Source of the DNA: Nitrospira sp. CG24E
GTDB lineage: Bacteria; Nitrospirota; Nitrospiria; Nitrospirales; Nitrospiraceae
Assembly (NCBI GenBank): GCA_002869895.2
Contig: NEWP02000021.1
Coordinates: 195,522-248,682 of the forward strand
Direction of reading: 5' to 3'
DNA: 53,161 bases
Position 1 is the first letter of the stretch; every line of letters starts with the position of its first letter. Positions 1-53,161 of the stretch are shown piece by piece. The notes under the pieces are model-generated. The model saw only the letters and a program-made list of their open reading frames with translations. It had not been told where the DNA came from and did not search any database. The position numbers and the translations under genes were made by a program.

Positions 1-667
1 GATTCTTTTCGGCCCACGCACTGGCAATGTCATAGGCCGCCTTCACAGTTGCCAGATTCTTGGCCAGCAGCATTTCTTTCTTGGCGAATTTCTTCTTGAT
101 GGCCTCGTCCAAGGAGGCTGTTCCACCGGAGGCGACGAACTTCTTTCCAAACCGTTCCTGTAAGGCGAGATCCAGGGATTCCATCGAGACGCACTTAGTG
201 ATGCCCGCGACCGACCCAAGCATCGACATATTCGTTGATAGCTCGGTTCCGGCCACTTCGATTGCGAGTTCAGTGCCTGCAATATAAAACAAGGCGACGT
301 TGAGATCCTTCAGCCGTTGAACATCTTCTTCAGAGAGAAGTGGCTGGTCGGAGTTGATAATGACGAGGCCGCCTTCCTTCACGCCGGAATAGAAGGGCAT
401 GGTATAGCTTTTTCCCATGGTGATGACCTGAGGATGAAAGACCTGAATGACGTCGGGAAATACCAACTCGCCTCGGTCGTAGATCCGTTCGATACCGATC
501 CGACAATAGCTCTCCGCAGGCGCCATCCGTTTCTCGGCGCCGAAGAAGGGATTGGATATTGAAAACTTGCCGTCGCGATTGGCAGCCATGGCTAGAACAT
601 GCGCAGCGGTCACGGCGCCCTGTCCGCCTAATCCTGACATTCGGACGTTGAGTCTTTTCTTAATCAT
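1..667 (-). CDS. porG: 2-oxoacid (pyruvate):ferredoxin oxidoreductase gamma subunit, 3' end outside window
   Basis: The reading frame opens at an ATG (667) preceded by a GGGAGAG ribosome site and stays open for 222 codons to the window edge, so the C-terminus is missing. The start carries the glycine-rich motif SGLGGQGAVTAA (about residues 10-21) typical of the gamma domain of pyruvate/2-oxoglutarate:ferredoxin oxidoreductases, followed by FFGAEKRMAPAES. In this family the gamma subunit joins alpha and beta in a cytoplasmic TPP/Fe-S enzyme that interconverts a 2-oxoacid plus CoA with acyl-CoA, CO2 and reduced ferredoxin. It lies 23 nt downstream of porB in the same operon. Whether the substrate is pyruvate or 2-oxoglutarate cannot be decided from the sequence. 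Confidence 0.92.
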   Translation of the reverse strand, partial: MIKKRLNVRMSGLGGQGAVTAAHVLAMAANRDGKFSISNPFFGAEKRMAPAESYCRIGIERIYDRGELVFPDVIQVFHPQVITMGKSYTMPFYSGVKEGGLVIINSDQPLLSEEDVQRLKDLNVALFYIAGTELAIEVAGTELSTNMSMLGSVAGITKCVSMESLDLALQERFGKKFVASGGTASLDEAIKKKFAKKEMLLAKNLATVKAAYDIASAWAEKN

Positions 668-690
668 GGTCGTCTCTCCCGAGAATCGGT

Positions 691-1596
691 TTAGGCCCCT
701 TGAGCGGCAAGCTGCTTTGCAGCAGCCTTCTTTTCCTTGTCCTTGGCAGCCACCTCTGCCAAGAGTTCCTTGGCTGGTTCGCTGATGTATTCTTTGTAGG
801 CGAACCGCTCGGTCGGTTTTTCAGAGTCTCGCATTTCCTGAAGCCCTTCCATGCTGTTTTTGCCGATTTCGAGAATGCAAGGCGTATAGAGCTGGAGGTA
901 AGTCGGGCCGATTTCTCGCGCGATCATGACCGCGTTCCGCACCACCTTCTCAACAAGCGACGGTTTGCTGACGGTGCATGAGATCACGTAATGGCAGCCA
1001 GATTCGCGTGCGATTTCGGGCAAACGGACCTTGTCGAAGAGTTTCCCGACCGGCGCCATTTTGGCGACGAACCCCTTCTGCATGAGGCCGCTCTCCTGGC
1101 CACCGGTGTTGGCGTACAGTTCGTTGTCGAAGCAAATCGTGGTGAACTTCTCCTGGCGGAACCAGGCTTGAAGTGTCATGTCGAGGCCGATATCAACGGT
1201 GGCGCCGTCGCCGGCGAGCACGACCACGTCTTTTGTCCTGCCAGGAAAGCGGACGCTCAAGGCGCGCTTCAAGCCGGAAGCGATCGCATTTTGATTGCCG
1301 AAGAGGGAGTGAATGTTGTGTACGGCTACCATGGGGAATACCAGGCTGGTACAGCCGGTGGAGCCGACCATGACTGTGTCTTCGGGGTTCGGCAATGAGG
1401 CCAAGATGTACCGGAAGGCCATGGATTCCGGGCAGCCAGCGCAGAGGGAGTGCTGTTCGATCAGTTCCTTACTGTTCCCGATATCCTTCCAGCCCCGGTC
1501 CTCCTTACCATAGGTCGCGCTTTTGACCAGGTCTTGATAGTCGGACGGCATAATGTCGTATAGGTCTTCCGAAATCTTGATACGTTCCTTGCTCAT
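691..1596 (-). CDS. porB: 2-oxoacid (pyruvate):ferredoxin oxidoreductase beta subunit
   Basis: A 301-residue protein with a perfect GAGGAGG ribosome site just before its ATG. It shows CAGCPE (Cys52, Cys55; iron-sulfur ligands of the beta subunit) and the thiamine-diphosphate/Mg motif starting at GDGATVDIGL with the conserved Asn about 28 residues later (DNELYANTG). Length and motifs fit the TPP-binding beta subunit of POR/OGOR. The C-terminal 30 residues are Lys/Ala/Glu-rich and probably disordered. It acts with PorA, PorG and PorE; in reverse-TCA autotrophs the complex runs in the carboxylating direction. It sits between porA (60 nt upstream) and porG (23 nt downstream). Confidence 0.94.
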   Translation of the reverse strand: MSKERIKISEDLYDIMPSDYQDLVKSATYGKEDRGWKDIGNSKELIEQHSLCAGCPESMAFRYILASLPNPEDTVMVGSTGCTSLVFPMVAVHNIHSLFGNQNAIASGLKRALSVRFPGRTKDVVVLAGDGATVDIGLDMTLQAWFRQEKFTTICFDNELYANTGGQESGLMQKGFVAKMAPVGKLFDKVRLPEIARESGCHYVISCTVSKPSLVEKVVRNAVMIAREIGPTYLQLYTPCILEIGKNSMEGLQEMRDSEKPTERFAYKEYISEPAKELLAEVAAKDKEKKAAAKQLAAQGA

Positions 1597-1656
1597 GATG
1601 GCCTCCTCAGTGGTGCGTCTTATTCAGATCGTTCGAATCTTGCCGCTCAGATGCGA

Positions 1657-2874
1657 TCAACTCCCACGACCGGCCAACGACATGGTGCGCATGCCGAGCA
1701 GGTTCTTGATTTCGGAGACAATAATTTCCGGCGGCATCGTCATGCCTCCGCAGACATGCGGGCCGGCGTTCACACGCTCGCTGTTCGGGATGGTAGCTTT
1801 GATTTCCTTTGCCAGCCAGCCGGTCACGTTAAACTCCGGGACAATAATGTGCTTGGCGTTTTTTGTCGCTTCACGGATTTCCTCACCCGGCCAGGGCCGC
1901 AAGGACTTGATCTTTACCAGACCGCAACGGATGCCTTCGTCTTCGAGGAGCCTGATGGCTTCACGGCCCTGCGATACGGCTGTGCCGGAGGAGACAATGA
2001 GGACCTCGGTATCGGTATTTTCCGTCTCGATCAACCCGTTTATCCACTTGATCGTGTGTTTGCGGGACCGTTCCACTGCCGCCCAGACTTCTTGTTGCCA
2101 GGATGCATGGGTGGCATAGCTGATGTAGTTGCTCTTCATGACGAACGGGTCGCGCATCATCCGGACCGGCGGGCATTCCATGTCCATGCAGGGCACCGGT
2201 GAGCGATAGGGGTCGTAGGGAGGCAGGCACATATCCGCTGGTGTGAGATTGACGACGTCCTTGGTGTGGGTCACGAAGAATCCGTCGCAGCAGAGCGCCA
2301 GGGGGAGGTGCACGTCAGGCTCTTCCGACACCATGTAGCCTTTGAGGATCCAATCGAAAAAGTCCTGTGCGGTTTCCGCATGCCAGACGAGCATGCCGGT
2401 ATTCAGAAGATACGCAATTTCTAAAGTATCAGGCTGAATCGACAGGGGTGAGTTGATGCCGCGGCAGGTGACGATCATTTGAATCGGCAGCCGCGCGCCG
2501 GCCCACATCGGGAAGTTCTCCATCGCGCGCATCGTGCCGGGTCCCGCAGTTGTCGTAAATACGCGAGCCCCGCCGAAGGCCGCTCCTGCGCATTGCGACA
2601 TGACCGCGAATTCGCTCTCGCCGCGGAAGTAGTCGCCAATGTAACCTTCGGCAAAGAGCTCGCCGATCAAGGCGGCCGCTTCGCTCTGTGGTGTAATCGG
2701 GTACGCAATCATGACGTCGCAACTGGCTCGCCGGAGCGCTTCCTTAATAACCTCGCTGCCCGTATAGAACGACGGCGTACGCGGGGCGTTGTTCATCATC
2801 TCCCAGGTGTCGGTAAAGGTTTGTCCTTTTTTATTTTTAGTGCCGATGACTGAGTGTGTGTCTGCCATGGTCAC
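1657..2874 (-). CDS. porA: 2-oxoacid (pyruvate):ferredoxin oxidoreductase alpha subunit
   Basis: A 405-residue protein with AYPITPQSEAA near residue 58, the hallmark of alpha subunits of pyruvate/2-oxoacid:ferredoxin oxidoreductases, then FMEN-type and TAGPG segments of the pyrimidine-binding domain. A strong site (AAAGGAGCGTGACC) precedes the ATG. The C-terminal half resembles the transketolase C-terminal-like domain II (EVLIVSSGTAV, then GIRCGLVKIKSLRPWPGEEI). It forms the catalytic core with PorB. It begins 39 nt after the porE stop, so the two are almost certainly cotranscribed. Confidence 0.94.
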   Translation of the reverse strand: MTMADTHSVIGTKNKKGQTFTDTWEMMNNAPRTPSFYTGSEVIKEALRRASCDVMIAYPITPQSEAAALIGELFAEGYIGDYFRGESEFAVMSQCAGAAFGGARVFTTTAGPGTMRAMENFPMWAGARLPIQMIVTCRGINSPLSIQPDTLEIAYLLNTGMLVWHAETAQDFFDWILKGYMVSEEPDVHLPLALCCDGFFVTHTKDVVNLTPADMCLPPYDPYRSPVPCMDMECPPVRMMRDPFVMKSNYISYATHASWQQEVWAAVERSRKHTIKWINGLIETENTDTEVLIVSSGTAVSQGREAIRLLEDEGIRCGLVKIKSLRPWPGEEIREATKNAKHIIVPEFNVTGWLAKEIKATIPNSERVNAGPHVCGGMTMPPEIIVSEIKNLLGMRTMSLAGRGS

Positions 2875-2913
2875 GCTCCTTTCACTGTCGTCAGAGCCTC
2901 AAACGACTCCGCG

Positions 2914-3549
2914 TTAATTCGAGGCTCCGCTCTTGGCTGACGTCAGCCGTGGTTGGACTGTCCCTTTCAATTTTCTCACCCACTCTGCCAGTTTCATGAT
3001 CTTTTCGACCGATGCGTCGCGGAACGATAGCATGGCATCTTCATGGCCGGCTTGAGCGCACATCGCAATAGTATAGCAAGAGGTGCCACCCCGAATGATC
3101 TTGAGCGACAAATTTGCCTGATGGCAGTGGACTCCGATGAACATGCAGCAGTCGATTTTATTGTGCCAGATGGTCAAATTCGGGTGGTTGGGATTAATTT
3201 CGACTTCAGGATTGATCTTAGGATACTTGGGACGGTAGTCTGGCATCGGGATCAGCATGGGCGTTTGCCCAGGCTGCACGCATTCTTTAAGCGTGTTGTA
3301 CAGGTGGCGGATGGCCGTGGCCTTCTTGGCCGCCTTTTCGTTCCAGGCCCACAACACTAAGGGACCAGGGAAGAGTGTTGGAACCTTGGCCATGAGAAAT
3401 TGTTTCGCCGCCTCCTCATAGGCCTTTTCCTCTGGGACAATAACACCGTTGATATGAGCTTCCCCAGGGTTTGGCAAGCAAATACCCATGCTTGCCGCCG
3501 ATGGAGGAAGAAAATGTTCCGGACCTGGAAGGACACGATACTGAGTCAT
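2914..3549 (-). CDS. porE: 2-oxoacid:ferredoxin oxidoreductase epsilon-type subunit (PorE/CO dehydrogenase beta-like family)
   Basis: A 211-residue protein rich in Cys and His in its second half (CCMFIGVHCHQANLSL, then TSCYTIAMCAQAGHEDAM). Proteins of this kind are named carbon monoxide dehydrogenase beta-subunit-like, and are the fifth (epsilon) subunit of the POR and OGOR complexes of Hydrogenobacter-type and Nitrospira-type autotrophs. It is the first gene of the minus-strand operon porE-porA-porB-porG. The role of the epsilon subunit is poorly understood. The ferredoxin-like delta subunit is not found between porE and porA, where Hydrogenobacter carries it. The start has a spaced GGAGAG site; no alternative start nearby is better. 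Confidence 0.8.
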   Translation of the reverse strand: MTQYRVLPGPEHFLPPSAASMGICLPNPGEAHINGVIVPEEKAYEEAAKQFLMAKVPTLFPGPLVLWAWNEKAAKKATAIRHLYNTLKECVQPGQTPMLIPMPDYRPKYPKINPEVEINPNHPNLTIWHNKIDCCMFIGVHCHQANLSLKIIRGGTSCYTIAMCAQAGHEDAMLSFRDASVEKIMKLAEWVRKLKGTVQPRLTSAKSGASN

Positions 3550-3778
3550 TGATACATACTCTCCGGCAAGGGGTTAAAGAACAAGGGATATAAGATTTCC
3601 AATGGACTCAGCGATCCTTACTCTATGCTCTTTACATGCCCCCTGCAACCTCGCAGAAGGCCCACCCATCAGAAATTTTGGGCTATCGAGTGAGGATAGA
3701 TTAGGCCCTTTGCCCTAAATGGAAGTTTTGCGCATAACTAGCCATGAGTGCTTCTCTAGCTCGCATTTAGGAGGGGGC
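3550..3778 (-). other. Long 5' leader of the por operon; no gene seen
   Basis: Between the predicted transcription start (about 3772) and porE I see no credible coding frame on either strand. The leader is long for a gene with an ordinary Shine-Dalgarno, so it could carry post-transcriptional control, but I recognise no known riboswitch class in it. Confidence 0.35.
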
Positions 3779-3808
3779 ATTATAGAGTCGGCCACTTCAG
3801 TCTGTCAA
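3779..3808 (-). promoter_or_regulatory. Perfect-consensus sigma70 promoter of the por operon
   Basis: Read on the minus strand, a perfect -35 TTGACA (3808-3803) is followed after 18 nt by a perfect -10 TATAAT (3784-3779). Transcription would start near 3772, leaving a leader of about 220 nt before porE. Immediately upstream of the -35 lies a short palindrome CTACT-T-AGTAG (3811-3821) that could be an operator. A fully consensus promoter is rare and fits constitutive high expression of a central carbon-fixation enzyme. The boxes are seen directly; activity is inferred. Confidence 0.75.
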
Positions 3809-3892
3809 ACCTACTTAGTAGGCGTCAGGCTGTTATTGGCCGGGGTGCTCACGCTTAATGGCACTCACGCAATATGAATATATTACACGGTG

Positions 3893-5158
3893 TTATGGTA
3901 GTTGCTCACAGGCTGGGTTAGATCCGAGGGCGCAGGCTCGCTCAAGGTCCTCCTTGGCCAGGCGGCCTTGTAAACGTTCTTGATACAGCTTTGCTCTGGT
4001 CGCCAGGGCGGCAGTATTGGTGGGATCCACTCGAATAACGGTGGAGAGATCTTCGATCGCCGCTTCCGGTTGATTCAGTTTGAGATAGACTTCGCTTCGC
4101 AGTGCATAGGCCTCTTTTTGATAGGGAATCCAACTTTCATTTGTTTGAGCGTTGAGGAGTTTCTTGAGTGTCGTCAATGCTTGATGCCAAGACTTCGTAC
4201 CAGCCTGGCGGCGGGCCTGTGTCGTGTATAGGTCGATGAGGCGCAGCCGGGCAATGTCAGCAAATGGATCGAGCTGAAGAACTTGCTCATAGGCTGCGGC
4301 CGCCGCGTCCCATTGTTTCAACCACGTGAGTACATCGCCCTTTCCCATCCATGCCCAGATGTTTTTGTCGTCAAGCGTGAGGGCGAGATCGAAGTCTGTT
4401 CTGGCTTTGTCCAGATAGTCCGTATACTGCGCCGGTCGAGGTTGTTGGGAAAAAACCAGAGAGACCAGCCGAAGATAGGTTTGGCCTCGCACAATCAACG
4501 GATCGGCGTAGTGATCGTCGAGGAGAGCGGCGTCGGAGCTGAGCTGGATCTTATCCCACAGATTTGAGGTGTGGAGAGCCGTCTCAAGCATTGCGCGCGC
4601 GCGTTGATGCGAGGTGGATTTCCCGGTCGGATCGATGGCCAGCATTCGAACTCCGCTCGGCCGTTGTTGAAGCTCTTGCAGTTGTGAGCGCAATTGGTGA
4701 TTTTCCTGTTGGAGTCGGCGAAAATGTTGTGCGAGTTGCTGATCGGATTGTAGTCGGCGTATTGATTCCGCGAGACCGGATACATCCACCGTGGCGCGAA
4801 TGCGAATGTAGAAGACGGGACGGTCCAGCTTGAAGGTACGCCTGGCTTCCAGGGTTTCCGTTTCCGTGATAGCGGAGGCAATCGTTCTGATTTCCAACGA
4901 ACTAGTTTGCGTGCTTCTCCCGCCGGATTCTTTCTCGACATCGTGGAATGTGGATTCGAGATACATGCCCGCTTCTTCCACAGCCCTGCGTTGGGCCCGT
5001 TGGAGAACTTTTTCTTCTGCGCTGGCTAAGGTGTCACCGTCGGACATCACATATTCGGCTTCGGCGATGACAGTTTTCATCGAAGCGCTGAAGGCAGGGG
5101 TGCACCACAGAAGGGGTGCGGAGAGGGAGAGATAGAACAATCGCCGGTACAGTTCCAT
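3893..5158 (-). CDS. Secreted protein: FlgT_N/LPP20-like domain, coiled coil and C-terminal TPR repeats
   Basis: A 421-residue protein starting with a signal peptide (cleavage likely after AFSAS, residue about 26). Residues 27-135 form a domain resembling the FlgT N-terminal/LPP20-like fold: a helix with EEKVLQRAQRRAVEEAGMYLES, then a strand-rich end closing with YIRIRATVDVS. A coiled coil (QQENHQLRSQLQELQQ) follows, then at least three tetratricopeptide repeats (ALTLDDKNIWAWMGKGDVL, QLDPFADIARLRLIDLYT, RVDPTNTAALATRAKLY). It probably sits in the periplasm or at the outer membrane as a scaffold. The N-terminal domain is shared with the protein at 9139-10296. No flagellar gene is nearby, so a flagellar role is not supported. 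No strong ribosome site precedes the chosen ATG. Confidence 0.75.
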   Translation of the reverse strand: MELYRRLFYLSLSAPLLWCTPAFSASMKTVIAEAEYVMSDGDTLASAEEKVLQRAQRRAVEEAGMYLESTFHDVEKESGGRSTQTSSLEIRTIASAITETETLEARRTFKLDRPVFYIRIRATVDVSGLAESIRRLQSDQQLAQHFRRLQQENHQLRSQLQELQQRPSGVRMLAIDPTGKSTSHQRARAMLETALHTSNLWDKIQLSSDAALLDDHYADPLIVRGQTYLRLVSLVFSQQPRPAQYTDYLDKARTDFDLALTLDDKNIWAWMGKGDVLTWLKQWDAAAAAYEQVLQLDPFADIARLRLIDLYTTQARRQAGTKSWHQALTTLKKLLNAQTNESWIPYQKEAYALRSEVYLKLNQPEAAIEDLSTVIRVDPTNTAALATRAKLYQERLQGRLAKEDLERACALGSNPACEQLP

Positions 5159-5250
5159 TCAGATAACTATACCGCTCGATAGTTGAAGGGGCAATGCAAC
5201 CAAAGATGGACGAAAGGAATAAAGGCTGAAGGGGGAGTGGAGGTCTTCGG

Positions 5251-5529
5251 CTACCGGTCCTTCGGGAAAATTTGTGTAAATGGATGGACTTCAACCCGTT
5301 CAAATACACCATGGACTGTGTAGGGGTCTTCCTGGGCAAACCGTTGGGCGTCTTCCAGCGAGTCCGCTTCGATGACAATCAGACTCCCGGTTTTGTCTGT
5401 GAGCGGGCCGGCCAGCACAACCAGGCCTTGCTTATCGAGGGGTTCCATCTTTGCAAGATGCGCAGGGCGATGGATCTTTCTCTTGGCCTCCCCGTCGGGG
5501 CCATCAAATCCGAGGATAACGAATTTCAT
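5251..5529 (-). CDS. YciI-like protein
   Basis: A 92-residue protein of the YciI/YCII family: a short ferredoxin-like alpha/beta fold with HRPAHLAKMEPLDKQGLVV at residues 20-38 (a conserved His near the pocket), then AGPLTDKTGSLIVIEA and the family ending AQRFAQEDPYTVHGVFERVEV. Members are small cytoplasmic dimers; a few act as dehalogenase-like or lactone enzymes, most have no known reaction. It lies 34 nt downstream of the DUF2203 gene and is probably cotranscribed with it. The ribosome site is weak. Confidence 0.85.
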   Translation of the reverse strand: MKFVILGFDGPDGEAKRKIHRPAHLAKMEPLDKQGLVVLAGPLTDKTGSLIVIEADSLEDAQRFAQEDPYTVHGVFERVEVHPFTQIFPKDR

Positions 5530-5563
5530 AAAGACTCAAAGGTTAAAAAGTAGAGTTCTGTCA

Positions 5564-5977
5564 TCAGGCTTGGCCTTCTATCGGACAGCGGTCTCTATAC
5601 CCTGCGGTCGTTTCATGCCACCAGAGCACTTCTTGTTCTCCGAACTTCCAACAGAGATACACGACTCGGCCGTCACGGAGATGAGGAAAGTCGCAGAGGC
5701 CGAGATCTAGATCCTTGACCAGGATACCAAGCTCCTGAATGGCCTGAAGATTCGCACTGACCTGTTGCAAGGCTGCGATGTAGAGGTGCCCAACAGTACT
5801 GCCTCCGCCGTACTCAGCCTGGGCGCTGGCTTTCTCTGTATCCTCTTTCGTGCGGGCTAAAACAGCTTTGGCTTGTTGAATCGAAATCAATCTGGAATTG
5901 AGCTGGGGGATGAGGCGATTGGCCTCGGGCAATGTAAATAATCGCTCGTGCGGTCCCTGCTCATCGTCGTGCGCCAT
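5564..5977 (-). CDS. DUF2203 family protein
   Basis: A 137-residue protein with a GGAGGAAC ribosome site. It begins with FTLPEANRLIPQLNSRL, the conserved N-terminal helix of DUF2203, continues as a long helical pair, and ends with the family's compact core LGLCDFPHLRDGRVVYLCWKFG followed by VLWWHE. The function of DUF2203 is unknown; members are small cytoplasmic proteins. It is the first gene of a likely two-gene unit with the YciI-like gene. Confidence 0.85.
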   Translation of the reverse strand: MAHDDEQGPHERLFTLPEANRLIPQLNSRLISIQQAKAVLARTKEDTEKASAQAEYGGGSTVGHLYIAALQQVSANLQAIQELGILVKDLDLGLCDFPHLRDGRVVYLCWKFGEQEVLWWHETTAGYRDRCPIEGQA

Positions 5978-6222
5978 ACTGTTCCTCCGCGAAGCCCCTC
6001 ATTTAACACACCACACTTTTGCGCCGCAACCGCCGATATCGGAATCGCTATGGTGTCGCATTTCCGTCCAATCCTGTGCCCATCGTTTGTGCTTGCCTTC
6101 ATCTATCCAAGACTCAGAGCCGGTTTTCATGGGGTTAGGAAGGGCATCGCTCTTGCTCACTCACCCTTTCGGTTTCATCTTCGACAGGAAACAGGTCAGA
6201 TGAATATGAAAAGGGGGATCCC

Positions 6223-7089
6223 ATGGCACCAGTGTTGGAACTCGATCGGCAAACAGCTTTCTTTGCACGGCAGCTCGAAGAGCAACGGAAACTTGAAAAG
6301 ACTATCCTGGTCGAACGAGTCCGAGGAACGAGAGAAGGGCTCGAGTCGGTCTTCAGCGACATCAAGAGTCGGGTGGAGGTGCTGGAAAAGCTGAATGGAC
6401 TGGCGAGTGCCAGCTGCATTGCGCCGATCGGCTGGAGCAAATTGATCTTTACCGGATCGGATAGCGTCTCAGCGCCGAACACCATAGGATTTGGCGATCG
6501 GGATGAAACATTGTGCAGGCTCGATCAGATCAAATATCTCGAAGATACGCACTACCTCCGTCTTGCCGCAAATCCCCACTACGTCGAGCATGTACTGCCG
6601 AATAAATCGCTCCAGGCGCGTGTGGGGGGGAATCCTTCACTCTGGGATACGCTCGGGTATGTCCACGCCGGCTACACAACCTTGCTGCAGATTCCCGCTT
6701 CGTTGGAGCCGACGACGGTGTCGATCATGTCACGGGTGAATACCCTGTTTAATTGGGTTGAGGCTAACGCGGTTGGAGATGAGTGGTACGCGCATGTGTC
6801 TGCTGCCGTGCGATTGTGGGTGACCTATGATGGCGAGTTCCGCCAGGCGCCACCTGCCCAGCTTGTGAGCCTTCTGGCATCGCCGAGGCAATTACGGACC
6901 CATCAGGACATTCCGTCGCATGCGCCAAGCGCAGCCCTCACGATGCAAGTCTCGGCTTCAGCCGGAAGTGGCACAACGATCAGCGTCTATGAATCCATTG
7001 AACTCGTTGCCACCACTCCGAACGGCCATGCGTACCTTGACGGGATCTTTTCGTGGGAACCCTTGGCGGTGCAGCTGCGCGAAGGGTAG
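6223..7089 (+). CDS. Hypothetical protein
   Basis: A 288-residue protein with a strong AAGGGGG site before its ATG. No family is recognised. The first 60 residues are charged and helical (LEEQRKLEKTILVERVRG), likely a coiled coil. The rest is mixed alpha/beta with no signal peptide or membrane segment. The fragment WVTYDGEFRQAPPAQ and the Ser/Gly-rich VSASAGSGTTISVYESIELVAT look strand-rich. It stands alone between divergent and convergent neighbours and is followed directly by a palindromic repeat. A cytoplasmic structural role is possible but not shown. Confidence 0.75.
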   Translation: MAPVLELDRQTAFFARQLEEQRKLEKTILVERVRGTREGLESVFSDIKSRVEVLEKLNGLASASCIAPIGWSKLIFTGSDSVSAPNTIGFGDRDETLCRLDQIKYLEDTHYLRLAANPHYVEHVLPNKSLQARVGGNPSLWDTLGYVHAGYTTLLQIPASLEPTTVSIMSRVNTLFNWVEANAVGDEWYAHVSAAVRLWVTYDGEFRQAPPAQLVSLLASPRQLRTHQDIPSHAPSAALTMQVSASAGSGTTISVYESIELVATTPNGHAYLDGIFSWEPLAVQLREG

Positions 7090-7090
7090 C

Positions 7091-7209
7091 AGGACGCTGA
7101 AAAAGTCTGCCAGCGTTGTTCTCGCATCGCTCAAACCCTCAACGTACTGAAGCGTACGCCTCGGGCTCTCGCTCACTGCGGCCTTGCTGGACAGCCCTTT
7201 TGAACATCC
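7091..7209. repeat. Palindromic intergenic repeat, copy A (about 120 bp family)
   Basis: This copy starts with GGACGCTGAAAAAG and ends with CCTTTTGAACATCC, imperfect inverted ends. Its central hairpin is CGTAC (7143-7147) / GTACG (7154-7158). It matches the copies at 14577-14697 and 21897-21999 in order and spacing. It lies between convergent genes, where it could end transcription from both sides. The rest of the gap to 7412 shows no gene I can support. Confidence 0.8.
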
Positions 7210-7412
7210 GTTGGCGCTTCGATGAAATTGAGACGTCTCTATGAAGGATAGAAAGTGCGGACAATCTCCGTCGTATTAAAGAGCATCGCATTCAGGCGTG
7301 TGTAGGCTGCGTGGCCGAAATAATGGTCGCGTACATTTGTTGATCCGGTAGAATCTTTGTAGTCGGCAAGAATTCCGAGCCCTTCACTGGGGATTCGGAC
7401 GGCGCGGCGGGC

Positions 7413-8507
7413 TCATTCGATCCATCGTTCGAACCCATCAAGCGGCTCCACGATTTCCCACAGACCCCTATTTGCTGCCTTGGCTGCATCGGTCGCAGGC
7501 ACGGCATCGCTGCCTGCCACGGCCAACTCCTGTACATAATCTCCACCCCAGGCAATCGGCATCTCCATCGTAATCTGGGGCAACTCCATTTTCGAAAGCC
7601 AGGTTTTTCCATCGGTCCGAAGATTTCGATGATTGACGATGTGCAGCAGTTTGCCCAGTCCAGACGGATCCCACCCGTAGCGTACCGGCATGCCCAACGT
7701 GACGACGTCCAGTGTCGCTCCATTGAGGAGGGTGCCGCTGGACAATAATGGAGCGATGCGTTGGATCGCGGAAAGGATGTCCGATCGATCGACCTGCAAG
7801 GCATAGGACGACAAGAGGTCGAGTACCCTTGTTCGACTGCTGAGGGTAGCCGCACATAGGAGGTTTGAGACCAGGGCCAGGACCAATCCGGCCTGTCCAT
7901 GCGCTTGCACGAGTATCCGGTCTCCTTGGCCCAGCCTGTGGGTTTCGCACCAGTCACGAAGGCGTCCAAGGATCGTGACTGCCGCCATGGCACGGCCCAG
8001 GTGATGGTGCTCGCAGGACCAGAACTCGCGAACGCAATGGATCGGATGATCCAGGCCTCGGCTGAGCGATTGCCGCATCAGTTCGACATAGGAGTTTGTA
8101 AAATTTCCGGCGTCTCCGATCTGCTCATCGAGCAGCCTTTTGGAGGCGTCGTCATTCACGAGCGGTGGTTTCAAGCCACTTCGAAGTGGTGCAATGCCGT
8201 TGCTGCTTTCGCGCATCAGAGCCAATAGGGCGTCGAGGCCTGCTACGCCGCGTGAATAGCCCCGCTTGAGCCCGCCCAGCTCATCTAGCCTCTGTACCCC
8301 AAAGGCGTCGGTCCCTGGGATGGAGCCATGCAGTAAGACGATCAGGCGGACCCCGGCCTGTGAGAGTTGCTTCCCGAGTGCAGCCATCACATCTTGTCCG
8401 GAGGGCGATTCCGGCAGGATTGTCGGAGTAACCTGGCGAACGGTGATCCGCTCGCCAGGATTCTTTCGAGACATTTCGTCGTGCTGAAAATTGTTTTCGG
8501 TCGGCAT
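7413..8507 (-). CDS. Hypothetical protein, possibly alpha/beta-hydrolase-like with a degenerate elbow
   Basis: A 364-residue protein of no family I recognise. Two features recall an alpha/beta hydrolase: an early strand ending in HG (VRLIVLLHGSIPGTDAFG, about residues 53-70) and a later strand-turn-helix ILVQAHGQAGLVLALVSNLL, where a GxSxG nucleophile elbow would be expected but A-H-G-Q-A-G stands instead. If the fold is right, the nucleophilic serine is missing. No signal peptide. The ATG lacks a good ribosome site; an internal Met at 8474 is an alternative. It stands alone. Confidence 0.65.
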   Translation of the reverse strand: MPTENNFQHDEMSRKNPGERITVRQVTPTILPESPSGQDVMAALGKQLSQAGVRLIVLLHGSIPGTDAFGVQRLDELGGLKRGYSRGVAGLDALLALMRESSNGIAPLRSGLKPPLVNDDASKRLLDEQIGDAGNFTNSYVELMRQSLSRGLDHPIHCVREFWSCEHHHLGRAMAAVTILGRLRDWCETHRLGQGDRILVQAHGQAGLVLALVSNLLCAATLSSRTRVLDLLSSYALQVDRSDILSAIQRIAPLLSSGTLLNGATLDVVTLGMPVRYGWDPSGLGKLLHIVNHRNLRTDGKTWLSKMELPQITMEMPIAWGGDYVQELAVAGSDAVPATDAAKAANRGLWEIVEPLDGFERWIE

Positions 8508-8568
8508 GGGGAGTTACATACTTGATGTTGGTGACAGACTGCAACGGAGGATGACGTAAGGGGTGTAT

Positions 8569-9135
8569 TTATCGAATGACGGTCGGGGTTGGCTCAAGGT
8601 GGTCAAGCGCCGACTTTGGCTGGATCTGGCTCTTCAGCATGACTGCGGTGGCAGAACAGATTTTGTTGGTTTCATCGATTTGGCGATCGACAATCTTCAC
8701 TCCTTGTAAATATTCTTGAACGACTTCCTCCCGCGTGACCTCGATATCCTGTTCGAGGTCGCGCCCGGTCCGTTCACGGATGCGATCGATCATGTGTTCT
8801 TTCACGAGAATCCTGATCTGCTTGGCCAAATCAGTTCGGGCAGAGAGTTCCGACACGCGCTGGCAGATGATCGACCCCTTAGCCATGTCACCCTGACCTT
8901 TGCCGACCAAGTACTGATCTGACGAATAACTGTTCCGATCCTCGGCGGTGAGACGCGGTGCTTGACCCGGCTTGAGAGTGTCTCTGTCCTCTCCCTGCTG
9001 CTTGAGTCGTTCGAAAGATTGTTCGGCGTGACTGCGAATATCGCCGGCGTCTGCCGCGTTGACCTCAAACGGCAGCAACGCTACAGAACTGGCAATCACC
9101 AATGCGATGAACTGTTGTACTGTTCTGTTGTTCAC
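8569..9135 (-). CDS. Secreted LPP20-like domain protein
   Basis: A 188-residue protein with a GTG start three nt after the stop of the upstream gene and a GAGGAAG site overlapping that stop, so translation is probably coupled. A signal peptide (cleavage after VNAA, about residue 28) leads to a linker and then an LPP20/FlgP-like domain: LSARTDLAKQIRILVKEHM followed by RTGRDLEQDIEVTREEV and a Cys-containing end. It has no lipobox, so it is likely soluble in the periplasm. It pairs with the FlgT_N-like protein just upstream; both probably serve one envelope structure. Confidence 0.7.
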   Translation of the reverse strand: MNNRTVQQFIALVIASSVALLPFEVNAADAGDIRSHAEQSFERLKQQGEDRDTLKPGQAPRLTAEDRNSYSSDQYLVGKGQGDMAKGSIICQRVSELSARTDLAKQIRILVKEHMIDRIRERTGRDLEQDIEVTREEVVQEYLQGVKIVDRQIDETNKICSATAVMLKSQIQPKSALDHLEPTPTVIR

Positions 9136-9138
9136 CGG

Positions 9139-10296
9139 TTATCTTCCTCGTCCTCCACCATGACCATGACCGCCTCTTTGGCCGCTCCCCCCATGATGCC
9201 CGCCTCCACCGAATCCCCGCGGAGCAATCTGAGAAGGTACGCGTGGCACATGTTGGAAAGTCGGCGGATGGATTTGATTCCTTGTCGGAGGGAATTGTCC
9301 GATCATAGGTGGTGCGCCCACGGTTGATTGTTGTGGCATCTGATGCCTGACGTCAGACTGATTGTCGATGTGCGCCGGTGTTGTCGGTGTGTGATGGATG
9401 ATTTCATTCAACGTTCTCGGCAGAGTCTGAGACCCCGGTGCCGGAATGAGCTGGTAGCGTGGCATGGTCAGTGGCCTTGCCCCCGGTTGAGGGGGGATGG
9501 GTGGTTGAGGGGGCGACGGCGGCAGTCTTGTCGTAATCACTTGTTGCGCCATATGGACATGTTGGTTCGTAGGCGATAGGCCCTGGGCGACGTTCAGGAG
9601 AGCCTGGATCTGGGCCAATCTCGCAAAGGAAGAGGGGTAGACGGTTGGTGAGATGAGCACCCAATCCGTCCAGGCTTGCGACACCATGGCGTTCGATTGC
9701 ACCCGGTTCAAGATATCTTGGCGTCGCAGCGCAGCCTGTTGGGTCTGTTCCGTGGTTGAGGCTTGTCCCAAAGCTTGATTTGCGGCGTCGAGGTCCTGCT
9801 GCAGCTGATCGTTTTCCTGTTGTAGCGCGACGAGTTGCTGGCGGGCGTCTTCGTTCTCCCGCAAAGCTGCGATTGCCTGTTTCACTTCTTCTGTCTCGAT
9901 CTGAGCGACCAAATCCGTTGTGATGATAATGGTGTTCCCATCGAGCCTTGTATTGGTTGCTTGATCCAAGACAAGAACCAATCCAGCCGTATAGGTTCGA
10001 ATTTCATCTTTTGTCACATCCAGGCCGTTCACGATAGTGACGCTTTCGAGATAAACCGCGACCTGTTCCAGGGCATTTCGTTTGGCCGCCTCAGTGGCCA
10101 GCCGGATGGCGTCCTCTCGGCTGTCACGCTCTCCCATGCGGTGTTCACCCTGAGCGGTCACGACTCGGACTTCTGCCAGGGTTACCGACGGCCAAACGGA
10201 CAGGATGACGAATAACGCAAAGAGGCCCACGTTTGGTGATGGGATCCGAGGGAACGCCGGTTGAGCGGCAGTTTGCGGGGTGGAGATCTGTGGCAT
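9139..10296 (-). CDS. Secreted FlgT_N-like protein with coiled coil, Pro-rich linker and Gly/His tail
   Basis: I chose the ATG at 10296 because a GGAAGGTGAGG site precedes it; the longer frame upstream to 10431 adds only an Arg/Ser-rich stretch unlike a signal. The 385-residue protein has a signal/anchor segment (LFALFVILSVWPSVTLA), then a FlgT N-terminal-like domain (GEHRMGERDSREDAIRLATE, then NALEQVAVYLES and a strand-rich end), a Gln/Leu coiled coil, a Pro-rich linker and a tail of Gly, His and Arg. The tail could bind metal or nucleic acid. It shares its N-terminal domain with the TPR protein at 3893-5158. Likely periplasmic; function unknown. Confidence 0.7.
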   Translation of the reverse strand: MPQISTPQTAAQPAFPRIPSPNVGLFALFVILSVWPSVTLAEVRVVTAQGEHRMGERDSREDAIRLATEAAKRNALEQVAVYLESVTIVNGLDVTKDEIRTYTAGLVLVLDQATNTRLDGNTIIITTDLVAQIETEEVKQAIAALRENEDARQQLVALQQENDQLQQDLDAANQALGQASTTEQTQQAALRRQDILNRVQSNAMVSQAWTDWVLISPTVYPSSFARLAQIQALLNVAQGLSPTNQHVHMAQQVITTRLPPSPPQPPIPPQPGARPLTMPRYQLIPAPGSQTLPRTLNEIIHHTPTTPAHIDNQSDVRHQMPQQSTVGAPPMIGQFPPTRNQIHPPTFQHVPRVPSQIAPRGFGGGGHHGGSGQRGGHGHGGGRGR

Positions 10297-10519
10297 CGCC
10301 CTCACCTTCCCGACAGGATTGACGCGCCAGGAACCGCTTCGTCGGCTTCTACGAGAGTCACGATAAGCATAACACCGACCTCGACTATTGCGCCAGGAGC
10401 CGCTCCACCTGCATGAATCCTGGTAGATCATGAGAGCAGGGCCTTGTCTCGCTTGCCTTGGCGGAAAACGCCATGATAGCGTAGAAACTTCCTTGGGAGA
10501 GAATAGAAAGGACTAATCT

Positions 10520-11542
10520 GTGCACAGCTCAGTCCGCCTTGATCGCGGATGGCCGATCCGAATATTGGCCGTCGCCCTATTCATTTTCAATCTGATCCTT
10601 CCGAGAGACGAGGCGGTTGCCGCTGCATCGGCGCCGGTTTCTGCCTCAATGGCCTCGACCGAACACGTGATTCTCTTCGTTCTTGAGGGCTTCGGCCAGA
10701 ATGCGCTGAAAGGCGGTACGATGCCGACCCTCAGCCGGTTAATCAAGGAAGGATCTGTCACCTGGTCTGCCACAGCGGTGAAGCCAGCATTACGGCTGCC
10801 GACGATGGCCTCATTGATTACGGGGATGCCGGTCGAAAAACACGGGATTACCTGGAACTCCTTCGAATTCAGCCGCGGCTATCCGCGTGCTCCGAGCCTA
10901 TTTGATTATCTGGATCTCAGCGGAGGGCGGGACAGCGCAATTTTTCTCATGGACGAGTCGCTCTATCAGCTGGCAAGACCTGAACCTTATACAGATTACC
11001 AGATGTGCGGACCTCTGAAACCTGAGTGCAGCCCGGACCGAATCGTATCCTATATCCGTCAATATTTCAAGAAAGCCACCAGCGGCCATGGCTACGGACA
11101 CGCCATTCTTGCACTGCCTCATTTCCTGGTCGTCCATCTTCCTGAGGCTGGTCGAGTCGGTACGTCCAGAGGCTGGACTTCGAAGGAGTACCGTGATGCC
11201 CTTCGCTCGGTGGATAGGGCTATCCACTCCGTGTTGGATATCTATCACGAGCAGGGACTGACGAAACGGACAACCCTCTTCGTGACATCGCTCAGCGCCG
11301 AAGGCAGGGATGCAAATCAGGAACCGGCTGACGCGACTGTCCCCATGGTGCCCTGGATTGCCTCCGGGGTGGGGATTAAACCTGGTCACGCGATTCACCA
11401 GCCGGTCTCTATTTTAGATACCGGTGCGACGGTGATGCGGACGTTGGGATTACAGACCCATACCGAATGGGAGAGTCATGCCGTGGAAGAAATTTTTCAG
11501 ACAACCTTTGTGGCGGCGCCACAGGAATCTGGCCTGCAATAG
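10520..11542 (+). CDS. Secreted alkaline-phosphatase-superfamily protein with lost metal ligands (probable pseudoenzyme)
   Basis: The start is a GTG with AAAGGA 8 nt upstream. The 340-residue protein has a signal peptide (to about residue 36) and the order of type I phosphodiesterase/nucleotide pyrophosphatases: strand one VILFVLEGFG, a Thr in LRLPTMASLITGMPVEKHGI at the nucleophile site (Thr95), a later HLPEAGRVGTSRG and FVTSLSAEG. In active members these are DG, T/S, a PDxxGHxxG-like motif and SDHG. Here the first Asp is Glu56 and the Asp/His of both later motifs are absent. The fold call is by motif order only; catalysis is doubtful. It is translationally close to the small secreted protein at 11548. 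Confidence 0.7.
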   Translation: MHSSVRLDRGWPIRILAVALFIFNLILPRDEAVAAASAPVSASMASTEHVILFVLEGFGQNALKGGTMPTLSRLIKEGSVTWSATAVKPALRLPTMASLITGMPVEKHGITWNSFEFSRGYPRAPSLFDYLDLSGGRDSAIFLMDESLYQLARPEPYTDYQMCGPLKPECSPDRIVSYIRQYFKKATSGHGYGHAILALPHFLVVHLPEAGRVGTSRGWTSKEYRDALRSVDRAIHSVLDIYHEQGLTKRTTLFVTSLSAEGRDANQEPADATVPMVPWIASGVGIKPGHAIHQPVSILDTGATVMRTLGLQTHTEWESHAVEEIFQTTFVAAPQESGLQ

Positions 11543-11547
11543 ATCGC

Positions 11548-11985
11548 ATGATGCGGAAGGTTAAGAATTACCTCATTCCCTGTCTGGTCGGAACGTTGCT
11601 GGGCTTTGCAGCGGCTGTCTCGCCAGTTGCAGCCGGTCAGCCGGCCTCCTACAGTCAGGAACATGTGATCACAATCGACGCCACCACCATCAACCCTCAA
11701 TCCTGGTGGCAAGTGCCAGGCTTTACCCCCTCCATCTATGCGTCGGACCCAGAATCCATGGATGCCTACAAGACGACCGAGTCTCGTGCCCTCAAACTGA
11801 AGCCGGGGAAATATAAATTTGGAAGCTTCACGTTTGATTTTCCCTTTTCGGTGAACCTAGAGGGGAAGTTGGAGTTTGCCCAGTCGCTCGACCAATGTGT
11901 CGGGGGGCGTGGAACCCAAACCCTCACCATCCGCTGCAGCCGGACCTATCCATACGGCGGCCAGCGCGATTACCAGTATCAGTAG
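11548..11985 (+). CDS. Small secreted protein of unknown function
   Basis: I place the start at the ATG 5 nt after the upstream stop; a second ATG follows directly. The 145-residue product has a clear signal peptide (LIPCLVGTLLGFAAAVSPVAAG). The mature part is strand-rich, with YSQEHVITIDATTINPQSWW and KPGKYKFGSFTFDFPFSVNL, and a Cys pair near the end (QCVGGRGTQTLTIRCSR) that may form a disulfide. No family is recognised. No strong ribosome site is present, so translation is probably coupled to the phosphodiesterase-like gene upstream. Confidence 0.7.
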   Translation: MMRKVKNYLIPCLVGTLLGFAAAVSPVAAGQPASYSQEHVITIDATTINPQSWWQVPGFTPSIYASDPESMDAYKTTESRALKLKPGKYKFGSFTFDFPFSVNLEGKLEFAQSLDQCVGGRGTQTLTIRCSRTYPYGGQRDYQYQ

Positions 11986-11998
11986 AGGAGCGGTATCA

Positions 11999-12913
11999 AT
12001 GGCCCAGTCGCTTGAAGGTCTGTTAGAAGCGCTCGAGGATATCGACGACGCAACCCGAGAGGAGGCGTCCAAGGCTCTTGCGGAACTGGCCGACCCGACC
12101 ACAGCAGACGCGCTTATCGGTGCCTGCGGGGACGAATATTGGACTGTGCGGGCCCATGCTGGTTGGGGTGTGGCCAGGATTGGCGGGGCAAAAGCCGTGG
12201 AAGCCCTCATCGTCCTGTTTAACGACTCAATCATGGAAGTGCGGAACGATGCTGTCATGGCTATGGCTTCAATGGGAACTGCTGTCGTGGATCGCTTGAT
12301 CGCCGCATTGAAGGATGAGCGGTGGCGTGTTCGCGAGCATGCCGCGAAGACTTGTGGGGAAATAAAGGACCGGAAAGCCGTTGAGGCGCTCGTGCTCGTC
12401 TGTCGAGATCGCGATGGTGCCGTCAAGAGTGCGGTCGTAGAGGCCTTAGGAAAAATCGGCGATCCGAAGGCAATCCCAGTCCTGATCAAGCTTTTCCGTG
12501 ATCCGTCAAAAACCGTGCGAGAAACAGCCGGGACCGCACTCATCTCTATTGGTCAGCCTTCCGTCGATCCACTGATTGACTGTCTCAAGGATAAAGATTT
12601 TGTGGTCCGGTGCCACGCAGCCCGCGCACTGGGTGGGATGACGACAGACTATCAAATCGGCCGAACGTGGGTGCGGGATTCTAAAGTTGTCGATGTACTG
12701 ATTGCCGCATTGAAAGATCCGGATCGGGCCGTCCGCGAAGATGCCACGATCGCCCTGGGCCAGATCGGCGATCCCCGGGCCATCGATGCCTTGATCGAAG
12801 CGATGAAGGATGGGGCGGTCAAGCGGCATGCCATTGCGTCGCTCGGTATGATCGGCGATCCCCGCGCCTTGCCTCCTGTCCTGGATGCCTTGAAGGGGAA
12901 GGGAATTCGGTAG
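11999..12913 (+). CDS. HEAT-repeat protein, N-terminal part ending at an in-frame amber codon
   Basis: The ATG at 11999 has a GAGGAG site 6 nt upstream; a longer frame from 11876 has none. The 304 residues are HEAT (PBS-lyase-like) repeats of about 31 residues, each like DxxVRxxAAxALGxIGDPRAIDALIEAL, with an insertion TDYQIGRTWVRDSK in one repeat. The frame stops at TAG (12911-12913), but the same frame carries on with HEAT repeats to 13363, so this is probably the first two-thirds of a protein of about 454 residues. HEAT solenoids bind protein partners. It is the first of five adjacent HEAT genes. Confidence 0.8.
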   Translation: MAQSLEGLLEALEDIDDATREEASKALAELADPTTADALIGACGDEYWTVRAHAGWGVARIGGAKAVEALIVLFNDSIMEVRNDAVMAMASMGTAVVDRLIAALKDERWRVREHAAKTCGEIKDRKAVEALVLVCRDRDGAVKSAVVEALGKIGDPKAIPVLIKLFRDPSKTVRETAGTALISIGQPSVDPLIDCLKDKDFVVRCHAARALGGMTTDYQIGRTWVRDSKVVDVLIAALKDPDRAVREDATIALGQIGDPRAIDALIEAMKDGAVKRHAIASLGMIGDPRALPPVLDALKGKGIR

Positions 12914-13363
12914 GACGGGACACCGACTCCCGGTTGTATCGTCAGCGAGGATGCCTTTATCAAGGAAGCGGCAGCGACGGCGCTCGGCCAGTTCCGTGAT
13001 CCGCGCGTCATTCCGGACTTGATCATGCTGTTGAAGGATGGTGTATTGCGCGAAAAGGCCAGTGCCGCGTTGGCGGCGATCGGCGATACGGCGATCGAGC
13101 CGCTGATTGCCTTTCTCTATGATCCGAAAGCCTCCGAAGTCGTTGCAGAAGGGGAGCGGGTTCTCTCCTACGCGTCAGTCCGATTGACGGCAAAAGATGC
13201 CCTGCGGCAATTGGCCCTTGAAACACTTGAAAAGTTAGGGTGGACACCGTCACCGGAAGACGTTGTCGTCAATTCGAGTGCGGTCGACAATGCCAGGGTG
13301 GAGATGCCTCTTGGCGACTCAGGCCGATTCGGTCCTTCGGGAGATTTTGCCCAACGGGGCTAG
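12914..13363 (+). pseudogene. C-terminal part of the same HEAT-repeat protein, beyond the amber codon
   Basis: Directly after TAG (12911-12913) and in the same frame, the sequence reads DGTPTPGCIVSEDAFIKEAA and goes on with DPRVIPDLIMLLKDGVLREK, IGDTAIEPLIAFLYDP and an ending ALETLEKLGWTP. This aligns in layout with the end of the next HEAT gene (ETLTKVGWRP). A new start is possible at the ATG 13022-13024, but no ribosome site precedes it. A Tyr codon TAT/TAC changed to TAG would explain the break. Read-through, sequencing error or true decay are all possible. Confidence 0.65.
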
Positions 13364-13379
13364 CAGGGCGGAAGGGTTG

Positions 13380-13449
13380 ATCTGGTTTGTTGTGTTCGTC
13401 TGGTTAGTCTCCTCTGACCAAACAAACCAAATAAACAAGAGAAACCAGT
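13380..13449. repeat. ACCAGA-type low-complexity hairpin repeat
   Basis: The left arm contains CTGGTTTGTTGTG and CGTCTGGTTAG; the right arm holds CCAAACAAACCAAATAAAC and GAAACCAG, its imperfect reverse complement. The whole can fold into a long imperfect hairpin. Similar blocks occur at 16671-16735 and 30515-30560. It separates the first and second HEAT genes. Confidence 0.6.
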
Positions 13450-13491
13450 CCGTTCTTGCGCGTCACGCTCAAGTTGGGATTGAGGCTTTGC

Positions 13492-14574
13492 ATGGCTGAT
13501 GCGGTAGCCGAACAGATCGCAGCTCTCAGGGACGAGGATTGGGCGATTCGCGAAGAGGCTGCCATGATGCTTGGCACACTTCGGGATTCGAGGGCTGTGG
13601 TGCCGTTGGTTTCCATGCTTCGCGACGGCGATCGCGCGGTTCGTGATGCGGCTATCGGCGCACTCTTGGCCATTGGAGAGCCGGCTGTGATGCCGCTGGG
13701 TGCCTGCCTCTCCGATCCGGTGCTGACGGTTCAGGAGTTGGCCTCTTCCGTATTGGCTACCATTGCCGATGTACGGGTGCTCACCCAGCTGATTGCGGCC
13801 CTCGCGAGCCCAGACTGGATTGTGCGGATGCATGCGGCCAAAGCACTGGGGCGGATTCAAGACCCTCAGTCCGTAGGTCCGCTGGTGCCGCGACTACAAG
13901 ATTCGGTGAAGGCCGTGCGTGAGGAGGCGTCGACTGCCCTCGCGGCTATCGGGGAAGCGGCGTTTTCGTCTTTGCTTGTTGCCCTGACTCACAGTGAATG
14001 GCTGGTGCGATTGCATGCGGTAGAAGCCTTGGGGAAAACCAAGTCTCCTGAGGCGGTGGCCCCTCTGCTGTCGGTACTCTTCAACGATCGGGACAGGGCG
14101 GTTCGCGAGGATGCGATCCGCGCGCTTGGTCAGATCGGCGATCCGCGCGCGGTGGAATTCCTCGTGACGGTGATGAAGGAGTCGGGGTTGGGGCCGTTGG
14201 CGATCGAGGCCCTAGGCAGGATCGGCGATCGTCGAGCGGTGCCGGTGTTGATCGATGTTCTTGAGGGAGTAGGCCGACCGGAGGTCTCGATGCCAATCGA
14301 TGGCTGCGGCGATCAATGGGGCGAGGAACTCATCACATTGGGTGCGGCTGCCAGGGCTTTAGGTGCGATTCGAGACGAGGCGGGCATTCCGTCGCTTATC
14401 AAGGCGCTCGGCTATACGGTCACAAGGGCGGATGCCGCCGATGCGCTGACTCGATTCGGAGGCGTGGTGATCGCTCAGTTGCTCGCTCTGTTGGCACATG
14501 AGTCGGACGACAACATCCGGTACCATATCAAAGAGACGTTGACCAAGGTGGGCTGGCGGCCTGGCCGCATCTAA
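13492..14574 (+). CDS. HEAT-repeat protein
   Basis: I chose the ATG at 13492 (MADAVAEQIAALRDEDWAIR), because the protein's first HEAT helix starts there; the frame reaches up to 13456. The 360 residues comprise about ten HEAT repeats. One stretch, DRDRAVREDAIRALGQIGDP, is almost identical to one in the preceding gene (DPDRAVREDATIALGQIGDP), which points to tandem duplication. Residues about 265-285 (GRPEVSMPIDGCGDQWGEEL) form a non-helical insertion matching one in the first gene. No signal peptide or catalytic motif; a cytoplasmic binding scaffold is likely. A full palindromic repeat follows 3 nt after the stop. Confidence 0.85.
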   Translation: MADAVAEQIAALRDEDWAIREEAAMMLGTLRDSRAVVPLVSMLRDGDRAVRDAAIGALLAIGEPAVMPLGACLSDPVLTVQELASSVLATIADVRVLTQLIAALASPDWIVRMHAAKALGRIQDPQSVGPLVPRLQDSVKAVREEASTALAAIGEAAFSSLLVALTHSEWLVRLHAVEALGKTKSPEAVAPLLSVLFNDRDRAVREDAIRALGQIGDPRAVEFLVTVMKESGLGPLAIEALGRIGDRRAVPVLIDVLEGVGRPEVSMPIDGCGDQWGEELITLGAAARALGAIRDEAGIPSLIKALGYTVTRADAADALTRFGGVVIAQLLALLAHESDDNIRYHIKETLTKVGWRPGRI

Positions 14575-14576
14575 CA

Positions 14577-14697
14577 GGATGCTCAAAAAGGCCGCCAGCG
14601 TCGTTCTCGGTTCATCGAAATCCTCAACGTACCCCAGAGGGTACGCCTCCGGTTTCGATTCGCCTGCGGCCTTGCTGGACAGCCTTTTTGAGTATCC
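14577..14697. repeat. Palindromic intergenic repeat, copy B (best-preserved, 121 bp)
   Basis: Terminal inverted repeats of 16 bp with one mismatch: GGATGCTCAAAAAGGC at the left, and the reverse complement of GGATACTCAAAAAGGC at the right. Nested inside are ATCGAAA (14614-14620)/TTTCGAT (14653-14659) and the central hairpin CGTACCC (14628-14634)/GGGTACG (14639-14645) with loop CAGA. It lies between two same-strand HEAT genes, so it is not only a convergent-gene terminator. Confidence 0.85.
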
Positions 14698-14775
14698 TAT
14701 TGGGCCAATGCGCAATGGTGAATGTTGGATTTTAATTGATCACTCAGCACTTATTGCAAGTCAGACCATCGAGCT

Positions 14776-15876
14776 ATGCCGAAAGAAACGATCGAAATGC
14801 TGGTCTCTGAGCTCGTCCACGAAGAGGACTGGCGACGGATGCGAGCGACTGCTGCCTGCCTGTCTGGCGGGCCTCGTGCAGTGCAGGCTCTCGTTCATGC
14901 ATTGCAGACCGGTTTACCGGCGTTGAAATCCGAGGCGGCGACCATGCTGGCTCGTGTGAACGATCCTCAGGCCGGTGTCCCCTTGGTTGGCTTACTCCGT
15001 GATGAAGATGAGGCCGTCCGCAAGGCCGGTGCATCGGCCTTGGAACATATGGCGGGAGTGCTTGACGAGACGACCGCCGCCGCGCTGACCTCGCTGCTCT
15101 ATGCGTCGAAGGACGAGAGGGTTCGCCTGGTGGCTTCGCAGTTGCTGGGGATCATTCCAAATGCGATCGCGCCACTCTGCGAGATGTTGACCCATCAGGA
15201 CCCGGAAGCGCAGATCATGGCGGCAGAGATGCTGGAACGTTTGCTCGACCCCCGTTCGTCGGATGCGTTCATCAATGCCATGGGGCAACCGGCCGTTCGA
15301 GACATTGCCGTACGGACTCTCAAGAAATTGAGCGCCATTCGTGAGCGCATCGACCAGGTGTTGGACGAGCTTCGCGCAATCGAAGAGTTGAGCGAGCGGG
15401 AAGAGGCTCGCATGAGTACTGTGATCAATCTTCTGGCCATCGGGCGTCCAAGTGTGGAGATTTTGATCGAGTATCTGGAAGATGACGATTGGGTGGTCCG
15501 GGAAGCTGCCGCCGACCTGCTGGGGAAGATCGGCGATGTGCGCGCAGTCGAACCCTTGATGCGTCGGTTGCAGGTCGACAAAGATACAGGGGTGAAAGAA
15601 CTGGCCATGAAATCATTGGGGTTGATCGGCGATGCCAGGCCAGCCCAACTCTATATCGAAGCCATTCCCATTCGACCTCTGCGGGTCTATGCCATGGAGG
15701 CCTTGGCCAAGGTGAAAGACGTGGAAGTGTTGCGACCTTACAAGGAGCTGTTCGATCGGTTGAGGACGGATCGAGACGGCTTGGTTGCCTACAACTCAGG
15801 GTTGATCGCCGACAAACTTGAAGCGCTCGACGGGGCGCCTGTCGGGAGTCAGGGGGGGCAGGAGGACGATGAGTGA
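14776..15876 (+). CDS. HEAT-repeat protein
   Basis: A 366-residue protein starting MPKETIEMLVSELVHEEDW. HEAT repeats fill both halves (AVQALVHALQTGLPALKSEA; DDDWVVREAAADLLGKIGDV), joined by a longer charged helix (RERIDQVLDELRAIEELSER) near residues 190-215. It ends in an acidic Gly-rich tail. No transmembrane segment or catalytic motif. The last 8 nt overlap the start of the next HEAT gene, so the two are translationally coupled and probably form partners. Repeats are more diverged than in the two genes upstream. Confidence 0.85.
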   Translation: MPKETIEMLVSELVHEEDWRRMRATAACLSGGPRAVQALVHALQTGLPALKSEAATMLARVNDPQAGVPLVGLLRDEDEAVRKAGASALEHMAGVLDETTAAALTSLLYASKDERVRLVASQLLGIIPNAIAPLCEMLTHQDPEAQIMAAEMLERLLDPRSSDAFINAMGQPAVRDIAVRTLKKLSAIRERIDQVLDELRAIEELSEREEARMSTVINLLAIGRPSVEILIEYLEDDDWVVREAAADLLGKIGDVRAVEPLMRRLQVDKDTGVKELAMKSLGLIGDARPAQLYIEAIPIRPLRVYAMEALAKVKDVEVLRPYKELFDRLRTDRDGLVAYNSGLIADKLEALDGAPVGSQGGQEDDE

Positions 15877-16633
15877 CGGGATACAGGCTGAACGGATCGA
15901 ACAATTGATCGGGGCCCTTCGGGACGACAATGAGACTCTCCGCGACCATGCAATTGCCAGTTTGAGTCAAGTGGGTGAGGGCGCGGTGGGGCCGCTCATT
16001 GGCCTCATGGCGGACGAAGATGTTCTGATTCGGGAAGCGGCAACCAGTGCCATTGTGCGGATCGGTCCGTCCGTTGTCGAGCCTTTGATCGAGGCCTTGG
16101 GGGACGATGAATGGGCGATTCGCGAGCAGGCTGCGTCTGGCTTGGGCAAGTTGAAGGATCCGCGAGGGGTCGATCCCCTTGTGGAGGCGCTCAAGGACAA
16201 AGATGGCGCGGTGAGGACTGCCGCCGTCTGGGCGCTTGAGCGGATCGGCGATGCGAGCGCGGTGCCCGGGTTGATCGAAGCCTTGACCGATAACACGGTG
16301 CGTGAGGACGTGGCGCGTGTGTTGAAAAAGATCGGCGATGCGCGGGCTGTGGAGGCCTTGATCGACGGGTTGCTGGGCAATAATTGGATGGTGCGACGCC
16401 ATGCGGCCGAAGCCTTGGGCAAGATCGGCGATGTCCGTGGGGTAGTCCCCTTGATCGAATCGCTCAAGGATGAAGACTGGCTTGTGCGGCGGAATGCCGC
16501 CGAGTCGCTCGCGAGGCTTGGGGCGAAGCAGGCGATCGAACCCCTGCTCCCGCTGCTCGAAGATGAGAATACGATGGTCCAGGAAACAGTCGAAGGTGTG
16601 TTGGCGAGTCTTGGTTGGAACGCGAAGCCGTAA
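15869..16633 (+). CDS. HEAT-repeat protein
   Basis: The start is the ATG at 15869 within GGAGGACG-ATGAGTGA, which overlaps the previous stop by 8 nt; the longer frame from 15818 runs inside the previous gene. The 254-residue product is almost pure HEAT: eight regular repeats like DDEWAIREQAASGLGKLKDP, RAVEALIDGLLGNNWMVRRH and IGDVRGVVPLIESLKDEDWL. Such regular arrays form a superhelix that binds a partner. It ends with ETVEGVLASLGW, the same type of closing helix as in the other HEAT genes here. Confidence 0.85.
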   Translation: MSDGIQAERIEQLIGALRDDNETLRDHAIASLSQVGEGAVGPLIGLMADEDVLIREAATSAIVRIGPSVVEPLIEALGDDEWAIREQAASGLGKLKDPRGVDPLVEALKDKDGAVRTAAVWALERIGDASAVPGLIEALTDNTVREDVARVLKKIGDARAVEALIDGLLGNNWMVRRHAAEALGKIGDVRGVVPLIESLKDEDWLVRRNAAESLARLGAKQAIEPLLPLLEDENTMVQETVEGVLASLGWNAKP

Positions 16634-16637
16634 TACA

Positions 16638-16662
16638 GGATGCTGAAAAAGCCTGCCAGCGT
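16638..16662. repeat. Palindromic intergenic repeat, copy D (left end only)
   Basis: Only the left end is present: GGATGCTGAAAAAGCC then TGCCAGCGT, after which the sequence turns into an ACCAGA-type repeat. It starts 4 nt after the HEAT gene's stop, the same position copies A and B take behind their genes. Confidence 0.65.
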
Positions 16663-16670
16663 ATGAAGAC

Positions 16671-16735
16671 GGTTGTTTGGTTGAACGAAACCAACGAGAT
16701 GAACTAAACAAACCAGATGAACCAGATAGACCGGG
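16671..16735. repeat. ACCAGA-type low-complexity repeat
   Basis: GGTTGTTTGGTT (16671-16682) pairs with AAACCAAC shortly after, followed by short-period ACCAGAT units (AAACCAGATGAACCAGATAG). It resembles the blocks at 13380 and 30515. It joins directly to the truncated repeat copy D. Confidence 0.55.
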
Positions 16736-16825
16736 CTTGTCAGACCATAAGAAGTTCTCGTGGGTGAAAATATTTTTTCCGCGGTCGGCTAATTAATAAT
16801 TCTGCGTACGTAAAGGATACACATC

Positions 16826-17536
16826 ATGGCGGATGAAGCTCCTCCAAAGCTTATTCAGATCGGTCCCAAGGGGGGCGCGAAGAAAGATGGGTTCAATCTC
16901 GTGACGGAACGAGTCGTTGCGGTGAACCCTGAGGCGAAACAGCTCGAAGTCGAACTGTTGGCCTACGATGGGAAGACGGTTGTATTGGACGTCGATGACG
17001 AGGCGCTTGAAGAGCTGAAACGGATCAAGGTGGGGGACGGCGCCACGATCCGCGTCGTCGAAGAGGGTGGGCGACGGGTTGCCAAGAGCTTCCGGATTCG
17101 CGCGAAAGATCCCAATGCGGCTCGGGCCGACGCGATGCTGTTGGATCTGAAAGATAGCCACTGGCTGAATCGAAAATATGCGGCTGAGGTGCTGGGTGAG
17201 CTCAAAGAAACCCGCGCCGTTCGGCCGTTGGTCGATGCGTTGGCGGATGACGTCGGCGATGTCCGGCAACGGGCCTACGATTCCTTGATCAAAATCGGGG
17301 GAGCGGCGGTGCCGTCGCTCGTGCCTTTGTTGGTTTCGGAGGAAGATGAAATCAGACAATCCGTGACAGAAATCATCCGTAAAATCGGAAAGCCGGCGGT
17401 GGAACCGCTGGCCTCGGCGCTCGCCGAGGCTGACGATCGATTGAAAGCCAGGGTGATGAAGGTGTTGGACCGGATGGGCTATAAGCCGAAGGTCAAGGAT
17501 GAGGCCAAGGGCGTTGAAGCGCCGCGACTGACATAA
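16826..17536 (+). CDS. HEAT-repeat protein with N-terminal beta domain
   Basis: A 236-residue protein with an AAAGGA site before the ATG. Unlike the other HEAT genes here, residues 1-95 form a strand-rich domain (ERVVAVNPEAKQLEVELLAY, TVVLDVDDEALEELKRIKVG, DGATIRVVEEGGRRVAKSF) that looks like a small beta barrel. Residues 105-225 hold four HEAT repeats (LVPLLVSEEDEIRQSVTEII). It could tether a ligand- or protein-binding barrel to a solenoid. It converges with the UDP-glucose dehydrogenase gene; the two stop codons lie 7 nt apart inside one palindrome. Confidence 0.85.
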   Translation: MADEAPPKLIQIGPKGGAKKDGFNLVTERVVAVNPEAKQLEVELLAYDGKTVVLDVDDEALEELKRIKVGDGATIRVVEEGGRRVAKSFRIRAKDPNAARADAMLLDLKDSHWLNRKYAAEVLGELKETRAVRPLVDALADDVGDVRQRAYDSLIKIGGAAVPSLVPLLVSEEDEIRQSVTEIIRKIGKPAVEPLASALAEADDRLKARVMKVLDRMGYKPKVKDEAKGVEAPRLT

Positions 17537-17549
17537 CGTCCTGTTATGT
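17531..17549. terminator. Palindrome holding both convergent stop codons
   Basis: ACATAAC-GTCCT-GTTATGT forms a perfect 7-bp stem with a 5-nt loop. Each arm contributes a TAA: the plus-strand HEAT stop (17534-17536) and the minus-strand dehydrogenase stop (17544-17546). No long T-run follows, so it is a weak terminator candidate at best. Confidence 0.4.
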
Positions 17550-18869
17550 GGCAGAAGCAGGAGCCTTGCTGGGTCTTCCGACCGAAATATGACGGAAGCC
17601 GAAGCCCGCGACCCGGTCCGGTTCATAGACATTGCGCAAGTCGAAGAAGATGGGTTGGCGCAAGAGGGTTTTCAGTCTGTCGAAATCAAGGGTTCGGAAC
17701 TGGTTCCATTCGGTCATGAGAATTAACGCATCCGCTCCCTCTGCCGCTTCATAGGCATCATTGCAAGGGATGAGGCCCGACACCGTGTGGCAGGCTTCTT
17801 CAAGCGCGGCGGGGTCGTAGGCGCGAACGGTGGCGCCCTGATTCATGAGTGCTTGTGCGATGGCCAGGGCCGGCGCATCCCGTAGGTCGTTCGTATTGGG
17901 TTTGAACGACAAGCCCAACATGGCGAAGGTCTTCCCCTTGAGTCCCCCGACCGCGTTCGTGATCTTTTCAACCATGCGGACTCGCTGCTGCTCGTTGATG
18001 AGGGCGGCAGCGCTTGCAATCTGCATGGGATAGCCGACTCGTTCCCCTGTCTGTACCAGCGCCGCCAGATCTTTCGGGAAGCAGGATCCACCGAACCCCG
18101 GTCCTGCGTGCAAAAACTTCGATCCAATCCGGTTATCGAGCCCCATACCTTTTGCGACCATCTGTACGTTTGCGCCGACCCGTTCACAGACTGTCGCGAT
18201 TTCATTGATGAACGAAATTTTGGTGGCAAGAAAGGCATTGGAGGCATACTTGATCATTTCAGCGGTCGGAATGTCGGTCACGACGAAGGGGGTTTCGATC
18301 AGATAGAGCGGGCGATAGAGATCTTTCATGATGGCCACCGCCTGTTCGCTGTCCGCGCCGATGACGACTCGGTTTGGCCGCATGAAATCTTCGATGGCGG
18401 ACCCTTCGCGAAGAAATTCAGGGTTGGAGACGATGTCGAAGCGGAACTTTCCCGTTTGATTGGCGCTGATCACCTCGCGCAGTTTTTCTCCGGTTCCTAC
18501 CGGGACGGTCGACTTGGTCACGATGACCTTGTACCCGGTCATGCTTCTGGCAATGCCACGGCCGACTTCTTCCACATAGGAGAGATCCGCCGATCCGTCT
18601 GGGCGGGGTGGTGTTCCAACCGCAATGAAGATGACGAGGGCCTTATCGACGGCCTTGGCGACGTCGGTGGTAAAGCTGATCCGGTTTTCCCGAATGCCTT
18701 TGGCCACGAGCTCCGTAATGCCCGGCTCATAGAACGGCACATCGCCCTTCTCAAGTCTGGCGATTCGTTTGGCGTCTGTGTCCATGCAGGTGACGTTGAC
18801 TCCGAATTCCGAAAAGCAGGCTCCTGTAACCAACCCGACATAGCCGGTTCCAATCACACTGATATTCAT
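17544..18869 (-). CDS. ugd: UDP-glucose 6-dehydrogenase
   Basis: I chose the ATG at 18869, preceded by AGGAGGAGAG, over the longer frame to 19028, because MNISVIGTGYVGLVTGACFSE is the canonical N-terminus. The 441-residue length is typical. Residues 1-30 are the NAD-binding Rossmann motif GTGYVG, and GPGFGGSCFPKDL carries the catalytic Cys; the C-terminal domain includes LGLSFKPNTNDLRDAPAL. The enzyme oxidises UDP-glucose to UDP-glucuronate in two NAD-dependent steps in the cytoplasm, feeding envelope polysaccharide synthesis. It is expressed alone from a promoter at 18909-18937. Confidence 0.95.
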   Translation of the reverse strand: MNISVIGTGYVGLVTGACFSEFGVNVTCMDTDAKRIARLEKGDVPFYEPGITELVAKGIRENRISFTTDVAKAVDKALVIFIAVGTPPRPDGSADLSYVEEVGRGIARSMTGYKVIVTKSTVPVGTGEKLREVISANQTGKFRFDIVSNPEFLREGSAIEDFMRPNRVVIGADSEQAVAIMKDLYRPLYLIETPFVVTDIPTAEMIKYASNAFLATKISFINEIATVCERVGANVQMVAKGMGLDNRIGSKFLHAGPGFGGSCFPKDLAALVQTGERVGYPMQIASAAALINEQQRVRMVEKITNAVGGLKGKTFAMLGLSFKPNTNDLRDAPALAIAQALMNQGATVRAYDPAALEEACHTVSGLIPCNDAYEAAEGADALILMTEWNQFRTLDFDRLKTLLRQPIFFDLRNVYEPDRVAGFGFRHISVGRPSKAPASAT

Positions 18870-18908
18870 GGGTGTCTCTCCTCCTATGGCCGAGAACAAA
18901 TTGTGCCG

Positions 18909-18937
18909 AGTATAACAACGATCTCGAAGTCGAGCAA
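18909..18937 (-). promoter_or_regulatory. Probable sigma70 promoter of ugd
   Basis: Minus strand: -35 TTGCTC (18937-18932), 17-nt spacer, -10 TATACT (18914-18909). The predicted start near 18902 gives a leader of about 33 nt, which fits well. The -35 is only partly consensus. Two direct copies of GAAGTTATG lie just upstream. Confidence 0.5.
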
Positions 18938-18986
18938 TGAAGTTATGGAAGTTATGGAAGCCATGCCCAGCTGGAAGAGCCGCTCG

Positions 18987-19015
18987 TTGACAGCTGTGCG
19001 GGGGCTGAGTACTAT
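18987..19015 (+). promoter_or_regulatory. Probable sigma70 promoter of the CBS-domain gene
   Basis: Perfect -35 TTGACA (18987-18992), 17-nt spacer, -10 TACTAT (19010-19015). Start would be near 19022, about 23 nt before the ATG. It is divergent from the ugd promoter in a 175-bp gap. Confidence 0.55.
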
Positions 19016-19044
19016 TTACACCCTTCATCGGACAGTTCCTACGT

Positions 19045-19455
19045 ATGGCAACTCACAGCAGACCGCTTCAGCGACCGCTCGCCGTGATGATGCGCCGGAC
19101 TTTGCGCACGATCAGTCCTGATGCGACGCTGTTGGAGGCGGCTCAGCTGATGCGTGACACAAAAGTCGGCGCCTTACTGGTGCATGAGGCCGGCCACTAC
19201 AGAGGGCTGGTCAGCGAATCGGATTTGGTTCGCAAGGGGATGGCCGATTCTTGTCCGCCGCACGAGACGTTGGTCCGTGCCGTCATGAGCCGCCCGCTCC
19301 TATCGATCGATGCTGCCTGCTCACCCCACGAGGCGAGTGAGAAAATGGCGGAGCATGGGATTCGGCATCTTGCCGTCTCCGACGAGGGACAGATCGTCGG
19401 CATCATCTCCGTCCGCGACCTCTTGCGCTACTTCAAAAACTGGGGCGGTCTGTGA
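19045..19455 (+). CDS. CBS-domain protein (two CBS motifs)
   Basis: A 136-residue protein made of one Bateman module. CBS1 (about residues 14-66) contains MMRRTLRTISPDATLLEAAQ and GALLVHEAGHYRGLVSESDL; CBS2 (about 78-132) contains VMSRPLLSIDAACSPHEASE and GIRHLAVSDEGQIVGIISVR. Such stand-alone pairs bind adenine nucleotides and signal energy state to partners. No partner domain is fused and none is obvious nearby. A promoter with a short leader lies upstream; the ribosome site is weak. Confidence 0.9.
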   Translation: MATHSRPLQRPLAVMMRRTLRTISPDATLLEAAQLMRDTKVGALLVHEAGHYRGLVSESDLVRKGMADSCPPHETLVRAVMSRPLLSIDAACSPHEASEKMAEHGIRHLAVSDEGQIVGIISVRDLLRYFKNWGGL

Positions 19456-19513
19456 GCCTATTGGTTCACGGGCGAGGGCCGGCTGAACCCCCTACCCTGT
19501 GTGATATTTCCGC

Positions 19514-21085
19514 ATGACTGTTGTGGGCTGTTCGACTCGCACCCCCCGATGGTTTCTGCTCTTGACGGCGCTGGCGACCGGTGCGGTGGTGATGGCGCTT
19601 GAAATTGTGGGAAGCCGGCTCTTAGCTCCTGTCTTCGGAAACTCACTATTTGTCTGGGGCGCCTTGATCGGGGTGATTCTTGCCGCCATGAGCAGCGGAT
19701 ATGCCTTCGGCGGTTGGGTGTCCGATCGGTATCCCGGTTCACAGGTGTTGGCGGGTCTACTGTTGTTCTCCGGAGCCTGGACCTTTCTTATCGCGTGGCT
19801 CGGCCAGCCGGCGCTCTTTAAGGTGGCTTCCGCGATTGAAGATCCTCGGTGGGGACCCTGTGTCGCTGCGGCACTGCTTTTAGGCCCGCCGGCCTTTGGT
19901 CTGAGCGGTGTACTGCCGGCTCTGTTGCGGTTGGCCGTGTCGGACTTTGAGTATTTCGGCCGGCATACCGGTCGGATGATTGCGCTCTCGACGATGGGCA
20001 GCTTGGTGGGAACGTGGGGGACGGCGTTTTTCTTTTTATCATGGATCGGCAGCCAGGCGCTTGTTGCATGGCTGGGTGCTGTTCAAGCGGGGCTTGGTAT
20101 CTGGTGGTTGATCAGGGGGACGACTGGGCGGCCAGTGGCGATCGGAACGGCCCTGCTAAGCGTTCTAGGGTTAGGGGCCGGCGCCTGGTTTCCGGTCCAG
20201 GTGTTGCCGGCCCCGGTACATCAGGAAGACAGCCCCTACCAGCAAGTACGAATTCGCGATGATGACCTGTTTCGTTACCTGATCTTGGACCGGACCTACC
20301 ACGCGGTGATGTGGAAGGTGGACCCGATCGCGCTGTTTCTTCCCTATAGCCAGGTGATGGTGGCATCGCTGGCGTTGGTGCCGGAACCCAAACAGGGTTT
20401 GATCCTGGGTCACGGAGGCGGATCGCTGGCGAAATGGCTCGCCCATCGCTGGCCTGAACTCGATCTGGACATCGTGGAGTTCGATCCTGCGGTTGTCCGC
20501 ATGGCCGAAGACTATTTCTCGTATCGGCGGCCTCCCCAACATCACGTGCACGTTCGGGATGCCCGGGTCTTTCTGAATTCTACGGATCGAACCTACGACA
20601 TCATTTGGGTCGATGCCTTTGCTCGACAGATGATTCCGTTTCACCTGACCACGGTAGAATTCTTCGCAGCCTTGCGCGCCCATCTGAAGCCGAATGGTGT
20701 CCTGACATTGAATTTGGCTTCGTCGGGCGAGGGGGGAGATCTGTTGCGAGCCAATGCGGTGGTACAGACGATGAGACGGTCTTTCCCCAGCATTGAGTCC
20801 TTTGGGGTCAAGGGGCCATGGAAGTCTTCTCCGGAGCGGTCGGAGAATATAGTTTTTTTTGCCGGTTCGCCGCTTGAACAGCATTCGTTCTCTCATATCG
20901 CGACCGACGTGCACCGATTGATTGAACAGCAGCGTCTTCCATTCGAGGTTATGGACTTACTGGGCACCCGCCGTACTCAACCCTGGGAGGCGGGGCTTGT
21001 GCTCACGGATGACCATGCGCCATTTGACCTCCTGATCGGGTCCACGATCCATGAGGCACAGCCTGGGGCGGAGAAGCGACACTAA
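19514..21085 (+). CDS. Membrane-fused spermidine-synthase-like protein
   Basis: A 523-residue protein in two parts. Residues 1-215 carry about six or seven hydrophobic helices (GAVVMALEIVGSRLLAPVFG is a signature of this fused family). Residues 230-500 are a class I methyltransferase-type fold of the spermidine synthase superfamily: GLILGHGGGSLAKWLAHRWP, then the acidic strand end DLDIVEFDPAVVRMAEDYF and IIWVDAFARQMIPFHLTT. Family members lacking a true polyamine pocket are common, so making spermidine is not assured. The catalytic part probably faces the cytoplasm. It starts 58 nt after the CBS-domain gene. Confidence 0.85.
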   Translation: MTVVGCSTRTPRWFLLLTALATGAVVMALEIVGSRLLAPVFGNSLFVWGALIGVILAAMSSGYAFGGWVSDRYPGSQVLAGLLLFSGAWTFLIAWLGQPALFKVASAIEDPRWGPCVAAALLLGPPAFGLSGVLPALLRLAVSDFEYFGRHTGRMIALSTMGSLVGTWGTAFFFLSWIGSQALVAWLGAVQAGLGIWWLIRGTTGRPVAIGTALLSVLGLGAGAWFPVQVLPAPVHQEDSPYQQVRIRDDDLFRYLILDRTYHAVMWKVDPIALFLPYSQVMVASLALVPEPKQGLILGHGGGSLAKWLAHRWPELDLDIVEFDPAVVRMAEDYFSYRRPPQHHVHVRDARVFLNSTDRTYDIIWVDAFARQMIPFHLTTVEFFAALRAHLKPNGVLTLNLASSGEGGDLLRANAVVQTMRRSFPSIESFGVKGPWKSSPERSENIVFFAGSPLEQHSFSHIATDVHRLIEQQRLPFEVMDLLGTRRTQPWEAGLVLTDDHAPFDLLIGSTIHEAQPGAEKRH

Positions 21086-21345
21086 TCTCTTGAAACAGTT
21101 ATGACTCGAAGGTTGAGGTAAAGTTCGATATTGAAGGTGGGGCTCAGAAAAGATATAGAATAACGTTCTTGCTTCCTTTTTCGTCGCAGTGCTATCTATA
21201 GGGCTGCTTCTCGAAGAGAATACGAACGATTACGACATGATGGACAGACGCAGGTCGGTCGTGGTCGATAAGGTCTAGGCTACGTGGGCTTGGGAGTAGG
21301 GATTCACCAATTCATTACATCTCTTCTTTTTTAAGGAGGTAGGTC

Positions 21346-21825
21346 ATGGGCAAGACGATGTTAGGGGTCTTCTTCGGCCTCGTGATGGTCGCAGCTGGGG
21401 CATCTGTAGCGTTTGCGCTCCAGGCAGGCGGAGTAGAAATCGGGGATTTGGAGACTGGCTCCGTCGTAGGTCAGTCGTTTAAGGAGCTGGATGTTGACGC
21501 CCAGCTGTTCGCAATCGAGATAGGGGACTTAAAGACGTGGTATCCACCCATCACGGTGATCGATTTCAAAGTTCGACCTGGCCGTCCTGTCTTGCTGAAG
21601 GTGACGAACAAGGCCACTGCTGAGCATGGATTCCAGATGACCGATGCGGTGAACGCTGGTTCTCCATTTGTGATGAAAGCTGAAGTGGTGCTGAAGCCTG
21701 GCGAAACCAAGTATATCGGGGTTCCAACCAGTGACATGTTCTACGCCACTCAGGGGAATACGCTGATTTATCGCTGTCACCTCCATCCGGGGCATGTTGG
21801 CGGCAAGATTCTTATGCTCAAATAA
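21346..21825 (+). CDS. Secreted cupredoxin-domain protein
   Basis: A 159-residue protein with an excellent AAGGAGG site. A signal peptide (LGVFFGLVMVAAGASVAFA) is followed by a cupredoxin beta-sandwich: KVRPGRPVLLKVTNKATAEH, with a His in AEHGFQM (first copper ligand), and YRCHLHPGHVGGKILML, whose Cys and His supply further ligands. The usual late Met ligand is not evident in CHLHPGHV, which is more like the Cys/His sets of nitrosocyanin- or CuA-like sites. It is probably a periplasmic electron carrier or copper-binding protein. A clear rho-independent terminator follows, so it is a single transcription unit. Confidence 0.85.
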   Translation: MGKTMLGVFFGLVMVAAGASVAFALQAGGVEIGDLETGSVVGQSFKELDVDAQLFAIEIGDLKTWYPPITVIDFKVRPGRPVLLKVTNKATAEHGFQMTDAVNAGSPFVMKAEVVLKPGETKYIGVPTSDMFYATQGNTLIYRCHLHPGHVGGKILMLK

Positions 21826-21849
21826 TCGTTCTTCGCAGAGGTGAGTGAC

Positions 21850-21892
21850 CATCGCCCTCTTTGCGATACTGCGGAGAGGGCGATGATTTTTT
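21850..21892 (+). terminator. Rho-independent terminator of the cupredoxin gene
   Basis: A perfect 11-bp stem CATCGCCCTCT (21850-21860)/AGAGGGCGATG (21875-21885) with a 14-nt loop, followed by ATTTTTT. It lies 25 nt after the stop codon. Confidence 0.85.
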
Positions 21893-21896
21893 AGCA

Positions 21897-21999
21897 GGAT
21901 GCTGAAAAAATCCGCCAGCGGCGTTCTCGCCTTGAAAGCATCCTCAACGTAGCCCAGAGGCTACGCCTCCGGTGCTTTCTTCGGCTGCGGCCTTGCTGA
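21897..21999. repeat. Palindromic intergenic repeat, copy C (right end lost)
   Basis: The left end GGATGCTGAAAAAATCC is intact. Nested stems GAAAGCA (21934-21940)/TGCTTTC (21973-21979) and CGTAGCC (21948-21954)/GGCTACG (21959-21965) differ in sequence from copy B but pair perfectly. The match ends after GCGGCCTTGCTG; the right terminal repeat is replaced by other sequence. Confidence 0.8.
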
Positions 22000-22027
22000 G
22001 AAGAACGGTCTGCCTGCTCCCTTGCAT

Positions 22028-22055
22028 CCTTCTGAGGCCGCGCGTTGCGCGAGCA
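22028..22055. repeat. 28-bp exact repeat with GCGCGTTGCGCG core
   Basis: These 28 bases recur without mismatch at 25385-25412. The core CGCGCGTTGCGCG is nearly palindromic. It joins to the truncated end of palindromic repeat copy C. Confidence 0.65.
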
Positions 22056-22103
22056 CGGGGATCGTCCCAGTCACCCCGCCCCATTTTCAGCATTCCACTA
22101 GGC

Positions 22104-22901
22104 TTACAAAAAGTAGAAATGATTCGTAGGCCCGGTTCCGTGACCGATCGCCAGACTGTGACGGATAGCTTCGGTGAGATAGGCCTTGGCCGCTTGCACT
22201 GCGTCGTTCATAGGTTTGCCCAGCGCGAGATGGGCCGCGATAGCCGAAGCGAAGGTGCAGCCGGTGCCATGAGTGTGGGGGGTATCGATGAATTCTCCCT
22301 TGAATACATTGAAGAATCGGCCGTCGTAGAGCAGATCGGTCGCTCGATCTGTCGGTAAATGTCCTCCCTTGATCAAGACATGCTTGCAGCCGAACCCATG
22401 AATGATCTTGGCGGCGCGGCGTGCATCCGCGAGGGTCTTGATTTCAAGGCCGGATAGTTGCTGGGCTTCGTGGATGTTCGGCGTGACGAGCAGAGCCAAA
22501 GGGAAGAGCTGTGTCTTGAGGGCATCAATCGCTTCCGGTTTGAGCAGTGCATGGCCGGTCTTCGAGATCATCACCGGATCCACCACGAGATTCATGACAC
22601 GTTGAGGCTTCAGCAACCTGGCGACCACCTCGACGATCGCCGCAGAGGACAGCATCCCTGTCTTTACCGCTGCGACCTCGAAATCGTCGAATACAGCGTC
22701 GATCTGCGCTGCGACGATCGAGGTCGGCAACTCGAAGACATCGGTGACCTCTTCCGTATTCTGTGCCGTGACGGCAGTAATCACCGACATGGCATACACG
22801 CCATTGGCCGACATGGCCTTGATGTCGGCTTGAATTCCTGCTCCTCCGCCGGAGTCTGATCCGGCAATCGTTAAGACTTGCTTGATGGCTTGTGTGTCCA
22901 T
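22104..22901 (-). CDS. thiD: Hydroxymethylpyrimidine/phosphomethylpyrimidine kinase
   Basis: I start at the ATG 22901 (MDTQAIKQVLTIAGSDSGGG); the upstream 32 codons lie inside the preceding gene. The 265-residue length matches ThiD. Motifs: GSDSGGGAGIQADIK (substrate pocket), KTGMLSS, DPVMISKTGHALL and the anion-hole/catalytic HTHGTGCTFASAIAAHLA with its Asp-like GTGC region. It phosphorylates HMP and HMP-P to HMP-PP for thiamine synthesis in the cytoplasm. It follows the FlgO-like gene by 7 nt with no strong site of its own, so it is probably translated from that mRNA. No other thiamine gene is in the window. Confidence 0.95.
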   Translation of the reverse strand: MDTQAIKQVLTIAGSDSGGGAGIQADIKAMSANGVYAMSVITAVTAQNTEEVTDVFELPTSIVAAQIDAVFDDFEVAAVKTGMLSSAAIVEVVARLLKPQRVMNLVVDPVMISKTGHALLKPEAIDALKTQLFPLALLVTPNIHEAQQLSGLEIKTLADARRAAKIIHGFGCKHVLIKGGHLPTDRATDLLYDGRFFNVFKGEFIDTPHTHGTGCTFASAIAAHLALGKPMNDAVQAAKAYLTEAIRHSLAIGHGTGPTNHFYFL

Positions 22902-22908
22902 GTGCCTA

Positions 22909-23886
22909 TCAATTGGAAGGTAGCGGTATTGCGTCGATTGCTGCTGGAGGAGCTCCAGTTGATTCAGTCTTGAGGCCTTCGATTGTGAAGAGAGCATCGG
23001 GCCTTGGCAATTTTTCGTGGTAACGAAAGGTGAATTGGCTTCCGGTCGTGTCGGCCGGAGCTGAGAACGTCAGCACAGCCCGGCCCTTTCCCCGTCGAGC
23101 GATCTCGATGCCGCGCATGCAGAGGCCTTCGCGGTTATCCTCCACCTCCAGTTTCCACTGCCCACCATGCTCATCTTCGAGCAGAGTGTCGTGCAGCAGG
23201 CACAGCATCTTGACATTGCGCGAGGACTTATTCTCGATCGTGATATCGGCCGTGACCTGTTTGTCCCGCTTGTGCAGGGCGGTCGCGACCAGCTGATAAT
23301 GATCGTTACTGTAGAATCCAAGACCGGGCGGTGGCGCAGGCTTGGCAGAAGTATCCACCTTTACGACAGGCGGCTTGTTTGCCTCCTTGATCAGCTCCGC
23401 GAGAGGGCCGGTTGTAGGAATCGTGCCGCGCGTCGCACCCAGTGATTGCACGGTGCTGGGGCTGAATAGTTTCACCGTCACCCGAAAACCGTCCGGCGAT
23501 TCCAGATATGAACCGGTCGCAAATACATCGGCGCGCACAGCCTTGGCTGCCTGGCCGACTCCTTTAGCCTGAGCCGGCTCGAGTTGCGTGACATGGAACT
23601 TCTTCAACGTCGAGCCCACCAAGGTGCGGTCGACGACTTTGATGTCACCTGCGACCAGAATCTGGGTGCCTAATTCTTCCGCCAAAAATGTCCCTATCGG
23701 TGTGACCTTGCCCTTGGCATCCGTAAAGTCCACCACCGCCAGCCGTCCCCTTCCCGCCTTGACAGCGTCGGCGATCACTCCCTCCGCCAACTGCTTCAAA
23801 CTCTCCTCATATTGCGACGCCGCATAAGCCGGAACCGCCCAGAGAGCAGTGATGACAAGTATGACCGTGATCAGAAGACGATTCAT
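22909..23886 (-). CDS. Secreted FlgO-like domain protein
   Basis: A 325-residue protein with a signal peptide (LLITVILVITALWAVPAYAA). Residues 28-165 match a FlgO-type (CsgG/TolB-N-like) domain: GRLAVVDFTDAKGKVTPIGT, then AEELGTQILVAGDIKVVDRT and VFATGSYLESPDGFRVTVKL. The remainder is a beta-rich domain with NRKS-type strands and two Cys. In flagellated Vibrio FlgO is an outer-membrane assembly factor; no flagellar genes are seen here, so a general envelope role is likelier. It leads an operon with thiD. Confidence 0.75.
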   Translation of the reverse strand: MNRLLITVILVITALWAVPAYAASQYEESLKQLAEGVIADAVKAGRGRLAVVDFTDAKGKVTPIGTFLAEELGTQILVAGDIKVVDRTLVGSTLKKFHVTQLEPAQAKGVGQAAKAVRADVFATGSYLESPDGFRVTVKLFSPSTVQSLGATRGTIPTTGPLAELIKEANKPPVVKVDTSAKPAPPPGLGFYSNDHYQLVATALHKRDKQVTADITIENKSSRNVKMLCLLHDTLLEDEHGGQWKLEVEDNREGLCMRGIEIARRGKGRAVLTFSAPADTTGSQFTFRYHEKLPRPDALFTIEGLKTESTGAPPAAIDAIPLPSN

Positions 23887-23935
23887 GCCGGGGAATTATC
23901 CTTTGGTACAGGAGACAACTTCACCGCTAAGGCAC

Positions 23936-23963
23936 ATTATACTCAGCAAGCATGGCCTGTCCA
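23936..23963 (-). promoter_or_regulatory. Probable sigma70 promoter of the FlgO-like gene and thiD
   Basis: Minus strand: -35 TGGACA (23963-23958), 16-nt spacer, perfect -10 TATAAT (23941-23936). Transcription would begin near 23930, about 44 nt before the ATG. Confidence 0.55.
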
Positions 23964-24140
23964 GCAAGGGAGTGCACTTGGTCGGCATCGCCAGATAGCT
24001 AAGTTGACGCCCAACCGAAAGTGTCTTAGAGTACGAGCCGAGCTTGCAGTGGTGGAAGACCGTGAGGAGGACTGGTCATCATTCGTGTACTCGTGATGGG
24101 TGTTCCAGCATCTCGATTGGTACTCGGAGAAGTCTCTTCT

Positions 24141-24365
24141 TTATCGGGCAGGAGTGGCCATGGTTTCGAAACTGACCAGCGGCATGTCTGTTCCCAAAGG
24201 GACGAAGTTTAACTTTTCGAACCCGATGACCTGGCCCTTGCGATCCTTCATAAGGATGACATCATCGCCGGTTTCTTCGCACAGGTGTTCCTGATCGGGG
24301 TCTCCAAACCACACCGTCAGTGTGTTTCCGACCGGGTCGAAGAACAGCTTTATTTTCGTTTCCAT
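24141..24365 (-). CDS. DUF2283 domain protein (orphan antitoxin-like)
   Basis: I prefer the ATG at 24365 (METKIKLFFDPVGNTLTVWF), since GGGACGGAG lies just upstream; a Met five codons earlier is possible. The 74 residues match DUF2283: strand pairs around NTLTVWFGDPDQ, then ETGDDVILMKDRKGQVIGFE and LNFV. DUF2283 proteins are often antitoxins beside a DUF4258-type toxin, but no such partner is coded upstream or downstream here. It lies next to the disrupted AbiGi-like gene in an accessory-looking stretch. Confidence 0.8.
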   Translation of the reverse strand: METKIKLFFDPVGNTLTVWFGDPDQEHLCEETGDDVILMKDRKGQVIGFEKLNFVPLGTDMPLVSFETMATPAR

Positions 24366-24523
24366 ATCTCCGTCCCTCATGCTCCGGCGCGAATTGCATC
24401 AGGGGAGAATTGAATGACGAATAGATCCCTGAAACTCAGAACTATCAATTGAATTACGGTAGGACGAAGTGCCCAGTCAAGCAACAACCCTACGCAATCT
24501 ACACGGCACCGGGTAGGTAATGG

Positions 24524-25202
24524 TCATAAACGGTCCAGCCAGGCCAAGTCGAAAAGCACCGGACGTCCTGAAGACTGGATTGAGCAAAACCTCGGGAAAT
24601 CCTTCTCAGGACAGAATACAAACAAGACGTCTTGGTAACTAAATGACAAGTCGCCAGGATAACGCCATTCACGCTCGTGCGTCGCATCGAAACTCTCATG
24701 AATGATATTGACGAAGGGTTGGAGCTGATAAGGGATGAAGTTATAAACATGCCGTGAGTTTTCATCGATAGGAGTTTATATTTGTTCCTTGAGCAATGAT
24801 TCTCTAATGTTCAGGCAGGGATTTGCGCCGCGCTCGAACAGCAGGTCTCGATCAAATGCGATCCCGTACTTTGAGCCAAAGTACTTCGCGATGTGCTTTC
24901 AATCCTGACAGGGTACTTTCCGTAAAACAGACTGCTTTCGACTCAATTGAACCGTTAAATTTGATGGTCTTCGGATTGAAGACTTTAGTATTTGCCACTT
25001 TGCTGTACCAGCCTACTGAGGATGACTTCAAACGCGGCCTCGGTTTCGTGGTGGTATCAGCATCGAGAATTGAGCGGAGGATTTTCCTTGCCTCGGCATC
25101 ACGCCGTTTCCCATTCTGGCGTATCAAGTGCGTGAGGAGAAATGAGCAGTCAGAACTTAGACTGGCCAGTTTACGCGCGATCGCTGCGTTCGTTTGAGAC
25201 AT
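24524..25202 (-). pseudogene. Disrupted AbiGi-like abortive-infection protein
   Basis: The frame starts at ATG 25202 and reads to KAVCFTESTLSGLKAH near 24893. There the sense jumps by one frame to IAKYFGSKYGIAFDRDLLFE and RGANPCLNIRESLLKEQI, then an in-frame TAA (24776-24778), then RHVYNFIPYQLQPFVNIIHE, HEREWRYPGDLSFSYQDVLF and a final stop TGA at 24524-24526. Joined, these form one protein of about 225 residues with the order CFTE, KYG-FDRD, GANP, REWR-PGDL that I associate with the AbiGi (phage abortive-infection antitoxin) family. Loss of a CA dinucleotide explains the frameshift. Two independent lesions argue for real decay rather than a sequencing slip. Confidence 0.7.
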
Positions 25203-25642
25203 CAGATCAATCTTCTTCCCAAGGCCACAGATCCATAGGCGCTATAAACTTTTCCCCTCCTGGAACTGAGGCTAAGCGGTTCGGAGGTTGTTATAGTTTC
25301 ATTATTCCCTTCACTCCCTAAGGGCCAGTGTTGTTTCTCTGGCAGGCAGCAAGGCTGGGCCAGACTGGGCGCGTCCAACGAGGGCCTTCTGAGGCCGCGC
25401 GTTGCGCGAGCAATGGAACGGCCCTGCTGCCTGCCCGTTTTTCCCTCTCCTATTCTCATCTCATTCTGGCACGTCGTGACTCGACGGGTGGCGCGAACCT
25501 GGGCGCCCGTCCGCCCGCAGCGGGGTCTCTACACCCTTAGGGGATGGGGCTGGGTTGCCTTCGACTGCGCGCGTCGAACGAGCACAGTTTCATCGTGCGC
25601 GTTCCGCGAGCAAGCCACTTGCCTGGACACCTCGGCTCCCGC
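25203..25642. repeat. Gene-free stretch with a degenerate 200-bp-period direct repeat
   Basis: No gene is supported here. Segment 25361-25445 and segment 25561-25645 align without gaps: GCGCGTCCAACGAG (25369) against GCGCGTCGAACGAG (25569), and GCGCGTTGCGCGAGCAA (25397) against GCGCGTTCCGCGAGCAA (25597), exactly 200 bp apart. The first unit includes the 28-bp repeat shared with 22028-22055. GGCAGGCAGC (25341) also pairs with GCTGCCTGCC (25427-25436), followed by CGTTTTT. Confidence 0.6.
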
Positions 25643-26818
25643 TTAGAATCCCGATTTTTTAATTCGCTCGACTGCCTCTGCCAACCGTTCCTTCGTCGTA
25701 CAGACCGTCATCCGAATATACCCTTCGCCCGGCGCGCCGAATCCGTTGCCCGGTGTCGTCACGATCCCGGCTTTTTCCAGCAAGTGGGCTGTAAATGAAG
25801 CGGAGGTGTAACCCTTCGGCACGGTCACCCAGATGTAGAATGCTGCAGGTGGAAGATCGACCTCGAGTCCGAGGGTTTTCAATCCAGGCACCAACGTGTC
25901 GCGCCGTTCTTGATAGATCTTTCGAATGCCGTCAGTCACGGAATCATCCAGCTCCAGCGCCGTGATTCCGGCAGCCTGCACCGCTTCGAACACGCCTGAG
26001 TCCAGGTTGGACTTCACCTTGCCGAGCCCCGCCAAGACATCCTTGTGACCCACGACGAAGCCGATACGCCAGCCGGTCATGTTGTACGTCTTGGAGAGCG
26101 AATGGAATTCCACGCCGACATCCTTGGCTCCATCGACTTCCATAAAGCTTGTGGGGCGCTTCCCGTCGTAATAAATCTCAGAGTAGGCCGCGTCGTGACA
26201 GACGATGACCTGGTTCTCGTGAGCGAACTCGACGACGCGATTGAAGTAGTCTCTGCTCATGATGACCGACGTCGGATTGTTCGGGGAATTCAGCCACATC
26301 AACTTCGCTTTTTTCGCAATGTCTTTTGGGATCGCGTTCAGGTCCGGCAGAAACCCGTTCTCCTTCGTCAGCGGCATGAGGTGCGACACACCGCCTGAAA
26401 AACTGGTGCCGACCGGATACACAGGATACCCAGGGCTCGGGACGAGCACGATATCGCCAGGGTCGACGAAGGCCAGGTGAATGTGGCCGATCCCTTCTTT
26501 TGACCCGATCAGGGTCAGTACTTCGTTCGCCGGATCGAGCGTGACATTGAATCGGCGCTGGTACCAGTCGGCGACCGCTTTGCGGAAGGCCAGCATGCCT
26601 TCGTAGGAGGGATACTGGTGATGTTTCGGACTCTTGGCGGCCTGAGCCAGACTGTCGATGATCGGCGCCGGGGTGGGCAAATCCGGATCGCCGATGCCGA
26701 GATTGATGATATCCACACCCTTGGCAATCGCAGCCTGTTTCATCTTGTCGATGGCGGCAAAGAGATAGGGAGGGAGAGTCCTAATTCTGGTTGCGACCTC
26801 AATAGGGAAACCGGCCAT
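25643..26818 (-). CDS. dapL: LL-diaminopimelate aminotransferase
   Basis: A 391-residue class I/II PLP aminotransferase with an AAAGGAG site 10 nt before the ATG. Typical features: INLGIGDPDLPTPAPIIDSL, the cofactor-clamping YPSYEGMLAFR, LNSPNNPTSVIMS, DAAYSEIYYDG and the Schiff-base Lys in SLSKTYNMTGWRIGF. The pattern matches the DapL branch used by Nitrospirota and other deep lineages: it converts tetrahydrodipicolinate directly to LL-diaminopimelate, skipping the acylated steps, for lysine and peptidoglycan. Alanine or aspartate aminotransferase activity cannot be excluded by motifs alone. Confidence 0.88.
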   Translation of the reverse strand: MAGFPIEVATRIRTLPPYLFAAIDKMKQAAIAKGVDIINLGIGDPDLPTPAPIIDSLAQAAKSPKHHQYPSYEGMLAFRKAVADWYQRRFNVTLDPANEVLTLIGSKEGIGHIHLAFVDPGDIVLVPSPGYPVYPVGTSFSGGVSHLMPLTKENGFLPDLNAIPKDIAKKAKLMWLNSPNNPTSVIMSRDYFNRVVEFAHENQVIVCHDAAYSEIYYDGKRPTSFMEVDGAKDVGVEFHSLSKTYNMTGWRIGFVVGHKDVLAGLGKVKSNLDSGVFEAVQAAGITALELDDSVTDGIRKIYQERRDTLVPGLKTLGLEVDLPPAAFYIWVTVPKGYTSASFTAHLLEKAGIVTTPGNGFGAPGEGYIRMTVCTTKERLAEAVERIKKSGF

Positions 26819-26922
26819 GTTCGATCAGACTCCTTTCATGGAATAGCGTTCAGTGATCAGCAGACTGATTGCTGATCGCCTTGCACGAGGCGGTTTAGAG
26901 TACTTCAGAGCAGTGCCGGCAA

Positions 26923-27621
26923 TCAATGTGCAGGATCGAGCAGATGGGCAACCAGCCGATCGGCGACCTGATGGAGTTGTGGGAGATGGGGAAGTGCGAT
27001 GGATCTCACGTTATACGCAGCGAGACCTGCCTTCGCGAGGTCTGGCGCACATTCTGAGCAAAGTGAGTCGATTCCAGTCTGCTCCATTTCCAGGTGAAAC
27101 AAGAGGCCATAAGCATGTGGGCCATATCGGAATGCCTGCAATGGGGCAATTTCTGAACCGGCCAGTGGGACGCAGTCGTTGGGCAGATCAAAGATTTCGC
27201 CGTGCCATTCAAATACCTCGAAAGTCTCAGGGCAGGCAGCAAATACGGGATCACTCTTGCCCTCACTCGTGAGCCGAATGGGCGTCATCCCAATTTCCAG
27301 TTCCTTGCCGGATCGCACAGTGGCTCCCAGCGATTTTGCCATGAACTGACTGCCTAGGCAGACACCGATCACTGGCTTGCCGGACAGGATTACGGATCGA
27401 ATGAATGCCGTCTCTTCGGCAATCCAAGTATCCGAATCATTCACCGACATAGGCCCGCCCATTACAATGAGTAGATCGCCCGCGTCTTTCGGCAGACCGT
27501 CTCGTGGAACGAGATGGCGCTCCAAGCTTACGCCGTGCGCAGTCAGCGCCGTCGCGAAAGCTCCTGGCCCTTCAAAGGGAACATGTGTCAGACAGACGGC
27601 GCGCATCGGATTAACTGTCAT
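26923..27621 (-). CDS. Class I glutamine amidotransferase (GMP-synthase-like)
   Basis: A 232-residue stand-alone GATase. The nucleophile elbow is PVIGVCLGSQFMAKSLGA (Cys about 94), the oxyanion region is LLIVMGGPMSVND, and the catalytic pair His-Glu is in AYGLLFHLEMEQTG. WHGEIFDLPNDC is typical of the YfeJ/GuaA-like subfamily. The acceptor is unknown; no synthetase domain is fused. It is divergent from the methyltransferase gene at 27716. Met6 (27606) is an alternative start. Confidence 0.88.
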   Translation of the reverse strand: MTVNPMRAVCLTHVPFEGPGAFATALTAHGVSLERHLVPRDGLPKDAGDLLIVMGGPMSVNDSDTWIAEETAFIRSVILSGKPVIGVCLGSQFMAKSLGATVRSGKELEIGMTPIRLTSEGKSDPVFAACPETFEVFEWHGEIFDLPNDCVPLAGSEIAPLQAFRYGPHAYGLLFHLEMEQTGIDSLCSECAPDLAKAGLAAYNVRSIALPHLPQLHQVADRLVAHLLDPAH

Positions 27622-27715
27622 GGGAAACGAAGAAATGTCAAGTGGACGTGAGCCGCAAGTGTAGGAGCTCTATTCCAGATTTCAGGTTTGCCTCGAATCG
27701 TCCGAAAGGTAGGAT

Positions 27716-28618
27716 ATGTCTTCTGAGACTGCCTATCTGACTGTCGGGCACGAGGGGGCGCTTCCTGCCACGATCGATGTTTCTCTGCCAGGCTACTCGA
27801 TCCATCAGCGGTTGCGTTCCGCGTATCATGCCGTACGGTATCGTCTTGCGAACAACTTGCGCTGGTCCTTGGGCGAGTACCGCGAGCTGCCTGCCGGCCA
27901 TCTCCTCGATCTGACGCAGGAACAGCGATCCCGTGTGGCCGTTCTGCAACGACGCTACAGTATGAAGTTCGAGGCCCATCTGAGCGCCGGTACTGCCCTG
28001 AGAACCTATGATTATCTCGACTTGCTCGATCAGGCATGGACAGATTGGGACCTTGCTCGTCCATCGCACGGCATTGTGTACGATGTCGGCTGTGCGAATT
28101 TCTGGTATGCGCGGACTCTCGGCGCGTTCTTTCGCCCAAAACGGTTGGTTGGCGTGGAAGTCGATGGCTATCGGCTTTACCGTAACGGACATTGCCGACG
28201 GGATTATGCCCGTGGGTATCTGCGCGAGCTTCCTCACGCTGCCTTTGAGGTGAGGGACTACGTGGGGGTTCGGCAGCGCGCCGATGTGATCACCGCCTGG
28301 TTTCCGTTCATCACTTCTGGACGGTTACTCGCCTGGCGGTTACCACTTTCGCTGTTTGATCCAGAGTCTCTTATCCGGGCCATTTTGTCGAACCTCAATC
28401 CCAACGGGGTGTTTGTCATGGTCAACCACAACCAGGCCGAGGCGAACATTGCAGCTGCACTTTGTCGAATGGTAGGGCTGAGCAATATGGGGTCGACGTA
28501 TATCAAACGGTCCATCCGTTCCCGTCTGGTTGCACCGGTCATTTCCTGTTGGCGACGGGGAGCTCGTCACACGAACGCACGACGAGATCTCAGGTTGCTT
28601 CCGTCACGCTTGCATTAG
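27716..28618 (+). CDS. Class I SAM-dependent methyltransferase-like protein (first of a tandem pair)
   Basis: A 300-residue protein with AAGGTAGGAT before the ATG. An N-terminal helical part (RLRSAYHAVRYRLANNLRWS) leads to a Rossmann-type motif GIVYDVGCANFWYARTLGAF and the acidic strand end LVGVEVDGYRLYRNGH, then VITAWFPFITSGRLLAWRLP and NLNPNGVFVMVNHNQ, the usual post-motif strands. The substrate is unknown. It is closely related in layout to the next gene (28748-29605), from which it is separated by about 130 nt. Its last 30 residues are basic and unlike the paralogue's. Confidence 0.78.
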   Translation: MSSETAYLTVGHEGALPATIDVSLPGYSIHQRLRSAYHAVRYRLANNLRWSLGEYRELPAGHLLDLTQEQRSRVAVLQRRYSMKFEAHLSAGTALRTYDYLDLLDQAWTDWDLARPSHGIVYDVGCANFWYARTLGAFFRPKRLVGVEVDGYRLYRNGHCRRDYARGYLRELPHAAFEVRDYVGVRQRADVITAWFPFITSGRLLAWRLPLSLFDPESLIRAILSNLNPNGVFVMVNHNQAEANIAAALCRMVGLSNMGSTYIKRSIRSRLVAPVISCWRRGARHTNARRDLRLLPSRLH

Positions 28619-28747
28619 AGTCTTGTGCTGCAGCAGATGGTCAAGATATCGATAAGCTTCGAGGACTGAACCTCCGTTGGTCCGGCTCCTTCGCAAGTTC
28701 GTATGTTTTACCCTTCAGATCCGTCGTCTATCTTCCGAAAATAGACC

Positions 28748-29605
28748 ATGCCGCTAGAGGTTGAAAGCACGGTTTCCGGCAACGAACGATTTTTGCCGCT
28801 TGCCCTCGCCAGTCCATCGCCACGGTATTCTCTGTCTCAGCGCCTGCGGTCCGATTATCACGCGTTCTGGTATCGATTGGGCGAGAGACTGAACTGGTCG
28901 CGCGGCGTCTATCGCGAGCGGCCGGTGAGGCGCCTGAACCATCTGAACGGGATTCAGCAGGAAAGGATCGCGGCGCTTCAGCGGCGTTTCATGGTCCAAT
29001 TCGAGCAGCACAGTGAACATCTGACGGCGCTCAAAAGTTACGATTATCTCGATATCCTCGAACAAGCCTGGTCGGCGTGGGGGCGCCCTCGTTCGATCGG
29101 TGGTGTTGTGCAGGACGTCGGGTCGAGCAACTTCTGGTACGCTTCAGTGTTGCACGCCTTTTTTCGACCGACTGAACTGACGGGCATCGAAGTCGAAGGT
29201 CATCGGATATATTTCAACGGGTATAGCCGCTGGGATTACGCGTGCGGCTATATTCAGGATTTGCCGAACACGGAATTTGTCATCGGCGACTATGCGAAGT
29301 ACGGGCAGGCGGCCGATGTCGTCGTGGCCTGGTATCCTTTCGTGACGCCTGCACCGGTTCTTGCCTGGCGACTCCCGCTCTCTTTGCTTGCGCCTCAGGC
29401 ATTGTTCTCACGCATCGCTCAGAATCTAAAGCCCAATGGAGTGTTCGTTATGGTGAACCAAGGCGCGGCGGAGGCAGCGATCGCGGCCTCGCTCTGTAGT
29501 CACGCGGGCTTGGAACGTCAGGATTCATGCGAGTTGAGATCGACGCTCCGTTCTCGCCGCGTTTTCCCGGTGGTGTCCTGTTGGACAGCCACAAGTCCAC
29601 GCTAG
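28748..29605 (+). CDS. Class I SAM-dependent methyltransferase-like protein (second of a tandem pair)
   Basis: A 285-residue paralogue of the upstream gene: RLRSDYHAFWYRLGERLNWS, SYDYLDILEQAWSAWGRP, VVQDVGSSNFWYASVLHAFF, LTGIEVEGHRIYFNGYSRWD and NLKPNGVFVMVNQGAAEA line up block by block with its neighbour. In the glycine motif the Cys of DVGCAN is replaced by Ser. The pair presumably arose by tandem duplication and may act on related substrates. No strong ribosome site is seen. Confidence 0.78.
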   Translation: MPLEVESTVSGNERFLPLALASPSPRYSLSQRLRSDYHAFWYRLGERLNWSRGVYRERPVRRLNHLNGIQQERIAALQRRFMVQFEQHSEHLTALKSYDYLDILEQAWSAWGRPRSIGGVVQDVGSSNFWYASVLHAFFRPTELTGIEVEGHRIYFNGYSRWDYACGYIQDLPNTEFVIGDYAKYGQAADVVVAWYPFVTPAPVLAWRLPLSLLAPQALFSRIAQNLKPNGVFVMVNQGAAEAAIAASLCSHAGLERQDSCELRSTLRSRRVFPVVSCWTATSPR

Positions 29606-29639
29606 CTGTTCTGCTTCGGGCTACGTTACAATTCGCTGC

Positions 29640-30461
29640 ATGAAGCAACTGATCAAGACCATCGAGGATCTGCGTTGGCTCATGGGCCATACCGGCGGAT
29701 TCCGCGGCGGCTATGTCACGGATGTGCAGGTATCGAAGCGACGGCTGTTGGACGAAGCGTCGGGCCGCGAAGTGCCGGCCGGGACGACGGTCACGGTCGT
29801 GATCCGCTATCGTATTCGCGAGATGGCTTGCGTCGCGAAACTGACGATGAACAGCGTGACGGACTTCTCGATGTTTGAACAGGAAGGGGCCGATTGCTCG
29901 ACGCTGGGGGTGATTCAAGCGGAATTGACCGACGGGAAATTCCGTTTCTGGTTCGACCCCCAGGGTGAGCTCTACGCGGTCTGCGAGGAAGTGCAGCTGG
30001 AAGAAGTGGCGGCGCCGAGCCTCGAAGCCCTCTCGTTGGAGCAGGTGGCCCAATGGATATTTCAAAGCACAGCGACGGATTGGCCGACGGTGACCTGGAT
30101 ATTGGCCGAGCTGGACCTGGCGGGTGTTCCCTGTGTCTGGCGAACGATTGTTTCATCTCCCGGACAGCACTCTGCCATTCAGTGGGAAGGGGAATTGCTT
30201 CCGGCGTCGATGCAAGGGGAAATGGATGTCAGAGGGATTCACTGCATGCTGTATGGGCCCCATGAAGGGTCAGGGTTCGGCATGGTACTGAGAGTTCTGG
30301 GGATGCAGGATCGCCGTACCGGTCAGGTCCTTTCGCTCCTGGCTGACTTGATCGTCCAACGGTTCTCCGGCCAGTGCCTGGTGGGCAATACGATCATTCC
30401 TGGTGGAGAATGGCAGCATTGGAAGTCGATGGGACGGCTACGCGGAGCCGATGAGTCGTGA
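29640..30461 (+). CDS. Hypothetical protein
   Basis: A 273-residue protein of no recognised family, beginning 34 nt after the methyltransferase pair and probably cotranscribed. The first 125 residues are strand-rich (TTVTVVIRYRIREMACVAKL, KFRFWFDPQGELYAVCEEVQ), the rest mixed, with Trp-rich segments. No signal peptide or membrane helix. No catalytic motif is seen. Confidence 0.7.
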   Translation: MKQLIKTIEDLRWLMGHTGGFRGGYVTDVQVSKRRLLDEASGREVPAGTTVTVVIRYRIREMACVAKLTMNSVTDFSMFEQEGADCSTLGVIQAELTDGKFRFWFDPQGELYAVCEEVQLEEVAAPSLEALSLEQVAQWIFQSTATDWPTVTWILAELDLAGVPCVWRTIVSSPGQHSAIQWEGELLPASMQGEMDVRGIHCMLYGPHEGSGFGMVLRVLGMQDRRTGQVLSLLADLIVQRFSGQCLVGNTIIPGGEWQHWKSMGRLRGADES

Positions 30462-30514
30462 GTGGGGGGGCGGTCAGGAGGGTTGACGAAGGAACCGAAC
30501 GAAGCTGGGGGATC

Positions 30515-30560
30515 TTCGTCTGATTCAACCACACACACGAGACAGACCAGACTCATAAAA
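30515..30560. repeat. ACCAGA-type low-complexity repeat
   Basis: CGTCTGATTCAACCACACAC and GAGACAGACCAGACTCATAA are short-period A/C-rich sequence like the blocks at 13380 and 16671. It lies between convergent genes. Confidence 0.45.
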
Positions 30561-30607
30561 TAGAGTCACTAGCCTGGTCCCGCGTTTTTAACTGCCGGAT
30601 TAGATTT

Positions 30608-31339
30608 TTATACCAGGGCCTGGCCGGGGGCTGGCTCCGGCAGGCGGGTGCCGTTGAGATGCGCGAAGGCCGCAGCGCCGTTCCCGCTCTTCACGCCGTT
30701 GACGTGCGCCTTGCCGTTTACATATTTCTCGTTTACACATTCCACCAGGGCCCAGAGCCGGAACGGATTCACGCTCTGCTTCCTGGCAACGTGCAGCGGC
30801 GTTCCTTCCAGCACAGTGTGGAGCGCCAGGTCTGTCCGCCATCCTAAATTTTTCGTGATAGGAGAAAGCACTTTTTCGATTGCGGCGATGGCTTTGTTGT
30901 CGTTGCTGAAGTGATTCAACATGATAATCCGTCCACCGGGCCGACAGACGCGAATCATTTCGCTGACGACCTTACGGTAGTCCGGGACAGCGGTAACGAC
31001 GTAGGCGGCGACGACTGTGTCGAAACTATCGTCTTTGAATTCCATCGCGCCGGCATCCATTCGATGGAGTTGCACGTGGTCCATCCGGTGTTCTGCCGCT
31101 CGTTGCTTCGCTTGGTCCAGCATGCCTTCGGAAAAATCGATGCCGACGATCTGACAATGGCGGGGGTACATCGGCAGGGCCAAGCCGGTTCCGACTCCCA
31201 CTTCGAGGATTTTTTCATGGGGCTGGGCGTTCAAATTCTGAATGATCGACTGGCGCCCTTCGTGAAACACTTTCCCGAAAATCCGATCGTAGATCTTGGC
31301 GTAAGACGTATAGACGCGCTCGATCTTCGCTAAATCCAT
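30608..31339 (-). CDS. PmtA-like SAM-dependent methyltransferase
   Basis: A 243-residue protein with a perfect GGAGGTGAC site. YAKIYDRIFGKVFHEGRQ is the start typical of PmtA/UbiE-like enzymes; HEKILEVGVGTGLALPMYP is motif I, IVGIDFSEGMLDQA binds SAM, and FDTVVAAYVVTAVPDYRKVV and RVCRPGGRIIMLNHF are motifs II-III. This resembles phosphatidylethanolamine N-methyltransferase of the Rhodobacter type, so membrane lipid methylation is plausible. The last 40 residues (Gly/Asn/His/Pro-rich) are an unusual tail. Expressed alone. Confidence 0.8.
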   Translation of the reverse strand: MDLAKIERVYTSYAKIYDRIFGKVFHEGRQSIIQNLNAQPHEKILEVGVGTGLALPMYPRHCQIVGIDFSEGMLDQAKQRAAEHRMDHVQLHRMDAGAMEFKDDSFDTVVAAYVVTAVPDYRKVVSEMIRVCRPGGRIIMLNHFSNDNKAIAAIEKVLSPITKNLGWRTDLALHTVLEGTPLHVARKQSVNPFRLWALVECVNEKYVNGKAHVNGVKSGNGAAAFAHLNGTRLPEPAPGQALV

Positions 31340-31574
31340 GTCACCTCCGACTCCATATATGATTCAAGACGACTTGCGCTCCTCGACACACGAGGGATGG
31401 GCCGACTGCCGCAACTACATAAGGGAAAATTGTGCGGCGGAGCACCTGAATGGAGCGAGGGGACCCGCCTGAACAGCACGCGAGCTACTCTAGCCAACTC
31501 GCTGCAGCGAGTCAACAGATTATCTTGAGCCCTGAACTTGATTCGCTCGCGGTCGCTATGGGATAGGTACCGGC

Positions 31575-32198
31575 ATGATTTTCGCTGGCTTCTTTGCTGG
31601 TGCCTTGTTCCTCGGCCTCATTCTCGGAGACTGGTTCTACTTCATGCGCCTCACGCCGGATGCGAGTCGGTATGGATGCGGGATCGCCCGCGTGCATGAC
31701 CGATTCACGCAGACGACCATGAAGGAACTGGCCGACCGGTTTGATGCCAATGGTCTTTTAACGTTGCCGCATGGAACTGCGAGATTTTACCAGGATCTGA
31801 ACCAGATCGTGATTCGCCAAAAGTACCGGCTGTTTGCCATGGGCTTCCGAACATTGTGGCCGCTGAAAGGGTTGGTCTCCCTGTCTCACGAAGGTGATGC
31901 AGTTGCGGTCATGTGCCGAAAGCTCACTCCCTGGTCCTCGGCTCTTCTCACCGGCCTCTGGTTTGTCTTGGTGGCCGTCGGTACGGTAGGGGCCTTGATC
32001 TCCCTGTTTGCCGAAGGAGAACTGGCGGCACTAGGAGGAATGACCCTGGCCTTTGGGATTGTGGGATTGGGACTTGTTTTTTTGTTGTCCGGCGCCATTA
32101 CAGTTGTGTTTGCCTATCGATTAGAGAATGCCCGGCTTACGATCGTCTATGAAGAACTCCGGGAACTGCTCGAAGGATCCCGCGTGCCTCAGGCATGA
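31575..32198 (+). CDS. Membrane protein of unknown function
   Basis: A 207-residue protein with three hydrophobic segments: MIFAGFFAGALFLGLILG at the N-terminus, ALLTGLWFVLVAVGTVGALI near residue 120-140 and MTLAFGIVGLGLVFLLSGAI near 155-175. Between the first and second lies a soluble domain of about 95 residues (TLPHGTARFYQDLNQIVIRQ). No family is recognised. The ribosome site is weak (TAGG). Confidence 0.7.
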   Translation: MIFAGFFAGALFLGLILGDWFYFMRLTPDASRYGCGIARVHDRFTQTTMKELADRFDANGLLTLPHGTARFYQDLNQIVIRQKYRLFAMGFRTLWPLKGLVSLSHEGDAVAVMCRKLTPWSSALLTGLWFVLVAVGTVGALISLFAEGELAALGGMTLAFGIVGLGLVFLLSGAITVVFAYRLENARLTIVYEELRELLEGSRVPQA

Positions 32199-32309
32199 CG
32201 GTTCGTTGAGATACCGGTGAATAGGATCAACGGCCGGCCCAGCGACGAATACTGAGGAGGTATCGTTAACGGTTTATCCAGTATCATTGCACTCCAGTTT
32301 AAGATCGCC

Positions 32310-32654
32310 ATGCCTAAACCGAAAGATCCTGTAGCAGATCATACTCTGGCGCTTCGAGAGGAGTTCCGTCATCACCTTGAACTGTTCTATGCCCAGCTCA
32401 AACTGGCGCCGCCCTATGAGAGTGTCGAAAGCGCCATTCGTTCGCTTACGACGTCGGCCCACGCATTGCCGCCGCTGGAACGTGCGCGCCTGACCACCGA
32501 CGCTACTGCGCGATGGCGGCAATTTCGTCAAGCTTTTGAATCGTCCGGGCTCAGCAAGAAGCACCGTGGAATCATTGCTGGCCTTGCGCGCAACCGGTCC
32601 AGCCTGAATCTTCCTGCCGAATACGATCAGTTTCTAGAGCTTTATCTTTCCTAG
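32310..32654 (+). CDS. Small helical hypothetical protein
   Basis: A 114-residue, all-helix protein (LREEFRHHLELFYAQLKLAP, TARWRQFRQAFESSGLSKKH). No signal peptide. No recognised family. It stands alone, 110 nt after the membrane protein. The ribosome site is not obvious; coding appearance rests on length and codon regularity. Confidence 0.55.
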   Translation: MPKPKDPVADHTLALREEFRHHLELFYAQLKLAPPYESVESAIRSLTTSAHALPPLERARLTTDATARWRQFRQAFESSGLSKKHRGIIAGLARNRSSLNLPAEYDQFLELYLS

Positions 32655-32769
32655 TCCAGGGCGGACAATCGATATTCGAAACAGGGTATGCAGGGGCAAG
32701 ACGCGCAGCCCGAGGAGAGAGAGTGGTGTATGGCCTGGAGGTATTCTGGATCTGAAAGAGATATCCGTG

Positions 32770-32798
32770 TTGACAAGGCGTGCCGCTCGCGCTATTAT
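32770..32798 (+). promoter_or_regulatory. Near-consensus sigma70 promoter of rho
   Basis: Perfect -35 TTGACA (32770-32775), 17-nt spacer, -10 TATTAT (32793-32798). Transcription would start about 32805, some 337 nt before rho. Confidence 0.7.
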
Positions 32799-32804
32799 TC
32801 ACGT

Positions 32805-33141
32805 ACTATCTCAGTTCGATTCACAATTATCTCCACACACAAGACTTCCGGGGCGCATCTCGACACAAGTCATAATTTATTTATTCAGGGGACAGAGGCG
32901 AATCAGCTCGGCATGAGTTCCGGCCTGCAACAATATCCGCAACCACTGAGACAGGGTCGCACCCTGATAGCAACAAGCAAAAATAGGTAAGTCCTTCACA
33001 GGTCATCCTCTTGTAGTTGTTAGACACGATACAACCATCAACGCATTATCATCACCATGTCAGTTCGTGGACAATTTCCCATGGTTCACCATGTGCGATT
33101 GCTGCCGATAACAAGGCAGCCGAGGGCTTGAGAGGATACTC
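32805..33141 (+). ncRNA. Long 5' leader of rho
   Basis: About 337 nt separate the predicted start from the rho ATG. No long gene fits. A small frame of 25 codons (32913-32990, ATG to TAA) might be a leader peptide, though it lacks a clear ribosome site. In Escherichia coli rho controls itself by termination in a long leader, and this layout fits such attenuation. The region 32655-32804 upstream holds only the promoter. Confidence 0.4.
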
Positions 33142-34413
33142 ATGGCACAAACGAAGGGGGAGGTTATGCATCTCGCGGAACTAAAGCAGAAGTCCATTGC
33201 CGATCTCAATGAGGTGGCGCGGGACCTGAAGATCGACGGCGCTCCCAATCTGCGGAAGCAGGAATTGATTTTTGCAATTCTGCAGGCGCAGACCGCGAAC
33301 AACGGCGTGGTCTTCGGTGAAGGGGTGCTCGAAACGCTCCCCGACGGGTTCGGATTTCTGCGCGCTCCCGATTCGAATTACCTTCCCGGTCCCGACGACA
33401 TTTATATCTCGCCTTCCCAAATACGGCGTTTCAACCTCCGCACCGGCGACATTGTGTCGGGGCAGATCCGCCCTCCGAAAGAGAGCGAACGGTATTTCGC
33501 CCTGCTCAAGGTCGAGAAGGTCAACTACGAAGATCCTGAAGTGTCTCGCGACAAAATCCTTTTCGATAACCTGACTCCGTTGTATCCGGAAGAACGTCTG
33601 GTCCTTGAGTTCGATCGCGAAGAATATTGCACCCGCGTGATGGATCTCACGACCCCGATCGGCAAAGGCCAGCGTGGGTTAATCGTCGCGGCTCCCAGAA
33701 CCGGAAAGACGATGTTGTTGCAGGCTATCGCCCGGGCCATTCTTAAGAACCACAAAGAAGTCACCTTGATTGTGTTGCTCATCGACGAACGGCCGGAAGA
33801 AGTCACCGACTGGCAACGGCAGGTGAAGGCCGAAGTCATCAGCTCCACCTTCGATGAGCCGGCCCAACGCCATGCTCAGGTGGCTGAAATGGTGCTTGAA
33901 AAGGCCAAGCGACTGGTCGAACATAAGAAAGATGTCGTTGTGTTGCTGGACAGCATTACTCGTCTGGCTCGCGCCTACAATACGATCGCCCCGCCGAGCG
34001 GCAAGGTCTTATCGGGCGGTTTGGACTCGAACGCACTCCAGCGGCCGAAGCGGTTCTTTGGGGCGGCCCGCAACATCGAAAACGGCGGCAGTCTGACCAT
34101 CATGGCAACGGCCCTTGTCGACACCGGCAGCCGGATGGACGATGTGATTTTTGAAGAGTTCAAAGGGACCGGTAACATGGAAGTCCATCTCGATCGCCGT
34201 CTGGCCGACAAGCGGCTCTTCCCGGCTATCGATATCAGCCAGTCCGGGACGAGAAAAGAAGAATTGCTGGTGGACAAGGATCGTCTCAACAAGATGTGGA
34301 TTTTGCGCAAGGTGTTAAGTCCGCTCGGGACGATGGAGGCCATGGAATTCTTAATGGACAAATTGCACGGCACCAAGACAAACCAGGAATTCTTGCAGTC
34401 GATGAATCGATAA
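33142..34413 (+). CDS. rho: Transcription termination factor Rho
   Basis: A 423-residue hexameric RNA helicase. Residues about 9-45 are the Rho N-terminal HEAT-like helical domain ([20 protein letters not shown]), followed by the cold-shock-type RNA-binding domain ([38 protein letters not shown]). Walker A is [11 protein letters not shown], Walker B is [14 protein letters not shown], and the Q-loop and R-loop region lies near [20 protein letters not shown]. Terminates rho-dependent transcripts in the cytoplasm. The alternative ATG at 33166 (MHLAEL) has the stronger GGGGGAGG site and is the more usual Rho start. It leads the conserved block with rpmE and prfA. Confidence 0.96.
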
Positions 34414-34508
34414 CATCGGGCTTGTATCTGGTCGCTGGGACAGGATAGAGTGATGGGCCTTCGAATGGGCGAAGGTCGATGATTGTAGACGTTCGGGGAG
34501 TGTGAATT

Positions 34509-34715
34509 ATGAAGAAGGGCATCCATCCCGTGTACCGGGAAGTCGCAGTGCATTGCGCCTGCGGTAATAAGTATAAGACCAGATCGACGGGCGGCGACAT
34601 CAATGTCGATATCTGTTCGAACTGTCATCCGTTTTTCACGGGGACGCAGAAGATTATCGACACCGAAGGGCGCGTTGAACGGTTCAAGAAGAAGTACGCG
34701 AAGAAAGACAAGTAG
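34509..34715 (+). CDS. rpmE: 50S ribosomal protein L31 (zinc-binding type)
   Basis: A 68-residue protein, the usual length. It keeps the four-Cys ribbon: CACG near residue 17 and CSNCHPF near 36, so it is the C+ zinc form. [19 protein letters not shown] and [20 protein letters not shown] are canonical. A GGGGAG site precedes the ATG. It binds the central protuberance of the 50S subunit. A rho-independent terminator follows. Confidence 0.96.
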
Positions 34716-34733
34716 CTCGAGAAGGGATCATAT

Positions 34734-34775
34734 GAGGGACCCTGCTTCGTTGAGGGGCAGGGTCTCTTTGTTTTT
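34734..34775 (+). terminator. Rho-independent terminator after rpmE
   Basis: The stem GAGGGACCCTGC (34734-34745) pairs with GCAGGGTCTC (34757-34766) and runs into TTTGTTTTT. It separates rpmE from prfA, so prfA probably has its own promoter or relies on read-through. Confidence 0.8.
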
Positions 34776-34817
34776 GTGCATTAAGGGGCCGGGAGCGAGT
34801 CGGAAGGAAACGGGGCC

Positions 34818-35894
34818 ATGGAAGCAGCCTTACTGAAGAAATGGGAAGTGTTGGCCGCCCGTTATGATGAGCTGACGAATCAGCTCATGGATCCCTCTCT
34901 GATGAGCCAGCCCTCGCAGCTACACAGAGTCAATAAGGAACGGACGGATATCGAACCGGCGGCGAAGCTTCTTGCCACCTATCGGGATAATGCCAAACAG
35001 TTGGAAGAAGCGGCTCAGATTCTGGCAGATCCCGGCGCTGGGGTCGACTTGTACGAGATGGCGGAGGAGGAGAGCGCTACGCTCAAACGCCAACAGCGTG
35101 AGATCGAGCAACAAGCCCAGGAGTTGCTCATTCCAAAAGACCCACGTGACGAGAAGAGTCTGCTTCTCGAAGTGCGCGCCGGGACCGGCGGTGATGAGGC
35201 AGCCCTCTTTGCCGGAGACCTATTCCGCATGTACAGCAAATACGCGGAGATCAAGGGTTTCAAGGTCGATGTGGTGGAAGCCACAGAAACCGGGGGCGGG
35301 GGCTACAAGGGTGTTGTGGCGCTGATAGAAGGCAAGGGCGCCTACAGTCACTTCAAGTTCGAAGCCGGGGTGCACCGTGTCCAGCGTGTCCCGGTTACAG
35401 AGGCCAGCGGCCGGATTCATACTTCAACCGTTACCGTCGCGGTCATGCCCGAGGTGGATGAGGTGGATGTGCAGATCGATCCCATGGATCTTCGCATCGA
35501 TACCTTCTGCTCATCCGGCGCCGGAGGGCAGAGTGTCAATACGACAAAATCGGCGGTACGGATTACCCATATCCCGACCGGTGTGGTGGTGAGCTGCCAG
35601 GATGAGCGGTCGCAGCTGAAGAATCGCAACAAGGCCATGAGAACCCTGCGGGCCAGAATCGTCGAGGCAGAGCGAGAGAGGCAGGAGGCGGAGATCGCCC
35701 AGAGTCGCAAGGCCCAGGTCGGCACAGGCGAGCGAAGCGAGAAGATTCGCACCTACAATTTTCCACAGAATCGTGTGACAGATCATCGTGTCGGTGTGAC
35801 CTTGCATAAGTTGGAGCAGGTGCTCGAGGGCGACCTCGGCGACCTCGTCCAGGCGCTGAAAGCGCAGCGTCAGCAAGAAGTGGGAGCCGCCTAA
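34818..35894 (+). CDS. prfA: Peptide chain release factor 1
   Basis: A 358-residue class I release factor. The stop-codon-reading tripeptide is P192-V193-T194 (RVPVTEASGRIHTS), the RF1 form that reads UAA and UAG, and the peptidyl-transfer GGQ is at 236-238 (SSGAGGQSVNTTKSAVRITH). A GGAAGGAAA site precedes the ATG. It frees the nascent chain in the ribosomal A-site. Its presence means UAG is read as stop, which bears on the amber codon in the HEAT gene. It abuts prmC, its modifier. Confidence 0.96.
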   Translation: MEAALLKKWEVLAARYDELTNQLMDPSLMSQPSQLHRVNKERTDIEPAAKLLATYRDNAKQLEEAAQILADPGAGVDLYEMAEEESATLKRQQREIEQQAQELLIPKDPRDEKSLLLEVRAGTGGDEAALFAGDLFRMYSKYAEIKGFKVDVVEATETGGGGYKGVVALIEGKGAYSHFKFEAGVHRVQRVPVTEASGRIHTSTVTVAVMPEVDEVDVQIDPMDLRIDTFCSSGAGGQSVNTTKSAVRITHIPTGVVVSCQDERSQLKNRNKAMRTLRARIVEAERERQEAEIAQSRKAQVGTGERSEKIRTYNFPQNRVTDHRVGVTLHKLEQVLEGDLGDLVQALKAQRQQEVGAA

Positions 35895-35895
35895 T

Positions 35896-36801
35896 ATGGA
35901 TGCAGTTGCCCCGATTCCCCAATCGACAGGCCGAGTGACGCTCTGTGAGGTGATCGCTGAGGCGCGGCGGATGCTGGAACAGGCCGGTATCGAGAGCGCC
36001 GATCAGGAGGCCTTGTGGCTCGTAGAGCATGTGCTTCGTCTTCCCGCACACCATGTGATCGCCGACCGAGATCGACTGTTGTCCCAGGCCGAATTGTTAG
36101 CTGCGAGAGGGCTGATCCGGCGGCGGGTCGGTCGTGAACCCTTGCAGTACATTCTGGGGACTCAGGAATTTTGCGGATTGGAATTTACGGTGAACCCAGC
36201 AGTGCTCATCCCGAGGCCGGAGACCGAGCTGTTGGTGGAGTACGTCCTGCAACGCATTTCCGTCGAGCGACAGGCAACCATCCTCGATGCCTGTACGGGA
36301 TCCGGGTGCATTGCCGTGTCGATTGCGCGACTGAGACCTTGCGCACGGGTGATTGCGACGGACCTCTCGAACTCCTCGCTCGCTGTCGCCAGGCAGAATG
36401 CCGCTCGTCATGCGGTGTGCGAGCGCATCACCTGGTTAGAAGGCGACTTGCTGGAGCCGTTGGTCAAGCAGGGGCTTGAAGGGTGTATTGACGTCATCGT
36501 CTCGAACCCACCGTATATTGCAGAGACCGATTGGGCGACGCTTCAGCCTGAAGTGCGGTTATTCGAGCCGCGGGGCGCGCTGGTGGCGGGGCCTCATGGG
36601 ACGGAGTTACATGAACGGTTGCTGCGGGAGGCCGGCCAATACCTGTCTCCCGGAGGCGCATTGATCATGGAAATCGGTGCCGGACAGGCTCGTGCCATGC
36701 GTCGGATTGTCGACCAGATGCCCGAATATAGATTTCACCGGCTGGTCTATGATGAGGCGGGGCTTGAGCGTGTCGTGATCGTGGAGCGAGTAGGGGCATA
36801 G
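35896..36801 (+). CDS. prmC: Release factor glutamine methyltransferase
   Basis: A 301-residue SAM enzyme that methylates the Gln of the GGQ motif in RF1 and RF2. It has the PrmC N-terminal helical domain (LCEVIAEARRMLEQAGIESA), GREPLQYILGTQEFCGLEF, motif I ILDACTGSGCIAVSIARL and the substrate-binding NPPY in DVIVSNPPYIAETDW. It begins 1 nt after the prfA stop and is surely cotranslated with it. Confidence 0.95.
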   Translation: MDAVAPIPQSTGRVTLCEVIAEARRMLEQAGIESADQEALWLVEHVLRLPAHHVIADRDRLLSQAELLAARGLIRRRVGREPLQYILGTQEFCGLEFTVNPAVLIPRPETELLVEYVLQRISVERQATILDACTGSGCIAVSIARLRPCARVIATDLSNSSLAVARQNAARHAVCERITWLEGDLLEPLVKQGLEGCIDVIVSNPPYIAETDWATLQPEVRLFEPRGALVAGPHGTELHERLLREAGQYLSPGGALIMEIGAGQARAMRRIVDQMPEYRFHRLVYDEAGLERVVIVERVGA

Positions 36802-36807
36802 GGGACG

Positions 36808-38085
36808 ATGGATCGTACGGTCATCATCGGCGGGGCGCCGCTTCGAGGAGAGGTCGAGATCAGCGGGGCAAAGAATGCCACATTGCCGATCTTGGCCTCG
36901 ACCATTCTTGGCGGCGGCGAATGTGTGATCACCAATGTACCTCGCGTGGTGGATGTCCTCACCATGGGCAAGCTGTTGGGCATCTTGGGCGCGAAGGTGC
37001 AGCATGAGGGGAATCGGGCGACCATTAACGCCGCGGTGATCACGTCGACCCAAGCTCCGTACGATCTTGTGAAAACTATGCGGGCCTCCGTGCTCGTGCT
37101 GGGGCCGCTGTTGGCGCGATGGGGAGAAGCGACGGTGTCGATGCCCGGTGGCTGCGCGATCGGGTCGCGGCCCGTCAACCTCCATCTTGCCGGACTCGCC
37201 AAAATGGGGGCGGAAGTTTCGATGGAACACGGGTATATTCATGCCAAAGCGAAACGGCTGAAAGGGGCGCAGATCTATTGCGATACGCCGACGGTCACCG
37301 GAACGGAGAATTTGATGATGGCTGCGTCGCTCGCCCAGGGAACGACGGTCATTGAAAACGCCGCGAAGGAGCCGGAGATCGTGGACCTCGCAAATTTCCT
37401 CATAAAGCGAGGAGCCCGTATCGACGGCGCCGGGTCGGATGTCATCACGATCGAAGGCGTCAGGGAGTTGTACGGGAGCGATCACGACATCATTCCGGAT
37501 CGCATCGAAACGGGAACCTATCTGGTGGCAGGGGCCATTACGGGCGGAGCAGTGACGCTCAATCGATGTTGCCCGCATCATTTAGACGCCTTGCTGTTGA
37601 AGTTACGGGAAGCCGGTGTCGAGTTGCAGGTCGAGAAGGAACGGATTCATCTGAATGCGGCATCGCGGCTTAAGGGGATCGACATTCGGACATTGCCGCA
37701 TCCCGGATTTCCCACCGACATGCAGGCGCAGATGGTGGCCTTAATGACGGCGGCCGAGGGCACAAGTGTGATTACGGAGACGGTATTCGAAAGCCGGTTC
37801 ATGCATGTCGAAGAGTTGCGGCGGATGGGCGCCGAGATCAAGGTCGAAGGCAATCGGGCGGTCGTGACCGGACCGACTAAGTTGGCTGGAGCCCCGGTGA
37901 TGGCGTCCGATCTTCGTGCGAGCGCAGGATTGGTCTTGGCCGGTCTTGCAGCAGAAGGCACGACGGAGATTTTGCGGGTCTACCATCTGGATCGCGGGTA
38001 TGAACGGATGGAGGAGAAACTGCGTGGGTTGGGTGCGACGATTACCCGTCACAAAGAAGGCGCGGGTTCAGCCGAGGCTTGTTGA
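36808..38085 (+). CDS. murA: UDP-N-acetylglucosamine 1-carboxyvinyltransferase
   Basis: A 425-residue enzyme of the first committed step of peptidoglycan synthesis (transfer of enolpyruvate from PEP to UDP-GlcNAc). Lys22 lies in [13 protein letters not shown] and the catalytic Cys116 in [16 protein letters not shown], so fosfomycin sensitivity is expected in principle. C-terminal [17 protein letters not shown] is typical. It follows prmC by 6 nt and is in the same transcript as the his genes. Confidence 0.96.
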
Positions 38086-38089
38086 TACT

Positions 38090-38794
38090 ATGCTGACGAT
38101 TGCCTTGTCGAAAGGGAAAATGTTGGATCTCACGCTGGACGTCTTTCGCCGGGCGGGATATGCCATGGGCAGCCTCTCGACCGAGAGTCGTCGACTGGTA
38201 TTTCCCTGTCCGGAGGTCGGCATGACCTTTCTGGTCGTGCGGCCGACCGACGTGCCGACCTATGTCGAGTATGGCGCGGCGGACGTCGGGATTGTCGGGA
38301 AAGACGTCTTGATGGAGCAGGATAGCGACGTATATGAACCATTGGATTTAGGGTTCGGAGCGTGTAGAATTGCCGTCGCCGCGCTCGATGGGCAGGCTTC
38401 ACGCGACCGGCTATCCTCGAAAATTCGGGTCGCAACGAAGTATCCAAAGATCACCGAGCGGTATTTCAATCAGCGCGGCGTGCCGGTCGAAATCGTCAAG
38501 TTGTACGGGTCGATCGAGCTGGCTCCGTTGGTCGGTCTGGCCGATCGGATCGTCGATCTGGTCGAGACCGGCAACACGCTGAAAGCGCATCACCTCGTCG
38601 AAGTGGAGTGTATTGCTCGATCTACAGCCAGGCTTGTCGTCAATCGAGCGAGTTTGAAGCTGAAGCATGCGGTGGTCACAGAGTTGATCAAAAATCTCAG
38701 GGCCGTCACCAGCGCAGCGATAGAGCCTCGACCATCCGTTCCGCGGAAGTCTTCGCGCGGAGCACGTCGAAAGGTGAGACGGACGCCCATATGA
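38090..38794 (+). CDS. hisG: ATP phosphoribosyltransferase, short form
   Basis: I start at the ATG 38090 (MLTIALSKGKMLDLTLDVFR), 4 nt after murA; the longer frame inside murA is an artefact. The 234-residue protein lacks the C-terminal regulatory domain, so it is the short HisG that needs HisZ; hisZ is not in the window. DVGIVGKDVLMEQ and the PRPP loop DLVETGNTLKAHHL are seen. The last 30 residues form an Arg/Ser-rich tail longer than usual. It performs the first step of histidine synthesis. Confidence 0.93.
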   Translation: MLTIALSKGKMLDLTLDVFRRAGYAMGSLSTESRRLVFPCPEVGMTFLVVRPTDVPTYVEYGAADVGIVGKDVLMEQDSDVYEPLDLGFGACRIAVAALDGQASRDRLSSKIRVATKYPKITERYFNQRGVPVEIVKLYGSIELAPLVGLADRIVDLVETGNTLKAHHLVEVECIARSTARLVVNRASLKLKHAVVTELIKNLRAVTSAAIEPRPSVPRKSSRGARRKVRRTPI

Positions 38795-40074
38795 AGATTG
38801 TCGCCTCCACCGAGCGAGTCTTTTCCTCCGCACTGAAAAAAGTGGCTTCGCGCGCCCGCGTGCAGGGGGCGGCCGTTGAAAAAACGGTCAAGTCGATTCT
38901 GCAAGCCGTGGAACGGGGCGGCGATAAGGCCGTCCTCCGCTATACCAAACAATTCGACCGCGTCTCCATGAAAGACTCGGAGCTGCGCGTGACTCCGGAA
39001 GAAATCAAAGACGCATACTTCCATATTCGGAAAGACGAGGGTGATGCACTCCGGTTCGCGGCCCAGCGGATCACATCGTTCCACGAGCGCCAACGCATCA
39101 AGACCTGGATGTATCAGGACAACGAGGCGACACTGGGACAGTTGGTCACACCGGTCGATTCAGTCGGGGTCTATGTGCCGGGAGGCAAGGCCGTCTATCC
39201 CTCATCGGTCTTGATGTGCGCGATTCCGGCCAAGGTCGCGGGTGTTTCCCGTGTGGTCATGTGTACCCCGCCACAAAAAGGTCCGATCAATCCCTATTTG
39301 CTGGTTGCGGCCGACATCGCCGGGGTCACGGAAATCTATCGCGTCGGAGGCGTGCAAGCAGTCGGAGCGATGGCCTATGGGACCAAGACGATCGCGCGCG
39401 TCGACAAGATTGTGGGTCCCGGCAATATTTATGTTGCGACGGCCAAACGGCTTCTCTACGGCACGGTCGGGATCGACATGGTGGCAGGCCCGAGCGAATT
39501 GCTCGTCGTGGCAGATGACGACGCCAAACCGGCCCACGTCGCGGCCGATCTTCTCTGCGAAGCAGAACACGATGAAGATGCGCAGGTCTATCTCGTTACA
39601 ACGTCGGCCCAGTTGGCGAAGGATGTGGTGCGACTGATCGAGAGCCAGTTGAAGGGGCTGCAACGGGAAAAGATTGCGGCCAAGTCCATCGCGCGACATT
39701 CGGTGGCCTTCGTTGTCGCCACCATGGATGAAGCCATCGATGTGGCCAACGAGATTGCCCCCGAACACTTGACCCTCTCGGTCGATGAGCCATTTGAGTA
39801 TCTAGAGAAAATCCGTCACGCGGGGGCGCTCTTCCTAGGCCGGTATACTCCTCCATCGGTTGCAGATTACGTGGCGGGACCGAATCACGTCTTGCCGACC
39901 GGCGGAACGGCGCGTTTCTTTTCGGCCCTCTCCGTACACGACTACATCAAGGTGAGCAACATCGTGCATTACACGCGCCCGGAGTTGAGCAGGGTAAAGG
40001 ATCATCTCGTGCGACTGGCCCATATCGAAGGGTTCGACGCCCATGCCAAGTCGGCACAAAGCAGGTTTTCATGA
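38791..40074 (+). CDS. hisD: Histidinol dehydrogenase
   Basis: The start ATG at 38791 overlaps the hisG stop by 4 nt (ATGA); the longer frame is inside hisG. The 427-residue protein shows [58 protein letters not shown] and [11 protein letters not shown], the zinc and catalytic region. It oxidises histidinol to histidine with two NAD in the last steps of the pathway. Translational coupling with hisG and hisB is clear. Confidence 0.96.
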
Positions 40075-40679
40075 AGAAAAACGGATCTGCACCTCGACAG
40101 TCGTCGATTCACCGAGCCACGAAGGAAACGGATATTCACGTCGAATGGACGTTGGACGGGAGCGGGCAGGGGAAAATTGATACAGGGATTCGCTTCTTCG
40201 ATCACATGCTGGAGCTGATGTCCAAGCACGGGTTTTTCGACATCACGGTCAAAGCCAAGGGCGACATCGATATCGACGAACACCACACGGTAGAGGATGT
40301 CGGCATCGTGATGGGCAAGGCCTTGCATCAGGCCCTGGGCGAGAAGGCGGGAATCAAGCGGTTTGGATTTGCCTCAGCCCCGCTCGATGAAACGCTGGCC
40401 CAGGTCACGGTCGATCTGAGCGGTAGGCCCTATCTTGTCTACAACGTGGCGTTGCCGGATCGGAAGATCAAGGCGTTTGACCTCGGTCTGTTCGAAGACT
40501 TCTTCCAGGCCTTCGTGACGCATGGGGGATTGAACCTCCACGTGAATCTCATGTACGGGCGCAACCCGCACCACATTATGGAAGCCATCTTCAAGGCGTT
40601 GGCCAAGGGATTGGATCAGGCGACAACGCTGGAAGAACGGCTGGCGGGGAAGGTCCTGTCGACGAAGGGGATGTTGTAG
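40071..40679 (+). CDS. hisB: Imidazoleglycerol-phosphate dehydratase
   Basis: A 202-residue monofunctional HisB. The ATG overlaps the hisD stop by 4 nt. The two Mn-binding motifs HxxxExxH-like are [14 protein letters not shown] and [32 protein letters not shown] and [11 protein letters not shown] are typical. It dehydrates IGP in histidine synthesis. It is the last gene of the transcript; a terminator follows. Confidence 0.96.
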
Positions 40680-40717
40680 CTAGAATAGGGTAGCAGAAAA
40701 TGGTGTTGGTTTAACGG

Positions 40718-40755
40718 GGGCAGGTTTCTGAAAAGGAGCCTGCCCTTCTGTTTTT
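40718..40755 (+). terminator. Rho-independent terminator after hisB
   Basis: GGGCAGG (40718-40724) pairs with CCTGCCC (40739-40745); the run TTCTGTTTTT follows. It ends the prfA-to-hisB transcript and marks the border to an AT-richer islet. Confidence 0.8.
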
Positions 40756-40784
40756 GCGCGTACACTTAGACACTGGGGGGTCCC

Positions 40785-41837
40785 ATGTCCGATCTTGGGT
40801 TATTGAAAGAAAGAGCGAAATACAAGAAGCTCTGTATTGAATTTGAGGCACTACAGGTTGCTGTACAAGTTGCCACGATTGAATCAAATCGAGCTGCGAA
40901 GCAAGCCATATCTGAATTGGAAATGTTAAAGAAGACTGAAATCAGAAAGCGTAACCATATTCTGGAATCTAAGATTTCGAGGATTCGAAAAGAGTTTGGC
41001 GCCAAGGTGCCAAACTCCGTCTTCGTCCAATTGTCAGCACAAACGAGAGCAATTCCTGGGAAGGACTTCTTGGTACCCAAGTTTTTTATCAAGCATTATT
41101 TCTTGAACTATGGAAAGGTCTTTCCAGGCTTTGACTTGTTACCCGAACACGCAAGTATAGGGCTGCACGATGGGACTGAAAGGGAATCGGTTGGCGAAAT
41201 CGAAGTCTATCTTCTTGAGGCAAAACTGTATGAAGATATGTGCGGGCTCTTCAATCTTGCTAAGGAAATAGCCGGAAGGGTCAGTGCCCATAAACAGGGT
41301 AAGTCGAAAACAGACTCAAAGAAGTTGGAAGCATGCTGCCGTGGCACAGCAACCAGCGCTTTTTACTTTGTTGAGTCATATCTCAATGGGCTAGCGTATG
41401 ACCACTATGTTACGCATAGGAAAACTCTTGACGAGAAGGACAAGCAAATTTTGACAGAATGGGATATTCAGAAAGACTGTCCTCGATATCTCTCGCTACG
41501 TGAGAAGATATTGCAATACCCAAGAATAATTCTTGGATCTACCCATCCCCCCTTACAGGAGAGTAACTCCGCCGAAGTAAAATTCTTACTTGAAAGAGTG
41601 AAGGTTTTACGAGACGCCATAGCACATCCATCTCCTGGGCCTAACTTAATAACGATGGAACCGGGGAAAGAGAGGGAGCTTTTCAATACCGAGTTTAGTG
41701 AAGTTGAGCCAATTGTCGACAATTCAATAACTCTCGTGAGGAAAATTGAAAAATTGATTCAAGGCAACGATCTCCGTCTTGATTGGCTCCACGATCGAGG
41801 AGGCGATGGATTTTTCCCAGACGTCATATTCCGTTAA
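40785..41837 (+). CDS. HEPN-motif protein of unknown function
   Basis: A 350-residue protein. The first 70 residues are a Lys/Glu-rich coiled coil. The second half looks all-helical, with TSAFYFVESYLNGLAYDHY and then LLERVKVLRDAIAHPSPGPN, in which R276 and H281 make an RxxxxH motif of the kind used by HEPN RNases. That fold is typical of toxins and defence nucleases. Base use is visibly AT-richer than in the his genes, suggesting acquisition. It sits downstream of the hisB terminator, about 700 bp from an MNT nucleotidyltransferase in convergent orientation. The HEPN assignment rests on the motif and helical pattern only. Confidence 0.7.
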   Translation: MSDLGLLKERAKYKKLCIEFEALQVAVQVATIESNRAAKQAISELEMLKKTEIRKRNHILESKISRIRKEFGAKVPNSVFVQLSAQTRAIPGKDFLVPKFFIKHYFLNYGKVFPGFDLLPEHASIGLHDGTERESVGEIEVYLLEAKLYEDMCGLFNLAKEIAGRVSAHKQGKSKTDSKKLEACCRGTATSAFYFVESYLNGLAYDHYVTHRKTLDEKDKQILTEWDIQKDCPRYLSLREKILQYPRIILGSTHPPLQESNSAEVKFLLERVKVLRDAIAHPSPGPNLITMEPGKERELFNTEFSEVEPIVDNSITLVRKIEKLIQGNDLRLDWLHDRGGDGFFPDVIFR

Positions 41838-42112
41838 TCCTCCCGTCGAGCGATCTGACAACATTATAAGGAGACCAAAATAGGAGTGGCAGAGTCTTCT
41901 TGGTTGCGGTATTGTTACGATCTTACGGCTAGGTTAAGGCCAAGCGTCATGGCGCACTAAGTATGAGAGGAACAAGAGGTTTTTCTCTCGCCTCCAGAAG
42001 GCCGAGGAGAAACGGTACTTAGGGGGAAATATAGGGTCAGGCATGAGTATCGACTTACACTAAGCAATGGCGTTTCGATAAAAAAAGATTGGGCGGCAGG
42101 AGGGTCTCAGGC

Positions 42113-42463
42113 TTAGTACTTTATTGTTGTTTTCTGTGGTCCAATTAAGATGGAAAATTTCGATCCGTCATCTAATCTTCCTTCTCCGGCCCATGATTCT
42201 GCGTTGCCATTAGCAATGAAATTGCCTTTTCGTTTGTCATTGCATTCGATTGTGCCTTCAGTATTAGCGGAGTAAGCCGGAACAAACATTTTCCCCTCGC
42301 AGGAGAGCCCATCAATATTCTTCACGGAAATAACTGCATCGCTGCCTAAGCTTCCACTCGCAGAGCCTCTCAAGATTTCGTTGTCTTGAATCTTTATCGT
42401 TGCAGGAACCGTCGCGCAGGAAGCAAGAAGAAGGCCGATAAGAACGAGGAATGCTTTATTCAT
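42113..42463 (-). CDS. Small lipoprotein of unknown function
   Basis: A 116-residue protein with a type II signal peptide: MNKAFLVLIGLLLASCATV, lipobox LASC, Cys16. The mature part is strand-rich (SVKNIDGLSCEGKMFVPAYS, then NTEGTIECNDKRKGNF) with two further Cys. Likely anchored to the outer membrane. Base use is AT-rich like the HEPN gene. No strong ribosome site. Confidence 0.7.
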   Translation of the reverse strand: MNKAFLVLIGLLLASCATVPATIKIQDNEILRGSASGSLGSDAVISVKNIDGLSCEGKMFVPAYSANTEGTIECNDKRKGNFIANGNAESWAGEGRLDDGSKFSILIGPQKTTIKY

Positions 42464-42508
42464 ATAGGAAGATCAAGGGTCGGGACGTGTAGCGTGCGGG
42501 CAATTGCA

Positions 42509-42922
42509 TCATTGTGTACGAAATCGCTCAGCATACACCGAGCCTCGCGCACGGATGTCATCGAGAATCCCCTTCCGCTCCTCGTTGAGCCTGGCATAAT
42601 CCGAATACGCATACATTTCGAATTCCCGCCGAACTGATTCGTCCTGAGTATCCAGGCATGTTCCCATGGAAAGGACTTGCATCCGCATGACGGTTGACGC
42701 GTTTCGCAGATCTACAAGATCGACTTCGCGGTGCAATTGAACAGCCAACTCTTGGGCCAGCTCAAACCGGCGTAGGTTAGGGATCGGATCGCGCGCGAGC
42801 AGGGCGAGATCTACGTCGCTGTCAAGATGAGCGGTTCCCTTCGCCTGAGAGCCGAAGCGGTACAGTGCGATGAGGCTGGGTATTGACTTTCTAATATGTT
42901 CAATCAGTACCTGATCGTCCAT
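42509..42922 (-). CDS. Minimal nucleotidyltransferase (MntA-like), orphan
   Basis: A 137-residue nucleotidyltransferase. The signature GS(x10)DxD is at G24-S25 and D36-D38 in YRFGSQAKGTAHLDSDVDLA, and a third carboxylate lies in REVDLVDL. Such proteins usually neutralise a HEPN toxin (HepT) by adding AMP or NMP, as in MntA/HepT. No HepT/DUF86 gene adjoins it: a lipoprotein lies downstream and a repeat element upstream. The only HEPN-motif gene near is 40785-41837. Confidence 0.85.
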   Translation of the reverse strand: MDDQVLIEHIRKSIPSLIALYRFGSQAKGTAHLDSDVDLALLARDPIPNLRRFELAQELAVQLHREVDLVDLRNASTVMRMQVLSMGTCLDTQDESVRREFEMYAYSDYARLNEERKGILDDIRARGSVYAERFRTQ

Positions 42923-43003
42923 GTCAGCGCCGTCCTTCGTGTTGGCTCAGGCTACTGGATCACTCATGTCCTGTCAATCTTCCATCATTGATTCCCTCTA
43001 ACT

Positions 43004-43189
43004 CGCATTATTCATGAGCGCTTCTGCTGCAATCGCGGATTCGCTGCTGCGACAAGCCTTCGGCGGGCAGGCTCGCCGTTCGTTCCCTCGACGTACTGTT
43101 CAAGTACGCCTCGGGAGCTCACGGCTCCGCATGCCCGTCTCGCAACGCGACTGCGCGATTTCGCGACGAACCGTCATGAATAATGTGGG
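43004..43189. repeat. 186-bp element with terminal inverted repeats (contains copy E core)
   Basis: The ends are CGCATTATTCATGAGCG (left, 43004-43020) and CGTCATGAATAATGTGGG (right, 43172-43189), sharing CATTATTCATGA in inverted form. The centre holds the hairpin CGTACT (43092-43097)/AGTACG (43103-43108) with flanks CCTCGA and CCTCGGG, like the core of the other palindromic repeats. It fills most of the gap between the MNT gene and tumA. No gene is seen in it. Confidence 0.65.
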
Positions 43190-43234
43190 CTAGCGACTGC
43201 GGAGACCAGGCTTTCACCCGATTCGGTTACATCG

Positions 43235-43582
43235 TCACGCAGCCTGGAGCAGAAACGCGACCTTGACGGCTTCGAATGGAAACTCAACTCCACCACCTTT
43301 TGCACGGGTGAGCACGCCGGCTGAGAGCAGGGCCGTGACATCGCCATGCACAGCCTTCACATCTCGGTTCACTCGACGGGCGGCCTCGCGAATAGAAACC
43401 GGCCCGGCTCCGCAAAGGGCTTTGAGTAATTCCCAGCGCTTGGCAGTGAGCACCTGCCACAGCAACTCGGGAGTGGCAAAGCTGATGCGCGCGGACCGTT
43501 GAGCTTTTCGGCTCTTCCACGCGTGTGAAAAGTCGCCCATCGCATCGGACGGCGAACGAACGTCAAGCGTCACGGTTTTCAT
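43235..43582 (-). CDS. TumA-like winged-helix antitoxin/regulator
   Basis: I start at ATG 43582 (MKTVTLDVRSPSDAMGDFSH), which has GAGGTGG upstream; the frame reaches 43618. The 115-residue protein has a winged helix: LLWQVLTAKRWELLKALCGA, then SIREAARRVNRDVKAVHGDV and LLSAGVLTRAKGGGVEFPFE. This is the HVO_A0114-type regulator found as TumA antitoxin. Its start overlaps the end of the toxin gene by 20 nt, so both are coexpressed and the antitoxin probably represses the pair. Confidence 0.82.
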   Translation of the reverse strand: MKTVTLDVRSPSDAMGDFSHAWKSRKAQRSARISFATPELLWQVLTAKRWELLKALCGAGPVSIREAARRVNRDVKAVHGDVTALLSAGVLTRAKGGGVEFPFEAVKVAFLLQAA

Positions 43583-43859
43583 GGTTCCACCTCGCAATGT
43601 CGGCCTGAAAGGCCGCAATCAGGTTATCTGGATCTGAGAACGCATAGGCGCGTTCCCTTCCGCCGTAGTGGCGATGATCGCCCTTGCCGGCCTCGTTGTC
43701 GTAACGAAGCGCGCACGCACCGCGAACGACGTAGGCGAGCCGGTACTTGAACCGATGGGTGGAGCCCGCCAACGGTTTGGGCAGCTGCCAGAGCGCCAAC
43801 TCAGCGAACGCCGTCGTAGAGTAAACGATTCTCGTGCGTATGAGCACGACGGCCTTCAT
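43563..43859 (-). CDS. TumE-like toxin (DUF6516 family)
   Basis: I start at ATG 43859 (MKAVVLIRTRIVYSTTAFAE), the typical TumE start; the frame reaches 43904. The 98-residue protein shows LWQLPKPLAGSTHRFKYRLA, LRYDNEAGKGDHRHYGGRER and the ending FQADIARW. The DNExGKGDHRH signature is characteristic. TumE is the toxin of a type II toxin-antitoxin pair first described on plasmid pCAR1. Order toxin then antitoxin with overlap fits the family. Confidence 0.85.
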   Translation of the reverse strand: MKAVVLIRTRIVYSTTAFAELALWQLPKPLAGSTHRFKYRLAYVVRGACALRYDNEAGKGDHRHYGGRERAYAFSDPDNLIAAFQADIARWNHENRDA

Positions 43860-44235
43860 GTTGGAGACGATACCAACGATCCCGCGTGTTGTCAATGACT
43901 CCAACGAACGATAGTTGCGGGTGCGGAGCCGTCATTTTTACGAAAGGCATCATGGGCGTAGATGGGGCCCAGGTATGAGTAGTGCCTTAAGCCTGGGTCG
44001 CCTTATGGGGTCGTTGCTTGACCTTGCACCTCAGCGGATGAGGAAGAGAAAAGGTGCTGGAGCCGTTTCGGTCTGAACCGCCGGCGCATCTCGCTCGCGA
44101 TGAATGCAACCCTTGTCGCGCGTGACTGAAGCGAGCAGCAGTCAGCTTTCAGCCATCAGCGGCTCCCTCAGTGGAAATTGACGACAGATCCAGGGTAAGG
44201 TGTCACCCAGTTCATTGCCAGACAAGAGATCACAC
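43860..44235. other. Gap without recognised gene
   Basis: I see no supported gene, promoter or repeat in this stretch. A GTG at 44200 could extend the downstream HugZ-like gene by 12 codons; the rest has no clear structure. Confidence 0.4.
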
Positions 44236-45042
44236 ATGACATCATCACGACAACATAACAGCGGGCCGGATTCAGATGGTCCTGACGTGCCTGAACCGTC
44301 CCATGCAGAGCGGGCCAGGACCCTGGTTCACTTGCAGCAGACCGGCAGCCTCTCGACTCTCTCGCGCAAGCAACCTGGCTGGCCCTTCGGGTCTGTGATG
44401 CCCTATGGGTTGGATGACCAGGGGCAACCGGTGTTTCTTATCAGCACGATGGCGATGCATACGCAAAATCTCCTGGGCGATCCACGCGCCAGTCTATTGG
44501 TAACACCGCCTGAGAGCCGCAGTGATCCCCTGGGCGCAGCCAGGGTGACGTTGATGGGGTCGGTGACCAAGGTGCCGAAGGAGGAGATCGGAGAGGTTCG
44601 CGCTCTCTACCTGGAGCGTCATGACAATGCCTCCTACTGGGTGGACTTCCAGGACTTCGGATTTTTTCGCATGGCACTGGCGGAAATCTATTTTGTCGGG
44701 GGTTTTGGGTCGATGGGCTGGGTCATGCCGAGCGATTACGCAGGGGCGGCCGTAGACCCCCTTGCAGATGAAGCTTCGAACCTGATCCGTGAAATCAATA
44801 CGGAGCAGGCAGAGACTTTGTTGCTGCTGGCCCGTGTGTTCGGCAATATGGAGGCGCAGCAGGCGACGGTGACGACGCTGGATCGGTTAGGCTTTCATCT
44901 TCGGATCACTACTCCAGGCCGCATGCAGGGCGGGCGGGTGGCCTTTGCCGGTCCTGTGCGCAACGCGTCGGAGGTCAGGGCCGGCCTTGCCGGTTTGGCC
45001 GCTCAGGCAAACTCCGGACTCCAAGCCCTGCATTCGCTGTAG
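44236..45042 (+). CDS. HugZ-like heme utilisation/pyridoxamine-phosphate-oxidase-fold protein
   Basis: A 268-residue protein from the ATG at 44236 (GTG at 44200 is an alternative). Residues about 25-170 form a split-barrel: TLVHLQQTGSLSTLSRKQPG, PFGSVMPYGLDDQGQPVFLI and DPRASLLVTPP. The C-terminal part (EASNLIREINTEQAETLLLL, then GFHLRITTPGRMQGGRVAFA) matches the DUF2470-type domain usual in HugZ and related proteins. Relatives bind or degrade heme, or bind flavin. The substrate here is unknown. Weak ribosome site. Confidence 0.8.
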   Translation: MTSSRQHNSGPDSDGPDVPEPSHAERARTLVHLQQTGSLSTLSRKQPGWPFGSVMPYGLDDQGQPVFLISTMAMHTQNLLGDPRASLLVTPPESRSDPLGAARVTLMGSVTKVPKEEIGEVRALYLERHDNASYWVDFQDFGFFRMALAEIYFVGGFGSMGWVMPSDYAGAAVDPLADEASNLIREINTEQAETLLLLARVFGNMEAQQATVTTLDRLGFHLRITTPGRMQGGRVAFAGPVRNASEVRAGLAGLAAQANSGLQALHSL

Positions 45043-45115
45043 GGGGCTTGTGCGACAGTTCCTGTGAATAGATCGTCCATTTCAATTCAGCAGCACATCA
45101 ATAGATAGGGGAACT

Positions 45116-46795
<1,680 letters not shown>

Positions 46796-46796
46796 C

Positions 46797-46860
46797 GTGT
46801 GAAGCGTCATTCGTGAAGTGTGAAGCGCAGCAGAGAGTGAAGCGGAATTGGGAGTGTTGA
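46797..46860. repeat. GTGAAGCG-type simple repeat
   Basis: Imperfect repetitions of GTGAAGCG (GTGTGAAGCGTCATTCGTGA, GTGTGAAGCGCAGC, GTGAAGCGG) directly after ettA. The same motif flanks the next gene at 48095-48121 and appears inverted in its first codons. Confidence 0.5.
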
Positions 46861-47034
46861 ATGAGGAATGTTCAATTGTCGGAGTCGATGGAAGCTTCAC
46901 GGGAGGTGTAAAACGGGAGGCGGTTCAACATCCAAAATTTAACCTTCGACAGCTGAGCCAGTTGCACAAACCCTAACCCTTTTCGTCACGAGGCGAAGGA
47001 GGTGTGGTCAAATGAGCGGCGCAAGGCCCGGAAA

Positions 47035-47115
47035 AACAGGAGGCGTATTCGCTGCTGGAATACGTTGAGGATTTTTTCGGGCCGAGAACGACGTAGATGG
47101 CCACGGATCCTTCGC
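47035..47115 (-). repeat. Palindromic intergenic repeat, copy F (internal part, inverted)
   Basis: On the minus strand this matches the middle of copy B: CCGAGAACGACG is shared and the central hairpin is CGTATTC (47044-47050)/GAATACG (47058-47064). The ends are missing. It lies just upstream of the sugar-nucleotide reductase gene. Confidence 0.65.
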
Positions 47116-47160
47116 TGCAGTAGAAAGAGGGTTTGTGCAACAGGCTCAGATCGTCACGAA

Positions 47161-48096
47161 ATGTCCGACTCCGGAACGAAATACGCTTCACGAACAACGT
47201 TTCACGCATCGGAAGCGCCACCGCTCGTTCTCATCACCGGGGCGGCGGGATTGATCGGGCAGTACCTTGTCAAAACCGCTCCTCGATGGGCTCCTGATTG
47301 GAGTGTGCAGGGGCTGACTCGCGCGGATCTCGAGCTGACTGAAACCTCGAACGTCGAAGCGCGGATTCATGCGCTGAAGCCCGACCTCCTCATCCATTGT
47401 GCCGCGCTCAGCCGAACCAAGGATTGCGAGCAAGATCCTGCATCAGCCCGCCGCATCAATGTGGAGGCTACGGCGCACCTCGCGGAACTGTCCCAGGACA
47501 TTCCTTTCATCTTCCTGTCCAGCGGGGAAGTCTTCGATGGAAGGACCGGCTGGTATGGCGAAAAGGATAAGCCGAACCCGATCAACGTGTACGGCCAAAC
47601 GAAGCTGGAAGCCGAAAGGGCTGTCCTGCAGAATCCTCTCCATACAGTCGTTCGGATTGTCCTGACTGCCGGAACGTCGGAGACAGGCGACAGGAGTTTT
47701 GTCGAGGATATGTGTCGGACCGCGAGGACCGGCAAGGACGTGACGCTCTATGCCGATGAGTTCCGCTGCCCGCTTCCTGCCGCGGTCATCGCCAGAGTCA
47801 TATGGGAACTCGTCGATTGCAAGAAGCCGGGCCTCTATCACCTGGGCGGGAACGAACGGCTCTCACGCTGGGAAATCGGTGAAGCCTTGCTGCCCTGGTA
47901 TCCGGAGTTAAAAGGCCGCCTGATAAAAGGTTCCGCACGGAACCATGTTGGGAGTCCCAGGCCCTCCGACCTTTCGCTCCGCTGCGACAAGATCCAGAGC
48001 CTCCTCTCGTTCCGCATTCCGGGATTTCGTGAATGGCTCACAGGCCGTTCACGCCGAGATGCGGACTTGTGGGACTACCACGACGGAAGTCCGTGA
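47161..48096 (+). CDS. dTDP-4-dehydrorhamnose-reductase-like sugar-nucleotide reductase (extended SDR)
   Basis: A 311-residue protein from ATG 47161. An NAD(P) motif GAAGLIGQY starts at about residue 25, preceded by a short tail. RADLELTETSNVEARIHALK and KPDLLIHCAALSRTKDCEQD match RfbD-type reductases; SSGEVFDGRTGWYGEKDKPN and NVYGQTKLEAERAV contain the YxxxK catalytic pair. It probably reduces a deoxysugar nucleotide for surface polysaccharide. The first 20 codons overlap an inverted GTGAAGCG-type repeat, so the true N-terminus is uncertain. No clear ribosome site. Confidence 0.8.
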   Translation: MSDSGTKYASRTTFHASEAPPLVLITGAAGLIGQYLVKTAPRWAPDWSVQGLTRADLELTETSNVEARIHALKPDLLIHCAALSRTKDCEQDPASARRINVEATAHLAELSQDIPFIFLSSGEVFDGRTGWYGEKDKPNPINVYGQTKLEAERAVLQNPLHTVVRIVLTAGTSETGDRSFVEDMCRTARTGKDVTLYADEFRCPLPAAVIARVIWELVDCKKPGLYHLGGNERLSRWEIGEALLPWYPELKGRLIKGSARNHVGSPRPSDLSLRCDKIQSLLSFRIPGFREWLTGRSRRDADLWDYHDGSP

Positions 48097-48121
48097 AGCG
48101 TGAAACGTGAAGCGCAGGAAC
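48095..48121. repeat. GTGAAGCG-type simple repeat
   Basis: GTGAAGCGTGAAACGTGAAG follows the stop of the reductase gene. It matches the block at 46797-46860. Confidence 0.5.
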
Positions 48122-48217
48122 CGGGACATTGGAGGACGCAATGGTGGGATCGGATCCTCTGTCGCTTGGCCTCACGACTTATCGGGTCATCGCTGAGGGA
48201 TGAACTGGCCAGATAGG

Positions 48218-48442
48218 CTACGGGGCTTTATTGAGTAAGTCGAGGCGTGTGCGAGCGGTTTCTGCCTGTGGGCTGGAGGGATAGAGACGGACAATATCCT
48301 CGTACAGCTGTTTCGCGTGGGGAAGATTCTGCTGCCGCTCTTCGAACTCGGCGGTCTCGAGCAGTTCCTTGGCCTTGTCCCCGCTGCAGGCTGCGAGAAG
48401 AACGCACAATGCAACAGCCCCTATGTGAATCCATGGTCTCAT
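48218..48442 (-). CDS. Small TPR-like lipoprotein
   Basis: A 74-residue protein with TAGGAGAAGCT before the ATG. The signal ends in lipobox LLAACSG (Cys19). The rest is one tetratricopeptide-like helix pair (ELLETAEFEERQQNLPHAKQ, then LYEDIVRLYPSSPQAETAR), recalling the first repeat of BamD/YfiO-type lipoproteins, but too short to be BamD itself. Probably outer-membrane anchored. Confidence 0.75.
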   Translation of the reverse strand: MRPWIHIGAVALCVLLAACSGDKAKELLETAEFEERQQNLPHAKQLYEDIVRLYPSSPQAETARTRLDLLNKAP

Positions 48443-48474
48443 AGCTTCTCCTATTAGGTATTAGGTAACGACAG

Positions 48475-48548
48475 ATTGAGGCTAAGGTTAAGGTTGAGCA
48501 ATGATTCTGAGGTCTCTCATCTCAACCTTAACCTCGACCTCAACCTTC
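48475..48548. repeat. AAGGTTAAGG-type hairpin repeat
   Basis: GAGGCTAAGGTTAAGGTTGA (from 48479) is an inverted match to CTCAACCTTAACCTCGACCT (from 48521), with ~23 nt between. A stem of more than 18 bp with few mismatches can form. No T-run follows on the minus strand. Confidence 0.65.
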
Positions 48549-48569
48549 CCAAAGCCCTGGCGGACTATT

Positions 48570-48878
48570 TCAGCTTCCTGCTAACTCGATGCCATAGCGT
48601 GGTGCCGAAATAGCTTCGCTTCGACAATGCGGGCAGCGGCTTGGGCTCGTCAGGCGTCGGCGTTCACGGAAGACGAAGTGACAGTCCTGACAACGTGCCG
48701 GGTCCAGGGTGAACTTCCTTGTCTTGTCGCGCGCAACGGTTTTCACGACGTGAGTCAGGTGCTCTTCGACCTGGCGTTCGGGAATGCCCAGCATCTGCGC
48801 CAGTTGATAAGACGACAATCTGGCGCCGGTCAGAAGATCGATCATGCGCCGGCGCGGGGTTTGTGAAGGCGGCCGCAT
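48570..48878 (-). CDS. Winged-helix/zinc-ribbon transcriptional regulator
   Basis: A 102-residue protein. Residues 10-50 form a helix-turn-helix (MIDLLTGARLSSYQLAQMLG, IPERQVEEHLTHVVKTV). Residues 62-90 hold two Cys pairs (ARCQDCHFVFRERRRL and SRCPHCRSEA), a zinc ribbon. This combination matches the family of small predicted regulators with an HTH and a Zn ribbon (COG3357-like). The target is unknown. Met12 (48845) is an alternative start. Confidence 0.8.
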   Translation of the reverse strand: MRPPSQTPRRRMIDLLTGARLSSYQLAQMLGIPERQVEEHLTHVVKTVARDKTRKFTLDPARCQDCHFVFRERRRLTSPSRCPHCRSEAISAPRYGIELAGS

Positions 48879-48924
48879 GTCATATTCGCTGATAAGAGTT
48901 GTCGCGACGGGCCATAGTCATTTC

Positions 48925-49577
48925 TCAACGGGTTGGTATTCCCTCCGCGCTACTGTCTATTCGTAACGTAAAAATGCTCACCTCCTGATCGCACATCCCT
49001 CCGCAAGTGCTTTGGAGCGTTTTCGTCGCGATCACACCCTCCTGACCCACGTACGTCCAATCCTTTAGGAGAAACATCACTTCGGGTACGGTGGACACTT
49101 CACCGCGCCCACTGATGAACATGGACGACCAAAAGGGAGACAGCTCCGGCGGATTCGGGACACATTGATAATTGAGCATGTAGTGCATGCCCGTGCTGGT
49201 CTCCTGCGACATCCCGAGTATGCCGTACAGCAATTCAATCTTTGCGGAGCCTCCCGTAGATGCCGTAGCCCCGCTCGGCCGATCCTCCACATGGATAAAC
49301 GCCTGGAAGACTCGAACGGGCACCGTACCTTGTCCACGGACTAACGGATCACACGCGTTCCAGTTGGGCAAGGGACCAGTTTGATACGCAATCGTGCCTT
49401 GCCCGGTATACTTGGGCCCAGCGCGTGACCGTCCCCCGACTCTCCCGATCCTCCTCCGCACACGATCGGCGGCTCTTCAGCGTCGGATGGTTTCGTGAGC
49501 GGTCTCTCGCAGGGAATGCCTAAGAGCGCTGGTGGGCGCTCGGGTTGAGCGGACTGTATCGGCGACTGAGTAGACAC
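48925..49577 (-). pseudogene. Hypothetical protein, probably frameshifted in a G-run
   Basis: Two frames join into one sensible protein. Frame one begins at a GTG (49577): STQSPIQSAQPERPPALLGI then EEPPIVCGGGSGESG. At a run of five G (about 49430) the sense moves to the next frame: GPKYTGQGTIAYQTGPLPNW and on to the stop at 48925. Alone, the second frame can start from a GTG at 49461, giving a 178-residue protein with an Arg-rich start (MRRRIGRVGGRSRAG). No family is recognised. It lies downstream of the 720-residue envelope protein. Confidence 0.45.
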
Positions 49578-49699
49578 AGCAGGCGTCGCCGGCGCTGTAA
49601 CTCTCCACTCTGAATAGGACGCTCGATCACATACTCACCATAAGATGCTGAGCTTAGTCAGATCTTTAGGAATCTTTCTGGCCCTCCCCTGAATGCCAC

Positions 49700-51862
49700 C
49701 TATCTCGGCGGGGATGCGGCTGCATCCGGCTCATCGGCCAATCGCAAGATCAGCGTCGTCTCTTCCCGGCATGGGCTCAGTTCCATGATGCTGCAGTTGA
49801 CGGTCATCGTCTTTTTTGCCACGACATCGGAGTTGAGCACCTGAGTCCAGCCTCCCATCTCATAGCCTTTCTTATTCCGATTGAGTGTCCTGAAGCGAGT
49901 GATGTGGAAGGCCCCGCTCCATCCTCCGCCTTTTGAAGCGCCATGTGTTTCACCGACTTGCACGCCTTGCGTCGCAGCCAACTCCTTTAATTTTTGGGGC
50001 GTATTGCCGCTGGTACAGTGGGTCTCTGCTATTTCCCCTGATTGCCCTGGAAGAATAATCAAGTTCACGGCAAATGGCTCAGGATCGCTGCTGATCGAAC
50101 CTCCGTTCACATGAAAGGTGGTCGTGCCGGTGCCCTGAACACGGATTTCGCACGAAGCGGGCTGAGTCGTTGTGCGAGTCGCATACTGCATTACACCTTC
50201 CCCAACCCATTCACCATCTTCCCTGCGCCGGAGCGGAACGATCGCCTGGACATGGGCATCGAACCCATTCGAACTCATAAACATGCCGATACCGGGATTC
50301 GGAAGATTTAACGGCCCCTGAACGATATGCGACTTGAATTCAAGGACATAAGCAGAGGGGGCTAGTTCCCATTCCCCGTCCTTCGCTTCAGCGACTCCCG
50401 CACGGGAGACCGCACTCACCCGGAATCCACTGTGCCGAATCTTGGTCGCAGGAGCCTGGTAGTTGAACGTGGCAGGGGTGTTGAGCTGCGACTCTTTCTC
50501 CCTTGGAGACACACGACCATTGCCCTCCCTTGGCCGCTCTTTCGCCTCCTTGAACTTCGCCGGAACAAGCGCCTGCTCCTTCTTGGTCCGCAGTTCCGTC
50601 TTCACCGGAGTCGATTCGTTGGGAACAAACTTTTTTGTTCTGGTGGGCGGCGTGAAGACAATTTCCACGCAAGCGTTGGGCTTGTTCCATTCCGTTTCAG
50701 CAGCCAGGTAGAATGGTCCTGAGAATACCGTTACAGCCAACAGCAACATGTTCATGGCGTCGCTTTGGGCCGAACCAGCTAGCCCAGAGTCCCATTCCGA
50801 GACCGACCAATTGGAAAACTGTGACGGCATACCTCCCGCGCGACGATCGGGCACGAACCGGACATGCTGGTGCTGATGAGCAAACGACGTCGGCCTATTC
50901 GTCCCTCCGTTCCCGATCACCAGCGATGCGTCAAGATCGACATACTGGAGTTTCGCATCATCGCCGACGTGGCCTTTTAAGGTGGCGTGAATACTCCGGG
51001 CGTTGTACTCCGTTCGGATGCTTCCGGAATAGTTGATTGTCTGGTCCACCACTAGCGAAAACTCATAGTCCCCTTCGACGACATAGGCTCCTTCCACGCC
51101 GGGGTCTGGTGTGGGGCATTTTTGGGCATAGCCGCCATTGATGAGCGAGAAACCTTTGCGGTCGCCGGCCGTTGCTGGTGTGTTTCCTTCCTCAATTCTC
51201 CATTCCCGTGACTTCTTGCCCACCGCATCGGGAGGGATGGGGATGTTCACTGAGCCTTTCGTGATGGTATATCCCTCCCGATCACTTCCCGGCGCCGTGG
51301 CCTGCGCGAGCTGAAAGGACCCCTGGGATGGCCCCGTGGCCAGCAGGAGACGAGGTGCGTGAAGGGGCTCGCCGAGGCTGCTCTTGCGCGTGGGACAATC
51401 GGCGACATTCGGCCCGAGTTGTGCCTTGAAGTTGTCAAGCAACTGCTGGTCTAAGGATCGCGCAACCGACTCGGCCTGTGGGCCGAGCGATTGCTTGAAC
51501 GCCTGTCCTTCCGTTCCGGCAAACAGCTGTGCGCTTCCGAGGCCTTGGACGACTTTCGACAAGGCCTCACAGGGGCTTTTGACTCCTTTGAATATTTGGA
51601 GCGACTCCGGCTTGACCGGCACCTTCTTCCACTCACCCTTTTCATTCGGCCCCGGTTCGAGCGGAGGCAGCTGGGTTGGCGGTGGGTCAGGCTCTGCCGG
51701 TTTTGCAACCGACATCGCTGGGATGCTGGGTGGCGCAGACGGCGTCGTGGAAGCCTTCTTGGGATCGTATTCAGGCGGATTCGAGGACGGCAGATGCTTA
51801 TTGCCGCCGCCACAATCAGCGGTTAAGAATAGAATCAACATGAGGAGAATGCGGATGTGCAT
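49700..51862 (-). CDS. Large envelope protein of unknown function
   Basis: A 720-residue protein with GGGAGAG before the ATG. It begins with a signal (RILLMLILFLTADCGGGNKH). A Cys at 17 could be a lipoprotein anchor, but the preceding Asp makes a poor lipobox. A Pro-rich linker (residues 25-75) leads to mixed and beta-rich regions with SEG-like repetitive parts (YVVEGDYEFSLVVDQTINYS; IRHSGFRVSAVSRAGVAEAK) and paired Cys near the end. Probably periplasmic or surface located. No family recognised. Confidence 0.7.
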   Translation of the reverse strand: MHIRILLMLILFLTADCGGGNKHLPSSNPPEYDPKKASTTPSAPPSIPAMSVAKPAEPDPPPTQLPPLEPGPNEKGEWKKVPVKPESLQIFKGVKSPCEALSKVVQGLGSAQLFAGTEGQAFKQSLGPQAESVARSLDQQLLDNFKAQLGPNVADCPTRKSSLGEPLHAPRLLLATGPSQGSFQLAQATAPGSDREGYTITKGSVNIPIPPDAVGKKSREWRIEEGNTPATAGDRKGFSLINGGYAQKCPTPDPGVEGAYVVEGDYEFSLVVDQTINYSGSIRTEYNARSIHATLKGHVGDDAKLQYVDLDASLVIGNGGTNRPTSFAHQHQHVRFVPDRRAGGMPSQFSNWSVSEWDSGLAGSAQSDAMNMLLLAVTVFSGPFYLAAETEWNKPNACVEIVFTPPTRTKKFVPNESTPVKTELRTKKEQALVPAKFKEAKERPREGNGRVSPREKESQLNTPATFNYQAPATKIRHSGFRVSAVSRAGVAEAKDGEWELAPSAYVLEFKSHIVQGPLNLPNPGIGMFMSSNGFDAHVQAIVPLRRREDGEWVGEGVMQYATRTTTQPASCEIRVQGTGTTTFHVNGGSISSDPEPFAVNLIILPGQSGEIAETHCTSGNTPQKLKELAATQGVQVGETHGASKGGGWSGAFHITRFRTLNRNKKGYEMGGWTQVLNSDVVAKKTMTVNCSIMELSPCREETTLILRLADEPDAAASPPR

Positions 51863-52038
51863 CGATGGCTCTCCCTAATGGGATAACCAAACAGGCTAGA
51901 TAGGCCGCCATGCTAGCCTAAGCATAGGCATTCTTCAAGACAGCCTGAGGAGACAATACGCTCTATTTTCCACACATGGGCGTTGCTATTCTCAAGGACT
52001 CTTGCGTACAATTCACCCCGCTGCGCTGGGAGGTGTCG

Positions 52039-52749
52039 ATGCGATACATCCTGCTGTCCCTTCTCATTGCGCTTCCTCTCACCGCTTACGCCGGCAATAT
52101 CAAAGATACCGACCTCATCGCCAGCAATACGTTCTTCCTGCCTCCAAGCACGCAGAAAACCGTCTACATTCAGGCCCGCAATTCGTCCGATAACCAGGGC
52201 GTTTCATTTCACGATTTGGGATCGCGGTTGACGGCGAAAGGCTATGAAGTCGTGCAGGATCACAGCGCGGCGCACTACATCGTCCTGGCCAATATCGTCT
52301 ACTGCAACCTCACGAAGCCGGAAATGCCGGTGGAGGCCATGGTCGCCAGCGGGTATGGGTCCGGGTTCGGCTCATCCATGATGTCCGGTCTGCAAAGTAT
52401 GACCGGCATGGCCAGCATGGCAGGCCCGCAGGGTGCGTTGATCGGGTCCGCCGCCTCAATGGGCCTGAGTGCGATCGAAGGCATCGGCAGCGCGGTCGGC
52501 AGTCTGTTCAGCTCGTCCTCATCGGGCCCCAAGATGCCGGATGACGTGAATTACGCTTGCATCGCCGATATCCAGATTACCGAGCAGGGCGCGACCGCGC
52601 CGGTCCCGGCAAAATCCGGAACAGGCCACCAGCCCGGCGTCTATCAAACTCGCCTCGCTGCCGACGTGCACCAAAAGAAATTGGACGAAACGGAAGCAAC
52701 CCCCCTGTTACAACAGAAGCTGAGCGCCGCTGTCGCAGGAAATTTCTGA
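52039..52749 (+). CDS. TraT-like complement-resistance/surface-exclusion protein
   Basis: I start at ATG 52039 with GGGAGGTG just upstream; the frame reaches 51976. The 236-residue protein has a signal peptide (ILLSLLIALPLTAYAGN) and the TraT pattern: SNTFFLPPSTQKTVYIQARN, SRLTAKGYEVVQDHSAAHYI, a Gly/Ser/Met-rich segment and the long end. There is no lipobox Cys at the cleavage site, unlike true TraT. Its stop overlaps the start of a second TraT-like gene. On F plasmids TraT blocks entry and complement; here no transfer genes are seen. Confidence 0.85.
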   Translation: MRYILLSLLIALPLTAYAGNIKDTDLIASNTFFLPPSTQKTVYIQARNSSDNQGVSFHDLGSRLTAKGYEVVQDHSAAHYIVLANIVYCNLTKPEMPVEAMVASGYGSGFGSSMMSGLQSMTGMASMAGPQGALIGSAASMGLSAIEGIGSAVGSLFSSSSSGPKMPDDVNYACIADIQITEQGATAPVPAKSGTGHQPGVYQTRLAADVHQKKLDETEATPLLQQKLSAAVAGNF

Positions 52750-53161
52750 TGAGTAATTTTCTTCAACGCTTTACTCCTCACCCCTTACCCCTCGCCCTCC
52801 TGTTACTACTGCTCCTGCTGACCACCGGCTGCTCCAATATCATTCGCTCCGGCCTGATGAACAGCAACACCATCTTCCTCGACCCCAACACCAACAGGAC
52901 TGTCTATACGCAGCTCCGCAACGCTTCGGAGAATCAACAGGTGACGTTGAACGAAGTGAACACAAAACTCGCGGCAAAGGGCTATCAACTGATCAAAGAT
53001 CCGCAGCAGGCGAACTATTGGATTCAGGCCAAGGTGATTTACTGCCACAAGGCCGCGGAGGGCGTGACGCCGGAAAGCGTGGCAAAAGCCGGAGCCGGCG
53101 CCGGGATCAGCAGCGGCGGTGCGGTGATGGCCTCTGCCGGTGATATGTCAGGGGGCGGGAT
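52749..53161 (+). CDS. TraT-like lipoprotein, cut by window edge
   Basis: The ATG at 52749 shares a base with the TGA of the previous gene (TGATG), so the two are translationally coupled. The 137 codons seen encode a lipoprotein signal (LALLLLLLLLTTGCSN, lipobox LTTGC) and the TraT pattern again: NSNTIFLDPNTNRTVYTQLR, TKLAAKGYQLIKDPQQANYW, a Gly/Ala-rich stretch. It is closely related to the upstream gene. The C-terminus lies beyond the window. Confidence 0.88.
   Translation, partial: MSNFLQRFTPHPLPLALLLLLLLLTTGCSNIIRSGLMNSNTIFLDPNTNRTVYTQLRNASENQQVTLNEVNTKLAAKGYQLIKDPQQANYWIQAKVIYCHKAAEGVTPESVAKAGAGAGISSGGAVMASAGDMSGGG

Follow-up and report, generated by a model that had tools for sequence, protein, structure and literature searches.

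Two described systems come closest to the gene analysed here, namely the AbiG system of lactococci, with its component AbiGi (PF10899), and DarT, which we take to be the same as DUF4433. In the available part of the source (PMC3985639), lactococcal AbiG is a pair of genes, abiGi and abiGii, and neither product was toxic in E. coli when the AbiGi and AbiGii of L. lactis were each expressed alone; the same text reports that many abiE genes have been misnamed abiG, a caution for annotation. An enzymatic character of AbiGi is suggested by a 2018 study, the available part of which (PMC6192313) places AbiGi and DUF4433, on the strength of profile comparisons, in a single ADP-ribosyltransferase family with a predicted action against phages. 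For the DarT of Thermus, the available part of another report (PMC9967889) gives R51, Y71, M78, H119 and E160 as key residues, with H13 and T15 located at the NAD+ ribose and with R51, Y71 and E160 constituting the catalytic Arg, aromatic residue and Glu.

Here we analyse a broken AbiGi-like gene in a stretch of 53,161 nucleotides (hereinafter, the window) from the genome of Nitrospira sp. CG24E. It appears probable that this gene, a solo member of the AbiGi family, was acquired horizontally and has recently been inactivated; its intact form would, on this view, be a DarT-like anti-phage ADP-ribosyltransferase.

A gene interrupted twice

The gene runs on the minus strand from 25202 to 24524 and consists of two pieces that, when joined, yield a read-through of about 225 residues, interrupted twice. 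The features of the locus are the following.

22909..23886, minus strand: FlgO-like gene, which together with the gene at 22104-22997 anchors the syntenic side in other genomes of the genus
24141..24380, minus strand: intact DUF2283 gene (79 aa), downstream, with 87-92% DNA identity in four genomes of the genus
24524..24901, minus strand: C-terminal piece, in another frame that is open from about 24901, with the KYG..FDRD, GANP and EREWR blocks; its TGA ends at 24524
24776..24778, minus strand: in-frame TAA within the C-terminal piece; a glutamine codon in the closest relative (L001)
24852..25202, minus strand: N-terminal piece; ATG at 25202, 116 codons open, stop ending at 24852; matches query residues 1-108 of the read-through
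24880..24895, minus strand: frameshift zone; in the DNA alignment, one base too many compared with four relatives
25341..25437, strand not assigned: long imperfect palindrome upstream of the gene, a copy of a genus-wide interspersed repeat (context only)
25539..25612, strand not assigned: second, related repeat copy (context only)
25643..26818, minus strand: class I/II aminotransferase gene, on the other side, beyond the repeats

The two pieces (query residues 1-108 and 101-225) correspond to consecutive parts of one intact protein of 224 aa encoded in a related genome, and because they match adjoining parts of a single protein, a split gene is indicated far beyond chance. Homology holds in frame to about residue 106 of the N-terminal piece, the final residues being out of frame; the intact counterpart is found in L001 and L005. 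An earlier note, drawn up from the letters of the window, had described an otherwise continuous protein with CFTE, KYG-FDRD, GANP and REWR blocks, broken by a frameshift near 24893 and by an in-frame TAA. All these blocks are indeed present in the window copy and are kept in its relatives, and both lesions are found where they were placed, the shift within the zone delimited by alignment with four relatives and the TAA on the minus strand at the position of the L001 glutamine codon. The loss of a CA dinucleotide, to which the shift had been attributed, has to be replaced by a gain: the window copy carries one extra base relative to each of L001, L002, L003 and L004 in the DNA alignment, the resulting reading frame being identical. 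Thus, compared with its intact orthologue L001, the gene bears two disabling lesions, a frameshift and a stop codon, as expected of a pseudogene. Since these lesions leave the product without its GANP and EREWR blocks, no active protein can be expected from the gene in this genome.

An intact copy, for which the earlier note had proposed to search other strains, exists in the same genus: contig 85 of genome G023 (L001) contains an uninterrupted 224-aa match with 84-85% identity to the read-through. Distant intact copies are encoded in G025 (L003 and L006, 58-59% identity) and in Reinekea forsetii (L002, 58%), and a further intact copy in G232 (L041 and L045); a relative in a delta-proteobacterial metagenome-assembled genome (L004, 4995-5665) is split by an independent one-base shift in another place. 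The gene is rare, with matches in 3 of the 100 relatives searched and, at the scale of the phylum, in 4 of 395 genomes, the own genome being counted in both cases.

Could a functional protein nevertheless be produced? The overlap between the frames of the two pieces might hint at programmed frameshifting that, combined with read-through of the stop, would yield the full-length product. However, each of the four relatives is one base shorter here, three of them are uninterrupted throughout, and the separate TAA would still block the product, so that, given this alignment, we reject programmed frameshifting as extremely improbable. A different question is whether the organism itself carries an intact gene, with one or both lesions being assembly or consensus errors of a draft genome in 99 contigs. 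Comparison of the read-through with the intact sister L001 yields 30 synonymous and 35 non-synonymous changes, with a dN/dS of 0.30 across 223 comparable codons (positions with gaps or stops were omitted), and at this ratio the sequence of the window copy still looks selected. The residues differ at 32 codons, counting the TAA; 12 of these changes were assigned to the L001 branch and 6 to the window branch, with 14 ambiguous. Having decayed no faster than its intact sister, the window copy must have been broken recently, unless the break is an assembly error, and the one-base shift of L004, at a different position in a metagenome-assembled genome, is also compatible with the latter. On the other side of the ledger, two types of lesion occur in one gene, and a substitution that creates a TAA is unusual as a consensus error; furthermore, the rest of the window consists mostly of long intact reading frames, both neighbours of the gene included, which argues against a generally poor assembly. 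On balance, we consider errors of assembly or consensus unlikely and favour a recent inactivation.

Family membership, genomic setting and the question of a partner

The assignment to AbiGi, which the earlier note had suggested to verify by a PF10899 search with the joined protein, is borne out, the read-through scoring 25.9 bits (15.4 bits without the N-terminal piece) against a curated cut-off of 22.4 bits. The intact relatives score 26.9 bits (L003, above the cut-off), 21.4 bits (L001) and 17.5 bits (L002, both below), so the subfamily sits on the border of what the Pfam model captures; AbiGi is the sole family reported by Pfam for the intact protein. In a profile-profile comparison (hhalign), three members of the subfamily match nine further AbiGi proteins, drawn from viral contigs, plasmids and G236, at 99.6% and E 1.4e-24 over 194 columns. 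The AbiGi model of PADLOC is matched weakly (18.8 bits), an NCBIfam search of the gene returned no match, and a six-frame search with PF10899 was silent for both the own genome and G023. Among the residues invariant in nine aligned AbiGi proteins are D18, S20, H25, R28, C91-F92-x-E94, Y111-G112, P127 and E175-R-E-W-R179 (L001 numbering). Judging by these sequence comparisons, the kinship with AbiGi is secure, whereas the exact border of this diverse family is not. A second, typical AbiGi gene is present in G025 (L040, 1756-2580; 52.3 bits), with no AbiGii seen adjoining it.

The FlgO-like side of the locus is syntenic with G023 (93% over 22084-23969). In that genome, the intact AbiGi-like gene is located about 4 kb further from the FlgO-like side, and its other neighbour differs, a TenA-like gene (named by reading the sequence) taking the place of the aminotransferase; the site is partly syntenic. 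The two adjacent genes met opposite fates: the window retains DUF2283 but has a broken AbiGi, whereas G023 has an intact AbiGi and, of DUF2283, a remnant of only 54 bases (L001, 6147-6200). The interspersed repeat that is represented by two copies upstream of the gene has matches in all 32 genomes of the genus that were searched; the own genome has 37 exact occurrences of its core pattern, compared with none of a reversed control pattern. Elsewhere in the window there are two toxin-antitoxin-like modules, one with a Polbeta nucleotidyltransferase beside a 116-aa gene (42113-42922) and another with a TumE toxin and an HVO_A0114-type gene (43235-43904).

At 47.6%, the broken gene is poorer in G+C than the window (56.2%), and the L003 gene shows a similar deficit (43.2% against 56.0%); such low values fit horizontal acquisition. 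In Reinekea, the AbiGi-like gene stands alone between two attC-like sites of the AACAA...CGTTA form (L002, 3197-3294 and 3980-4027) within a cassette array, and in this relative the gene has the layout of an integron gene cassette. The 5.9-kb contig contains 16 matches to the attC pattern, some of them overlapping, compared with a mean of 0.77 and a maximum of 4 in shuffled sequence; an integrase was not seen on it. The cassettes of this contig (L002, 1-5900) include, along with the AbiGi-like gene, those for a GNAT acetyltransferase and an EF-Tu domain-3-like protein. Other AbiGi relatives are found on plasmids (six records) and on viral contigs, where they adjoin the gene for the terminase large subunit (L051), a portal gene (L054) or genes read by eye as lysis genes (L056), or precede a HEPN/RES fusion gene by about 230 bases (L055, 2938-5153). 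For the close subfamily, 64 candidate stretches in viral contigs yielded 0 confirmed relatives and phage records none; neither L040 nor L046, when used as a query against viral contigs, retrieved any. Indirectly, the viral-contig, plasmid and integron setting of AbiGi relatives places them in the company of defence cargo.

So does the gene belong to a two-gene system? In AbiG, abiGi is followed by abiGii; the gene in the window is instead flanked by the DUF2283 gene downstream and the aminotransferase gene upstream. No AbiGii was seen in the ORF lists next to the window copy or next to L001-L004, L040, L045, L046 and L051-L056 (part of the neighbour genes of the relatives were also scanned with Pfam), and none was seen by annotation in 4 of the 6 plasmid records (L047-L050). 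The AbiEii/AbiGii profile PF08843 is absent from the own genome, and PF16873 is silent there, a weak answer given that the controls were silent too. With no AbiGii beside any copy examined, we conclude that this is a solo gene and not a wrecked two-gene AbiG system. The Pfam title of PF10899, which calls the family an antitoxin, and the abiGi/abiGii pair of lactococci, as it is presented in the available part of PMC3985639, could be taken to mean that the gene is the antitoxin of a toxin-antitoxin system that has lost its AbiGii; this reading was already disfavoured by the same observations on AbiGii and PF08843, and we deem it very improbable. Hence the 'lost defence system' of the earlier note survives in part: the assembly does contain both lesions, but what they struck is a one-gene element.

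Predicted fold and the case for an enzyme

For fold comparison, we used an AlphaFold2 model of the intact sister built with nine sequences (pLDDT 77.8, pTM 0.74; three sequences gave a pLDDT of 35.8). When this model was compared with 452 chains using VIA-align, DarT came out on top (7omw, Z 8.2, 137 aligned residues, rmsd 4.0; further DarT chains 7yk3, Z 7.8, and 8baq, Z 7.5), followed by KptA (Z 5.5) and, at Z < 4, by NarE, OspC3, AvrPphF ORF2 and PARP1/2, with the proviso, issued by the program itself, that a Z of about 8 may reflect a common arrangement or chance. PARP entries, besides, are numerous in the PDB. By our own reading, 31 of the 32 matches listed have the ADP-ribosyltransferase fold, the remaining one being a protein of unknown function. 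Foldseek retrieved nothing for the sister model at E <= 0.001 from the PDB and BFVD, and an hhalign comparison of 13 AbiGi with 10 DarT proteins gave a probability of 0.9%, the only match being a non-significant 20-column 'NL..IL' stretch; there is thus no significant sequence-profile match to DarT (PF14487) in this comparison. PDB sequence searches with three profiles yielded nothing significant; the best hits, IcmP (DotM) and 5x1u (E 0.38-1.6), cover a short stretch and were dismissed as chance. Our literature search found no publication naming AbiGi and DarT together. The own genome encodes an uninterrupted DarT gene on contig 56 (L061, 111512-112129; 209 bits on PF14487).

The borderline Z, the lack of a significant Foldseek or profile match and the reported non-toxicity of lactococcal AbiGi on its own (available part of PMC3985639) would all suit a regulator that binds DNA or protein and has no enzyme activity, in which case the resemblance to ADP-ribosyltransferases would be a chance arrangement. 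The lack of toxicity, however, is also compatible with a need for a phage signal. Moreover, nearly all the VIA-align matches listed belong to one superfamily, the same one that emerged from an independent published profile analysis (available part of PMC6192313), and the strictly conserved His and the ExE-type residues are typical of enzymes. A regulator of this kind thus seems a rather doubtful proposition, and, taken together, these lines make an ADP-ribosyltransferase more likely than the antitoxin of the Pfam title. It is plausible, from the pattern of conservation, that H25, C91-F-x-E94 and E175-R-E177-W-R of AbiGi form a putative NAD+ site.

If the fold is taken as a guide, the intact protein would belong with DarT (DUF4433) among the ADP-ribosyltransferases instead of being an antitoxin. 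Upon phage infection, it might bind NAD+ via the conserved N-terminal His, and the glutamates of the EREWR motif might serve to put ADP-ribose on nucleic acid or protein, a modification that would block either phage replication or the infected cell.

Meaning of the locus and likeness to known systems

Family and genomic context both point to a possible anti-phage role, and in place of a lost defence system, we propose to speak of a recently broken solo AbiGi-family gene, probably one for an anti-phage ADP-ribosyltransferase. As a pseudogene, it exemplifies ordinary turnover of defence genes, and its intact relatives are of some interest. These relatives also strengthen the case that the label 'AbiGi antitoxin' misleads, for members of the family are often found without a partner and are predicted to fold like an ADP-ribosylating enzyme. 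More tentatively, and with greater doubt than confidence on our part, one may imagine the solo AbiGi subfamily as partnerless, one-gene DarT-like ADP-ribosyltransferase defences that are carried by integrons, phages and plasmids, remain silent until infection and are quickly gained and broken in Nitrospira-like bacteria.

How, then, does this gene compare with the known systems? A Paenibacillus plasmid protein annotated as DUF2971 was found by tblastn with the intact sister (E 4e-6), but it partly lacks the conserved N-terminal pattern and, at 13.2 bits, falls below the AbiGi cut-off. The ADP-ribosyltransferase-like anti-phage protein of a Serratia island is a different protein in a different host, likened here by description and not by sequence; in the available part of that work (PMC6192313), its authors group AbiGi with DUF4433 and predict anti-phage action. 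With lactococcal AbiG, there are differences, in that no AbiGii partner was seen, the N-terminal third is divergent and the present copy is broken, yet the central and C-terminal parts match the PF10899 profile and the H, CF.E, YG, P and EREWR signatures are shared. From DarT of the DarTG system, our gene is set apart by the lack of a significant sequence-profile match, and no DarG macrodomain or NADAR gene was recognised beside the AbiGi-like gene, but DarT (PF14487) is the best structural match of the sister model, and the two share an H-x-T-like strand that is followed by the 'NL..IL' helix.
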